The position numbers and the translations under genes are program-made. DNA of 41,332 nucleotides, from positions 1 to 41,332 of the IMG/VR virus record IMGVR_UViG_3300009788_000178. One strand, written 5' to 3'. Within the stretch, counting starts at the first letter, position 1. Every line of letters starts with the position of its first letter. The DNA is from a virus. The notes beneath the pieces were generated by a model. The model searched no databases. It was given only the letters and a program-made list of their open reading frames with translations, and was not told the DNA's origin. Positions 1 through 41,332 of the stretch are shown piece by piece.

Positions 1-699
1 CATCGTTTCAGACATGTTGAGATTAGCGATTTCAATCGTTTTGTAATCTTCAAGACGGATACCAGTATCATAGCCCGCGCTACCTTCTGAATACCAATGG
101 TAAGCGTCGTCAGTATCCCAGTAATGATTACAAGCGTTGCAGAAGATTGTACCGCGCACATAATCAAACATGCTGTATACCCCATCATGTGTGTCGCGCA
201 GCCTGAATGCAATCTCGTCAGTATACCCCCCACGCGCATCTGCGCCGCCATGAATTGAGAGGATAACATAATCATCCGTATCATCATGGCCTACCGCGAA
301 CAGTAAGGTTTGCGAGAGTAACGACTCGCCATTATACGTATTGACAACCCCCGCCATTTCTGGACTGACAAGCGAGTCGCGCTCCATTGTATATGCTACA
401 TAATCCTCCATTAGAGTGCTGCCCCATGAGTCATCACTATCATCACGGGCGCGAAAAGCTTGGAAGTTGGTATCAAGTTCGGAGTCGTATTCCAGAACAT
501 TGATAAGCCAATGATACACATTAATTGTGTAATCAATGCCCCCTCGAAAACTAAGAGTCGACTCTGGTTCATTGTCGAATTCACGCCCCTGATTTTGTTG
601 CCAAGCACGCCCGGATTCACCCCCGGAGTCTAGGAAATGCTTACCGGTGTTTTCTTTTAGCATTTTGGTGATGATTTCGCGTGTTTTGTCGTCAGTCAT
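1..699 (-). CDS. Hypothetical protein, 3' end beyond the window
   Basis: An uninterrupted minus-strand frame starts with ATG at 699-697 and is still open after 233 codons at base 1. I do not recognise the protein. It is acidic and polar, rich in Asp, Ser and Tyr, with one Cys-x2-Cys-x-His cluster near residue 190 (FCNACNH) that could bind a metal. The start overlaps the stop of the upstream gene (692-694) by a few bases, so the two are probably translationally coupled. Codons for Ser after Asp/Glu often create the GAGTCG word that is enriched in this region. If the window is circular, this frame continues without a phase change into the membrane-protein frame at 41332-41111, giving about 306 residues. 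Confidence 0.75.
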   Translation of the reverse strand, partial: MTDDKTREIITKMLKENTGKHFLDSGGESGRAWQQNQGREFDNEPESTLSFRGGIDYTINVYHWLINVLEYDSELDTNFQAFRARDDSDDSWGSTLMEDYVAYTMERDSLVSPEMAGVVNTYNGESLLSQTLLFAVGHDDTDDYVILSIHGGADARGGYTDEIAFRLRDTHDGVYSMFDYVRGTIFCNACNHYWDTDDAYHWYSEGSAGYDTGIRLEDYKTIEIANLNMSETM

Positions 700-1288
700 T
701 GCCGTTCTCCTTTAACTTGTCTACCATTGCCGAAAATTCTAAGGCTTGCTTGATATTTTGCAAGCGTACAATTTCGGCGCTTGCCCGTTGTAGGTTAATT
801 TCGATTGCATTCTGAGCGTCCAACATGAGTCCGCTTACCATTTCGGCTATTGTGTTATCAAGATAATCAGAACCGGGACGGGATTCGATGCCCCATAGCG
901 AGTCGCTACTAATCTCAGTTGACTCGTGATACAGATCAATTGATACGCCGACATAATGCCAGTCATCGGATAACCACGACTCGACCATCTGAGCAACCAT
1001 ACTTGCCTCACGTTGCGCCTTGCATTCGGCAACCCCGCTAGACTCGCCCATATTATCGACTCGCCATTTTTGACTCGCTACGTTATCAGGCGAAAACCAA
1101 TATGTATCAATCCCACCCGTGTGATAATTGCGCGGCTTGAGTCGGCGCTCGTATGGTGTATACTGGCGTGTTTCGTTTATATCCCCCGCCCAGTCTAACG
1201 GAGTCGACTCGTTATCATGGTATACGTGGATTCGCGCTTCAAACCCGCCTGGCAATTCTTGCGTGTGCGTCTCAATCAAGTCGGACAT
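692..1288 (-). CDS. Hypothetical protein (198 aa)
   Basis: A 198-residue polar protein with no family I recognise. The N-terminal half is rich in aromatic and charged residues (YERRLKPRNYH, DTYWFSPDN) and suggests a small globular domain. The last 50 residues (from about NTIAEMVSGL) are strongly helical with heptad-like spacing and may form a coiled coil. It lies in a run of four minus-strand genes with overlapping or near-touching ends, which indicates one operon transcribed away from the control region at 1826-2350. Its start lies 17 bases inside the upstream gene's 3' end. Such short leftward genes next to a replication module are often host-takeover genes in phages, but nothing in this sequence proves that. 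Confidence 0.7.
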   Translation of the reverse strand: MSDLIETHTQELPGGFEARIHVYHDNESTPLDWAGDINETRQYTPYERRLKPRNYHTGGIDTYWFSPDNVASQKWRVDNMGESSGVAECKAQREASMVAQMVESWLSDDWHYVGVSIDLYHESTEISSDSLWGIESRPGSDYLDNTIAEMVSGLMLDAQNAIEINLQRASAEIVRLQNIKQALEFSAMVDKLKENGND

Positions 1289-1466
1289 TAGATTCCTTTA
1301 GATATGCGGGCAAGTCTACGACTCGCTTGTCGGACTCTTTATTGGTAATTGTAGCAAGCCAATCTAGTGCGCGGCGCGCTTGTTCGACTCTTGCGTCCAT
1401 ACGTAACGAGTCGAGTGCGTCTAGCATGGTTTGTAGGTCTTTATCACTTATTTGTGTTATGTCCAT
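1272..1466 (-). CDS. Small hypothetical helical protein (64 aa)
   Basis: A 64-residue, largely alpha-helical charged protein (MDITQISDKDLQTML...). It starts at an ATG overlapping the stop of the upstream gene in a TAATG arrangement, the same coupling seen at many gene junctions in this genome. It overlaps the downstream gene by 17 bases. No motif or family is recognised. The tight packing on both sides is the main evidence that it is real. Confidence 0.6.
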   Translation of the reverse strand: MDITQISDKDLQTMLDALDSLRMDARVEQARRALDWLATITNKESDKRVVDLPAYLKESNVRLD

Positions 1467-1825
1467 TATTGCACAACCCCCGCGCTAACATGCGATGCCG
1501 TTTCCAACACTTCAAAATACACCATGTCATAAGCCCGTAAATTTTTACGGGTAAATTGGTGTAATGGCGTGTGGATAATAATGGTTTGCTCACTATCCCA
1601 GTATTGGCGCTTAAGTTCTCGGAGGTATCCGCGCAATTCTGCAACAGTTGCAAATTGTTCAATTGTCACGGGCATATATCCCCCGTTTAGAACATCCCAC
1701 GCGCTATAACCACGAACATAGCGCCCACGCCCATTATGGACTCGCACTTCGCCACTCGGTAAAATTATCTCATCTGGCAATGGCGGAGGTGGAGTCGAAC
1801 GGTTAACTAAAAACTGGCTTACCAT
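1466..1825 (-). CDS. Hypothetical protein (119 aa), first gene of the leftward operon
   Basis: A 119-residue protein starting at ATG 1825-1823, preceded on the minus strand by a good ribosome-binding site (AAGGAA about 6 bases upstream). The N-terminus is proline-rich (STPPPPLPDE), followed by a short glycine/arginine stretch and a mixed alpha/beta region. I recognise no family. It is the promoter-proximal gene of the leftward operon, and its leader lies in the non-coding region from 1826. I could not pick out a convincing leftward -35/-10 pair in that leader. Confidence 0.7.
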   Translation of the reverse strand: MVSQFLVNRSTPPPPLPDEIILPSGEVRVHNGRGRYVRGYSAWDVLNGGYMPVTIEQFATVAELRGYLRELKRQYWDSEQTIIIHTPLHQFTRKNLRAYDMVYFEVLETASHVSAGVVQ

Positions 1826-2094
1826 CTTGTTTCCTTTCCGTGCTTGGATACTGACTACATAGTAGCACGAAAATACCCCACAGAGTCGCGGATTCGTATA
1901 CTATGCACAAAGACATCTTTCAGTATGCCCCACATTAATTATCGACTCCGATATATGCGCGTTTACTGATATGGCGTCCGTTTTAAGCGGTGCACAGTCG
2001 TTTGTGGTGCTCAGTACCTTATTTTGCTGTACGTCGAATGTTTAGACTCGCCCCCTATTTTGGTAATATCCCGCCATACACCTCGATTTAAGCC

Positions 2095-2124
2095 TGTGGC
2101 TAATATCCCCGCCTATTAGCCGCA
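2095..2124. repeat. Inverted repeat (cruciform) in the control region
   Basis: The arms GGCTAATA (2098-2105) and TATTAGCC (2114-2121) are perfect complements around the 8-base centre TCCCCGCC. The stem extends three more pairs outward, one of them a G-T wobble. This could be a protein-binding operator or an origin hairpin. Confidence 0.6.
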
Positions 2125-2214
2125 CACGAGGCAGGTTTTTCCCGCGCTAAGAGATCAGATTTTTCCCGCTAATATCTTCTGTTGCCGCAGCCGCTCGCGC
2201 ACGCCGAAGGGCTT

Positions 2215-2243
2215 TCGACAGGGCGAATCTTAAAGTGTATAGA
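2215..2243 (+). promoter_or_regulatory. Candidate rightward sigma70-like promoter P1
   Basis: TCGACA (2215-2220), a 17-base spacer and TATAGA (2238-2243). The spacer contains the first copy of the 18-bp repeat. It is weaker than the promoter at 2316. Confidence 0.4.
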
Positions 2244-2286
2244 GCCTATAGATTAACATTGGATAGGACGAATCTTAAAGTGTATA
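2224..2286 (+). repeat. 18-bp direct repeat pair
   Basis: The 18-base word beginning CGAATCTTAAAG and ending TGTATA occurs at 2224-2241 and again, without mismatch, at 2269-2286, 45 bp apart (about 4.3 helical turns). Each copy ends in the -10 hexamer of a candidate promoter, so each would lie in the spacer of that promoter. A repressor or activator binding there would cover both promoters. Confidence 0.7.
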
Positions 2287-2288
2287 TA
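2259..2288 (+). promoter_or_regulatory. Candidate rightward sigma70-like promoter P2
   Basis: TTGGAT (2259-2264), an 18-base spacer and TATATA (2283-2288). The second copy of the 18-bp repeat lies in the spacer. This is a moderate match only. Confidence 0.4.
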
Positions 2289-2315
2289 GAATCGCTAGCG
2301 ACTCTAAAAAGGGAC

Positions 2316-2344
2316 TTGACACCATTAAGAGAGTGCATTATAGT
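2316..2344 (+). promoter_or_regulatory. Strong rightward promoter P3, leaderless start
   Basis: A perfect TTGACA (2316-2321), a 17-base spacer and TATAGT (2339-2344). Transcription should begin 6-7 bases downstream, at 2350-2351, which is where the ATG of the first gene lies (2351-2353). The message would therefore have essentially no 5' leader. Confidence 0.8.
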
Positions 2345-2350
2345 AGAGAC

Positions 2351-2818
2351 ATGAAAGAATACAAGATTCCAGACGAACTGATAGATGCGACACTCAACGC
2401 TAGCGTGTATGAGTTTATAAGAGTAGAAACTCGACATGGCGTGGGGTTTGATTGGGAGACCCGTATTTGGATCATTCCAGAGGGTAACAGCATAGGTTTT
2501 TCAGCTATAGATGAACAGGTTATCGTGCAAGTGTTGGGCAAAATGCCTGTTGCTGATGATGGATTAGGGCAGCTTCGAGAGACGCTTGACAATCAAAGTA
2601 TACCGGGTCATATTAGAATAGAATGGGCTAACCAACTAATTAATGTAACTTGGCCTATTTCGTTTGGAAGCGATAATGATAGCGATACCGATGGAGGGGC
2701 AGGCCCCTTAAAGTTTGGAACGACCGAGGGGGTTGGAGATGGGGAGGGGTTGATGCCTTCCGACCAGCAAATCTCTGAATGGATGGTACTTCCGCCGCCG
2801 AGTTTTTTGAACGGGTGA
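2351..2818 (+). CDS. Hypothetical protein, first gene of the early operon
   Basis: The 155-residue protein starts MKEYKIPDEL. I chose ATG 2351 because the strong promoter at 2316-2344 places the transcript start at this codon. An in-frame ATG at 2333 lies inside that promoter and would not be in its transcript. The first 100 residues look like a compact alpha/beta domain. The C-terminal third (from about SDNDSDTDGG) is acidic, glycine-rich and probably disordered. No family is recognised. If P1 or P2 is used instead, the upstream start could be read, so alternative forms are possible. Confidence 0.7.
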   Translation: MKEYKIPDELIDATLNASVYEFIRVETRHGVGFDWETRIWIIPEGNSIGFSAIDEQVIVQVLGKMPVADDGLGQLRETLDNQSIPGHIRIEWANQLINVTWPISFGSDNDSDTDGGAGPLKFGTTEGVGDGEGLMPSDQQISEWMVLPPPSFLNG

Positions 2819-2836
2819 AAGGGTTAAGGCCCTCGG

Positions 2837-3127
2837 ATGTTTGAGCCGCATGAAAAACTGATATTCAACCAGATCGCACGAGATTACTATGGTGGGGGCT
2901 ACTCCTATATGAGGCCCCGCGATGCGACACTAATGAAGCTAATGAAACTGCAATTAATAATTGTGAGGGGGGCTAACACCGTTGCCATACAAGTCACCTT
3001 ATCTAAAAGGGGAAAAGAAGAGTTCATTACCGGAGTCCACTCAAGAGCGTACCGGGATTTGGGTGACACTTCTGAGCCTGTTGTTCCTGACAGCGGCGAT
3101 AGTATTTTTGCTGATCGTGTTAAGTGA
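2837..3127 (+). CDS. Hypothetical protein (96 aa), possibly winged-helix-like
   Basis: A 96-residue protein starting MFEPHEKLIFNQIARDYY, preceded by a purine-rich AAGG site. The first 65 residues alternate helix and strand (LMKLMKLQLIIV, then TVAIQVTLSKRGKEEF), a pattern seen in small winged-helix DNA-binding proteins. The C-terminus is acidic and likely flexible. The fold assignment is a guess from the pattern and no key motif can be cited. It sits 18 bases after the first operon gene and 15 bases before the next. Confidence 0.6.
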   Translation: MFEPHEKLIFNQIARDYYGGGYSYMRPRDATLMKLMKLQLIIVRGANTVAIQVTLSKRGKEEFITGVHSRAYRDLGDTSEPVVPDSGDSIFADRVK

Positions 3128-3142
3128 GGTGGGGTTGAGGCC

Positions 3143-3391
3143 ATGATAGAACCCATAAAAATAGGTGATGCGGTTATTTGGCAACAGATGTGGGACGTTA
3201 CTCTACCCGATAAATTGCACTGGGCCGGAGTAGTAACACGTACTGACCGGGATTATGGTATCGAGATAAGAGTCAACAACAGTTACATCTGGGCGCACCC
3301 GCAAAACGTGTTTCACCCAGAAGCGGACACTTACCATCCACACCATGATGGGTTGGGGCGTTGGTATTGGCAGGAGGGGCTGACGCCATGA
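3143..3391 (+). CDS. Small hypothetical protein (82 aa), SH3-barrel-like
   Basis: An 82-residue protein (MIEPIKIGDAVIWQQM...). Short beta strands and many Trp/Tyr residues (IGDAVIW, LHWAGVVTR, YGIEIRV, NSYIWAHPQNVF) suggest a small SH3-like barrel, as in many phage accessory proteins. A GAGG-type ribosome site precedes the ATG. It overlaps the next small frame (ATG 3388). Function unknown. Confidence 0.65.
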   Translation: MIEPIKIGDAVIWQQMWDVTLPDKLHWAGVVTRTDRDYGIEIRVNNSYIWAHPQNVFHPEADTYHPHHDGLGRWYWQEGLTP

Positions 3392-3504
3392 GTGACAACG
3401 AATGGGGGATAGTTCTGGTACTGAGTTGGCCCGTATTGTCAGGTTTAATGACCCGGCTTGATTGGCGGCGTAATAGAGAGTGGCAGGGCTATACTAACCT
3501 ATGA
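3388..3504 (+). CDS. Small membrane-like protein (38 aa)
   Basis: A 38-codon frame that exactly bridges its neighbours. Its ATG (3388) overlaps the stop of the preceding gene in an ATGA arrangement, and its TGA (3502-3504) overlaps the ATG of the methyltransferase (3501). Residues 5-22 (EWGIVLVLSWPVLSGLMT) are hydrophobic enough for one membrane pass, and a basic tail follows (RLDWRRNREW). A GGAGG site lies about 11 bases before the start. The double overlap is the best evidence that it is translated. Confidence 0.5.
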   Translation: MSDNEWGIVLVLSWPVLSGLMTRLDWRRNREWQGYTNL

Positions 3505-4169
3505 TTACAAACACAGATCAGAAGCGCCGGAAGCAAGATGTTTATCTGACACCGCCAGAGGTGGCTGAAGCTATTCTTGGACACATTACTGACGTTAAAA
3601 ATGTCCTGCCCCACCCTGCCCGCATCTTAGACATTGGTTCAGGTGAGGGGGTGTGGGGACACGCCGCACGGTGTTTGTGGGGGTCGAATCCCCTAAATCC
3701 TTATATTGAGGGGGCGGAGCTTCGTGATATTTCCATACCGGAAGGTTATGCAGATGTGCGGTTTGGGGATTTTTTAGACGAGAAACTGGTCAAGCCGTTC
3801 AATCTGATAATGGGTAATCCTCCTTACGATATCAAGAACGAAATCGTTATGAAGGTGTTTGAAGAGGGTTGGCTGGTTCCTGGTGGACACATGGTTTTCC
3901 TGTTGCCTCTTCAATTCTTACAGGGGCGTTGGCGGTTTAAGAACATGTTCCAACCCCTGCCTCTGGCGAAAGTCATGGTAATTGTGGATCGTATATCTTT
4001 TTATAAAACAGAAAAGAGTTCAACAAATGACACAAGCTACGCCGCCTTCTACTGGCGGCTCGGACACACGGGACTCCCCCTCCTCCGTTGGCTCGACACT
4101 CGGAACAATGTCCAAGATTCAACAATTGCCAGGGGGGGATCAAGGGAATGTCTGACAAATATATTATAG
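3501..4169 (+). CDS. DNA adenine-type N6 methyltransferase
   Basis: A 222-residue Rossmann-fold methyltransferase. Motif I, which binds S-adenosylmethionine, is DIGSGEG (residues 44-50). Motif IV, the catalytic NPPY, is at 106-109 and is characteristic of N6-adenine methylation. An N-terminal YLTPPEVAEAIL segment resembles the start of phage and type I/IIG adenine methylases. No target-recognition domain is obvious, so specificity cannot be read from the sequence. No cognate restriction enzyme is next to it, so it is probably an orphan methylase that protects phage DNA or marks it for regulation. Its start overlaps the upstream 38-aa frame and its end overlaps the downstream zinc-finger gene. 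Confidence 0.85.
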   Translation: MITNTDQKRRKQDVYLTPPEVAEAILGHITDVKNVLPHPARILDIGSGEGVWGHAARCLWGSNPLNPYIEGAELRDISIPEGYADVRFGDFLDEKLVKPFNLIMGNPPYDIKNEIVMKVFEEGWLVPGGHMVFLLPLQFLQGRWRFKNMFQPLPLAKVMVIVDRISFYKTEKSSTNDTSYAAFYWRLGHTGLPLLRWLDTRNNVQDSTIARGGSRECLTNIL

Positions 4170-4408
4170 TTGCGCTCATGGAATGGAGCGAGCATACTTG
4201 TGATGTCTGTCACCAGCGCGAACCTGTGTGTGTGGTCAAACGTCCTGACGGCTGGATGAGTGTCTGTCACGAGTGCCGCCATGAGGGTGAGGACTATCTG
4301 GGAGCGCGGATTTACCCGATCCAGGCGTGGTTCCAGACGGTTACACCCGCCTTTATTGTAATGCGCCGCAAGATTGAGGCCGCAACTCAGACGGGGGTTG
4401 ACACGTAA
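4148..4408 (+). CDS. Small zinc-finger protein (86 aa)
   Basis: The 86-residue protein begins MSDKYIIVALMEW at ATG 4148, chosen because AAGGGA lies just upstream. An earlier in-frame ATG at 4088 is deep inside the methyltransferase gene and has no ribosome site. Two Cys-x2-Cys pairs, CDVC and CHEC, about 23 residues apart, form a probable treble-clef or zinc-ribbon knuckle. Its 3' end contains the -35 element of the next promoter. The DNA- or protein-binding partner is unknown. Confidence 0.65.
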   Translation: MSDKYIIVALMEWSEHTCDVCHQREPVCVVKRPDGWMSVCHECRHEGEDYLGARIYPIQAWFQTVTPAFIVMRRKIEAATQTGVDT

Positions 4409-4426
4409 ATTATTATCTGTTATACT
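4398..4426 (+). promoter_or_regulatory. Internal rightward promoter
   Basis: TTGACA (4398-4403), a 17-base spacer and TATACT (4421-4426). The start should be near 4433, in front of the AAGGGAG ribosome site and ATG at 4449. It would also transcribe the tRNA and replication genes. Confidence 0.8.
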
Positions 4427-4448
4427 ACTTGAACAAGGGAGACATTTT

Positions 4449-5120
4449 ATGCCACATGTGCCACAACGCGAACAAGCACGCTATATTGATAACCTCGGCT
4501 ATTCGATCATCTCGCATTCCGGGAAGATAGATGACGCCCCGTTACGCATCCGCCACCTCGCCCGCGAAATGCTTGAGGCGGGGTTCTACGCGGTTCACCT
4601 TGAAACTCGTGACGTGTTAGGCCCCTACAGTGGGTCAGATGCTATGGTTGTGGGTAACGTGTTCCATGCTTTACTGATCGAGCAGTTAAAAGCTGCCGGA
4701 TACGCTTTGATCTACGTGCGCTCAGATGGTACTGCGGAGTGGGATGACCTCACCTTTGATGGCAAACTGCCCAGGGGCGGTCTTGTTCCGGGGTTCTATG
4801 TCATTTCTTACACCCGGAAGTCAGATAATTACGGCCCCGTGAGTGTTGCGGAAGATGTCTTGCAAGAGGCTGCGCTGGGATTGGGCTGGCTTCTGGGCTT
4901 CACTATTGATGATAAAATCCATCAACGCAATATTCAGGTTGCGGCAGGGGCTATCGCTCTTGATCTTTATGAGTTTGTAGCGTATCTTTACACCCATGCT
5001 CACGAGATGCTGGAATTTGATGGTGGTGATGAAATCGTGCGTCTTCAGGAATGGGCAGCAAACTTGGAACATGTTGTCCAGACTGTTGCGGAGACGCTTG
5101 ATGAAACAATGCCAGGGTAG
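4449..5120 (+). CDS. Hypothetical protein overlapping tRNA-Thr
   Basis: A 223-residue protein starting MPHVPQREQARYIDNLG. I chose ATG 4449 because it follows a promoter and an AAGGGAG site, whereas in-frame codons upstream lie before the transcript start. It is an alpha/beta protein of no family I recognise. The middle (YALIYVRSDGTAEWDDLTF) looks like a beta-sheet core. The C-terminal part (from about VSVAEDVLQEAALG) is helical and ends in a probable coiled coil. The last codons (encoding MPG) and the stop TAG form the first ten bases of the tRNA, an unusual sharing of sequence. Confidence 0.7.
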   Translation: MPHVPQREQARYIDNLGYSIISHSGKIDDAPLRIRHLAREMLEAGFYAVHLETRDVLGPYSGSDAMVVGNVFHALLIEQLKAAGYALIYVRSDGTAEWDDLTFDGKLPRGGLVPGFYVISYTRKSDNYGPVSVAEDVLQEAALGLGWLLGFTIDDKIHQRNIQVAAGAIALDLYEFVAYLYTHAHEMLEFDGGDEIVRLQEWAANLEHVVQTVAETLDETMPG

Positions 5121-5183
5121 CTCATCAGGTAGAGCGCCTGTTTTGTAAACAGGGGGTAGCGGGTTCGAGTCCTGCTCCTGGCT
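5111..5183 (+). tRNA. tRNA-Thr (anticodon UGU)
   Basis: A complete 73-base cloverleaf. The acceptor is GCCAGGG with TCCTGGC. The D arm is GCTC/GAGC. The anticodon stem CCTGT/ACAGG encloses the loop TTTGTAA with anticodon TGT. The variable loop has five bases. The T arm is GCGGG-TTCGAGT-CCTGC. The discriminator is T, and CCA is not encoded. It would read ACA and, through wobble, other threonine codons. Its 5' end overlaps the stop of the preceding gene by ten bases. Confidence 0.92.
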
Positions 5184-5430
5184 TTTGAATGGTGTGCGAT
5201 GAGGGTTCGAGACATGCCGCCGATGGGAACCGAAAACCCTACAATGTGGGGCTGATGCGGCTAAGAGTGCCCCCGGAACCCGGTCTCGAACCCTCATGGC
5301 GCTCTGTTTGAACCGAACCCCTCAAGGTGGAGAGCCGTCTCTGTAGCGCCACTGGACGAGGGTAGGGGATAAGCCAGAGCGTCAGCCTGTCCCCCTGTGC
5401 CCGCGCCCTGTCGAACGTTGGCAGGGCGCT
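5184..5430 (+). other. Structured non-coding block after tRNA-Thr
   Basis: These bases lie between the tRNA and the next gene, and I see no convincing gene in them. A 15-bp perfect inverted repeat (5199-5213 with 5283-5297) encloses a second stem, GGGGC/GCCCC (5248-5252 with 5269-5273). A third hairpin of 8 bp follows at 5403-5429. GC content is higher than in the flanking genes. The spacing and nesting suggest a folded RNA, either a processing or stability element for the tRNA transcript or an independent small RNA. It does not match tmRNA, RNase P or another class I recognise. Confidence 0.5.
5403..5429 (+). terminator. GC-rich hairpin, possible weak terminator or RNA-stability stem
   Basis: GCGCCCTG (5403-5410) pairs with CAGGGCGC (5422-5429) across an 11-base loop that can pair further. 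No run of T follows (TGTCTTCT), so intrinsic termination would be inefficient. Confidence 0.3.
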
Positions 5431-5448
5431 GTCTTCTAAGGAGTGAAC

Positions 5449-5811
5449 GTGTATTTAGAAACAGTGCGAGAGACGGTAGAATTCATAATCAAGGTAGATA
5501 AAGACTACCTCGAGCGGCTTGATTGGGTTGCCTCCCTTCATATTGATGCGTTTCAGGCGTATCCAGATGCGCGGCCCTATGCTGAGGCAATGTGGCGGTC
5601 GTATGCGGTGCGCCACTATATCAGAGTCTCAAGTCGGTATGAGGAACCGATCCGGGTAATGCTAGTGGCAGTTATGATGCGGCACGCTGAAAAGCAGTTT
5701 CGTTGGCGAGAGTCAGCCGTCGAGTTGTGTCGCCATCTGATCGTAACCCGTAGTCCCTGGCAGTCTGAATACAAACTGGCAAAACATTTCTTGGAACTTT
5801 TAAGAGAATGA
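5449..5811 (+). CDS. Hypothetical helical protein upstream of primase-helicase
   Basis: A 120-residue protein, chosen to start at GTG 5449. The ribosome site AAGGAG (5438-5443) overlaps the in-frame GTG at 5443 but sits five bases before the one at 5449. The protein is mostly helical, rich in Tyr and Arg, with no recognised family. It overlaps the primase-helicase start by four bases (AATGA junction), so the two are translated together. A replication-accessory role is inferred only from this position. Confidence 0.65.
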   Translation: MYLETVRETVEFIIKVDKDYLERLDWVASLHIDAFQAYPDARPYAEAMWRSYAVRHYIRVSSRYEEPIRVMLVAVMMRHAEKQFRWRESAVELCRHLIVTRSPWQSEYKLAKHFLELLRE

Positions 5812-7637
5812 CAAAAAAAGAAGCCGCCCAACACTACCTTGATTTAGGATTCCAAATTATCCCTCTCAAGCCTTATTCAAAAGTGCCTGCTGTAGATTCA
5901 GTTCAAGAGTTCCGAGAGCGTACTCCCACGACCGAGGAGCTTGATGACTGGTTCATGGAGCGGGATTGTAACGTCGCTATCTTGACGGGAGAAAATCTGG
6001 TTGTTATCGACATTGATGACATCAATAAAATACAAAAATATCGTGAAGAGTATCCCACTACCGTTGTATCAGAGACGCCACAAGGGGGTCAACATCTTCT
6101 ATATCGCCGCAACGGACGGGCGGTTCCAAACTCGGTCGGCACGCTTGAGGAGAACGTAGATACGCGGGGGCATGGGGGCTATATTGTTGCCGCCCCATCT
6201 ATCGTAAACTATTATGATCCAGAAGATGGTACGTTCTCCATGCAGGGTGTGTATAGCTGGCTTCTGGACGACTTTGAAAACATGCCTCCATTTCCTGACG
6301 CCCTCATTACTCAGCTAGCTCGTAAAGTAGACAGCATCGAGGTCACACCCAACGCTGATGACGCAGCGAAGATATGGGCTAACGTGCTACAGTCGGGGTT
6401 CGATCCTGGTCGCCACAACGTGCAGACTAAAGATGTGGCCCGCTATCTCTACCGTATGATGCAGACCCCGGAGAACCAGCAGCGGTTTATCGTTCAAACT
6501 ATGCTGGAGCTTGACCAACGAGACCGCACGCCTCAAGGGTCAAAACAAACCATCGCTACTACTATGTCAGGACTACGCTATGAACGGGAACGGCTTTCCA
6601 CCCAATCCACAAAAGGTTTTGTTCTTCACCGTCATGCTGCTCTTATGGCTGAGTATTATGACTACAATGTGGATTGGTGGTTGGAACAGTGGCTTCCTCG
6701 GAACTCTTTAATTTTGGTCTCAGCCCCACCCGAAGCATATAAGACCTGGATTATATTGGATATGGCCGTGACGATGGCGTTCGGCAGCAAGCTTCTCAAG
6801 ACTCCGTTCTTGGGGCAGATTGAGGGGCCAGCCGATCCCGTTCCAGTAATACTTGTGCAACAGGAGGATTTTGTTGGCCTCTTAATGCAGCGACTTAGAA
6901 CAATTGAGGCAGCGAAAATTGACTGGTCAAAATTCATTTATGAGCCTATTAGTGAAGGATTCGCTCGTCTTCGTAATCCTTATAACGCCCCGATCTACAT
7001 ACATACCGATATGGAATTACGTTTTGAAGATGAGTCGTCAGTCGCCCGTTTGGAAGAGCGCGTATCAGAAGTGGGAGCCGGACTGGTCATCCTCGACCCG
7101 CTATACTCTGCCTCCAAAGCGGACGATTTCTTTGCTGGAACAGCGCGGGAACTACAGATGCCCAAACGTATCCGCAACAAGCACCGCTCCGACCTTAACA
7201 CCAGCTTTGTAATGACCCACCACAACCGCAAATCAGGGGGTGTAGGCCGTGAACAAATCTACGGGTCTACCTTACTTAACGCGGCAATTGAGGGGGCAGT
7301 GGTCTTATCATGGCAAGATGGCGAACTCCACATTGACAAGGGCGGTAAATTCTACAGTCAACGGGAAACGTTCTCAATCGAATTTGACATTAATACCGAG
7401 GTTGGTGATGAGGCGTACCTCGTCACCATGCAGCCGCTCGTGGCGGTTAGTGCTCACCAAGAAATACTTGATCTTATCGAGTCCATGCAGCCTGTATCTG
7501 GGGCCGCCCTCGCCCGCGAACTTGGGGTTGACCGCTCGACGGCGGGACGCCGCCTAGCTAAATTGGTTGAAGGGAAAGAGGTTGCGAAAAATGATAAAGG
7601 GTGGTATTATATACTTGGACTGGACAATGCTTTCTAA
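5808..7637 (+). CDS. Bifunctional prim-pol / RepA-like helicase
   Basis: A 609-residue replication protein in three parts. Residues 1-170 are a bifunctional DNA primase/polymerase domain with the metal-binding DIDD at 68-71 and a downstream HGGYIVAAPS segment typical of the family. Residues about 295-530 are a RecA/AAA_25-type RepA-like ATPase. Its P-loop reads SAPPEAYKT (305-313), with Tyr where Gly is usual, and its Walker B Asp is at 430 (LVILDPLYS). A later FVMTHHNRK matches the sensor region. The last 60 residues form a helix-turn-helix (ALARELGVDRSTAGRRLAKL). Primer synthesis and fork unwinding are thus likely in one polypeptide. It is the largest protein of the early operon. Confidence 0.88.
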   Translation: MTKKEAAQHYLDLGFQIIPLKPYSKVPAVDSVQEFRERTPTTEELDDWFMERDCNVAILTGENLVVIDIDDINKIQKYREEYPTTVVSETPQGGQHLLYRRNGRAVPNSVGTLEENVDTRGHGGYIVAAPSIVNYYDPEDGTFSMQGVYSWLLDDFENMPPFPDALITQLARKVDSIEVTPNADDAAKIWANVLQSGFDPGRHNVQTKDVARYLYRMMQTPENQQRFIVQTMLELDQRDRTPQGSKQTIATTMSGLRYERERLSTQSTKGFVLHRHAALMAEYYDYNVDWWLEQWLPRNSLILVSAPPEAYKTWIILDMAVTMAFGSKLLKTPFLGQIEGPADPVPVILVQQEDFVGLLMQRLRTIEAAKIDWSKFIYEPISEGFARLRNPYNAPIYIHTDMELRFEDESSVARLEERVSEVGAGLVILDPLYSASKADDFFAGTARELQMPKRIRNKHRSDLNTSFVMTHHNRKSGGVGREQIYGSTLLNAAIEGAVVLSWQDGELHIDKGGKFYSQRETFSIEFDINTEVGDEAYLVTMQPLVAVSAHQEILDLIESMQPVSGAALARELGVDRSTAGRRLAKLVEGKEVAKNDKGWYYILGLDNAF

Positions 7638-7650
7638 GGGAGCGAATCAA

Positions 7651-8055
7651 ATGAGCGAAAATATTGTAGTGGAGATATGCGGGTACGACGATCAAATTCG
7701 ACTTGAAGTGAATAAATTTAGGAAAGATATAGAGGGGCGTGTCGTTGCTACACTTCGCATAGAGCCTGATGATCCTTGCGGGAATGCCGCAGTAGTCCAC
7801 ATGTACAGAGACGAGCTTCGGGTTTTTGGGCAACAGCTTTTGGATGCGGCTAACGCTCCTGTGGAGGAGCCACCCTTTGAGCGCATTGTGCGTATAGCAG
7901 CCTACGGTTCAATCGTGTTGACACAGGATGAAGAGGGTGTTCAGTTTGTTTGGGGCGATACGAGGGCGTTAATGTGGCGCAAAGAAATAAGGGCGCTACA
8001 TGAGGCACTGGGCGACATGCTGGTCGCCACTAATAAGTGGTTCAAAGAACGTTAG
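7651..8055 (+). CDS. Hypothetical protein (134 aa) in replication operon
   Basis: The 134-residue protein begins MSENIVVEICGYDD at ATG 7651 after an AAGGGAG ribosome site, 13 bases past the primase-helicase stop. It has an alternating beta/alpha pattern and a Trp-rich C-terminal half (VQFVWGDTRALMW, TNKWFKER). No family is recognised. It sits between helicase and nuclease genes, so a role in replication or recombination is plausible but unproven. Its last bases overlap the leader of the next gene. Confidence 0.65.
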   Translation: MSENIVVEICGYDDQIRLEVNKFRKDIEGRVVATLRIEPDDPCGNAAVVHMYRDELRVFGQQLLDAANAPVEEPPFERIVRIAAYGSIVLTQDEEGVQFVWGDTRALMWRKEIRALHEALGDMLVATNKWFKER

Positions 8056-8063
8056 GAGTCTGT

Positions 8064-9224
8064 ATGAATGAAAATAACATCCCGGTTAGTGTATCACGGG
8101 TAACGACACATTCAATCTGTCCGCGCCGCTTCTACTACAAATATGAAAGAGGCTTGGAGCAGGCAGTCGTGGGGGTTTCACCGCGAGTGTTGGGGTTGGT
8201 CGTGCATGAGGTGTTAGCTTTCGCTCTGAAGCAATATCACTTAGGCGGCAACCAGTTTCTTGCGCGTCCGGCACTGCTGACAATTGTTACGCAGGCGGCG
8301 TATCTTTGGGACAAAGAAAATCGCCCTGATTTGTATGCTCAGTTCGTAGATGACGAGGGAGTCGTCGTTCGTCAACTTGATCTTGAACGCTACAATGAAT
8401 GGCATGAAATGTTGGAGAAAGCGCGGGACATCTCTCTGCGCACTCTTATCGAGCTTGATATTCCCCGCACCTATATCGTCGCTAGCGATGCTGAGGGTAA
8501 GCCCCTGGTCGAATACGAGCTTGAACATCAGTGGCAGGTTGAAAGCAACAGCTTTGTCGGCGCGACCATGCCGTACCTGTTCCGGGGCCGTCTTGATGTG
8601 GTACTTGAGTCAGTAGATTTCGGCTACAGGGTGTTGGTTGATTTCAAGACCAAAGGAGGCAGTTACCGCACCGAGGAAGGTGAGGCTCTGGCCGCGCAGA
8701 TCGGCTTGTATCAGCATGTCTTGTGGCTTGCGCATGGCATCCACACTCCCATCGGCTTGCTCTTCCAAATCAAGGCTCGCTCCCCGGAGACCCCCACACT
8801 AAACAAGAACGGTACGATGTCTCGGCGCAAGTTAGTGAGCACCTGGGAAGTTTACGAGGACGCTCTACTCAAAGCGGGGTTAGACCCCAACGAGTATGAA
8901 GAAGAGATGCGTCCGAAGCTTGCTGCGGTAGAGTGGTTCCGCAAAACTGAGGTCGTCCGTACTGGAACAATCACACAGCGGGTGTGGAACAACTTTCAGG
9001 AACAGGTGTACCACATGAACAGAGACACTACGTACCCACGTGTGCTCTCCCCAACCACCTGCCAGGGCTGTGCCTTCAACACCCTCTGCAATGCGTGGCT
9101 TTACGGCCACGATGAAGACGCAATCATTGAAGAACAATATGAGCAGTGTCCTGCAGAGGGCGCATTGTTTTCTACCGGGCCTCTAGCTAACCCGCTGTAC
9201 CTTGTTCATCATAAAGAGGAGTAA
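8064..9224 (+). CDS. Cas4/RecB-like PD-(D/E)XK nuclease with Fe-S cysteines
   Basis: A 386-residue nuclease starting at ATG 8064 after TTAGGAG. The catalytic core has RGRLDVV near residue 178 followed by VDFKTK, with Asp193 and Lys195 as the PD-(D/E)XK pair. Four cysteines, Cys19 near the N-terminus and Cys333, Cys336 and Cys342 near the C-terminus, match the split [4Fe-4S] ligand set of the Cas4 and AddB families. Such phage exonucleases resect DNA ends for recombination. The Sak4-like ATPase and single-strand DNA protein that follow support this role. No cas1 or cas2 is present, so a CRISPR role is unlikely. Confidence 0.85.
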   Translation: MNENNIPVSVSRVTTHSICPRRFYYKYERGLEQAVVGVSPRVLGLVVHEVLAFALKQYHLGGNQFLARPALLTIVTQAAYLWDKENRPDLYAQFVDDEGVVVRQLDLERYNEWHEMLEKARDISLRTLIELDIPRTYIVASDAEGKPLVEYELEHQWQVESNSFVGATMPYLFRGRLDVVLESVDFGYRVLVDFKTKGGSYRTEEGEALAAQIGLYQHVLWLAHGIHTPIGLLFQIKARSPETPTLNKNGTMSRRKLVSTWEVYEDALLKAGLDPNEYEEEMRPKLAAVEWFRKTEVVRTGTITQRVWNNFQEQVYHMNRDTTYPRVLSPTTCQGCAFNTLCNAWLYGHDEDAIIEEQYEQCPAEGALFSTGPLANPLYLVHHKEE

Positions 9225-9226
9225 GC

Positions 9227-10024
9227 ATGGCACTTGAAGTAGAGATGGTGACGCCACAGACTGACCCGTTTACGTTGCTGTTGTACGGCAGAACGGGCGG
9301 AGGTAAGACCACCATCGCCGCGTCCGCACAGCAGCACGAAGCGTTGGCGGACGTGTTGTTTGTGAATGTTGATAGAGGCATGTCCTCAGTCAGCCACATC
9401 CCCGGTCTCCGGGCAGTGACAATTGGCAGTGAGGAGGATATTCAGACGCTCACTCACATGTTTGTTGGAGAACGCCATGAAGATGTGCGCTCGATCAACA
9501 CTGTTGTGATTGATAGCTTGTCGGCACTCCGCGACGAGACTTTGATCGACATCACACAAAAAGCGATGGAGCAAGGCCGTCGTCAAGATCGGTTTGATGT
9601 GCAACAAAAAGATTGGGGTCGCATGACACGTCTGCTGGCGTCGTTTGTGACCGCTATCCGTAATCTGGGGTTGAACCTCATTGTTACAGCAGGCGCACGC
9701 GAAGATTTGAGTGAGGGTTATTCGGTATTGGTTCCCGACCTCAATCCTGGACTGCGTAGCACCGTCAGCTACGCGGTATCGAATATCTGGTACGCTGCCG
9801 ACCGTGACGGGTCGTATCGTGTGCTTACCCTTAGCCGCAAGGGTTTCCAGATCAAGACGCGCAATGCCCGGTTCAAGGAAGCTCTTGTTCAGTTCACGCG
9901 CCTCCACGCCCCCGAAGGTAAAGAGGATGAGGCCGAGGGTTGGTTCCTAGCAAACACTGGTTCCAAGCACCCGACACTTGAAGTCCTTTTCAACCTCTAT
10001 CTCAATTCACAGGAGAATGAATAA
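9227..10024 (+). CDS. Sak4-like RecA-fold ATPase
   Basis: A 265-residue single-domain P-loop ATPase of the phage Sak4 / AAA_24 type. Walker A is GRTGGGKT (residues 21-28) and Walker B is VVIDSLS near residues 93-99. The length and the immediate downstream single-strand DNA protein are typical of this recombination pair, in which the ATPase helps anneal or exchange strands. It starts two bases after the nuclease stop. Its last base is the first base of the next ATG (TAATG), so translation is coupled. RecA-fold helicase loaders are an alternative role. Confidence 0.85.
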   Translation: MALEVEMVTPQTDPFTLLLYGRTGGGKTTIAASAQQHEALADVLFVNVDRGMSSVSHIPGLRAVTIGSEEDIQTLTHMFVGERHEDVRSINTVVIDSLSALRDETLIDITQKAMEQGRRQDRFDVQQKDWGRMTRLLASFVTAIRNLGLNLIVTAGAREDLSEGYSVLVPDLNPGLRSTVSYAVSNIWYAADRDGSYRVLTLSRKGFQIKTRNARFKEALVQFTRLHAPEGKEDEAEGWFLANTGSKHPTLEVLFNLYLNSQENE

Positions 10025-10612
10025 TGGGTCTCAAACTACCAGATTTTTCTGCCCAGCTTGAAGAAGCGGAGGCCAGAGCAGCGGCTCCGTCATTAGCCCC
10101 AGGAAATTATCTGGCGTCAGTGACGAAAGTCTACGAACATCGCAGCGACGAAGCGAAGAAAGGCAATCCCTTTCCCGCTATCGGCCTGTACATCGAACTT
10201 CTGGTGTGCCGCGATGCGGCAGCCGTGCAGAACGGTTGGAACCGCGAAGCAGGCAGTGTCGAACTCAAGAAATATTCTTGGATCGGCTACTACAATCCCG
10301 CCGAACCGGGGACGATCCTGCCGCCTCATCAGCGTGACGACCAGGGCCGCCCCCTTATTGCAGGCATCTACCGCGATCTCGCCGCTTGGGTGGGAGAGCG
10401 AAGAGTTAGACTACGCCAGCCTTCGCGGGCGGTTAGTCCTCGTCACCGTCACCACGCGACCGGGTACGGGCCAGTATGAAGGTAACGAATATCCAGAAGT
10501 AAAATACTTCCGTCCGTATCTCACTGATCCCAACGACCCCGCCAGTATCGCGCCGCAGTTGGCCGACGTGTCGAGTGAACAGTTTGGTGCGGACAAAGGC
10601 CCGGCATTCTGA
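10024..10612 (+). CDS. DUF669-like single-strand DNA-binding protein split by a +1 frameshift
   Basis: The frame from ATG 10024 encodes about 124 residues that look like the DUF669/OB-fold phage protein (APGNYLASVTKVYEHR...KGNPFPAIGLYIELLV...LIAGIYRDLAAWVG). It then degenerates into an Arg/His-rich tail ending at 10479. The +1 frame takes over near 10395 and encodes the expected C-terminal part (EELDYASLRGRLVLVTVTT...EYPEVKYFRPY) to the stop at 10612. Dropping one base around 10390-10400, for example the C of GAGCGAA, restores about 195 residues. This is an assembly error, a true mutation or a programmed +1 shift at CGA-AGA rare-type arginine codons. A single-strand DNA-binding role is inferred from family resemblance and its place after the Sak4-like ATPase. 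Confidence 0.65.
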
Positions 10613-10806
10613 TGCCTCTTTGGGATGTTACCGTCGTTTTCACGCATGATCTTTGTCTCGTTGTTGAAGCAGAAAACGCGAACGAAGCAGCGGCCCGGGT
10701 TGGATACGATGTCCTGTCTCTGCCGTTCAACGGCGTGCTCCGGGACATTGACTCTATACTTGTGGATCGTCACCGTGATGATGAGGACAATGATGCTACA
10801 AACTGA
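10612..10806 (+). CDS. Small hypothetical protein (64 aa) before DNA polymerase
   Basis: A 64-residue protein (MPLWDVTVVFTHDLCLVVEAEN...) whose ATG overlaps the stop of the preceding gene (TGATG) and whose end overlaps the DNA polymerase start. The pattern of two beta strands, a helix (ANEAAARVGYDVLSL) and a strand is like small phage regulatory proteins, but no family is recognised. Its reading frame, not the overlapping polymerase frame, carries the coding-like sequence here. Confidence 0.65.
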   Translation: MPLWDVTVVFTHDLCLVVEAENANEAAARVGYDVLSLPFNGVLRDIDSILVDRHRDDEDNDATN

Positions 10807-12679
10807 ACGGCATCTCACTGCCGATGTCCGGCGACCTATCGCAATCCTGGGGGCATTAGGCCCCCAGGATGTTGTTGTGTTTGATGTTGAAACGAATGGG
10901 CTATATGCATACAACGGCGACTACCTTGTGGGTATGGCGCTTTATTTTCCATCTCTTAATGAGAGTTATTATCTGCCTATTGCCCACGAGGATGACAGGT
11001 ATAACTCGCCGCATTTTCTATACTATAACGACATGCTTCACGCGCTCAGAAAGTGTCGTGCCGTCAAAATCGGCTACAATACTAAATTCGATATGCATAT
11101 GGTATCTACGGCTCTAGATAACTGGGACTGGGAGGCGGGGCTAGAGGATGTCGAACTTGCTGCCCACGCTATTAACCCTAACGAGTGGCTGTCCAATGGC
11201 CGCAAGCGGTCGGGGGCTTATCGCCTCAAGCGCCTCGCCGCTAAATACCTGGGGGACTGGGCTACTGAGGGCGAGAGCGAATTAAAACAGGCCGCAGCCG
11301 AGGCGGGAGTCGATGGTAAAAAAGAACTCTGGAAAGTCGATGTCGAAATCGTCGCAAAATATGCAATGCTGGATGTGGAGATTACCTGGGCCTTGCGGGA
11401 GTTTTATCGCCCGGCTCTCATACGATGGGGACTCTGGGATTACTACCTACAACGTTGTACTCACATCGCGGGGGTTTTCCGCATGGAGAGCAACGGAGTC
11501 TACGTTGACCGAGACTTGATCCACGAACACATGGAGTTACTGGGGCCAATGGCAACAGAGCTACAGGGGTGGTTCAACGATTTTGTGGGCGGTCTGGGCT
11601 ATACTGATGAAATCAACGTGAACAGCCCCGTCCAACTCAAAAAAATGTTCTCGGTATTGGGACACCCCTTAACATCCACCAACAAGTTCAACATGGAAGT
11701 GCTGGCCGCGCAGGGTGTCTACGCCGCCGAGCGTGTTCTTGAGTGGCGTACAGTAGCGAAGGCTACCAGCACTTACTACGAACCCTATCTAAAGTGGGCT
11801 GACGAAGAGGGGATCATCCACCCCACATTCAGAATGCCAGGAACTAAAACCGGACGGTTCTCTTCAATGAATCCAAATTTGCAACAAGTTCCAAAAAAGA
11901 AGGGTTACGTCGTCAAACAAGTATTCCAACCACGCGAAGGCTTCACTTGGGTACAGCTTGATTATGACCGCCTCGAACTGGCCCTGGCGACCACGTTCTC
12001 ACGGGCTGAGACGATGCGTAAGAACTTACTGGGGGCGGACGCGCATCAATTCACCGCTGACTATCTTACAAAAGAACTAGGGCGGGAAGTTGACAGGGAT
12101 ACCGGGAAACAAGCGAACTTTGCCATGCTATACGGCATGGGTAGACGAAGAGGAGCGCGTGAATTCAAAACAGGACTTGAAGACGCTAAGACAATTATTG
12201 ATGCCTGGAACGACCTCTACCCCGCCTTTCGTGCGGCACGAATTAACGCATCTAATATTGCGTCGTCTCTTAGAGATGAGACAGGAGACTCAGATGGCAG
12301 GTGGCAGTACATCCGCCAACCCGTATCTAACCGGGTCATGATGTACCACGAGTTTGGATACTTCGGAGAGCCTGCTCCGTACAAAGACGCATGGAGTTAC
12401 ATTATCCAGGGTCTCGGCGCATGGATCACTGAGGTCTCCCAGGCACGAGTCATCAATGCGTTTGGAGATGATGCGATACTCAAGCCCACGCTCAACGTGC
12501 ATGACGCAGTGATCTGTGAGATACGTACCGACATGCTGGACGAGGTGCTGCCGGAAGTTATCAACCTTATGGAAGACTGGCCTGATTTCCTGCCAGAGAA
12601 TAACGAGCACGCTATTCCTATGACGGTCGAAGCCGAGGTTAGTGAGACTAGCTGGGCGGAACTCCGTAAATGGAAATAA
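10793..12679 (+). CDS. polA-like: Family A DNA polymerase with 3'-5' exonuclease
   Basis: A 628-residue T7-type DNA polymerase. I chose ATG 10793, which follows a GAGGA site by five bases. The open frame extends 56 codons further upstream, but that part is the shadow of the 64-aa gene. The DEDD exonuclease shows DVETNG with Asp31 and Glu33, then NTKFDMH and a later Asp in LDVEITWAL. The polymerase domain shows motif A LDYDRLELA (Asp390), motif B KQANFAMLYG (about 438-448) and motif C NVHDAV (Asp571). Ala replaces the usual Glu after that catalytic Asp, but Glu at this place is not strictly required. It should be the phage replicase, fed by the prim-pol/helicase. Confidence 0.93.
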   Translation: MLQTERHLTADVRRPIAILGALGPQDVVVFDVETNGLYAYNGDYLVGMALYFPSLNESYYLPIAHEDDRYNSPHFLYYNDMLHALRKCRAVKIGYNTKFDMHMVSTALDNWDWEAGLEDVELAAHAINPNEWLSNGRKRSGAYRLKRLAAKYLGDWATEGESELKQAAAEAGVDGKKELWKVDVEIVAKYAMLDVEITWALREFYRPALIRWGLWDYYLQRCTHIAGVFRMESNGVYVDRDLIHEHMELLGPMATELQGWFNDFVGGLGYTDEINVNSPVQLKKMFSVLGHPLTSTNKFNMEVLAAQGVYAAERVLEWRTVAKATSTYYEPYLKWADEEGIIHPTFRMPGTKTGRFSSMNPNLQQVPKKKGYVVKQVFQPREGFTWVQLDYDRLELALATTFSRAETMRKNLLGADAHQFTADYLTKELGREVDRDTGKQANFAMLYGMGRRRGAREFKTGLEDAKTIIDAWNDLYPAFRAARINASNIASSLRDETGDSDGRWQYIRQPVSNRVMMYHEFGYFGEPAPYKDAWSYIIQGLGAWITEVSQARVINAFGDDAILKPTLNVHDAVICEIRTDMLDEVLPEVINLMEDWPDFLPENNEHAIPMTVEAEVSETSWAELRKWK

Positions 12680-12750
12680 CACTGTCACAATTGAATCTAT
12701 ACGAGCCATTGTTCGCATACTGCGAGAGCGGCGACGTATTAGCATATTAA
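12670..12750 (+). CDS. Possible mini-protein (26 aa) between polymerase and VRR-NUC
   Basis: A 26-codon frame, MEITLSQLNLYEPLF then AYCESGDVLAY, starts inside the polymerase stop region and ends at a TAA that abuts the ribosome site of the nuclease gene. It fills an otherwise unexplained 82-base gap in a densely packed operon. No ribosome site is strong, and chance cannot be ruled out. Confidence 0.3.
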   Translation: MEITLSQLNLYEPLFAYCESGDVLAY

Positions 12751-12761
12751 GGATGCGAGAG

Positions 12762-13292
12762 ATGACCAAAGAAGCCGATGTTCAATTAGAAATTCAACGC
12801 TGGGTTGTACAGAACGGCGGTTACGTAATCAAGACACACGGCAGCCAATTCTCAGGCGCGGGCGTGCCTGATCTTATTGGGTTCGTGCCTGTTCGCACGG
12901 CGGCGCGGCCTGAGGGGAGTCAATCCTGGGGTGTGATACCGTTCGCTGTAGAAGTCAAGACAGAGCAGACGGTTACAGCCGTTACACCTATCCAAGAACA
13001 TGTCATTCAGAGCGTGTTACGTGCGGGCGCGGCTTCGGGCGTTGCGACAGGCGTCATCTCATTTCAACGTCTATTGGCGGCGTGGATACATAAACGAGTG
13101 GTGTGGGGTTTAGATTCTTTGCCGGACAATGCCGCCAGTATGGAGTCAGTTATGGCAACCATCGGAATTACAGTTAGTTCAGTAGGGGATGCTGATGATA
13201 ACAACAAAACTGTGGAGTCACCAGACAGCGATGGCGGAGTGGATGAAGACCCACCCGAATTGTCTGATAGCGGCGGAGATGCGGACGGGTAA
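12762..13292 (+). CDS. VRR-NUC family nuclease with overprinted acidic tail
   Basis: A 176-residue protein from ATG 12762 after AAGGA (eight-base spacer). Residues 1-110 are a VRR-NUC domain: GAGVPDLIGF with the catalytic Asp, FAVEVKTE with the Glu-x-Lys pair, then a conserved Gln (TPIQEHVI) and GAASGVATGV. Members are structure-specific or Holliday-junction-type endonucleases and in phages often sit beside an SNF2-type helicase, as here. The last 34 residues are acidic and disordered (DADDNNK to DADG). They are encoded by the same DNA, in another frame, as the start of the helicase, an overlap of about 100 bases. The tail may be non-functional read-through. Confidence 0.85.
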   Translation: MTKEADVQLEIQRWVVQNGGYVIKTHGSQFSGAGVPDLIGFVPVRTAARPEGSQSWGVIPFAVEVKTEQTVTAVTPIQEHVIQSVLRAGAASGVATGVISFQRLLAAWIHKRVVWGLDSLPDNAASMESVMATIGITVSSVGDADDNNKTVESPDSDGGVDEDPPELSDSGGDADG

Positions 13293-14727
13293 GACTCTTG
13301 CCGCGTTACAACATGTTTGGAACCACGCACGAGAGGGTATAACCCTTGTTATTTGTCCTAAGCGTGTCATGAATGTTTGGGCTTCAGAAATAGAGCGCCA
13401 CACAGACGGGACATGGAATGTTTTGAAACTCGACACCGGGAACGCGGTTAAAAAACTGACCCAGCTTGACGATTTCGTAAGACGTTGGATAGACGATGCT
13501 GGAAGCCCTGCCTGGGGAGCGCCCTGGATTGTCATCGTCAACTATGAGAGTTTCATACGTGACCAGCTTAAGGGGGGCTTCTACGAGCATGGGGGGGTTT
13601 TTAGCGGCGTCATTCTGGATGAATCGCACCGTATTAAGTCCGCAGGCTCCAAAATTAGCCGAGGACTCTTCGCGTGGCGTAAGGCACAGTCCTTCAAGCT
13701 CCGCCGTATCTGCCTAACTGGAACCCCCATGCCTAACGGCCCGCTCGATATGTACGGACAAGCCCGGTTCATAGATGAGTCCCTGTTCGATATTCAAACA
13801 CAGGGGGCCGGCGTTGTCGTCGGTACAAACCTGCTCGAAATTGATTTGAAACCTGAAACCTATAGACTACGACTTGGTACAAACTACGCTAAATTTGAAG
13901 GGTATTTTGCTCATCTTATCCCTCAACGCAACTACAACCTAGTGATAGGTTATCGCAATCAAGATCATTTTCATAACGTATTACAAAAGTTCATGTATGT
14001 TGTGGAGGCTGGTGACGTACTAGCCCTGCCAGAGATTGTGGATAACTATATTCACATTGACCTGCCCAAGCGTCTACGTAAAGGTTATGACGAACTTAAG
14101 AAGACGATGGTGGCCGAGATTGATGAAGGAACACTGGTCGCTGACCATGTGCTGACGCGGGTGCTCCGCTTGCAGGCATTGACGGGGGGCATCGCACACG
14201 AACGAGCGTTCGCTCCAGTTATTCTGCCCGACCACAAGCAGGCTGTCAGGCTCTCTGATTATAAGCTTCAAGCACTACTGGGCATTGCTGAAGAACTTGA
14301 TGACCGTCCTTTTATTGTGTTCGCCCGTTTCACCGAAGAGATTACCTGGATACGGGAGACATTGACGAACGCCGCATTTACGAACGGGGAGTTAAGCGGC
14401 AGACGAGATGATCTTGAAGCGTGGCAAGAGGAAGAGACTCAGGTACTTGTAGTGCAGATTGACAGCGGGGCCGAGGGTATTGATCTAAGTCGAGCTAACC
14501 ATGCGATCTATTATTCCATCTCATACCGTAGCGATAAGTTTGCGCAGTCGATGGCGCGAATACGCGGGCCGAGGAGTACCGAGGGGCGTGTGTTCTATGA
14601 CCATTTGGTAGCAAGAGATACGATTGACAGGGCTGTCTACGACGCCATGCGCGCCAAAAGCGACATGTCAGAGGCGGTGCTTAATTACCTCAAGAATAAG
14701 GGGAATACCCCTCTCGGCGGGGTATAG
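13189..14727 (+). CDS. SNF2-family DNA helicase
   Basis: A 512-residue superfamily 2 helicase, last gene of the rightward operon. Motif I is AEMRTGKT (29-36). Motif II is DESH (144-147). Motif III is LTGTPMPN. Motif V is DSGAEGIDLSRAN and motif VI is QSMARIRGP. The N-terminal LWSHQTAMAEWM is the usual Q-motif region, so the start lies at ATG 13189 or at ATG 13195, where AGGGGA is better placed. Phage enzymes of this type remodel or unwind branched DNA during replication and recombination. The end of the gene forms part of a hairpin (14706-14726) that may help termination. Confidence 0.9.
   Translation: MLMITTKLWSHQTAMAEWMKTHPNCLIAAEMRTGKTLAALQHVWNHAREGITLVICPKRVMNVWASEIERHTDGTWNVLKLDTGNAVKKLTQLDDFVRRWIDDAGSPAWGAPWIVIVNYESFIRDQLKGGFYEHGGVFSGVILDESHRIKSAGSKISRGLFAWRKAQSFKLRRICLTGTPMPNGPLDMYGQARFIDESLFDIQTQGAGVVVGTNLLEIDLKPETYRLRLGTNYAKFEGYFAHLIPQRNYNLVIGYRNQDHFHNVLQKFMYVVEAGDVLALPEIVDNYIHIDLPKRLRKGYDELKKTMVAEIDEGTLVADHVLTRVLRLQALTGGIAHERAFAPVILPDHKQAVRLSDYKLQALLGIAEELDDRPFIVFARFTEEITWIRETLTNAAFTNGELSGRRDDLEAWQEEETQVLVVQIDSGAEGIDLSRANHAIYYSISYRSDKFAQSMARIRGPRSTEGRVFYDHLVARDTIDRAVYDAMRAKSDMSEAVLNYLKNKGNTPLGGV
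14706..14726 (+). terminator. GC-rich hairpin at the end of the SNF2 gene
   Basis: ATACCCC pairs with GGGGTAT around a 7-base loop at the 3' end of the helicase gene. It is followed by GGGG rather than T residues, so it is at best a weak terminator or a 3' stability stem. Confidence 0.35.
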
Positions 14728-14737
14728 GGGGGTAAAG

Positions 14738-14777
14738 GTGGGCCATTACAGGGCAACCCTTCCTGTAACTGACCCAC
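14738..14777. terminator. Bidirectional hairpin where the two operons converge
   Basis: GTGGG (14738-14742) pairs with CCCAC (14773-14777). Inside, TTACAGG (14746-14752) pairs with CCTGTAA (14762-14768). The hairpin lies exactly between the convergent stop codons at 14727 and 14777. It has no clear T-run on either strand, so factor-dependent or partial termination is possible. Confidence 0.5.
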
Positions 14778-16042
14778 TAAGTGTCCAGTGGGGGAGGGGG
14801 GTCATCTAAAACGTTGGCCCAGTGATTAAGCATTTTGTAGCTCCGCTCTAGTTGAGTCGCGATTTCCGCAATCCTCCCAGCGATTTCTTTATATAACAGA
14901 GCTTGGGATAAGCTTGGGTTAACGTTTGGGTTATCTCTGATTATCATAATGTAATCCATGTGGACATAGCCCCATAATTCATCAATTAAGAAGCTTCCAT
15001 AGTCACCAGACATCTTCCCAGGATCAAAGGCGCGGATACCTCCGGGTATTACAGACCCCACAATCTCACCTTGCAATGTCGGCTGTAGCCGCACCCGCAC
15101 GCTGTAGTTGCCTCGTGGTATCAGGGTGACGTTGGGTTCCAGCGTGTCTTCCGGCACAGCCAAGACAGGCAGGCGCTCGAAACTTCTTAGCGGGCGATAA
15201 TTTGTCATAGAGTTAAACAATTGATCGTCTCCTAGTATGTCTTGCTGACGTTGATTGTGCGCGCCCCCGGCAATAAAAATGTGTGCTGAATGGACACCCG
15301 CAGGGTCGTAAATATTGTCCCAGGCAAGCTGTAATCTGTGGGCGAACTCCGTCCCGGACAAGCCGGACACCCTGTACCCCGATGCAGAATCTTGTTGGCC
15401 GTAGTCCAACGGGTGGTGAGTATTTTCCGAGATTTCACCGATGATGGTAGGCACTTCACCTAGTACGTCCCAGGCAGCTTGGAAGCGCCCGATGTAAGCA
15501 CGTTGATCTAGGATGTCGTGGTCAAACCACGCATACTCGTTGACCATCCAGTAATGGTCGCCTTGTCGCAACAACTCAAACAGCGGCAGCAATTTTTCAA
15601 GTTCTGCTGGTCTGTGGTCGGGATGCCCAACAGGGAAACGACACGCCATGCCACTTACTCCGGCGTCGTTGAGGCGTTTGATAATTTCAACTTCATTAAT
15701 TGCAACAGCTTCTAAACTATCACCGTACCCATGTGGTTCGTTGCCGAGAATGGCATGAACCTTAAGGCGGCGTAGTTCTGGTAGAAGAGGTTCCCATTTA
15801 TCGTACCACTCAGCGGGGCTGAGTCGAACTGTAATTTGGTTGTCCGCCCCTGGCCCAGCCATGTTGCGAAATCCGATAACTGCATGGGGTAGAGCAGCAC
15901 GCCAGTGTCGGGCGGCATCCAGGGAGTTAACACTGAGACTAATTGGATTCCATGCTTGGATTGCAGAAGTCCAGCGACCTCGGTTTGCAGTCGGGCCATC
16001 GACCCAGTTGAAGCCAAAAGGATTAAAGTCACGCTGCTCCAT
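14777..16042 (-). CDS. Glycoside hydrolase endolysin with C-terminal SH3-like domain
   Basis: A 421-residue protein from ATG 16042, chosen because GGAG lies eight bases upstream. The ATG at 16072 has no ribosome site. The N-terminal 280 residues look like a TIM-barrel glycoside hydrolase of the GH-A type, with the acid/base Glu in ILGNEPHG (Glu102) and a nucleophile candidate in IIGEISEN (Glu203). Residues about 305-370 (NYSVRVRLQPTLQGEIVGSV to DELWGYVHMDYIMII) are a bacterial SH3 domain that normally binds cell wall. The combination, placed at the end of a holin cassette, points to a cell-wall-degrading endolysin. The exact bond cleaved cannot be told. A tail-associated or polysaccharide-degrading role is the alternative. 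Confidence 0.75.
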   Translation of the reverse strand: MEQRDFNPFGFNWVDGPTANRGRWTSAIQAWNPISLSVNSLDAARHWRAALPHAVIGFRNMAGPGADNQITVRLSPAEWYDKWEPLLPELRRLKVHAILGNEPHGYGDSLEAVAINEVEIIKRLNDAGVSGMACRFPVGHPDHRPAELEKLLPLFELLRQGDHYWMVNEYAWFDHDILDQRAYIGRFQAAWDVLGEVPTIIGEISENTHHPLDYGQQDSASGYRVSGLSGTEFAHRLQLAWDNIYDPAGVHSAHIFIAGGAHNQRQQDILGDDQLFNSMTNYRPLRSFERLPVLAVPEDTLEPNVTLIPRGNYSVRVRLQPTLQGEIVGSVIPGGIRAFDPGKMSGDYGSFLIDELWGYVHMDYIMIIRDNPNVNPSLSQALLYKEIAGRIAEIATQLERSYKMLNHWANVLDDPPPPLDT

Positions 16043-17006
16043 AAAGTCTGCTCCATTGTGTGTATCTCTCATCGGGAACCCAAAGCTCGGCCCACCCGTT
16101 TACGACTGTGACGAATCCCTCATCATGAACAGGCCCCGTACTTGTTTTCAAGCCCATGTACGGGGTGCGTTTCTGATTATGCAACCCACCACTGTCAATG
16201 ATGAGGTAGCGGCCATACTTGTCGTACCCTTTGGCACTGTTGTGCTGATGAGTGACGATCATGTTCTTCTGATATTTCCAAGCCAGGGACTCGCCTATCT
16301 TCAAGCTTATGGCGCTAGAATTGCGCTGATGTACGACCATGTACTCATGGCCGCCTGAGTCGATGGTAATCTGGTCATAAGGTGTGAACATAAAAACGTC
16401 CACCAATTCGGGGTCTGGTGGACGAATGAGGTCAGTGAACAGATCGAATGTAAGCTCACCGTCAAGGTGCTTAAGCAACCGCTCTTCATGGTTCCCAGGC
16501 ATAACCCAGATGCGAGTGAAGTGCTGGGCGTAGTATGCCAGTAGCTCCCTAGCCGCGTCGATTTCCTGGGCCAACGGAACGCTGCGCACCTTGCGCTTGA
16601 ACGTGCTCTGGCTATCCATATCGAGCAGATCGCCTGCGATAACCATCGTTGTGATGTCGTAGTATCCGGCAACATCCACGACACGCTGCGCTAGATCGTA
16701 GTTGGTGAAAGGCAGGTGAACATCATTAATAATAATGACGCTCCCCTCAATCGTCACCTGCCCGTCAAAGACGGGAATGCCGCCATTATCGCGTTCGCGT
16801 CCGAAGCTGTAGGTCAGCGGATCGAACGAGGGCGGACGAAGCCGCCCATTTCTGATGTCCCTACTGACGCCAATAATAGTATTCCTAGAGACAGGAATAC
16901 CCAACCGCTCGGTCTCCCGCTCCGCGATAGCCCGGATGCTGTCGTTACGCAGTAACGCAGTGATGATGTACCCCAGGTCAAGGATGTGTCTGAGAGAGGG
17001 GGCCAC
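16029..17006 (-). CDS. Calcineurin-like metallophosphoesterase with N-terminal helical extension
   Basis: A 325-residue protein starting at GTG 17006, with GAGGTGGGG about seven bases upstream inside the holin end. From residue 90 it has the metallophosphoesterase signature: NDVHLP (Asp95, His97), GDLLDMD (Asp126), MPGNHEE (Asn172, His173), VVHQR and VTHQHNSAKG. The first 65 residues (SIRAIAERETERLGIPVSRNTI) resemble a helix-turn-helix. The substrate may be DNA, nucleotides or a phosphoprotein. Its place between holin and endolysin genes is unusual. It overlaps the endolysin start by 14 bases. Confidence 0.85.
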   Translation of the reverse strand: MAPSLRHILDLGYIITALLRNDSIRAIAERETERLGIPVSRNTIIGVSRDIRNGRLRPPSFDPLTYSFGRERDNGGIPVFDGQVTIEGSVIIINDVHLPFTNYDLAQRVVDVAGYYDITTMVIAGDLLDMDSQSTFKRKVRSVPLAQEIDAARELLAYYAQHFTRIWVMPGNHEERLLKHLDGELTFDLFTDLIRPPDPELVDVFMFTPYDQITIDSGGHEYMVVHQRNSSAISLKIGESLAWKYQKNMIVTHQHNSAKGYDKYGRYLIIDSGGLHNQKRTPYMGLKTSTGPVHDEGFVTVVNGWAELWVPDERYTQWSRLYGAA

Positions 17007-17011
17007 TTGTT

Positions 17012-17398
17012 TTACCCCACCTCACGTTCTGAGGAGTGGTAGGTTTCAGGGTTGCTGAACAGTATTGATTCAATCGCAGCCTCTAACAAATCGAGGCTCA
17101 CGCTGCGGTAGCCTTGCGCTTGTAAGAAAGCTTCCGCCGTGTCCATAGCAACATGAAATTTGGTGTGCCCGTACTCACCGAGGCGTCCTTGCAAGTCTAG
17201 TACCTCAGCAAAATCGGCCCCCAATTCGGCGGCCTCGTAAAGCGCACTACGATAGTTTTCAGGCAGCCCTCGTTGGAAATTCGCCCACAAACGTAACGCT
17301 AGTGTGCCAAAAACGCTGATGAGGACGGGAACCACAATGACCAGGGTCTCCGCAAGAAAGTCGAGAAGGGATTGCATGACTGTTTCGAGTCCGAGCAT
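17012..17398 (-). CDS. Holin of the LL-H type
   Basis: A 128-residue protein with one strong transmembrane segment near residues 17-38 (ETLVIVVPVLISVFGTL), followed by a basic ARLWANFQRG-like turn and a helical soluble domain (ALYEAAELGADFAEV, AFLQAQGYRSVSLDLLEAAIESI). This is the layout of the Phage_holin_6_1/LL-H family, whose C-terminal helices pack in the cytoplasm. It has its own promoter at 17429-17456 and a GGAGA ribosome site. It probably forms membrane lesions that release the endolysin and sets lysis timing. Confidence 0.8.
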   Translation of the reverse strand: MLGLETVMQSLLDFLAETLVIVVPVLISVFGTLALRLWANFQRGLPENYRSALYEAAELGADFAEVLDLQGRLGEYGHTKFHVAMDTAEAFLQAQGYRSVSLDLLEAAIESILFSNPETYHSSEREVG

Positions 17399-17428
17399 GG
17401 GTATCTCCTAGCTAATATGTATTTTAAT

Positions 17429-17456
17429 AGTATAGCAGGTTTTTAGGTCTTGTCAA
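17429..17456 (-). promoter_or_regulatory. Promoter for the lysis cassette
   Basis: Read on the minus strand: TTGACA (17456-17451), a 16-base spacer and TATACT (17434-17429). The start should fall near 17422, about 24 bases before the holin ATG at 17398. The 16-base spacer matches the other leftward promoters. Confidence 0.8.
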
Positions 17457-17459
17457 GGG

Positions 17460-17723
17460 TTAGCCAATAAGTTTGTTCACAATGATCTGCTGAGTTTCGC
17501 GTATAGTCTTCAACACGCCTTCAATACCTGCGGTGCGCTCAGACAAGTCACCCATGTGCTCTTCGATCTTCAATAGCCGGGCTTCCTGGCTGGTACGTTT
17601 ATCGGCTTTTCCAGAGCCTCCGCGTGTTTTGAACACGACTCCGACTGCTGATGCTACCGCGACAAGTCCCACAACTATCTCCTCAAGTTTATCTTCGATC
17701 ATCCTTCTTGTACCTTCCAACAC
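17460..17723 (-). CDS. XhlA-like or second holin-type small membrane protein
   Basis: An 87-residue protein with one hydrophobic segment (IVVGLVAVASAVGVVF, residues 16-31), a basic loop (KTRGGSGKADKR) and a C-terminal coiled coil (LLKIEEHMGDLSERTAGIEGVLKTI). This resembles XhlA-type haemolysin/holin partners, although their order is normally coil first. The start is uncertain: TTG 17723, GTG 17726 and ATG 17702 are all in frame, and none has an ideal ribosome site. It directly precedes the LL-H-type holin, which is preceded by its own promoter, so the pair could act as holin and antiholin. That division of roles is inferred. Confidence 0.6.
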   Translation of the reverse strand: MLEGTRRMIEDKLEEIVVGLVAVASAVGVVFKTRGGSGKADKRTSQEARLLKIEEHMGDLSERTAGIEGVLKTIRETQQIIVNKLIG

Positions 17724-17754
17724 AACGCCTGCAAATCGTCTACGCTATTGTTTT

Positions 17755-18141
17755 CTATGTCCAGCTATTTGGGTGTGTAACTTCTCCGGTCTCCCTGTCA
17801 AGAACGCCTGCTTTGTGCCATTGTACCGCCAGGATTTTTTTGATGTCGCCCAATGTGAGGTCGGTTGCCAACGTGCCTTCCAGTAACACTACGTCCGCAA
17901 AAATGGTATCGAAACGGGTTTGCGCTGTGGTCTTATTTAATGGGTCGTGGATGTTAATCGTTGTGGTTGCTAAATCGAGTTCACTTTGCGGCGGGTTATC
18001 CGCAACGAAATTAACACGCACGAGCGCGTCACGATTGCTCCAACTCAAACCTGTGATTTTATTGGGGAGCGCACTGCGTAACTCAATATCCAATCTGTCT
18101 TGATTTATGCTCGAGTTATTTACAACGTGTTCAAATGACAC
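17755..18141 (-). CDS. Hypothetical tail-region protein (128 aa)
   Basis: A 128-residue protein starting at GTG 18141 after GGGAG (about six-base spacer). It is beta-rich (ALVRVNFVADN, TTINIHDPL), then helical (LTLGDIKKILAVQWH). No family is recognised, but the position just after tail fibre-type genes and before the holins suggests a small tail-tip or fibre-associated protein. There is no signal peptide or membrane segment. Confidence 0.6.
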   Translation of the reverse strand: MSFEHVVNNSSINQDRLDIELRSALPNKITGLSWSNRDALVRVNFVADNPPQSELDLATTTINIHDPLNKTTAQTRFDTIFADVVLLEGTLATDLTLGDIKKILAVQWHKAGVLDRETGEVTHPNSWT

Positions 18142-18156
18142 AATAAGCTCCCCGCG

Positions 18157-18684
18157 CTAAGGCGATATTACGTAGAAAATACCAACATTTTTCTTGTTTG
18201 TGGAGAACGAAGATGAAAAAGTGGCCGTAGCTGACGAGATTACACGCCAAACCACTTTTACTTCAACACTAACCCCCGGCGTCAACCCCGTAATAAGCCA
18301 TGAGTTATTTATACGCTCTTCAGGAGAGGTTTGGACTCTTAAAGAACCAAAGCTTGCGTCACCTAAAGGAACGCCATCAATTTGAAGATCGAGAACCACT
18401 TGTGAGGCTGTTGTAGTTAAAAATCCCTGCAAATGCGCGATCAGAATTGTTCCAAGCGGCGCTATATTTACTTCAGTATCGGTCGCGTGCAGCGGTACAA
18501 AGGAGGTGCTGGTTGTGGTGTACAGGCTATTAGAAGCGTTGCCATAATCAGCTAGCCCTGCGGCAAATCCCTGCGGCGGCGAAGCAAGGGCTTCCGTATT
18601 ATCACGAACATACGTATTTAGGTCTGCCGCAGGTAGAACCGTGTCAACAGCCCATGTTTTAGGCGCTGTCCAAGTAGCTGCCAT
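18157..18684 (-). CDS. Putative tail fibre or tip structural protein (175 aa)
   Basis: A 175-residue protein with a phage-structural N-terminus (MAATWTAPKTWAVDTVLPAADLNTYVRDN), a segment found at the start of many short tail and appendage proteins. The rest is a beta sandwich rich in Ser/Thr and hydrophobic strands (TILIAHLQGFL, QVVLDLQIDGV, VEVKVVWRVI). It lies directly downstream of the 671-residue tail protein. I infer a virion surface role, perhaps receptor contact. Confidence 0.7.
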   Translation of the reverse strand: MAATWTAPKTWAVDTVLPAADLNTYVRDNTEALASPPQGFAAGLADYGNASNSLYTTTSTSFVPLHATDTEVNIAPLGTILIAHLQGFLTTTASQVVLDLQIDGVPLGDASFGSLRVQTSPEERINNSWLITGLTPGVSVEVKVVWRVISSATATFSSSFSTNKKNVGIFYVISP

Positions 18685-18685
18685 A

Positions 18686-20701
18686 TCAGTATCCTAACCT
18701 GTCATCACTATCCAATTTTGAGTTGTCTAAAAGAAAAGCGTTGAAGCGGCCTATGTGTATAGCGGTGTAAGCCATTGTGAAGTCACCTTGTACCCATGTG
18801 CCATCTCGCCCCATAATTAGGTGGCGGACGGCGTTTGTACCTGTGCGTGTATCTGTCAAGTCTACCGTCGTCCCGATGGATAAATTCAACATGCGGGCAT
18901 AGTACGCTGCATCACGATCATGTAGAGCAAGAGTCTTAAATTCACCAAACGGTTCTTTATATCGAGCGATAAAAAACTGGGCCAGACCTACGGCCTCCGG
19001 CTGGGTGTTCAACAGCTTAAACGTCTTAGTTAATCGCTGCAACCTAAATTTATCAACGCTTTCTTGATCGCGCTCTTCTATAATTTGCCCCCCAAAACTA
19101 CGCACCGCTGTACCTTTTAGGATAATACGATAGGGCCTTGTTTCCGAGCCGTCATTTGTAATCGTCAGTTCTGCTTCATCGTTTGTTAATACCGTCACCA
19201 ATGTCGTGCTGGCGACATAATTGGCGGCGGTATCAAAATCCACAATGAGGTGTGTACCATCAAGTGCGGACATGTTGATGCTGGTACTCTCTTCGTATTC
19301 AAAGCTCGCATTTATTACAACGGTTTCGCCCGCATCGATCAGAATAGCTTGGCGATTCTCCCACGCTGTAAAATCCGCCTCTTCGGTTTTCGGGTAAAAG
19401 GTGAATTTAGCCTCGTTAAATATTTGCTGGCCGTATTCATAACCCGCATCATGGAAATCAGTTCCCGCATTGAGTGAGAAATCAGCGGAACCGCCCTGTT
19501 TTAATAGAACATACCAACGATTACGAAACTCAAGTTGTCCGGTCTCAGTGAGCCATAGAATACCCTGTTCAGTGTCGATGATTTCAGCCAGAGCATCATA
19601 CATACTGTCATCACTATTCCAGTCATCTCCCACAATCGGATACGTATCTCGGCCTGTTTCAATAATCCCATATTTATTCCCTAGAAATCCTGTGGGGTCG
19701 TTAGCAGAGACCCATGCACTATCATCAATGATCTGTTGCGTTGCTGCGCCGCTGTCTACATCTTTTTGAATGGCGGATTTGAATTGGGCCTCTTTAAGTA
19801 GGAAAATGCCCTGCTCACACTTTAACGTGCATTTTTCTGACCGATTCCGCCCCGTCGCAGGAGAGAATTTGGATGTCCAGCCTGTCCACATTAGTGTGAA
19901 CGTGCCTACCGTGCTGTCTGCTACCTCGATAGTAAGCATACGTCGAGACAACAGAAAACCAAAGAGCGGGGATGTGGTTTTCTCAGGAGAATATTTTTGG
20001 TCTAGGTTGTCTAAATTGACCGTAGCGGCCCCTTCAGCAGCGATAAGGAGATCACGATCAGGGATGCCCATGTCCCATTTTGCATTACGGATGTCCGCAC
20101 TCACGTTATCGTGCCCGTTAGTGGCGTCTCCCGCGTTAAAACCTGCTGGGCCTGCGGCGCTGTCTTGAGTCATCATCCATCCAGTGATGTCATAGTCTAC
20201 ATCAGTGGCGCTACTATCCTTACGATGGATGAAATATACAAAAGTGTCGCCCACCCCTGTCGTAAATAAAAACTCGATGCGTTGATAGCTGGTTGTCAGG
20301 ACGTGCGTACCGGACGTACCAATGACCGCGTCGCCCTGGTCACGCACTTCAACCTCAAAATCAACCCCGGCATGCCCTGTATTACCTTTGACCCAAAAAA
20401 CGAGCGCGTAGTCTGTTTCTGCACTGACGGCAATCTCGTCAATCGAGCCACCATCTTTACCGAAACTCATGCCTGCGGATAGTCCGGTACTGGTCACGAC
20501 ATTTGTATGTTGCAGGCCGTAGAGCGTGCGCCCCTTAACAACTGTAAGAGTTGAAGTATCGACTGCCGCACGAGCTATGCTCGTCCACGTCGTGGGAGTA
20601 GGGATGAGGTTTAAGTCATCAATAACCAGCGCCTCATAACAAACGAGTCCGTCATCGTCCCAGTCAATGCCTACACGAATGTCAGTACGAAAATCAACCA
20701 T
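18686..20701 (-). CDS. Large tail protein following the tape measure (671 aa)
   Basis: A 671-residue protein that starts in a TAATG overlap with the tape measure stop. Residues about 50-200 form a beta-sandwich resembling a carbohydrate-binding module (DYALVFWVKGNTGHAGVDFEVEV). A later section (QILIDAGETVVINASFEYEES, DDEAELTITNDG) is also beta-rich. It is the first long gene after the tape measure, where distal tail and tail-tip proteins usually lie. Position, not a specific motif, is the main support. It may help attach the tail to the host surface. Confidence 0.7.
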   Translation of the reverse strand: MVDFRTDIRVGIDWDDDGLVCYEALVIDDLNLIPTPTTWTSIARAAVDTSTLTVVKGRTLYGLQHTNVVTSTGLSAGMSFGKDGGSIDEIAVSAETDYALVFWVKGNTGHAGVDFEVEVRDQGDAVIGTSGTHVLTTSYQRIEFLFTTGVGDTFVYFIHRKDSSATDVDYDITGWMMTQDSAAGPAGFNAGDATNGHDNVSADIRNAKWDMGIPDRDLLIAAEGAATVNLDNLDQKYSPEKTTSPLFGFLLSRRMLTIEVADSTVGTFTLMWTGWTSKFSPATGRNRSEKCTLKCEQGIFLLKEAQFKSAIQKDVDSGAATQQIIDDSAWVSANDPTGFLGNKYGIIETGRDTYPIVGDDWNSDDSMYDALAEIIDTEQGILWLTETGQLEFRNRWYVLLKQGGSADFSLNAGTDFHDAGYEYGQQIFNEAKFTFYPKTEEADFTAWENRQAILIDAGETVVINASFEYEESTSINMSALDGTHLIVDFDTAANYVASTTLVTVLTNDEAELTITNDGSETRPYRIILKGTAVRSFGGQIIEERDQESVDKFRLQRLTKTFKLLNTQPEAVGLAQFFIARYKEPFGEFKTLALHDRDAAYYARMLNLSIGTTVDLTDTRTGTNAVRHLIMGRDGTWVQGDFTMAYTAIHIGRFNAFLLDNSKLDSDDRLGY

Positions 20702-23700
20702 TATCGCCCCGCTCGTTGCAGGTCGATACCCAATTTCCGAAGCTCAAACAGGATAGTCTCCATGTCATGAGCCTCTTCGATGAGGAGTGTATCGATATAG
20801 GTTGAACTTCCAGCACTCCCGTTTCCAGCAGTGGCCGTAGGTATGATATGTCCGGGCGTGCCTGGGGAGAAGAGTTCAGGCCCCTGTTCCCCCACTATAT
20901 AATATTCATTAGCGCGGACAGGGCCGCCAGCGGCGCGTGTGCCACCAAAATCAGTGTTTCCCGGAACCAGTCCCCCGGCTTCTAGAGCGTGCAGACGCAG
21001 TATAGAACCAATCAACGCTCGGATAGCAAAATCAGCGTCGTTTGCTGCGCGTTTAATGATTAAGAAACTATGATTTAAGGCGGCAGCAAACCCCCCTACC
21101 GAGGCGCTAATTATTGGCCCCATTGTTGCAGACACCGCCACCATGTTCCCATAGGTTGTCGAATAATGCTGGAAGAAGTCTGTAAGCGCCACATACGCTA
21201 CACCAGAAGGCGCAGCAAACGCATCTACCATCGCATCACGAATGGGAGCAACTAGTGTTTCAGAAATTTGTTCTGGGGAGCCTTCCCCCGCCGCCACTGC
21301 CTCAGCAAAAGCGGCTTCCATCGGCGTAATTGTCGCGACGGCCAATTCTTTGGCTATTGTTTTACCCGCAAGGTCTGTAGGAATAGATTCGGCAAACGCG
21401 GTAAGCAAGTGTCCGGTATCGGAAGCTGCAATAGCTATTCCCAGATCAGAGACCATATCTGTGGCAGCGACAGCCATTTCATTTGACATATCAAATTCAC
21501 CAGCCGCGATTGAGGCCGCTAAATCTTGTCGAAGCGCGAGTCCGAAATCAGCCCCTGCCCCTTCTGGAACCGTAAGCCACATTTCGTCTTCATCCAAGCC
21601 GACTGTAATTAGACTTGCATCGAAGCCAACCATGTTGGCAGCATTATCCATAATGCTTTGGATACGTTGAGCAATAGCTTCAGGCGCAGCCGCCCCCCCT
21701 TCACGGTCTGCGCGGAGGCTGCGGGCGAACTCATCGTCAATTAAGCCACCAATAGCAGCAATACCTGTTAATAGACTGTCCTCAAGTCCAGCCCGCCACT
21801 CATCAATTTGCTGATCGCCGGGTACAAATACATCAAGGACGGCTTGCCCAACCCAATCTCGCTGAGACTGACTCATATGTTTATAAATAATGATACCAGC
21901 AACCACCCCAGCAAGGGCGGCTCCGATTGTGGTAGTTAGAAAAGCAAAACCTGTTCCTCTTATGTACATAGCAATAGACGTACCTATCTTCATTACAAAG
22001 GGCGCGGCTACTTTGGTTGTAAAGGCTATAGTCATGCTGCCCGCCAACATAGCGGCGCGAACAGCGCCCACGAAAACAGGGCCGATGCCGCCTATAATCG
22101 GAAGGATATAGCTAAGAGTCGCAGCGGTCGCTATGCTTCCTGCAATCGCAGCGATGACTGTCTCACCAATACTCAGATCAGCGTCCCCAATTGCTCCAGT
22201 AAAGCCTTCAAAAAATGGTTGTATAGCGGAGTCCACGACGGCATTCGCTTCGTTTTCAGCGTCTCCTCCCATGATACTGTTAAATAGGCTACCGATGCCC
22301 CCAGCAATTGCGGCGGCAACTTCGCCCATCACAGTACCAAAGGCACGAGAAAGCGTGGGAACCCCCACCTCGATCAGCCAATTCCCTAGATTCGTAAATA
22401 GTATCTTGCCTGATGTTTTGAATGCCGTCCACGAGGCTGCAAGTTGGGGGGAAATCTTCTCGATCAATTCTGTACGTAAGAACTGTCCAATACGTGGAGC
22501 AACCGCGTCAATGGCCGCGAGAAAATTCCCTTCAAATAGCTCTTCGATCCCCGTTTGTATTTCAGTGCCTTCACCGCCTTCTACAGTGAACCATCCTGCA
22601 ATAGTGGTCATCAATTGTGAACCAATATTAAGAGCAGTCGGAAGACCCGTATCTAATACCCAGTCACGTATTTTGGTCATGAGGTCATAAATAGCGGGCT
22701 TAACAATACCCCATGCCTGTGTGAACGCCTGCCCCACACGCTCTCCAACAGTCATGCGTCCTTCTTCAGCCCAACGCTCCAGATTTACGTTGTCTATCCA
22801 ACGGTCGAACTTCCATTGATCCATGCGTGTGCGCCCTTCAATGGGCACAGGCAGGCTGAGGACGGAACCCGCTTGAATAAGCCGGGCGTCTGAAACTCCT
22901 AAGCTATCAAGAGAACGCGCTAGAAAATCCTCATAAGTAAAAAGACGCTGTAAATCTTTAGTGAAATCACTGCGGTAATATAAATTCCACAAATATACCC
23001 CGGCTTCAATGGGTATCTCAATTGTCCCAAACCCCTCAGCCGGAGTCATGATCTCCCCGATTACGTCTGTGAAGTCAGGAATTTCTGCGGGGTCAAACAC
23101 ATCAGCAAAAAACCCAAGAACGGCAGTTTTAATCGTATCGAGCGGCCCAGTAATCGCAGTTGACGCTTCTTGGATCGCGTCTTTCATGCCCCCGAAGTTA
23201 GATTGATAGAGCGTACCCAACCCCACAACCGCGCCCACGATCAATGTTAACGGGCTGATGAGGGATGTCAGTCCCCAGATCAGAGGCCCTACGGCGGCGG
23301 CTGCCGCCGCGAACGCGACGGCGCTGCTTAGTACCGGAGCAGGAAGTCTTGTAACACTAAGAGCCAGTTCCCGGATGACGTTCAGGAATGGAAAGAGGTG
23401 CGGCATGATCTTATCACCGATGACAATAGCCGCTGACCGCAATGCAGAGGTGGTCAGATCAACTTGAGCAGCGAAAGATTTCATCTGCTCTTCATGCGCT
23501 ACCATCGTAGCGCCTTCAACCGCCTCATTAAACTCGTCAACTGAGGCGGTATAAGCATCAATATTGTTGATGAATGTGCGTGCAGCCCTGGCAGCGCGGA
23601 CTTCGTTAAACGCTTCCGCCAATGCTTCGGGGGTGTCTCCAAGCGCATCGTTCACAGCTAACAAAGCGTTTCTGAGATCACCATTATGGATTTGTAAAAG

Positions 23701-24471
23701 CTCTCGACCAGATGCAACACCCAATACTTGAAAAGCCTCACTCATCTTTTCAGTGGGTTTAAGTAATTTCCGCATCACTCCTGCAAGGTTTGTAGCCGAA
23801 CGACTCGCTCCTGATCCTTGTTGAGTTAAAAAGGCCCAGTGTGCTCCAAGCTGGTTAACTTCAACGCCTAGCGCGACCGCATCGGGAATAACCAGTCCAA
23901 TCGCACTGGCAAACTCTCCCATTTCTCCTACGCCAACCTGTACAGTGCGCGTCAGCATATCGCTGGCTTCCGCCGCAGTAATATTCTCGCGTCCATACGC
24001 CAAAATTAGGGCGGTTAATGCCTCGGTCGTTGTATTAAGGTCAGCCAGCCCCGCTTCAGCCGTGAACGCTGATTGTTCCATCAAAGCAAGGGCTTCAGAG
24101 GTGACATTAATGCCGGAAGAGAATACAGTGTATAAAGATTCTGCTGCGGCTTGGGGGCCGGAACGTATTTGTGCGCCGAAGTTGAGGACTTGGTTGGAAA
24201 GATCGGCGAATTCCGAGTTGGTCATTTGCTGGATGGAACGCACATTCGCCATAGCTGCGTCGAACTGGGATGCAAAATTAACCGCTGCTGTTCCAGCGGC
24301 TACAAGCGGCACTGTAAGACCGAATGTGAGGTTACGACCGATACGAGAGAGGCCACTGAGTTTGTCAGACAGCAGCCCTACGTCACCTCGAACCTCTCGC
24401 ATGGAGCGGCGGAAGTTGGTGATGTCCGCACCAACTACCGCCTCAAGATATGCTATCCGCTGTGTGGGCAA
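20701..24471 (-). CDS. Tail tape measure protein (1256 aa)
   Basis: The longest gene of the window. The N-terminal 350 residues carry the TP901-type tape-measure core (FASQFDAAMANVRSIQQMTNSEF, then ALTALILAYGRENITAAEASDML). The middle has several hydrophobic stretches of the kind found in tape measures (VAFAAAAAAVGPLIWGLTSLISPLTLIVGAV and around residues 770-870). The start is TTG 24471, which abuts the stop of the frameshifted chaperone. The next ATG is 23 codons later and would lose the conserved YLEAVVGADITNF. As a rough rule (about 1.5 angstrom per residue) the tail would be near 190 nm. It sets tail length and is ejected with the DNA. Confidence 0.93.
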   Translation of the reverse strand: MPTQRIAYLEAVVGADITNFRRSMREVRGDVGLLSDKLSGLSRIGRNLTFGLTVPLVAAGTAAVNFASQFDAAMANVRSIQQMTNSEFADLSNQVLNFGAQIRSGPQAAAESLYTVFSSGINVTSEALALMEQSAFTAEAGLADLNTTTEALTALILAYGRENITAAEASDMLTRTVQVGVGEMGEFASAIGLVIPDAVALGVEVNQLGAHWAFLTQQGSGASRSATNLAGVMRKLLKPTEKMSEAFQVLGVASGRELLQIHNGDLRNALLAVNDALGDTPEALAEAFNEVRAARAARTFINNIDAYTASVDEFNEAVEGATMVAHEEQMKSFAAQVDLTTSALRSAAIVIGDKIMPHLFPFLNVIRELALSVTRLPAPVLSSAVAFAAAAAAVGPLIWGLTSLISPLTLIVGAVVGLGTLYQSNFGGMKDAIQEASTAITGPLDTIKTAVLGFFADVFDPAEIPDFTDVIGEIMTPAEGFGTIEIPIEAGVYLWNLYYRSDFTKDLQRLFTYEDFLARSLDSLGVSDARLIQAGSVLSLPVPIEGRTRMDQWKFDRWIDNVNLERWAEEGRMTVGERVGQAFTQAWGIVKPAIYDLMTKIRDWVLDTGLPTALNIGSQLMTTIAGWFTVEGGEGTEIQTGIEELFEGNFLAAIDAVAPRIGQFLRTELIEKISPQLAASWTAFKTSGKILFTNLGNWLIEVGVPTLSRAFGTVMGEVAAAIAGGIGSLFNSIMGGDAENEANAVVDSAIQPFFEGFTGAIGDADLSIGETVIAAIAGSIATAATLSYILPIIGGIGPVFVGAVRAAMLAGSMTIAFTTKVAAPFVMKIGTSIAMYIRGTGFAFLTTTIGAALAGVVAGIIIYKHMSQSQRDWVGQAVLDVFVPGDQQIDEWRAGLEDSLLTGIAAIGGLIDDEFARSLRADREGGAAAPEAIAQRIQSIMDNAANMVGFDASLITVGLDEDEMWLTVPEGAGADFGLALRQDLAASIAAGEFDMSNEMAVAATDMVSDLGIAIAASDTGHLLTAFAESIPTDLAGKTIAKELAVATITPMEAAFAEAVAAGEGSPEQISETLVAPIRDAMVDAFAAPSGVAYVALTDFFQHYSTTYGNMVAVSATMGPIISASVGGFAAALNHSFLIIKRAANDADFAIRALIGSILRLHALEAGGLVPGNTDFGGTRAAGGPVRANEYYIVGEQGPELFSPGTPGHIIPTATAGNGSAGSSTYIDTLLIEEAHDMETILFELRKLGIDLQRAGR

Positions 24472-25010
24472 TTAACGTTTCCCCCGTTTGCGCCCGCGCC
24501 GTTTGGCTGCCAACTGCTGAGAGGCAGCATTACGTTTCTTCGCCTTATTTTCGGCTTTGGTTTTGCCCGCGTCATACGAGAGCATGTCTCCCAAATCCTG
24601 CACGTTCGTGTTGTCGATTTCTTCCAGTGTATGTCCTGCCCAGAAGAGTTGCCCACGAATGAGCCTGTAGGCGATGTCATCAGGTGGGCTTTGACCGAGT
24701 AGCAGACTTCGGTAAGCCCACTGCGCTAGTTTCCCTCAGAGAACGCATCCTGGATTGCTCGATTGATCGCACCGAAGATTTGAAGGGTCTGTAAGAAATT
24801 GACTTCCGCGATACCATCTTCAGAAACCTCAGCCTCAAACGGCCACGCTGTAACAACTTGAAGAATGTACGGAACACACTCCTCAAACATTTCAGAACTA
24901 GCCGAGACTTGATAAGCCTGATAATCTGAGCGCATCCAGTTTGAAAGGTTGATGATGAATCCATCATCAACCGAAGCGTTGACTTTGGGACTATTGCGGC
25001 GCTTTGCCAT
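24472..25010 (-). CDS. Tail assembly chaperone, -1 frameshift product (gpGT-like)
   Basis: Slippage at GGGAAAC (24735-24729) shifts the ribosome to the -1 frame. That frame is open for 86 further codons (first residues LAQWAYRSLLLGQSPPDD, last residues KRRGRKRGKR) to the TAA at 24474-24472. The fusion is about 180 residues. The added T-type domain is helical and ends in a very basic tail. Its own frame contains no plausible independent start, so frameshifting is the only evident way to express it. In lambda the fusion makes up a few percent of the product, and the ratio matters for tail assembly. Confidence 0.85.
24684..24735 (-). promoter_or_regulatory. Programmed -1 ribosomal frameshift signal
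   Basis: Three textbook parts lie in order on the minus strand. The slippery heptamer GGGAAAC is at 24735-24729, in the correct phase (G GGA AAC). A seven-base spacer follows. Then comes a stem-loop in which GTGGGCTT (24721-24714) pairs with AAGCCCAC (24691-24684) and ACCGA (24713-24709) pairs with TCGGT (24698-24694). The zero-frame stop follows the heptamer immediately. Confidence 0.9.
24726..25010 (-). CDS. Tail assembly chaperone, short form (gpG-like)
   Basis: A 94-residue protein preceding the tape measure, with AGGAG before its ATG. It is helical and acidic, ending AINRAIQDAFSEGN at a TAG just after the slippery heptamer. Size, position and the frameshift signal identify it as the lambda gpG counterpart. 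It probably binds the tape measure and recruits tail tube subunits during assembly. It is absent from mature virions in related systems. Confidence 0.85.
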   Translation of the reverse strand: MAKRRNSPKVNASVDDGFIINLSNWMRSDYQAYQVSASSEMFEECVPYILQVVTAWPFEAEVSEDGIAEVNFLQTLQIFGAINRAIQDAFSEGN

Positions 25011-25056
25011 GTTATACTCCTATATGCGGGGCCGTCCGAAAACAGCCCCATGTTAG

Positions 25057-25470
25057 TTAGACAGATACTCCTGTTTCACGCCCGATGACATACAACGATG
25101 TCGTAGACAACGCTAAGCCAACGATTGTGGCGAACGCATTAGCCGTAGCCGCGTCCGCAAAAAGCCCTACCTGTCCCTCAGTCGCCCCCTCGCCCAAGTA
25201 ATAAGACTCACCCGCGCTCAGGCCGCTGACAGTGAGTACACTACCTGGACGGGCATACGTGATCGGCTGGTTAGCCGCGTTCGTTGCGTTAACCGCAACA
25301 CCCGCCATATCAGCGGTGTTAGCAGCAACGGCATTTGCGATTTCCACAGTGCCATTGGCAAGCTGCCGCACCACAAGTCCAGCCGCGATTGCTTCTGAAC
25401 ATAGGCGGGTCTCGGTGTTGATAAGCCCCCCTGTAGGGGTAAGCGTGTTTGGTAAAGCTGCAAAAGCCAT
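25057..25470 (-). CDS. Putative tail or capsid decoration protein (137 aa)
   Basis: A 137-residue Ala/Thr/Gly-rich protein lying between the tail tube gene and the chaperone. The pattern resembles DUF2190-type phage capsid-cement proteins: TETRLCSEAIAAGLVVRQ, then ANTADMAGVAVNATN and SGLSAGESYYLGEG. Those proteins decorate HK97-type capsids, but they usually lie next to the capsid gene, so a tail decoration is equally possible here. No Cys-rich or membrane feature is seen. Structural role likely, target uncertain. Confidence 0.65.
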   Translation of the reverse strand: MAFAALPNTLTPTGGLINTETRLCSEAIAAGLVVRQLANGTVEIANAVAANTADMAGVAVNATNAANQPITYARPGSVLTVSGLSAGESYYLGEGATEGQVGLFADAATANAFATIVGLALSTTSLYVIGRETGVSV

Positions 25471-25482
25471 ATTAACCCCCTA

Positions 25483-25917
25483 TCAAGGAACTGTACTGCC
25501 AATTTCATCAATCATGGCTCCCTGACGCTCACCACTGATGTCAATTTCCAGCACGCCGTCGAACGGGAAGTCCTCGGAATACTGAGTTAAGACACAGTTA
25601 AAGCTGAATGTCGGCAACCCTGTTGTTTTACCTTCAGGATATACACTCAACTTACCTGTCGCTCCCGGCAAAATGTCGGCAGCATAGGTTTGGTTCGCGT
25701 CGAAGAACATGATAGAGAAGTCAGCAGCTTCGATTGTAGTTTTCGGAAACCGAGTCGTCTCATTTCCCGCCGTCACATCGACAGTATCAAACTGACGATT
25801 AAAACTGAACGTAGTAAAGTCGGACGTAAGAATCTTTTCGTCCACACCGGGCGTTCCGCCTGTCGGCAAAAACTCTACGACTATGTTGGTTCCGATTAAT
25901 CGGTCTGTCGGAGCCAT
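25483..25917 (-). CDS. Major tail tube protein
   Basis: A 144-residue protein with the layout of siphovirus tube proteins. It has an N-terminal strand (NIVVEFLPTGG), TFSFNRQFDTVDVTAGNE, FSIMFFDANQTYAADIL and a C-terminal GVLEIDISGERQG. The length and position two genes before the chaperone fit. The subunits form stacked hexameric rings around the tape measure. No Ig-like extra domain is present. Confidence 0.75.
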   Translation of the reverse strand: MAPTDRLIGTNIVVEFLPTGGTPGVDEKILTSDFTTFSFNRQFDTVDVTAGNETTRFPKTTIEAADFSIMFFDANQTYAADILPGATGKLSVYPEGKTTGLPTFSFNCVLTQYSEDFPFDGVLEIDISGERQGAMIDEIGSTVP

Positions 25918-25926
25918 TATTACCCC

Positions 25927-26355
25927 CTATAAGCTATTTCCACGAGTTCGATAAAACCCACCAATTTCCCAGAACTCGGCTCCCTGTAACAGGAGCTTGT
26001 CAGAGTATTCGCCTGTGCTTCGGCAGGTTGCAAAATCACTAAAGTTGTCTGGATATGTTAGCGTCTGCTCTCGCAACGCCTCGTCAATATAGTTCGCGTA
26101 GGCCATTGCTGTCGCAGAATCCTCGGCAACAGCAGCGACCCGCCAAAAGATGTCGAATTCATCACGCGGAGAACGGTTTGTAAAGCCGCCCTGAATATGC
26201 ACCATACGCACATAGGGCATAGAATCCAACCCGCGTGCTGCTTCCAAGAACACGCGGTGCTCTCCCTGCTTATTCAAAAGAAGACTACCCAATATCTCGT
26301 GCCCAGTTACCGCTGTACGGATACCGGATGCGGCTATAGATAAAGCTCTGTTCAC
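25927..26355 (-). CDS. Tail terminator-like protein
   Basis: A 142-residue protein resembling the DUF3168/tail-completion group that caps the tail at the neck: helical N-terminus (RALSIAASGIRTAVTGHEILG), beta hairpins (YVRMVHIQGGF) and FDIFWRVAAVAEDSATAMAYANYIDEALR. It overlaps the gp10-like gene by four bases (ATGA), and the tube gene follows after nine bases. The synteny head connector, gp10-like, terminator, tube is standard. Confidence 0.7.
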   Translation of the reverse strand: MNRALSIAASGIRTAVTGHEILGSLLLNKQGEHRVFLEAARGLDSMPYVRMVHIQGGFTNRSPRDEFDIFWRVAAVAEDSATAMAYANYIDEALREQTLTYPDNFSDFATCRSTGEYSDKLLLQGAEFWEIGGFYRTRGNSL

Positions 26356-26753
26356 TTGAACACCGTCTTAGCTACCAGACCAGGAAAACGTTCCTTTGCC
26401 CGGTCTACAGCAGGCCCCAAAAATGGGCGGTTTAATCCGGCTTTAAGTTCTAGCGCCGCTGCATAAGGGGCGCGCACTTCGATCAGACGATAGTATTTGA
26501 GTTGTCCGCGAGCGATAAAACGGCCCAGAATGTCCCGTTTACTAACGGTGTTTTTCAAGCTACGGTCAAGTGTGCCTGTCACAATAGCAGGCGGCTCACC
26601 ACGTACCGAAGGGCTAATAGGCGACCAGTTAGATCGCACATCTCGAATGATCGAGTCAGCGATCTCTTCCAACGAGCTTGTGATCCGCATAGGCATCAAC
26701 CCCTCAAGTCTGTCTAGTTTAGACCAGTCTTCCTTGAAACGTACTCGTATCAT
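26352..26753 (-). CDS. HK97 gp10-like tail/neck completion protein
   Basis: A 133-residue protein of the HK97 gp10-like group: helical N-terminus, RSNWSPISPSVRGEPPAIVTGTLDRSLKN with the conserved TGTL turn, APYAAALELKAGLNRPFLGPAVDRAKE. Related proteins join the portal side of the neck to the tail terminator. The start ATG 26753 overlaps the stop of the upstream connector gene, as at other junctions of this operon. Confidence 0.8.
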   Translation of the reverse strand: MIRVRFKEDWSKLDRLEGLMPMRITSSLEEIADSIIRDVRSNWSPISPSVRGEPPAIVTGTLDRSLKNTVSKRDILGRFIARGQLKYYRLIEVRAPYAAALELKAGLNRPFLGPAVDRAKERFPGLVAKTVFK

Positions 26754-27169
26754 CCGCTTGCCGCCCCCGTGCCCTTTCGCACTTCAGAGATCAGATAACC
26801 TTTCGTAGTTTTGAACCCCTCATCATCCATGAATTTGCGAAACTCGTACTCATGGTCATTGAAGATGATTGTGTGGTCGTGATTAGGCCCCTCAGCATCC
26901 CAGGGAAGATAAAGTTCATATTCCGAAATTACTGTCTCTTGCATGAATATATCACCCTGCCGATAGTGTCGTGAGGCTTCCAGACGACAGGGGATGTCAA
27001 TGCTGCCACGATAAGAAAGGGGCGCATTCTGTGTTGACCCGCCCTCAGTACCGTCCGGGTTCACTGTGCGTCCAGGAACGAAGATGCGGCACGTATCCGG
27101 TAACAGCTTGTCTACGATTCTAGTACGTATGTGGTTGAACGCTTTCTCAGATGCGATGATACGACCCAT
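26750..27169 (-). CDS. Head closure / head-tail connector protein
   Basis: A 139-residue protein with features of DUF6093-like stopper proteins: RIVDKLLPDTCRIFVPG, NAPLSYRGSIDIPCRLEASRHYR, an EYELYLPWDAEGPNHDHTIIFNDHEYE core and a Lys/Ser-rich end. It lies between the adaptor and the gp10-like gene, where the head-closure (SPP1 gp16/HK97 gp7-type) protein is expected. Its ATG shares a base with the TAA of a 22-codon frame just upstream. Confidence 0.7.
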   Translation of the reverse strand: MGRIIASEKAFNHIRTRIVDKLLPDTCRIFVPGRTVNPDGTEGGSTQNAPLSYRGSIDIPCRLEASRHYRQGDIFMQETVISEYELYLPWDAEGPNHDHTIIFNDHEYEFRKFMDDEGFKTTKGYLISEVRKGTGAASG

Positions 27170-27237
27170 TAAACGTAACCTGTTCTCCGCACCGGGCTAG
27201 AGACCAACCCCAGCTTATTTTGGTATTGACGATACAT
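27169..27237 (-). CDS. Possible coupling mini-frame (22 aa)
   Basis: A 22-codon frame (MYRQYQNKLGLVSSP then VRRTGYV) in the gap before the head-closure gene. Its TAA overlaps the next ATG in a TAATG junction, as between bona fide genes of this operon. It lacks a good ribosome site, so it may be a chance frame. Confidence 0.25.
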   Translation of the reverse strand: MYRQYQNKLGLVSSPVRRTGYV

Positions 27238-27252
27238 ATCCAAACAATGCTG

Positions 27253-27741
27253 CTACTCCTGGTCTTCGTCCAGCGTATGAGCGGGGGTTTTCCACTTTAT
27301 GAGTTCTGCACGCACACTGGCCTTTCTAAGCCAGCCTGCGGCAGCGGACTCGTTCATATTGAACCCCCGCCCGCGCAGAAAGTATTGTGTTCCAGTCGTA
27401 TCAACAGCAAACTCGATCAAACGTCGAGTCCGATCATAGGTAAATGAAGGAGCGGTATTCCCCAGGTTGTCAACCACCACGACCGCCGCGCCCTCTTCTA
27501 TCCAGCGCGGAACGATGTCGGGGATGTAGTAGCGGACATACGTTAGTGTGCCCGCTACATGGAACGGAGTCGACTCCAGCAAGACATCTATAATGTCGTG
27601 ACTGGTGTCATCAAGGATGATCTGCACTTGTTCGTCAGTCCAGTACATCACCCCATTAACGTTGACGTTCTGCTGGTTCGCGTCCATCAGAAGCCGAAGC
27701 TCTCTGATAGCGTTTACCATCCCGGCTCTAGCCGCCATCAA
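27253..27741 (-). CDS. Head-tail adaptor protein
   Basis: A 162-residue protein that follows the capsid gene. The helical N-terminus (MMAARAGMVNAIRELRLLMDANQQNVNVNG, DEQVQIILDDTSHDIIDVLL) fits the HK97 gp6/SPP1 gp15-type adaptor that plugs onto the portal ring. The second half contains beta strands and a charged C-terminus. Role inferred from size, synteny and helical pattern. Confidence 0.65.
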   Translation of the reverse strand: MMAARAGMVNAIRELRLLMDANQQNVNVNGVMYWTDEQVQIILDDTSHDIIDVLLESTPFHVAGTLTYVRYYIPDIVPRWIEEGAAVVVVDNLGNTAPSFTYDRTRRLIEFAVDTTGTQYFLRGRGFNMNESAAAGWLRKASVRAELIKWKTPAHTLDEDQE

Positions 27742-27752
27742 TTACCCCTTAT

Positions 27753-28895
27753 TTACGAGAATGGAGCAGTGCTGTCAGCCAGCAATTGGACGCCACGCTC
27801 CGGTCGCCAGCCACCTTCAGCATAGACCATTGTAGCGTTCAATTCTGTCCAACGTTGCGACGGATCGCGGTCTGGTTCGATACGTAACCCGCGCCGCATA
27901 TCAAGGGCCTGAGCATCACGACCAAACACACCCGCCGTCGAAGACGCCGAGCCTTGTGTAGTAGTGGTGACAGCGGGCGTACCGCCAGTCAAGCCCCCAC
28001 CATCAATCGTCATTTCAGGAACATTGCGACCCGCGTACTGCCCAGCAAACGTCGCAATCCAGGGTTCAGTCGCGCTAGCAACTGTGACATCCCCTACATT
28101 AATATTCGAGAGAGCTTCCAAAGCGGTCTGAATGACCGTGTTTGCCGCGTCGAAGGCGATAGCTCCGGTTGTCTGCCCGTTGAAGGTCAGAGTAAACGTA
28201 CCCGCCGAAGAACCCGCAGTTGTGATCGACTGTACCTCATTGATGACCGTGCGGGCCAACAGCGAAGAAACGATAATACGCAGATCAGCATACTGCGTGA
28301 CGTAGTAATTGCGGACAGCGGTATTACGAATGTCCAGCGGAGCGGGCGTAGCCAGCGCCGTGAAATCCGAGAAGATGTCCAAATACTGGTATGTGTGGAT
28401 GACCGCTGTATACGGGCCAGGAACAGCGTTTGCTTCCAGAAGCGCACGCGCTTCCATTAAAGCCCCCGTGCTCATGTCCGTTGTAGCCAGCCCTTGAGTC
28501 AGCTCAAAACTCGTGAAGCGGGCCAACAGGTCGGTCTCCAACTGTTTACCAATCGTGTAGCCGATGTCCAGGGCAGCGTCAGCCATCACGTCTTCGAGGT
28601 CAGATTCGACGCGTCGATCAGTGATAATAAACTGCTTACCAATTTCTTTCGGCGTCAGTGTGCTGCGCAAATCACGATCAAACGGCACTGTAGTCAGATC
28701 AGCCGTTTCAGCGAGATTATCCTCAACACCAGTCTCAATGTACAACGTATTTTTACGCGGCACAAAACCTGTCTGGTCTGTAAACGTCCGTACAACGGAC
28801 GGCATTACAAAAGCGTGTTGAGCATAAAAGAGCGCAGCTTCCCAGATGTCTGGTAAGACATCCGAGATAAGTGCAAAAGTGCTCTCGTTAGCCAT
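27753..28895 (-). CDS. HK97-fold major capsid protein with inserted Ig-like domain
   Basis: A 380-residue capsid protein. Residues 45-215 show the HK97-type E-loop and P-domain pattern (LYIETGVEDNLAETADL, TPKEIGKQFIITDRRVESDLEDVMADAALDIG, FTSFELTQGLATTD). Residues about 219-318 form an inserted beta-sandwich: GTFTLTFNGQTTGAIAF, IQTALEALSNINVGDVTV, then a FAGQYAGRNVPEMTID motif. This domain occurs as repeats in bacterial surface proteins and in some phage capsids. It should protrude from the shell. The A-domain resumes with RDAQALDMRRGLRIEPDRD. It lies between scaffold and adaptor genes. Confidence 0.85.
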   Translation of the reverse strand: MANESTFALISDVLPDIWEAALFYAQHAFVMPSVVRTFTDQTGFVPRKNTLYIETGVEDNLAETADLTTVPFDRDLRSTLTPKEIGKQFIITDRRVESDLEDVMADAALDIGYTIGKQLETDLLARFTSFELTQGLATTDMSTGALMEARALLEANAVPGPYTAVIHTYQYLDIFSDFTALATPAPLDIRNTAVRNYYVTQYADLRIIVSSLLARTVINEVQSITTAGSSAGTFTLTFNGQTTGAIAFDAANTVIQTALEALSNINVGDVTVASATEPWIATFAGQYAGRNVPEMTIDGGGLTGGTPAVTTTTQGSASSTAGVFGRDAQALDMRRGLRIEPDRDPSQRWTELNATMVYAEGGWRPERGVQLLADSTAPFS

Positions 28896-28906
28896 TGATT
28901 TTTACC

Positions 28907-29650
28907 TTAATTAGTTACTGCACCGCCGCCCTTATTCCGTTGTAGGCTAGCGTCAAAAACGCTTACCGCGCCTTCACCCAGCATACGTTCTTTGAGCCGT
29001 GCGCCAATGGTATCCTTGTTAGGAATACCAGGATTTCCCGGCGAAGTTGCCGGATCGGGTAGACTCGTAGCCAAAAGCTGCGACAATGCCTGAGCCTGCT
29101 CAGTCATTTCATCAGCCGTCTCCCCCTGTACGAAGGCGGCGGCTTCTGCGGGCAGTTGGGCTGTAGCCAGTACGCCGTCACGTATCTGAGACTGGGCCGC
29201 CCGCAATTGCAGGGTGGTCAGATCAGTTACGACCTTTTCAAGCGCGGTAAAACGGGCCAGAAACGGTGCATCCTTTTTGTCAGTTTCAGCAGCCGGGGTC
29301 GTCCCTGGCTCCTGGTCTTCCTCAGCAGGCGGCGTATCAGTGTCTCCGACACTATCACGCAACGCTTTGAGGTCATGACGCCGGGTAATGCTCTCGCTCA
29401 AAACATTTTTGAACGTGGCTGTTCCCTTGATGACATCTTGTGGGATTGTATTCACATCTACCGTTGCCCAGTCGATTTCCTGGGGAGCGGGTGGCGTGGT
29501 ACTATCGTTGTCCGTAGCGGCCTGCGCTTGCAGGTCGGCGGACGTTACACTTGCTGTCCTCGGTGCGTCATTTCGTGTCCGTTCAACAATCGCATCTTGT
29601 CCCACCTGGGACGTGGTTTCTTTGGGTGTCTCACCCGTAACAACTCTCAT
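28907..29650 (-). CDS. Capsid scaffold protein
   Basis: A 247-residue protein directly upstream of the capsid gene. It is low in hydrophobic residues, with long disordered acidic Pro/Thr-rich parts (EEDQEPGTTPAAETDKK) and a central helix likely to coil (FLARFTALEKVVTDLTTLQLRAAQSQI), as expected for scaffolds. No protease domain is visible. The C-terminus is basic, a usual capsid contact. AGGAG precedes ATG 29650, with a strong hairpin just upstream in the leader. Confidence 0.8.
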   Translation of the reverse strand: MRVVTGETPKETTSQVGQDAIVERTRNDAPRTASVTSADLQAQAATDNDSTTPPAPQEIDWATVDVNTIPQDVIKGTATFKNVLSESITRRHDLKALRDSVGDTDTPPAEEDQEPGTTPAAETDKKDAPFLARFTALEKVVTDLTTLQLRAAQSQIRDGVLATAQLPAEAAAFVQGETADEMTEQAQALSQLLATSLPDPATSPGNPGIPNKDTIGARLKERMLGEGAVSVFDASLQRNKGGGAVTN

Positions 29651-29667
29651 AACAACTCTCCTAGAGT

Positions 29668-29751
29668 CTAAAGCGCCGAACCGTCGCTCGGCGCAAAAGA
29701 AATATTTTCACGTCGCCGCTCCGCGAGGGTTTCCACCCGTAGGTTGACCAT
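29668..29751 (-). CDS. Possible leader peptide (27 aa) before scaffold
   Basis: A 27-codon frame, MVNLRVETLAERRRE then NISFAPSDGSAL, lies in the leader of the scaffold/capsid transcript and spans the GC-rich hairpin near 29671-29693. It has no clear ribosome site. It may be chance or a regulatory leader. Confidence 0.2.
   Translation of the reverse strand: MVNLRVETLAERRRENISFAPSDGSAL
29671..29693 (-). promoter_or_regulatory. Hairpin in the scaffold/capsid leader
   Basis: GCGCCGA pairs with TCGGCGC across an 8-base loop, in the transcript just upstream of the scaffold ribosome site. With no T-run it is unlikely to terminate and may stabilise the message or modulate translation. Confidence 0.5.
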
Positions 29752-29789
29752 CGTAGGCCCGGTGTGCGGATTCTGGCACGCTTAATATT

Positions 29790-29817
29790 ATTATACCACA
29801 GCTTTACTTAATTGCAA
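29790..29817 (-). promoter_or_regulatory. Promoter for scaffold and capsid genes
   Basis: On the minus strand: TTGCAA (29817-29812), a 16-base spacer ending GTGG, and TATAAT (29795-29790). It fires inside the structural operon toward scaffold and capsid, presumably to raise expression of the most abundant proteins. Confidence 0.75.
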
Positions 29818-29826
29818 GTGGTAATA

Positions 29827-31197
29827 TTACACGTCACTGTCTACTGATGGGTCTGTCGGCTCTGGCAACGCGGTCTCCTGTTCGTTCTGGAAGATTTCAA
29901 GTTCTGCTTCGGCCTGCATTTTGTTGAGTTCGTCGGCCCAATGGTAGCCTCGTTTTGTGCTCAAGGTTTCACGGCTAACAATGTTCATACTGTGCTCAAG
30001 TGCGGCGACGTTGACACGTTCAGTGTCATCGGTCGGCAACGGATCAGCGTGCATAACTTCCGGCACTATGGTGGCTCCTCGTCCTGCAATTGCGCTCATA
30101 CGATTGCTGATCTGCTGTAACCCATTCCCATGCACGAATCGGAGCAGATTGTTCTTAGAAAGCATGTCCAGAAAGACGGTACGAACCCCCGCATTAGTGA
30201 CCCGCTGGAAATCCTTAACCTCGCCTCGTAGGATGACTGTACGCACGGTATTCAGGTACGAGTCAAAAAAGAATTGCAGCAATTCATGGGACGCTTTGAG
30301 ATCGGACTTCATCTCAAGGTTTGCAATCTTAGCTTCGGGGTTCTCAGTAGACCACAGATCACCGATGGCCGTCTCTTGGATGTCATCGGGTGCTACTCCC
30401 GTAGCGATGGTCTTTGGGGCAGCGAAATGCCGCACAATGCGGGCAAGTTCTGAGGCTACCAGATTGATCTTCTCCTGTAACTTCCGATCCCCTTCAGCGA
30501 GACCGTAAAAATCTCCTGGATTAATGAGGTGCTGCCACTCTACAACCGGCCCACCAGGAAACGGCCAGTCATCTAGTGCCACAAAGCGCCATCCCGTACC
30601 GGGGACGCGCATCCATTCATGCTCTTGCCACACTTGCTGTTCAGGAAACCAGATCGTATCTAGCAAGTGCTCCTCTTTACGATGGCCTGTCCAACGTAGC
30701 GTGTGCCATAACACGCTATCCATATCGTCTGCCTGCCAATACGTCACCATCTGAGTCGGGTTGAGATTGATAAGCTGGGGGAATTGATGCGGTTGGTTAC
30801 TAGAGGGGCGACGAATACGCACATAAGCGTGTCCTGATAGCCCCGCATTCAGGGCCAGTTTATGTAGAAAAGCCAGCCCCCCGTTGGCATCCCAGGCTTG
30901 TCGCAACCACCTCTCATCTTCAGTTTCCGAAGTTGTGTTAGTGTCCAATTCAAACGTCGGAACTGCTGGAAACAAAAAGGACACCATGCGATCAAGCGCC
31001 ATACGGGTAATGTTGATAATGGTGTTATCATCCGGTTCACCTGTCGGGGTATCTAATTGTGCGGGCTGGTCGCCCAGATAAAACTTCAGGTTCTTCTCAT
31101 ACGCCTGTTGACGTTCTCGGATTTCGCGTGCCTCATCATTCAACAGGCTCAATCGTTGATTGTCGTTAGGGTTGAGATATTGTTTTGCTGCTGGCAT
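29827..31197 (-). CDS. Portal protein
   Basis: A 456-residue protein of the SPP1 gp6-like group. The helical N-terminus (EAREIRERQQAYEKNLKFYLGDQ) is followed by the membrane-facing-like stretch ALDRMVSFLFPAVPTFEL, stem elements (HKLALNAGLSGHAYVRIRRP) and a long C-terminal helix (LSTKRGYHWADELNKMQAEAELEIFQNEQE). It follows the large terminase and precedes the scaffold, the usual order. Twelve copies should form the DNA channel of the head. Confidence 0.88.
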   Translation of the reverse strand: MPAAKQYLNPNDNQRLSLLNDEAREIRERQQAYEKNLKFYLGDQPAQLDTPTGEPDDNTIINITRMALDRMVSFLFPAVPTFELDTNTTSETEDERWLRQAWDANGGLAFLHKLALNAGLSGHAYVRIRRPSSNQPHQFPQLINLNPTQMVTYWQADDMDSVLWHTLRWTGHRKEEHLLDTIWFPEQQVWQEHEWMRVPGTGWRFVALDDWPFPGGPVVEWQHLINPGDFYGLAEGDRKLQEKINLVASELARIVRHFAAPKTIATGVAPDDIQETAIGDLWSTENPEAKIANLEMKSDLKASHELLQFFFDSYLNTVRTVILRGEVKDFQRVTNAGVRTVFLDMLSKNNLLRFVHGNGLQQISNRMSAIAGRGATIVPEVMHADPLPTDDTERVNVAALEHSMNIVSRETLSTKRGYHWADELNKMQAEAELEIFQNEQETALPEPTDPSVDSDV

Positions 31198-31206
31198 ATC
31201 TATCTC

Positions 31207-32448
31207 CTAACTGTAAAATGGGTTTTTGGAGCGTGCGAACGCTTTAGTATGGCGGTATCTAATCTCCTGATTTACTAAAAGCAACGCCACCACAGTGTCA
31301 TCATGGCTGTCTTTACCAGTGGGGGCGCGGTATGTAATGTTGGTTCCTCCGGCAGTCGTGACACGCTTGTAGGCATCTAATTCTCCAAATTGTACCGCAC
31401 CAACCCCCGTACCTTTATCTAACAATTTGATACGCTCGTGCTCAATATTGGCGGCGAGGCGGTCAACAAGGAGTCGTTTCTTCAGATTAGTCATGTAAAA
31501 GGGCTTGATGATCCCCGGAAACTCTGCTTTTAGTGTCTCAGTATTGGGCAGCCCGAAGGAATTGCTCTCTATGTGCGCCCTGACAGGCCGCCACTTTTCA
31601 ATCAAGCTCCGAATACGCGCTCTTTGGCTTTGAAAATCAATATCAGTGAACCGTACCAAATCAACTTGGTAGCCCCGCGTAAGATCAAGTATAGCAATTG
31701 CGGTAAAATCATTTACCCTCCCAAAATCTACACCAAAAGCGTACACATGGTCTTCTAATACAGGACTTTTCGGCAGAATACAAACCGCGTCCAGTCCGTA
31801 GAATACGCCCCCCGCACTTTCGGTGAACAACGCCAAGACCTCCTGGTTAAACTGTTCTTTAGTCAGTTCTTCTTTGGCGTCTGCAACCTCTTCTTTTGTT
31901 ATCAAAGGGCTAGCACTAGAAGGGAACTGCCATGACTTCCACCCCTTTTTACCTTCAGCCTCGCGTGACCACATTCTAAAGAACCAGTTAGCGCGGCCTT
32001 TTGGGGTTGAGATAAACAGCGCCTCACCTTCCCGCTCCATAAGCATGGGCCGCACAACTTCCGGCCACACCAACGGGTGCATGAAAGCGGCTTCATCGAG
32101 CACGGCGAAGTCTAATCCCATGCTTCGCAGGTTATCGTAGCGTTCAGCGGATTTGAAAGCTATTGACCCGCCTCCGGCAAACTCCATGATCTTCTGCTGC
32201 TCATTCTTATATGTGTACAAATGCCCAACAGCACGCTTAAGTTTGCGCCAGTTCTCGTTGAGATTACCGAACGTTGGAGCTAGAAACCACACATCCTGGT
32301 TTTTATTGATGGAGCGGTCTGCGCTTTCTGACAAGGCAAACTGTGATTTACCTGCACGGCGGCCCGCCGCTAACACCTTGAAACGGGCAGGGTCGTCTGC
32401 AACCTCTTGCTGATAAGGGTAATACGGCGGCAGTTTAATCCCCATCAT
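31207..32448 (-). CDS. terL: Terminase large subunit
   Basis: A 413-residue packaging motor. Walker A is AAGRRAGKS (27-35) with the phage-type Arg-rich loop. Walker B is FAVLDEAAF (Asp118, Glu119). The coupling motif is STPKG (147-151). The RNase H-like nuclease starts at about residue 229 with FGVDFGRVNDF and has a later acidic residue in RAHIESNSFG and HDDTVVALLL near the C-terminus. This resembles headful-packaging (pac) enzymes more than cos types, but the subtype needs phylogeny. It overlaps the small terminase by 14 bases. Confidence 0.93.
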   Translation of the reverse strand: MMGIKLPPYYPYQQEVADDPARFKVLAAGRRAGKSQFALSESADRSINKNQDVWFLAPTFGNLNENWRKLKRAVGHLYTYKNEQQKIMEFAGGGSIAFKSAERYDNLRSMGLDFAVLDEAAFMHPLVWPEVVRPMLMEREGEALFISTPKGRANWFFRMWSREAEGKKGWKSWQFPSSASPLITKEEVADAKEELTKEQFNQEVLALFTESAGGVFYGLDAVCILPKSPVLEDHVYAFGVDFGRVNDFTAIAILDLTRGYQVDLVRFTDIDFQSQRARIRSLIEKWRPVRAHIESNSFGLPNTETLKAEFPGIIKPFYMTNLKKRLLVDRLAANIEHERIKLLDKGTGVGAVQFGELDAYKRVTTAGGTNITYRAPTGKDSHDDTVVALLLVNQEIRYRHTKAFARSKNPFYS

Positions 32449-32986
32449 CTATCCGTTTCGGCCCACTATTGAAGTCTAACATGTAAGAAGCTTCTCTGGA
32501 CATGTCCTCATCGTCCTCAGTATACGTTGACGCCATTCGAGCCGCACGACGGGCGAGCTTGTCCATAGTATCTCGCGCAGCCACCAGTCGCCGCATCCCA
32601 TTTGTGAGGTCATCAACTGCCGCCTCACTATTTTTGGTGGCTGTAGCTAGTCGTTCCAGCATTTGCAACCAGAGCACGCGCATGGAGTTGTAGTCATGAA
32701 CTTCGTCCTGTACAACATTTGCCTGGAACGCGACCACTGCCGCGTCCAGTTGCTCCAACATTTGACCCTGTATATAAGAGTCGTATAAAGCCGCCCTCCC
32801 AACCCACCCATATTTTGTCCCCCAGTCCTTCATTTGTTGAATGTTGACTTTTAATGTCGCGGCTACTTCGCGGTAGCTACACTCCATGCCCCCCTGCAAA
32901 TACAGCCGAAAGGCACGAAACGCCTTAGTTGTCTCCTTTGGCTGCCTGTCCCAGGGCATCGGCAAGCTTACGTTTTGTGCGACCAT
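32435..32986 (-). CDS. terS: Terminase small subunit
   Basis: A 183-residue protein next to terL. The N-terminal domain (FRAFRLYLQGGMECSYREVAATLKVNIQQMKDWGTKYGW) is a helix-turn-helix that recognises the packaging site. A long helical oligomerisation region follows (MLERLATATKNSEAAVDDLTNGMRRLVAARDTMDKLARR). An acidic tail ends the protein and may contact the large subunit. Confidence 0.85.
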   Translation of the reverse strand: MVAQNVSLPMPWDRQPKETTKAFRAFRLYLQGGMECSYREVAATLKVNIQQMKDWGTKYGWVGRAALYDSYIQGQMLEQLDAAVVAFQANVVQDEVHDYNSMRVLWLQMLERLATATKNSEAAVDDLTNGMRRLVAARDTMDKLARRAARMASTYTEDDEDMSREASYMLDFNSGPKRIDDGD

Positions 32987-33188
32987 GAAAACTCCATCTC
33001 ATTATCTGGGCTGCGTGCTTTCGTTTCAGAGCGATGTGATCGTGTACAATCTCATCGAACGCGGCCTCGGCTGTCGGGTCATCCCCTCGTTTGCCTGTAA
33101 TCGTCCAGGTCTCCAAATTGCGTTCGGCCCAGAACGGGATACTGGTTATAAGAACATTTTCTACGTCTGCACCCTCAAGTGTAGCCAT
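32925..33188 (-). CDS. Small hypothetical protein upstream of terminase (87 aa)
   Basis: An 87-residue protein with a mixed N-terminal half (VENVLITSIPFWAERNLETWTITG) and a helical, basic C-terminal half (AAFDEIVHDHIALKRKHAAQIMRWSFHGRTKRKLADALG). It overlaps terS by 62 bases and the fibre-adaptor-like gene by 28 bases. HNH-type His pairs are absent. It may be DNA-binding, but there is no clear family. Confidence 0.55.
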   Translation of the reverse strand: MATLEGADVENVLITSIPFWAERNLETWTITGKRGDDPTAEAAFDEIVHDHIALKRKHAAQIMRWSFHGRTKRKLADALGQAAKGDN

Positions 33189-33448
33189 CCAATTAAAACC
33201 TCGTCCAGAATCGCGGTAGTTATAGTCACAACCTGCTTCAATTCCCCTGTCACTGTCGGATCGATTAAAGCCCAGACCCGGTTTGAGTCAAATGCCTCAG
33301 CCGAGATCGTAATATTTGGGATCGTTGACCATACTGCCGAAGCGACCGTATCAGATTCTTGTAGTTCCTCAACTAGATCAAAGCCCAGGCGCAGCTTCTC
33401 ACCCAAAATCATATCATGGGGGCCACTCTCGATAACATGTTCACTCAT
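33161..33448 (-). CDS. Fibre-tail adaptor-like beta-sandwich protein (95 aa)
   Basis: A 95-residue protein resembling small phage adaptor proteins that join fibres to the virion. The pattern is GEKLRLGFDLVEELQESDTVASAVWSTIP, then TISAEAFDSNRVWALIDPTVTGELKQVVTITTAILD ending in a hydrophobic LIGWLHLRV strand. It lies directly downstream of the 20-residue-repeat protein, so it probably helps mount that protein. It overlaps its upstream neighbour by four bases (ATGA). Confidence 0.65.
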   Translation of the reverse strand: MSEHVIESGPHDMILGEKLRLGFDLVEELQESDTVASAVWSTIPNITISAEAFDSNRVWALIDPTVTGELKQVVTITTAILDEVLIGWLHLRVQT

Positions 33449-34698
33449 TTCATTTTCTCCTTACGTCCTGGTATCCAATGACGCCCCCCACGCACGGTTG
33501 CTTTGTGGAACCTGTCCCGGCCTATAACATGCTTGAACTCAACACCTGCGGACGTTAAAGTAGCTGGGGGGATCACCACAGCAACCGCAACTAACGCCCC
33601 CTCTCCGGCCAGCGTTGCGGCATATTCTAGTGTCAGATTGTAGTCAACTACCACTGTCCCAACGCCGCTCAGGATCGCCGCTACCTCAAACGTAATGTCA
33701 TACGCGGCGGTGAGCGCCCCTGTCCCAGCCAATGCAGCGATGCGGTCGTGTATAACATCTGGTAAAGCTGCCGTCGTGCCTCTGCCTGTTAATACCGCAG
33801 CGCGTTCATATATTACATCATGAACAGCGACAAGCGCCCCATTGCCAGCCATTACCGCACTGCGATCTGTGACAATGACTACATCATACGCAGCGGAAAG
33901 GCTACCGCCACCTGCGAGGGACACAACCCGTTCTAGGATTAGGTCATAAGGGGCGGTTAATGCCCCGCTGCCGCCTAAGACCGCCGACACATCGAAAATA
34001 ACGTCCGGCGCGGCGCTGAGAGTTCCCCCGCCCGAAAGCGTAGCCGCGTTGTCGAAAATTATGTCAGGGGTGCTATCCAATGCCCCTTGCCCGGCCAACG
34101 TTGCGCTACGCTCATGCAGCACATCATAAGCCGCGTTGAGCGAGCCGCCGCCAGCCAGCAACGCGCTCCGGTCGGTCACAACGACAATTTCATAGGTAGC
34201 GGATAGACTGCCGCTGCCTGTTAATGCACCGACGCGCTCGATCAGTACATCAGCAATGCTGTCAGTAGCACCCGTTCCAACGAGCACAACCGTCCGGTCG
34301 AAGATGATGTCCGGGCTGGCCGCCAGGTTGCTGCCCCCGGCTAACGTTGCGGCGTGCTCATGTAGCAGGTCGGCTATTGCCGTGATTGCGCCCTGGCCGC
34401 CGAGTGTGGCGTCACTATCTTGAACAATATCGTAGCTGGCGGTTAATGCGCCGCTGCCCGCAAGGATGCCGGATGCTTCAAATGTAACGTCAGGCTGCGC
34501 GCTGAGAGTTCCCCCGCCTGCGAGGGTAACAACAACATCAACGATTAAATCGGCGTTCGCAACCATAAAACCCGCGCCGCCAAGCGTGGCGACACGATCA
34601 ATAATTATGGGAGGGGCCTGGATCAGTGCCCTATGTAATTTGCGGAATAAGTACAGCCGCGTATCAGGGGGGCGTCTAAATACCCAGCCACGAAACAT
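33445..34698 (-). CDS. Repeat protein with seventeen 20-residue repeats, likely fibre-like
   Basis: A 417-residue protein. After a basic N-terminus of 30 residues come 17 tandem repeats, fifteen of exactly 20 residues and two of 22 (the latter with a VTDRSA insert). The consensus is hydrophobic triplet, Asp/Glu, two variable, Ala, x, Leu, x, Gly, x, Gly, x, Leu, x, Ala, x, x, Asp. The regular period with Gly turns and short strands suggests a beta-solenoid or fibrous rod. The last 40 residues (GVEFKHVIGRDRFHKATVRGGRHWIPG) are a different, basic domain. Similar Gly-x-Gly-x-Leu repeats occur in phage tail-associated proteins. The function is inferred: virion fibre or decoration. Confidence 0.75.
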   Translation of the reverse strand: MFRGWVFRRPPDTRLYLFRKLHRALIQAPPIIIDRVATLGGAGFMVANADLIVDVVVTLAGGGTLSAQPDVTFEASGILAGSGALTASYDIVQDSDATLGGQGAITAIADLLHEHAATLAGGSNLAASPDIIFDRTVVLVGTGATDSIADVLIERVGALTGSGSLSATYEIVVVTDRSALLAGGGSLNAAYDVLHERSATLAGQGALDSTPDIIFDNAATLSGGGTLSAAPDVIFDVSAVLGGSGALTAPYDLILERVVSLAGGGSLSAAYDVVIVTDRSAVMAGNGALVAVHDVIYERAAVLTGRGTTAALPDVIHDRIAALAGTGALTAAYDITFEVAAILSGVGTVVVDYNLTLEYAATLAGEGALVAVAVVIPPATLTSAGVEFKHVIGRDRFHKATVRGGRHWIPGRKEKMK

Positions 34699-34703
34699 AA
34701 TAG

Positions 34704-34940
34704 CTAGCTAGTCGCCTCGACTGGAAACTGCATCTGTACTTGACGTATCCAGGCAGCGGGCGATTCTAAACCGTCCAGTGCCCCCTCACCAAGCTCAGTA
34801 ATACGTGCAACCAATTCCGCTACCGCTTCAGTGCGGCTCCTGCCCCAAACACGCGGACTGTCTTCCCAGCCCATCACGGTTGCAGTAAACGAATCATGGT
34901 CAGCGCGAACGACTAGAAAAAACAGATCATATTCGGACAT
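34704..34940 (-). CDS. Small HicB-like-fold protein (78 aa)
   Basis: A 78-residue protein (MSEYDLFFLVVRADHDSFTATVMGW...) with ATG 34940 chosen because GGTGG lies upstream. A TTG 15 bases earlier is possible. The strand-strand-helix pattern, with a Gly-rich turn and a helix (SRTEAVAELVARITEL), is like the HicB antitoxin partial RNase H fold. No HicA-like toxin is next to it, so it is more likely an unrelated small protein of the same fold. Confidence 0.5.
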   Translation of the reverse strand: MSEYDLFFLVVRADHDSFTATVMGWEDSPRVWGRSRTEAVAELVARITELGEGALDGLESPAAWIRQVQMQFPVEATS

Positions 34941-34944
34941 AAAT

Positions 34945-35403
34945 TTACCCACCAATCTCTGTAATAACGCCTGTGATCGTCACAGCGGGGGTTCCCGCAG
35001 CGGCGGCAGGCGTCTTAATAACAAGAACACCAGACGGACTAAGTACGATTGTTCCGGTAGGTGTTGGAAAATCACGCCAACCATTCAGCACGTTTTCCCA
35101 CAGTTCCCAGAGCAATGTCAGGGTTGTAGCCTCAGTGCTGTTCTGGCGTAGGATAGTGCCCCCAAATGCGGGGTCTCCGACTTCGACGGGCCGGGCAGTG
35201 ACGGTTGTGCCGCCACTACCCGCAGTCGTGGCTCGCTGAAGGTTGACGCGAAGCTGTTCCGAAGTCTCCTGGTCGGTAGTAATTCGTAAATCTTCGATAA
35301 TCACTACAGCGTCCGAGGGGGCCAGTATTTGTAAAATCTCATCCGCACCTGCGGGAAGCGAGAACGACCCGGATGCGAACCTATACGATCTTCCTATGGT
35401 CAT
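34945..35403 (-). CDS. Hypothetical virion-associated protein (152 aa)
   Basis: The 152-residue protein starts MTIGRSYRFASGSFSLPAG at ATG 35403, five bases after the upstream stop and preceded by AGGATG. An in-frame start further upstream would overlap the previous gene by about 80 bases. It is beta-rich with Thr/Gly/Ala stretches (TTAGSGGTTVTARPVEVGD, TPAAAAGTPAVTITGVI). It resembles small phage appendage or decoration proteins in composition only. It lies in the fibre-like gene cluster before the terminases. Confidence 0.65.
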   Translation of the reverse strand: MTIGRSYRFASGSFSLPAGADEILQILAPSDAVVIIEDLRITTDQETSEQLRVNLQRATTAGSGGTTVTARPVEVGDPAFGGTILRQNSTEATTLTLLWELWENVLNGWRDFPTPTGTIVLSPSGVLVIKTPAAAAGTPAVTITGVITEIGG

Positions 35404-35405
35404 AG

Positions 35406-36548
35406 TTACATCCTGTAATGCGGTAAATTTCTGACTGAGGATAAAGTGGGTACAGGCGGGAATGGTTCGGGCGCAGCCGCCGCCCAAGGGCCGCCCGCGT
35501 CGCTGCTGCTGTCGGTGCGGATTGTCAGCGTCTCTGCTGCGTGCATGTGTGTATTGTTCGATGTAATATGAATTTGGAAGCGATCGTCAACTGAACCCGA
35601 CGCCGGATTCCAACTGTTGTTGCTTGCGGCATGAACGCCCGTGCCTGAAAATGGCGTTTGGTCATCTAGAGCAGAGTCTTGTAAGGTGCAAGATGAATTA
35701 ACGCGGGCGAACCCGTCTGCGTTAACCCCAAAAAACAAATCTCCGCCCGCTTCAACGATGTTCATGTTGCAAAACCAGGGATCGCCCACAGAGGCCACAG
35801 GCCAGTCTGAAACACCAGGGACGCCGGATAGGGATGTGAATGCAAACACCGATTCATTTGCTTCCGCAGCGACACTGGCGGCCAAATCCTGGCTGGTCTG
35901 ACCGCTTTCATCCAGCTTGCGAAAGAAGTCAGCGCCGGGGTCACAATCGCTATTTGATGTATCTGGCGCATTGAGCAGGAAGGTCACGGTCTGCGCACTA
36001 AAGCGCATAAATACGCCTTCAAGCCACGCGTCGCGATTATCTTTTGGGAAGGCGTCTAACTCTTTGACCAGCGCATTATCAGCCCAACTACCATGTCGAA
36101 TCAACGCCTCACGCGGTTTGACAAACTCGTTAAATGGCCTTATCTCGCAAGGGCCGCCCGTCGTTTGAACACCCGCCTCCGGCAAGCGCGCCAGATAATC
36201 GGCCCCCCCAAAAATTGCGCAGCCCTGGCGCGTGTTGCCAAAACTGCCGTCAAATACATCGAACTCCCAAACCTTGCCCCACACCTCACCCGGCGCGTAA
36301 TCATCGGGATCATCATTCCAATGGTAAGCTGTGATGCGCCGGGTTATGGGGTCAAATTCGATGGCATAATGATCGGCGCGCATGACCACGCCCTGGATAT
36401 TCATGCCATAAACCCAGCCCTCACCGGTGTCGATCAATTCGCCGCCAACAGGTTCAGCCAATTTGGGCAAGAACTCCCAGTCGGAGGCATTAACATTTTC
36501 CCAGCTTTTTGCCGGGCGCGTTGTCCAGTGTATACCAACATGTGTCAT
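35406..36548 (-). CDS. Hypothetical virion-associated protein (380 aa)
   Basis: A 380-residue protein starting MTHVGIHWTTRPAKSWENV. It is rich in Trp, Gly, Asp and aromatic residues and looks like mixed beta folds (GWVYGMNIQGVVMRADHYAIEFDPITRRITAYHWNDD, QIHITSNNTHMHAAETLTIRTD). The second half has a Cys/Gly-rich stretch. I see no catalytic motif. It sits between two beta-rich genes and before the repeat protein, so I infer a fibre or receptor-binding role. This is weakly supported. Confidence 0.6.
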   Translation of the reverse strand: MTHVGIHWTTRPAKSWENVNASDWEFLPKLAEPVGGELIDTGEGWVYGMNIQGVVMRADHYAIEFDPITRRITAYHWNDDPDDYAPGEVWGKVWEFDVFDGSFGNTRQGCAIFGGADYLARLPEAGVQTTGGPCEIRPFNEFVKPREALIRHGSWADNALVKELDAFPKDNRDAWLEGVFMRFSAQTVTFLLNAPDTSNSDCDPGADFFRKLDESGQTSQDLAASVAAEANESVFAFTSLSGVPGVSDWPVASVGDPWFCNMNIVEAGGDLFFGVNADGFARVNSSCTLQDSALDDQTPFSGTGVHAASNNSWNPASGSVDDRFQIHITSNNTHMHAAETLTIRTDSSSDAGGPWAAAAPEPFPPVPTLSSVRNLPHYRM

Positions 36549-36556
36549 GTGAAACG

Positions 36557-37204
36557 CTAACTCATTTGTTGGGTAATTTGGTTCACGTCGAAGCGCAGCG
36601 TATTACCATCGGCAACCGTCACCGGGGTAATCGGCACAGCAGACAGCATGTTAGTCGTGGCATCGAAAATTGCCATCGTTGAAATCTCGCCGCCACCCAG
36701 GTCGCCGCCCGACGCCGTAAACGTCACTGCGGCGCTGTTTTGCACCTGCCGCCTATCGCCCGATGTCGTCGGCGCAGCGAACGTCACCGACTGCTGCGCA
36801 TAACCGTTGCCGCTGGCTTCAGTTTGTCCAGTTTTATCCTCGGCCAGGAAGTCGTGCCAACTATGCGTACCCGTACCGTCGTCGGTGAAAGTCTCGGCAG
36901 CGCCGCCGTGTGTCAGGCTTACCTGGAAGTCATTAGCATTTGAATTGATGACATAATAGCGCGTCGCCGCCAACAATCCAGCAGGCAGCGCGCCACCTGA
37001 ATTGGAAAGCGTGATAACAGCGTCATTCGCCAGCCCGTGCGCGGTGTCATCAATCTGGTCAGCAGCAAACGTTGTTGTAAACACGTTACCCGCAGGCTGC
37101 AAGAATAACGCGACTTCGGGCGCTACCGCCGACGCTGCGGAATTACGGAAAAAGTGATTGAGAATTTCGTCTTCGAGAAAGTTTGATAAAGCAAACTCGG
37201 CCAT
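36557..37204 (-). CDS. Tail fibre/appendage protein (215 aa), first gene of the late operon
   Basis: A 215-residue protein with AGGAG before ATG 37204. Its short N-terminal helix (LSNFLEDEILNHFFRN) is followed by two known phage-fibre segments. The first (residues about 48-115) is a beta domain with ALPAGLLAATRYYVINSNANDFQVSLTHGG, common in tail fibres. The second (from QQSVTFAAPTTSGDRRQVQN to GDLGGGEISTMAIFDAT) is a segment of short tail appendage proteins. It is the first gene after the terminator-promoter element at 37284-37319. Confidence 0.75.
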   Translation of the reverse strand: MAEFALSNFLEDEILNHFFRNSAASAVAPEVALFLQPAGNVFTTTFAADQIDDTAHGLANDAVITLSNSGGALPAGLLAATRYYVINSNANDFQVSLTHGGAAETFTDDGTGTHSWHDFLAEDKTGQTEASGNGYAQQSVTFAAPTTSGDRRQVQNSAAVTFTASGGDLGGGEISTMAIFDATTNMLSAVPITPVTVADGNTLRFDVNQITQQMS

Positions 37205-37253
37205 TTATCGCTCCTGTTATATAAAGTGTTAACCACCAGTTAATTTCTGGGGT

Positions 37254-37270
37254 CTACTACAAAGTAGTAG
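37254..37270 (-). promoter_or_regulatory. Leader hairpin of the late operon
   Basis: CTACTAC (37270-37264) pairs with GTAGTAG (37260-37254) around a three-base loop, near the 5' end of the predicted transcript. A smaller palindrome, TTAAC with GTTAA (37229-37243), follows before the ribosome site. Confidence 0.55.
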
Positions 37271-37283
37271 TTTCGCTAATACA

Positions 37284-37311
37284 ATTATACCACAAAAAAC
37301 CCCGCCGTCAA
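37284..37311 (-). promoter_or_regulatory. Late operon promoter overlapping an intrinsic terminator
   Basis: On the minus strand: TTGACG (37311-37306), a 16-base spacer ending GTGG, and TATAAT (37289-37284). The -35 hexamer lies in the loop and inner stem of the terminator at 37294-37319, and the spacer holds its T-run. The promoter drives the structural operon. Confidence 0.8.
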
Positions 37312-37319
37312 GGGCGGGG
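37294..37319 (-). terminator. Intrinsic terminator, minus strand
   Basis: The minus-strand transcript folds CCCCGCC (37319-37313) with GGCGGGG (37306-37300) around a six-base loop, immediately followed by six T (37299-37294). This is a strong rho-independent terminator for the 37381-38051 genes and for the short RNA from 37384. Confidence 0.88.
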
Positions 37320-37350
37320 CTGGAAGAGAGGGATCGGCGCGGGCACTCTA
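37300..37350 (-). ncRNA. Predicted short RNA of about 55 nt
   Basis: The promoter at 37357-37384 should start near 37350 and the intrinsic terminator ends transcripts near 37294, giving an RNA of about 55 nt ending in a GC-rich hairpin and T-run. Such a minimal unit is typical of a small regulatory RNA. The RNA is predicted from promoter and terminator only. Confidence 0.4.
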
Positions 37351-37356
37351 AAGATA

Positions 37357-37384
37357 ATTATACCGCTTCCTACGCCGTTGTTAT
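37357..37384 (-). promoter_or_regulatory. Promoter just upstream of the terminator
   Basis: On the minus strand: ATAACA (37384-37379), a 16-base spacer ending GCGG, and TATAAT (37362-37357). The -35 is imperfect (4 of 6), but the spacer and the G-rich extension match the other leftward promoters. Confidence 0.55.
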
Positions 37385-37722
37385 TGTAATGTGTCCGCGT
37401 TTGCGCGGCGTAACACTTCCTGCCACTGCTTGTCACTTGGTATCATGCGACCCCGCTTAAGCGCACCAACATCTTTGGAGAACGACATAAACTGATCGAG
37501 AATTCCATCCTGGTCGCCGCCAACCCAAACCCGTTCAGCACGGTTGTAGTAGTAGAAATTGCCTCGGACAACCGTAATCTTACTACGAGCACCCCGATAG
37601 ACGATAGCAATGACACCGTGAGGGTAAGCATCCTCTGGGACACCTTGAGAACTGGTAAACTCGGTATACCCCGCACGGGCCTCTTCACGGGGATCATAGT
37701 AGATACGCCATTGCAAGCTCAT
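37381..37722 (-). CDS. Hypothetical protein (113 aa)
   Basis: A 113-residue protein (MSLQWRIYYDPREEARAGYTE...). The N-terminal part forms alternating strands around aromatic residues (GVIAIVYRGARSKITVVRGNFYYYNRAERVWVGG). The C-terminus is helical and basic. This resembles small phage proteins of unknown function with a single barrel. Its start overlaps the stop of the upstream gene by four bases (ATGA), and its end is followed by a promoter and terminator. Confidence 0.65.
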   Translation of the reverse strand: MSLQWRIYYDPREEARAGYTEFTSSQGVPEDAYPHGVIAIVYRGARSKITVVRGNFYYYNRAERVWVGGDQDGILDQFMSFSKDVGALKRGRMIPSDKQWQEVLRRANADTLQ

Positions 37723-38051
37723 TTTTTAGCCTTTGATTTATGGACGGGTGTTGGTTCCACAGCCGGAGGTTCTGGCTCTTCAACATGAACAATGGGGTCT
37801 ACATAGTCAGCAGGCATTTGGAACGTGCGTTCAACAAGAAAGTCCGCCTCGTCAATCTGCGTCTCTTCGACCAGGGGCGGTACAGCCGCCTTATGCGGCC
37901 ATCCTGGGGGCGGTTCACCATACCAAACCATATGGTTACACGGTATAGCAAGTGTCTGTGTGAGGCTCTCACTATATTGCAGGCGCTCAACTTCAACCCC
38001 GCATTCGGGGCATGTGGTTACTTTACCCGCGAAGAACTCGGCAATACTCAT
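37719..38051 (-). CDS. Small zinc-ribbon protein (110 aa)
   Basis: The 110-residue protein starts MSIAEFFAGKVTTCPECG at ATG 38051, chosen because AAAGG lies about seven bases upstream and the promoter at 38097-38124 starts its RNA near 38090. An in-frame ATG at 38096 lies before that start. A zinc knuckle is visible: CPEC with a later Cys-Asn-His (PCNHMVW). The C-terminal half is acidic and Pro-rich and ends in Lys (PTPVHKSKAKK), likely flexible. Function unknown. Confidence 0.65.
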   Translation of the reverse strand: MSIAEFFAGKVTTCPECGVEVERLQYSESLTQTLAIPCNHMVWYGEPPPGWPHKAAVPPLVEETQIDEADFLVERTFQMPADYVDPIVHVEEPEPPAVEPTPVHKSKAKK

Positions 38052-38096
38052 TAGAAACCTTTCTGATAGGTATTCGGACAGTGCTTCTCTGTACAT

Positions 38097-38124
38097 ATTA
38101 TACCACGTTCTTACTGTAGATCAA
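38097..38124 (-). promoter_or_regulatory. Leftward promoter before the zinc-ribbon gene
   Basis: On the minus strand: TTGATC (38124-38119), a 16-base spacer ending GTGG, and TATAAT (38102-38097). The -35 hexamer overlaps the end of the thymidylate kinase gene. Confidence 0.65.
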
Positions 38125-38839
38125 CCCCTCCGCTTACAATCGGCTGCACAACTTCCCATATAACCTCGCCGATTTCCGAAACGGGGCGTGTCCCATCCAA
38201 AACAAGGGCTTGGTCGGTTCCATAAGGGTTAGGACGCCCCAACATAACAAGATAGCCGTTGCGGACGCGGGTATAGAAGTCGTTGGTCTCCCAATCACGC
38301 GGGTTTGTGATAGCGTTCCTGCGAACTGCTGCGGCTCGCCGTATTATTAACTCCCGGATTCCGATGTCCAGGTAGATTGTCAGACGCGGAATGACTCCAT
38401 ACGAAGAGATACGGCACAGCGTTTCGACCGTGTTTAGATCGAGACCATTTCCATAATGCTGGTATGCGAGGGTGCTGTGAGTGTAACGATCTGAGACAAC
38501 TATCTTACCGCTTTTCAAGCTCGGTAAAATGACGTTCTTGGTGACATCTGCACGGGCGGCCCCAAACATCATACAGTTCGAGACCGCATTCACGTCCTCG
38601 GACTTGTCGTGCATGATACAATCCCGCACCCGTTCGGCATAAGGTGTGCCCCCAGGCTCTCGAACAGCGCGCACAGAAAAACCCTGCTCCCGCAGTTTTG
38701 AAATAAGCATGATTCTTTGAAGAGACTTTCCAGAGAAATCAAGCCCTTCAAACGTGATAAGCGGGGGCGTGTACATTTGTTGGGGGTGTAGGGGTAAAGA
38801 CCCGTAGGCATATGCCGTACTAGTTTCTACAGTGACCAT
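38111..38839 (-). CDS. tmk: Thymidylate kinase
   Basis: A 242-residue nucleoside monophosphate kinase. The P-loop is FEGLDFSGKS (30-39), a variant of the usual FEGxDGAGKS with Phe-Ser before Gly. The nucleoside-binding Asp-Arg-Tyr is at 117-119 (SDRYTHSTLAYQ), and EPGGTPYAERVRD (61-73) matches the thymidylate-kinase EPGGT motif. It phosphorylates dTMP to dTDP, feeding phage DNA synthesis. The first 21 residues are not part of the fold, so MYTPPLITFEG at residue 22 may be the actual start. It overlaps its upstream neighbour by one base (TGATG). Confidence 0.9.
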   Translation of the reverse strand: MVTVETSTAYAYGSLPLHPQQMYTPPLITFEGLDFSGKSLQRIMLISKLREQGFSVRAVREPGGTPYAERVRDCIMHDKSEDVNAVSNCMMFGAARADVTKNVILPSLKSGKIVVSDRYTHSTLAYQHYGNGLDLNTVETLCRISSYGVIPRLTIYLDIGIRELIIRRAAAVRRNAITNPRDWETNDFYTRVRNGYLVMLGRPNPYGTDQALVLDGTRPVSEIGEVIWEVVQPIVSGGVDLQ

Positions 38840-39444
38840 CAGTTTAGATACTCCGTATGGCCGGGCGGTTTAGTCATACCTTCCGTTAGGGGACGTGCTT
38901 GCAGGATGGTGTGCAGTAACATATGCTCCTCTTGCAAGTATTCAAGACGTAAAAGCGTGCCTAAACAACGCACTTGCCATAGCGTCTCTCCAAACTTGGT
39001 TTCCATATCAGAGATCGCGTGGTTGAGCCATATATCCAGCACGTCCCAAACCGCGCCGCGAGTCTTAAAATGTTTAGCGCCGCCCACATCCAGCGGGTCT
39101 AGGAGTGTGGTCGGGTCATTATGACCCGTTTCTGGGGCCTCCTTATCCATAAAACCCCCTCCCCATAAGAAGACGTATCCAGAATCGTCAGTGTCCAGCA
39201 ACGGCTCGAAGAACTCAATTGCCAAATGATACCCTTTCTCTGGTTCAACGCAAAGCTGGGTATACACTAAGATAGTCAAACGCGACTCAACATGGGTAAT
39301 TAGAGCCTCGACCCGACAACGACCATCATTCGGTGTGTACTGGCTGAACCCATCACCCACGACAGCTTTGACGATCCGCTGCGCTCGTAGAGCGAGTCTA
39401 TCTGGATAGTCCGGCTCATACAGATCAAGCGTTACGTCACCCAT
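38839..39444 (-). CDS. Hypothetical protein (201 aa) next to thymidylate kinase
   Basis: A 201-residue protein starting MGDVTLDLYEPDYPDRLALRAQR, with GGAGG upstream inside the preceding gene. It has an alpha/beta pattern (RVEALITHVESRLTILVYTQLCVEPEKGYHLAIEFFEPLLD) and a helical C-terminal region. No catalytic motif or family is recognised. The tight coupling to tmk on one side suggests a nucleotide-metabolism or accessory role, but only as inference. Confidence 0.65.
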   Translation of the reverse strand: MGDVTLDLYEPDYPDRLALRAQRIVKAVVGDGFSQYTPNDGRCRVEALITHVESRLTILVYTQLCVEPEKGYHLAIEFFEPLLDTDDSGYVFLWGGGFMDKEAPETGHNDPTTLLDPLDVGGAKHFKTRGAVWDVLDIWLNHAISDMETKFGETLWQVRCLGTLLRLEYLQEEHMLLHTILQARPLTEGMTKPPGHTEYLN

Positions 39445-39656
39445 TAGGCCTCCAAGTGTGTTAGATTAGTGGGCGCGTTAGGGGCTTCAAATGTCCGGTT
39501 AAGCTGTGGATAAGCCTTTTCTAAGTCATCTAAGACCGTGTTAGTGCCCATAATCACGAATGTGTATGTTCGTATCTGGTTGGTTGCGCCGTACCGCGAA
39601 GAAAATAACGCTCCCAACGTGTAAGCTTTGATGCGAAGCTCCTTAAAGAGCCGCAT
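39444..39656 (-). CDS. Small hypothetical protein (70 aa), N-terminus possibly lost by a frameshift
   Basis: From ATG 39656 the frame encodes 70 residues (MRLFKELRIKAYTLGALFSSRYG...). There is no ribosome site before that ATG. The same frame is open upstream for 18 more codons that look coding (YEFVVTLDGDTPNVAG) but contain no start. The ATG at 39701-39699 lies in another phase, and one base inserted or deleted would connect it to give a protein of about 87 residues. A sequencing error or frameshift is possible. Function unknown. Confidence 0.5.
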   Translation of the reverse strand: MRLFKELRIKAYTLGALFSSRYGATNQIRTYTFVIMGTNTVLDDLEKAYPQLNRTFEAPNAPTNLTHLEA

Positions 39657-39705
39657 CCCGGCTACATTTGGCGTGTCTCCATCGAGGGTGACTACGAATT
39701 CATAA

Positions 39706-40137
39706 CTACGTCACTGGCGGGACACTAAGCATCTCCTCAACTTGTTTGATGGTTGGAAGCTGGGCGGCGACGATGCAGGTACTTACAAGCTCCACAAACG
39801 CGTTGAATTCTGCTTCAGTTAGACTAGCCACCTCATCAGGTGACACCAACGCCCCAGCACAAATTGCAGGCGCTAGTTTCATGTGACAAAGACTTTTCTC
39901 CGCAAAGACGCCGGGGCCAAAAATACTGGCGCATTGAATGAATACCGCATTGGCGGCGGTGAGAGTCGAATTTTGGACGGCCATATTGATGAACCGTTCC
40001 CAATTAATGTTCTCGATGTCTTCCTGAGTATCAGGAATTTCTGGGGGGAAGGGGGCTGCTTGTGTAGTAAAGACAATCAATACCATCGCTGCCCCTACCA
40101 CCAACAACCATAAAAAAAAGGCTGTAACACGTTTCAT
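39706..40137 (-). CDS. Secreted protein with signal peptide (143 aa)
   Basis: From ATG 40137 (GGAGGAAA about six bases upstream) the protein begins MKRVTAFFLWLLVVGAAMVLIVF, a typical signal sequence with a probable cleavage after TQA (TTQA-APF). The mature part has five cysteines (in FIQCAS, SLCHMK, AICAGA, STCIVA and nearby), which suits disulfides outside the cytoplasm. An earlier in-frame ATG at 40170 lacks a ribosome site. Candidates are an envelope-modifying, superinfection-exclusion or lysis-related protein. None can be chosen from sequence alone. Confidence 0.65.
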   Translation of the reverse strand: MKRVTAFFLWLLVVGAAMVLIVFTTQAAPFPPEIPDTQEDIENINWERFINMAVQNSTLTAANAVFIQCASIFGPGVFAEKSLCHMKLAPAICAGALVSPDEVASLTEAEFNAFVELVSTCIVAAQLPTIKQVEEMLSVPPVT

Positions 40138-40163
40138 GGGCTTTCCTCCGTTCTGTGGCATCA

Positions 40164-40532
40164 TTACCACCTATCATCGTATTCGTAGGGGCTATAATCT
40201 TCCGCATCCCCCTCTTCGTCTTCCTCGTCATCGTCCGCAGGCCCGAACCAATCGAGCATCCATTTTTTAAGCGGGCCGGGGAGCGGGGGCGGAGGATGTA
40301 GGCGACGTTCCAGCGCAAAAAGACTTAGCACAATCTCTATCTTAACAGTTCCATCCATAGACCGCATAGGGGCCACATCAAGACCGTATGGCGCGGCTTC
40401 CGTGTGGATATTGAGATGTCCAGCCCCTTCAAAAACCTCTTCAAGTGCTGCCAGGACTTGTTTCCTTATATATTCCTGTGTGACAGCACCTTTTATAGGG
40501 GCAGGTTCCGCATTAAGCTGCTCGTTGTTCAA
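40164..40532 (-). CDS. Hypothetical protein (122 aa) with acidic tail
   Basis: A 122-residue protein that starts at TTG 40532 with GGAG eight bases upstream. The TTG overlaps the stop of the upstream gene (TTGA). The first 80 residues look folded (YIRKQVLAALEEVFEGAGHLNIHTEAAPYG, VKIEIVLSLFALERRL). The last 30 are highly acidic (ADDDEEDEEGDAEDYSPYEYDD), perhaps a DNA mimic or a protein-binding tail. No family is recognised. Confidence 0.6.
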   Translation of the reverse strand: MNNEQLNAEPAPIKGAVTQEYIRKQVLAALEEVFEGAGHLNIHTEAAPYGLDVAPMRSMDGTVKIEIVLSLFALERRLHPPPPLPGPLKKWMLDWFGPADDDEEDEEGDAEDYSPYEYDDRW

Positions 40533-40738
40533 TTCTTGCGCTCCAAATTGTCTGAGTGCTGTTTCATACCTGTTTCGTATTCCACAGCGTCCAGCACCAT
40601 ATCAGAAAGCGCGTCCTGATCTTCCGTCCACTCGGTGCGACCCCTAGCTTGTTCTTCGTTGCCGTTGTAGAGTGTCCAACAGCCCCTATAAGCAGGCGTA
40701 AACCCTGTGATTCCTTCAAGAACCCATTCAATCCGCAT
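40529..40738 (-). CDS. Small hypothetical protein (69 aa)
   Basis: A 69-residue protein (MRIEWVLEGITGFTPAYRGCWTLYNGNEEQARG...). The start is preceded by GAGG. A short beta-type N-terminal part and a charged helix (DALSDMVLDAVEYETGMKQHSDNLERKN) can be seen. No family is recognised. It is packed between two other small genes. Confidence 0.6.
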   Translation of the reverse strand: MRIEWVLEGITGFTPAYRGCWTLYNGNEEQARGRTEWTEDQDALSDMVLDAVEYETGMKQHSDNLERKN

Positions 40739-40757
40739 ATTACTACCTCAACCCTTT

Positions 40758-41021
40758 CTACAGCGGCCCTAAACCCTCAATAGTGCGCCCAGCGTCACAA
40801 AATGTACGTCCACACTCTGCACATACCCCAAAAGCCGTGTCTACAAGCTCGACTCCGCCTAAACCAGAGGGGTGTTCGTTGATGCGCCCTAAATGGCGCT
40901 CCTCAAACTCTGGAAGACAGTTGTGACACACTGTATATGCAACAACATCCGGTAACAATGGAAGCGGGCCAGTACCATACACCCAAAAAGCGACCGCAAC
41001 CACAGGAATTTTGTAAGTCAT
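40758..41021 (-). CDS. Small zinc-binding protein (87 aa)
   Basis: An 87-residue protein with AGAGGAG before its ATG. A hydrophobic N-terminus (IPVVAVAFWVYGTG) precedes two Cys-x2-Cys pairs, CHNC and CAEC, the second extended by a further Cys (GRTFC). The pairs are about 34 residues apart. A single treble-clef-like zinc site is likely. Function unknown. Confidence 0.6.
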   Translation of the reverse strand: MTYKIPVVAVAFWVYGTGPLPLLPDVVAYTVCHNCLPEFEERHLGRINEHPSGLGGVELVDTAFGVCAECGRTFCDAGRTIEGLGPL

Positions 41022-41061
41022 ACCAACTCTCCTCTTCTTAGAGCAGGTAAAAATATTTCTA

Positions 41062-41139
41062 TGGAGCCGGAGGGATTTGCACCCTCGTCTAAGAAGAGCC
41101 GCACACGGCTTTACCCCTTATCGACACTAGAGCGGCCCC
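41062..41139 (-). tRNA. tRNA-like element, anticodon not assignable
   Basis: On the minus strand the ends form a 7-bp acceptor stem, GGGGCCG with CGGCTCC, followed by the discriminator A at 41062. The T arm is perfect: GAGGG, the loop TGCAAAT and CCCTC. The remaining 46 bases do not fold into standard D and anticodon arms. A strong stem, AGCCG-TGTG-CGGCT, has only a four-base loop. It may be a degenerate tRNA, one with an unusual structure, or a tRNA mimic. Its 5' half overlaps the 3' end of the membrane-protein frame, as with tRNA-Thr at 5111. Confidence 0.4.
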
Positions 41140-41332
41140 GCGTATTAAACCACGCATATATAGCCGCTAGCCGAAGCCCACGCTCAAAATACAGCACCAG
41201 CGATCCAATCCGCACCATTAGAAAAATTGTTGCTGCTATGGGAATGATAAACCCCCAAAATAAGGTGAAGAGCACCATTACCCGATAGTCGTTTTCATAT
41301 TGATGATGAGGCTGTGTCCAGCGTCCGTTTGC
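41111..41332 (-). CDS. Membrane protein, 5' end beyond the window
   Basis: A minus-strand frame is open from 41332 to the TAA at 41113-41111, 73 codons. It has a long hydrophobic stretch (MVLFTLFWGFIIPIAATIFLMV and a second part RIGSLVLYF) with a basic, tRNA-overlapping C-terminus (NTRGRSSVDKG). Two readings are possible. It may be the end of a longer protein, continuing in phase from the frame at 1-699 if the genome is circular. Alternatively it may be a 55-residue protein starting at ATG 41278, which overlaps a TAA in the typical TAATG arrangement. Confidence 0.55.
   Translation of the reverse strand, partial: ANGRWTQPHHQYENDYRVMVLFTLFWGFIIPIAATIFLMVRIGSLVLYFERGLRLAAIYAWFNTRGRSSVDKG

Follow-up and report, generated by a model that had tools for sequence, protein, structure and literature searches.

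A GGGAAAC heptamer and downstream hairpin point to lambda-type G/GT frameshifting ahead of a phage tape measure gene

Introduction

Is the short interval that separates a small tail gene from the tape measure gene in this viral genome translated as an extension of that gene, reached by −1 programmed ribosomal frameshifting? In the established lambda model, both gpG and gpGT associate with the tape measure, and it is the T domain that brings in the major tail subunit (PMC5009743). Although the ORFs show low similarity between phages, the G-T shift itself is widely conserved (PMC5009743). The window analyzed here, 41,332 bases long, is a virus record from IMG/VR, for which an initial annotation based on the DNA letters proposed a lambda-like G/GT arrangement. 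We conclude that the locus is very probably a −1 programmed frameshift of the lambda G/GT type, i.e., a new instance of a known system. This reading is supported by the position before the tape measure gene, the heptamer, the stem, the coding statistics, and the layout found in relatives of the tape measure.

Results

The minus strand of the window carries genes for terminase, portal, scaffold-like, and capsid-like proteins, a weakly matching major tail protein, G, T, and the tape measure protein (Table 1). The last of these matches PHROG 991 (1.5e-51), Pfam PF10145 (3.2e-19), and NCBIfam TIGR01760 (4.4e-25), and its first residue aligns with the annotated start of the HJTV-4 TMP. Two ORFs characteristic of G/GT systems lie between the major tail and tape measure genes, the second being start-less and in the −1 frame, and an extra small gene (25057-25470) occupies the space between the putative major tail protein, which is the likely partner of the T domain, and G. 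The putative chaperone role of G and GT, and hence their name, is based on this position and layout.

Table 1. Coordinates of the G/T locus and its flanking tail genes
Feature	Position	Strand	Details
Tail tape measure protein	20701..24471	(-)	TTG start directly after T stop codon
−1 frame T extension	24472..24735	(-)	87 codons from GGG; TAA 24474-24472
Stimulatory hairpin candidate	24684..24721	(-)	8 bp, 2-nt bulge, 5 bp, 10-nt loop
Spacer, heptamer to stem	24722..24728	(-)	TAGCGCA, 7 nt
Zero-frame TAG	24726..24728	(-)	adjoins heptamer, zero bases between
Slippery heptamer G GGA AAC	24729..24735	(-)	−1 re-pairing to GGG AAA; direct sequence reading
TGA closing −1 frame	24736..24738	(-)	directly 5′ of GGG
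Gene G, zero-frame tail assembly chaperone candidate	24726..25010	(-)	ATG 25010, TAG 24728-24726, 94 aa
Putative major tail protein	25483..25917	(-)	weak match phrog_10528, 2.3e-4

Elsewhere in the window, residues about 211-308 of the capsid-like protein (27753-28895, minus strand) match a segment that recurs in hypothetical and minor tail proteins of actinophages, suggesting that a shared domain was inserted or fused here. The phage also encodes a tRNA-Thr with anticodon TGT (5111-5183, plus strand). The closest terminases in genome contigs come from Chloroflexota MAGs in nearly all cases, at about 40% identity, which suggests, without proving it, a host in that phylum.

Rereading of the minus strand reproduced the elements of the proposed signal: the GGGAAAC heptamer in the correct X XXY YYZ phase with TAG as the next codon, the seven-base spacer on its 3′ side, and the stem of 8 + 5 bp. 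By computation, the frames of G and T overlap solely over the heptamer and the stop, i.e., 10 nt, and the TGA directly upstream shuts the −1 frame, so that a shift, if any, must occur at the heptamer. The genes of the window contain 23 in-phase heptamers of the form XXX(A/T)3Z in 11,220 codons, and only GGGAAAC combines an adjoining stop with a −1 frame that is open for 87 codons. A second heptamer, AAATTTA near 35430, is in phase 15 nt before the stop of a 380-aa gene and is followed by 161 open −1 codons (34945-35487, 35406-36548, minus strand). It was set aside as a probable chance occurrence, since an ATG near 35402, preceded by AGGA, is available to the next gene as its own start.

The hairpin consists of a lower stem of 8 bp (GTGGGCTT/AAGCCCAC) and an upper stem of 5 bp (ACCGA/TCGGT), separated by a 2-nt 3′ bulge (CA) and capped by a 10-nt loop. 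Folded alone, it reaches −18.6 kcal/mol, within the best 0.5% of 38-nt windows, and the z score of the region is −2.7. We recoded the local −1 peptide synonymously at the codon usage of the phage in 5,000 versions, of which 0.28% attained equal folding stability (i.e., the hairpin beats 99.72% of them), so the constraint of encoding this peptide is unlikely to explain the structure. A stable RNA structure beyond the coding constraint is thus located 7 nt 3′ of the heptamer, the expected distance being about 5-9 nt. Searches for a pseudoknot partner of the hairpin loop yielded none that was convincing (at most 6 pairs including G-U), and an Rfam search returned no relevant match.

Downstream of the heptamer, the −1 frame has the length proposed in the initial annotation, whose figure of 86 open codons runs from the lysine codon AAA onwards (87 are counted from GGG), and its TAA indeed abuts the tape measure TTG, which begins at the next base. 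The predicted GT fusion is 179 aa long, with the junction ...SEGK-LAQWAY... Codon usage in T is that of a coding sequence: its log-odds of +0.12 to +0.13 per codon fall inside the range of the genes of the phage, its coding score exceeds that of 99.6% of stretches from non-coding frames, and the codon score of G likewise resembles those of the phage's genes. The AlphaFold2 model of T, built from single-sequence input, is helical with a mean pLDDT of 75. Foldseek returned no significant match for it, tail assembly chaperones being listed only at E above 1; the model of G was poor (pLDDT 51) and was left unused. Past the TAG, the zero frame contains a 75-aa ATG ORF (24453-24680, minus strand) with strongly non-coding codon usage, which an automatic gene caller might report instead of the T extension.

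Neither G nor T matched any entry in Pfam, PHROG, NCBIfam, PDB, or phage records. Viral contigs queried with the G, T, tape measure, and capsid sequences yielded no new relatives, and a DNA polymerase search retrieved distant ones only (23-31%). The corresponding TerL search recovered one near-identical fragment (L003; 4,417 bases, 3 mismatches, no gaps), which ends short of G and the frameshift signal, whereas none of the hundreds of TerL relatives (up to about 44%) had a convincing G or T. Similarity to Microcystis phage Mae-JY09 resides chiefly in the capsid-region genes and is weak in portal and tape measure. A doubtful similarity between G and the G-like protein of another locus, L054 (33% over 49 columns, E 7e-4 against one hand-picked target), is weak and was not relied on; the layout of the reading frames in L054 was unclear. 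Since low ORF similarity is usual in G/GT systems, the lack of a family match for G and T does not exclude membership.

The tape measure gave access to more distant loci. Among 400 genomes drawn from the phylum of the Anaerolineae bacterium behind locus L092 (Chloroflexota), 17 carried a distant tape measure homologue. We picked by eye 13 pairs upstream of related tape measures, each made up of a G-like and a T-like ORF overlapping in the −1 frame, from lists that also displayed heptamers; 12 of these pairs are from Chloroflexota (L262-L281) and one is from a viral contig (L261). All 13 have their second ORF in the −1 frame. An in-phase heptamer occurs within the overlap in 11 of the 13, against 0.45 expected from the coding sequence of the same loci, the exceptions being L262 and L273, whose overlaps have no canonical heptamer. 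The nominal Poisson value of 1e-13 overstates the certainty of this excess, since the pairs were picked by eye and some of the loci are related to one another, but the excess is still large.

The Chloroflexota pairs resemble the phage in that a −1 T ORF overlaps the end of G and a related tape measure follows, with an in-phase heptamer in 10 of the 12. They differ from it in their longer overlaps and in the heptamers themselves (CCCAAAC, AAAAAAG, GGGAAAG, and more), which usually lie 20-70 nt before the stop, whereas GGGAAAC abuts the stop in the phage. In virus vir515, for which the host given is Methanosarcinales, an unannotated −1 ORF fills the gap between an annotated gene and the tape measure (L188, 1664-2367), and GGGAAAC is in phase 177 nt before the stop.

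Discussion

The arrangement shares with lambda G/GT (−1, G_GGA_AAG) its location before the tape measure, the −1 direction, an XXXYYYZ heptamer near the end of G, and a T-like extension running up to the tape measure gene. The lambda heptamer ends in G, whereas that of the phage ends in C with the stop directly after it, and sequence similarity between the G/T proteins of both phages is not detectable. In the haloarchaeal virus HCTV-1, the same heptamer, G_GGA_AAC, has been reported as the g-t shift site (PMC5009743); heptamer and role, which this comparison covers, are shared, and the difference lies in the archaeal host. Exiguobacterium phage vB_EauS-123 (L186) has a related tape measure (26% identity), the same 10-nt overlap, a heptamer abutting the zero-frame stop, and a T that ends just before the tape measure. 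However, its heptamer is AAAAAAA, and its proteins are not alignable with those of the phage by sequence search.

Three other accounts of the locus deserve consideration. G and T could be one gene interrupted by an assembly or sequencing error, given that a single inserted or deleted base at GGGAAAC would fuse the frames and that one assembly only covers the signal region. We regard such an indel as very improbable: the break coincides exactly with an in-phase heptamer that is accompanied by the adjoining stop, the correct spacer, and a non-random hairpin, and a second assembly, L003, agrees with the window without gaps along its whole length, though it stops short of the signal. A second product might instead arise in the zero frame, by readthrough of the TAG or from the ATG ORF at 24680-24453, with no −1 shift involved. 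The 90 open codons past the TAG, which include that 75-aa ORF, would allow it. Nonetheless, their log-odds of about −0.28 (−0.284) per codon are like those of non-coding frames, against +0.126 in the −1 frame, and the zero frame runs into the start of the tape measure gene, whereas the −1 frame ends cleanly at it. Such zero-frame expression is therefore hardly credible.

Alternatively, re-initiation or internal initiation could yield T as a protein of its own. An overlap of a few bases is indeed what translationally coupled genes display, but the first half of T contains no ATG, GTG, or TTG, which bears out the initial claim that the extension has no start of its own. Moreover, T made alone would be devoid of the G domain through which, in lambda, it is linked to the tape measure, and its separate synthesis leaves the heptamer and the stem unexplained. 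We therefore hold independent initiation to be exceedingly improbable.

For the preferred reading, −1 frameshifting at GGGAAAC, the following course of events can be proposed by analogy with lambda. Most ribosomes would terminate at the TAG after translating G. In a minority, paused at the hairpin with GGA in the P site and AAC in the A site, both tRNAs would slip back by one base to pair with GGG and AAA, and 85 further codons would be read in the −1 frame to yield the 179-residue GT fusion. G and the G part of GT would then coat the tape measure, and the T part would recruit the major tail subunit. Slippage, translation of the −1 frame, and the efficiency of the shift with the resulting product ratio are predictions from the signal and the coding statistics.

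The last base of the heptamer bears on that efficiency. In the E. coli constructs reviewed, A_AAA_AAC promotes far less shifting than A_AAA_AAG (PMC5009743). GGGAAAC is shifty on mammalian ribosomes. Judging from the E. coli data, slippage with AAC in the A site could be poor in some bacteria; that the strong hairpin may compensate for the weaker AAC is a guess. A further possibility, which we think unlikely, is that the ribosomes and asparagine tRNA of the host (perhaps Chloroflexota) slip efficiently on A_AAC, and that the "mammalian-type" site, the strong hairpin, and the abutting stop together raise the GT:G ratio well above that of lambda.

The locus represents a very clean case of G/GT frameshift organization, from a phage almost without relatives in the databases. 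Annotators should join both frames at such loci, since the T half lacks a start codon and is overlain, in the wrong frame, by a spurious 75-aa ORF. The G/T −1 layout commonly precedes related tape measures in genomes of Chloroflexota, a phylum that receives no mention in the small sample of G/T frameshift literature used here for comparison. The present locus offers a lead for surveying Chloroflexota phages.
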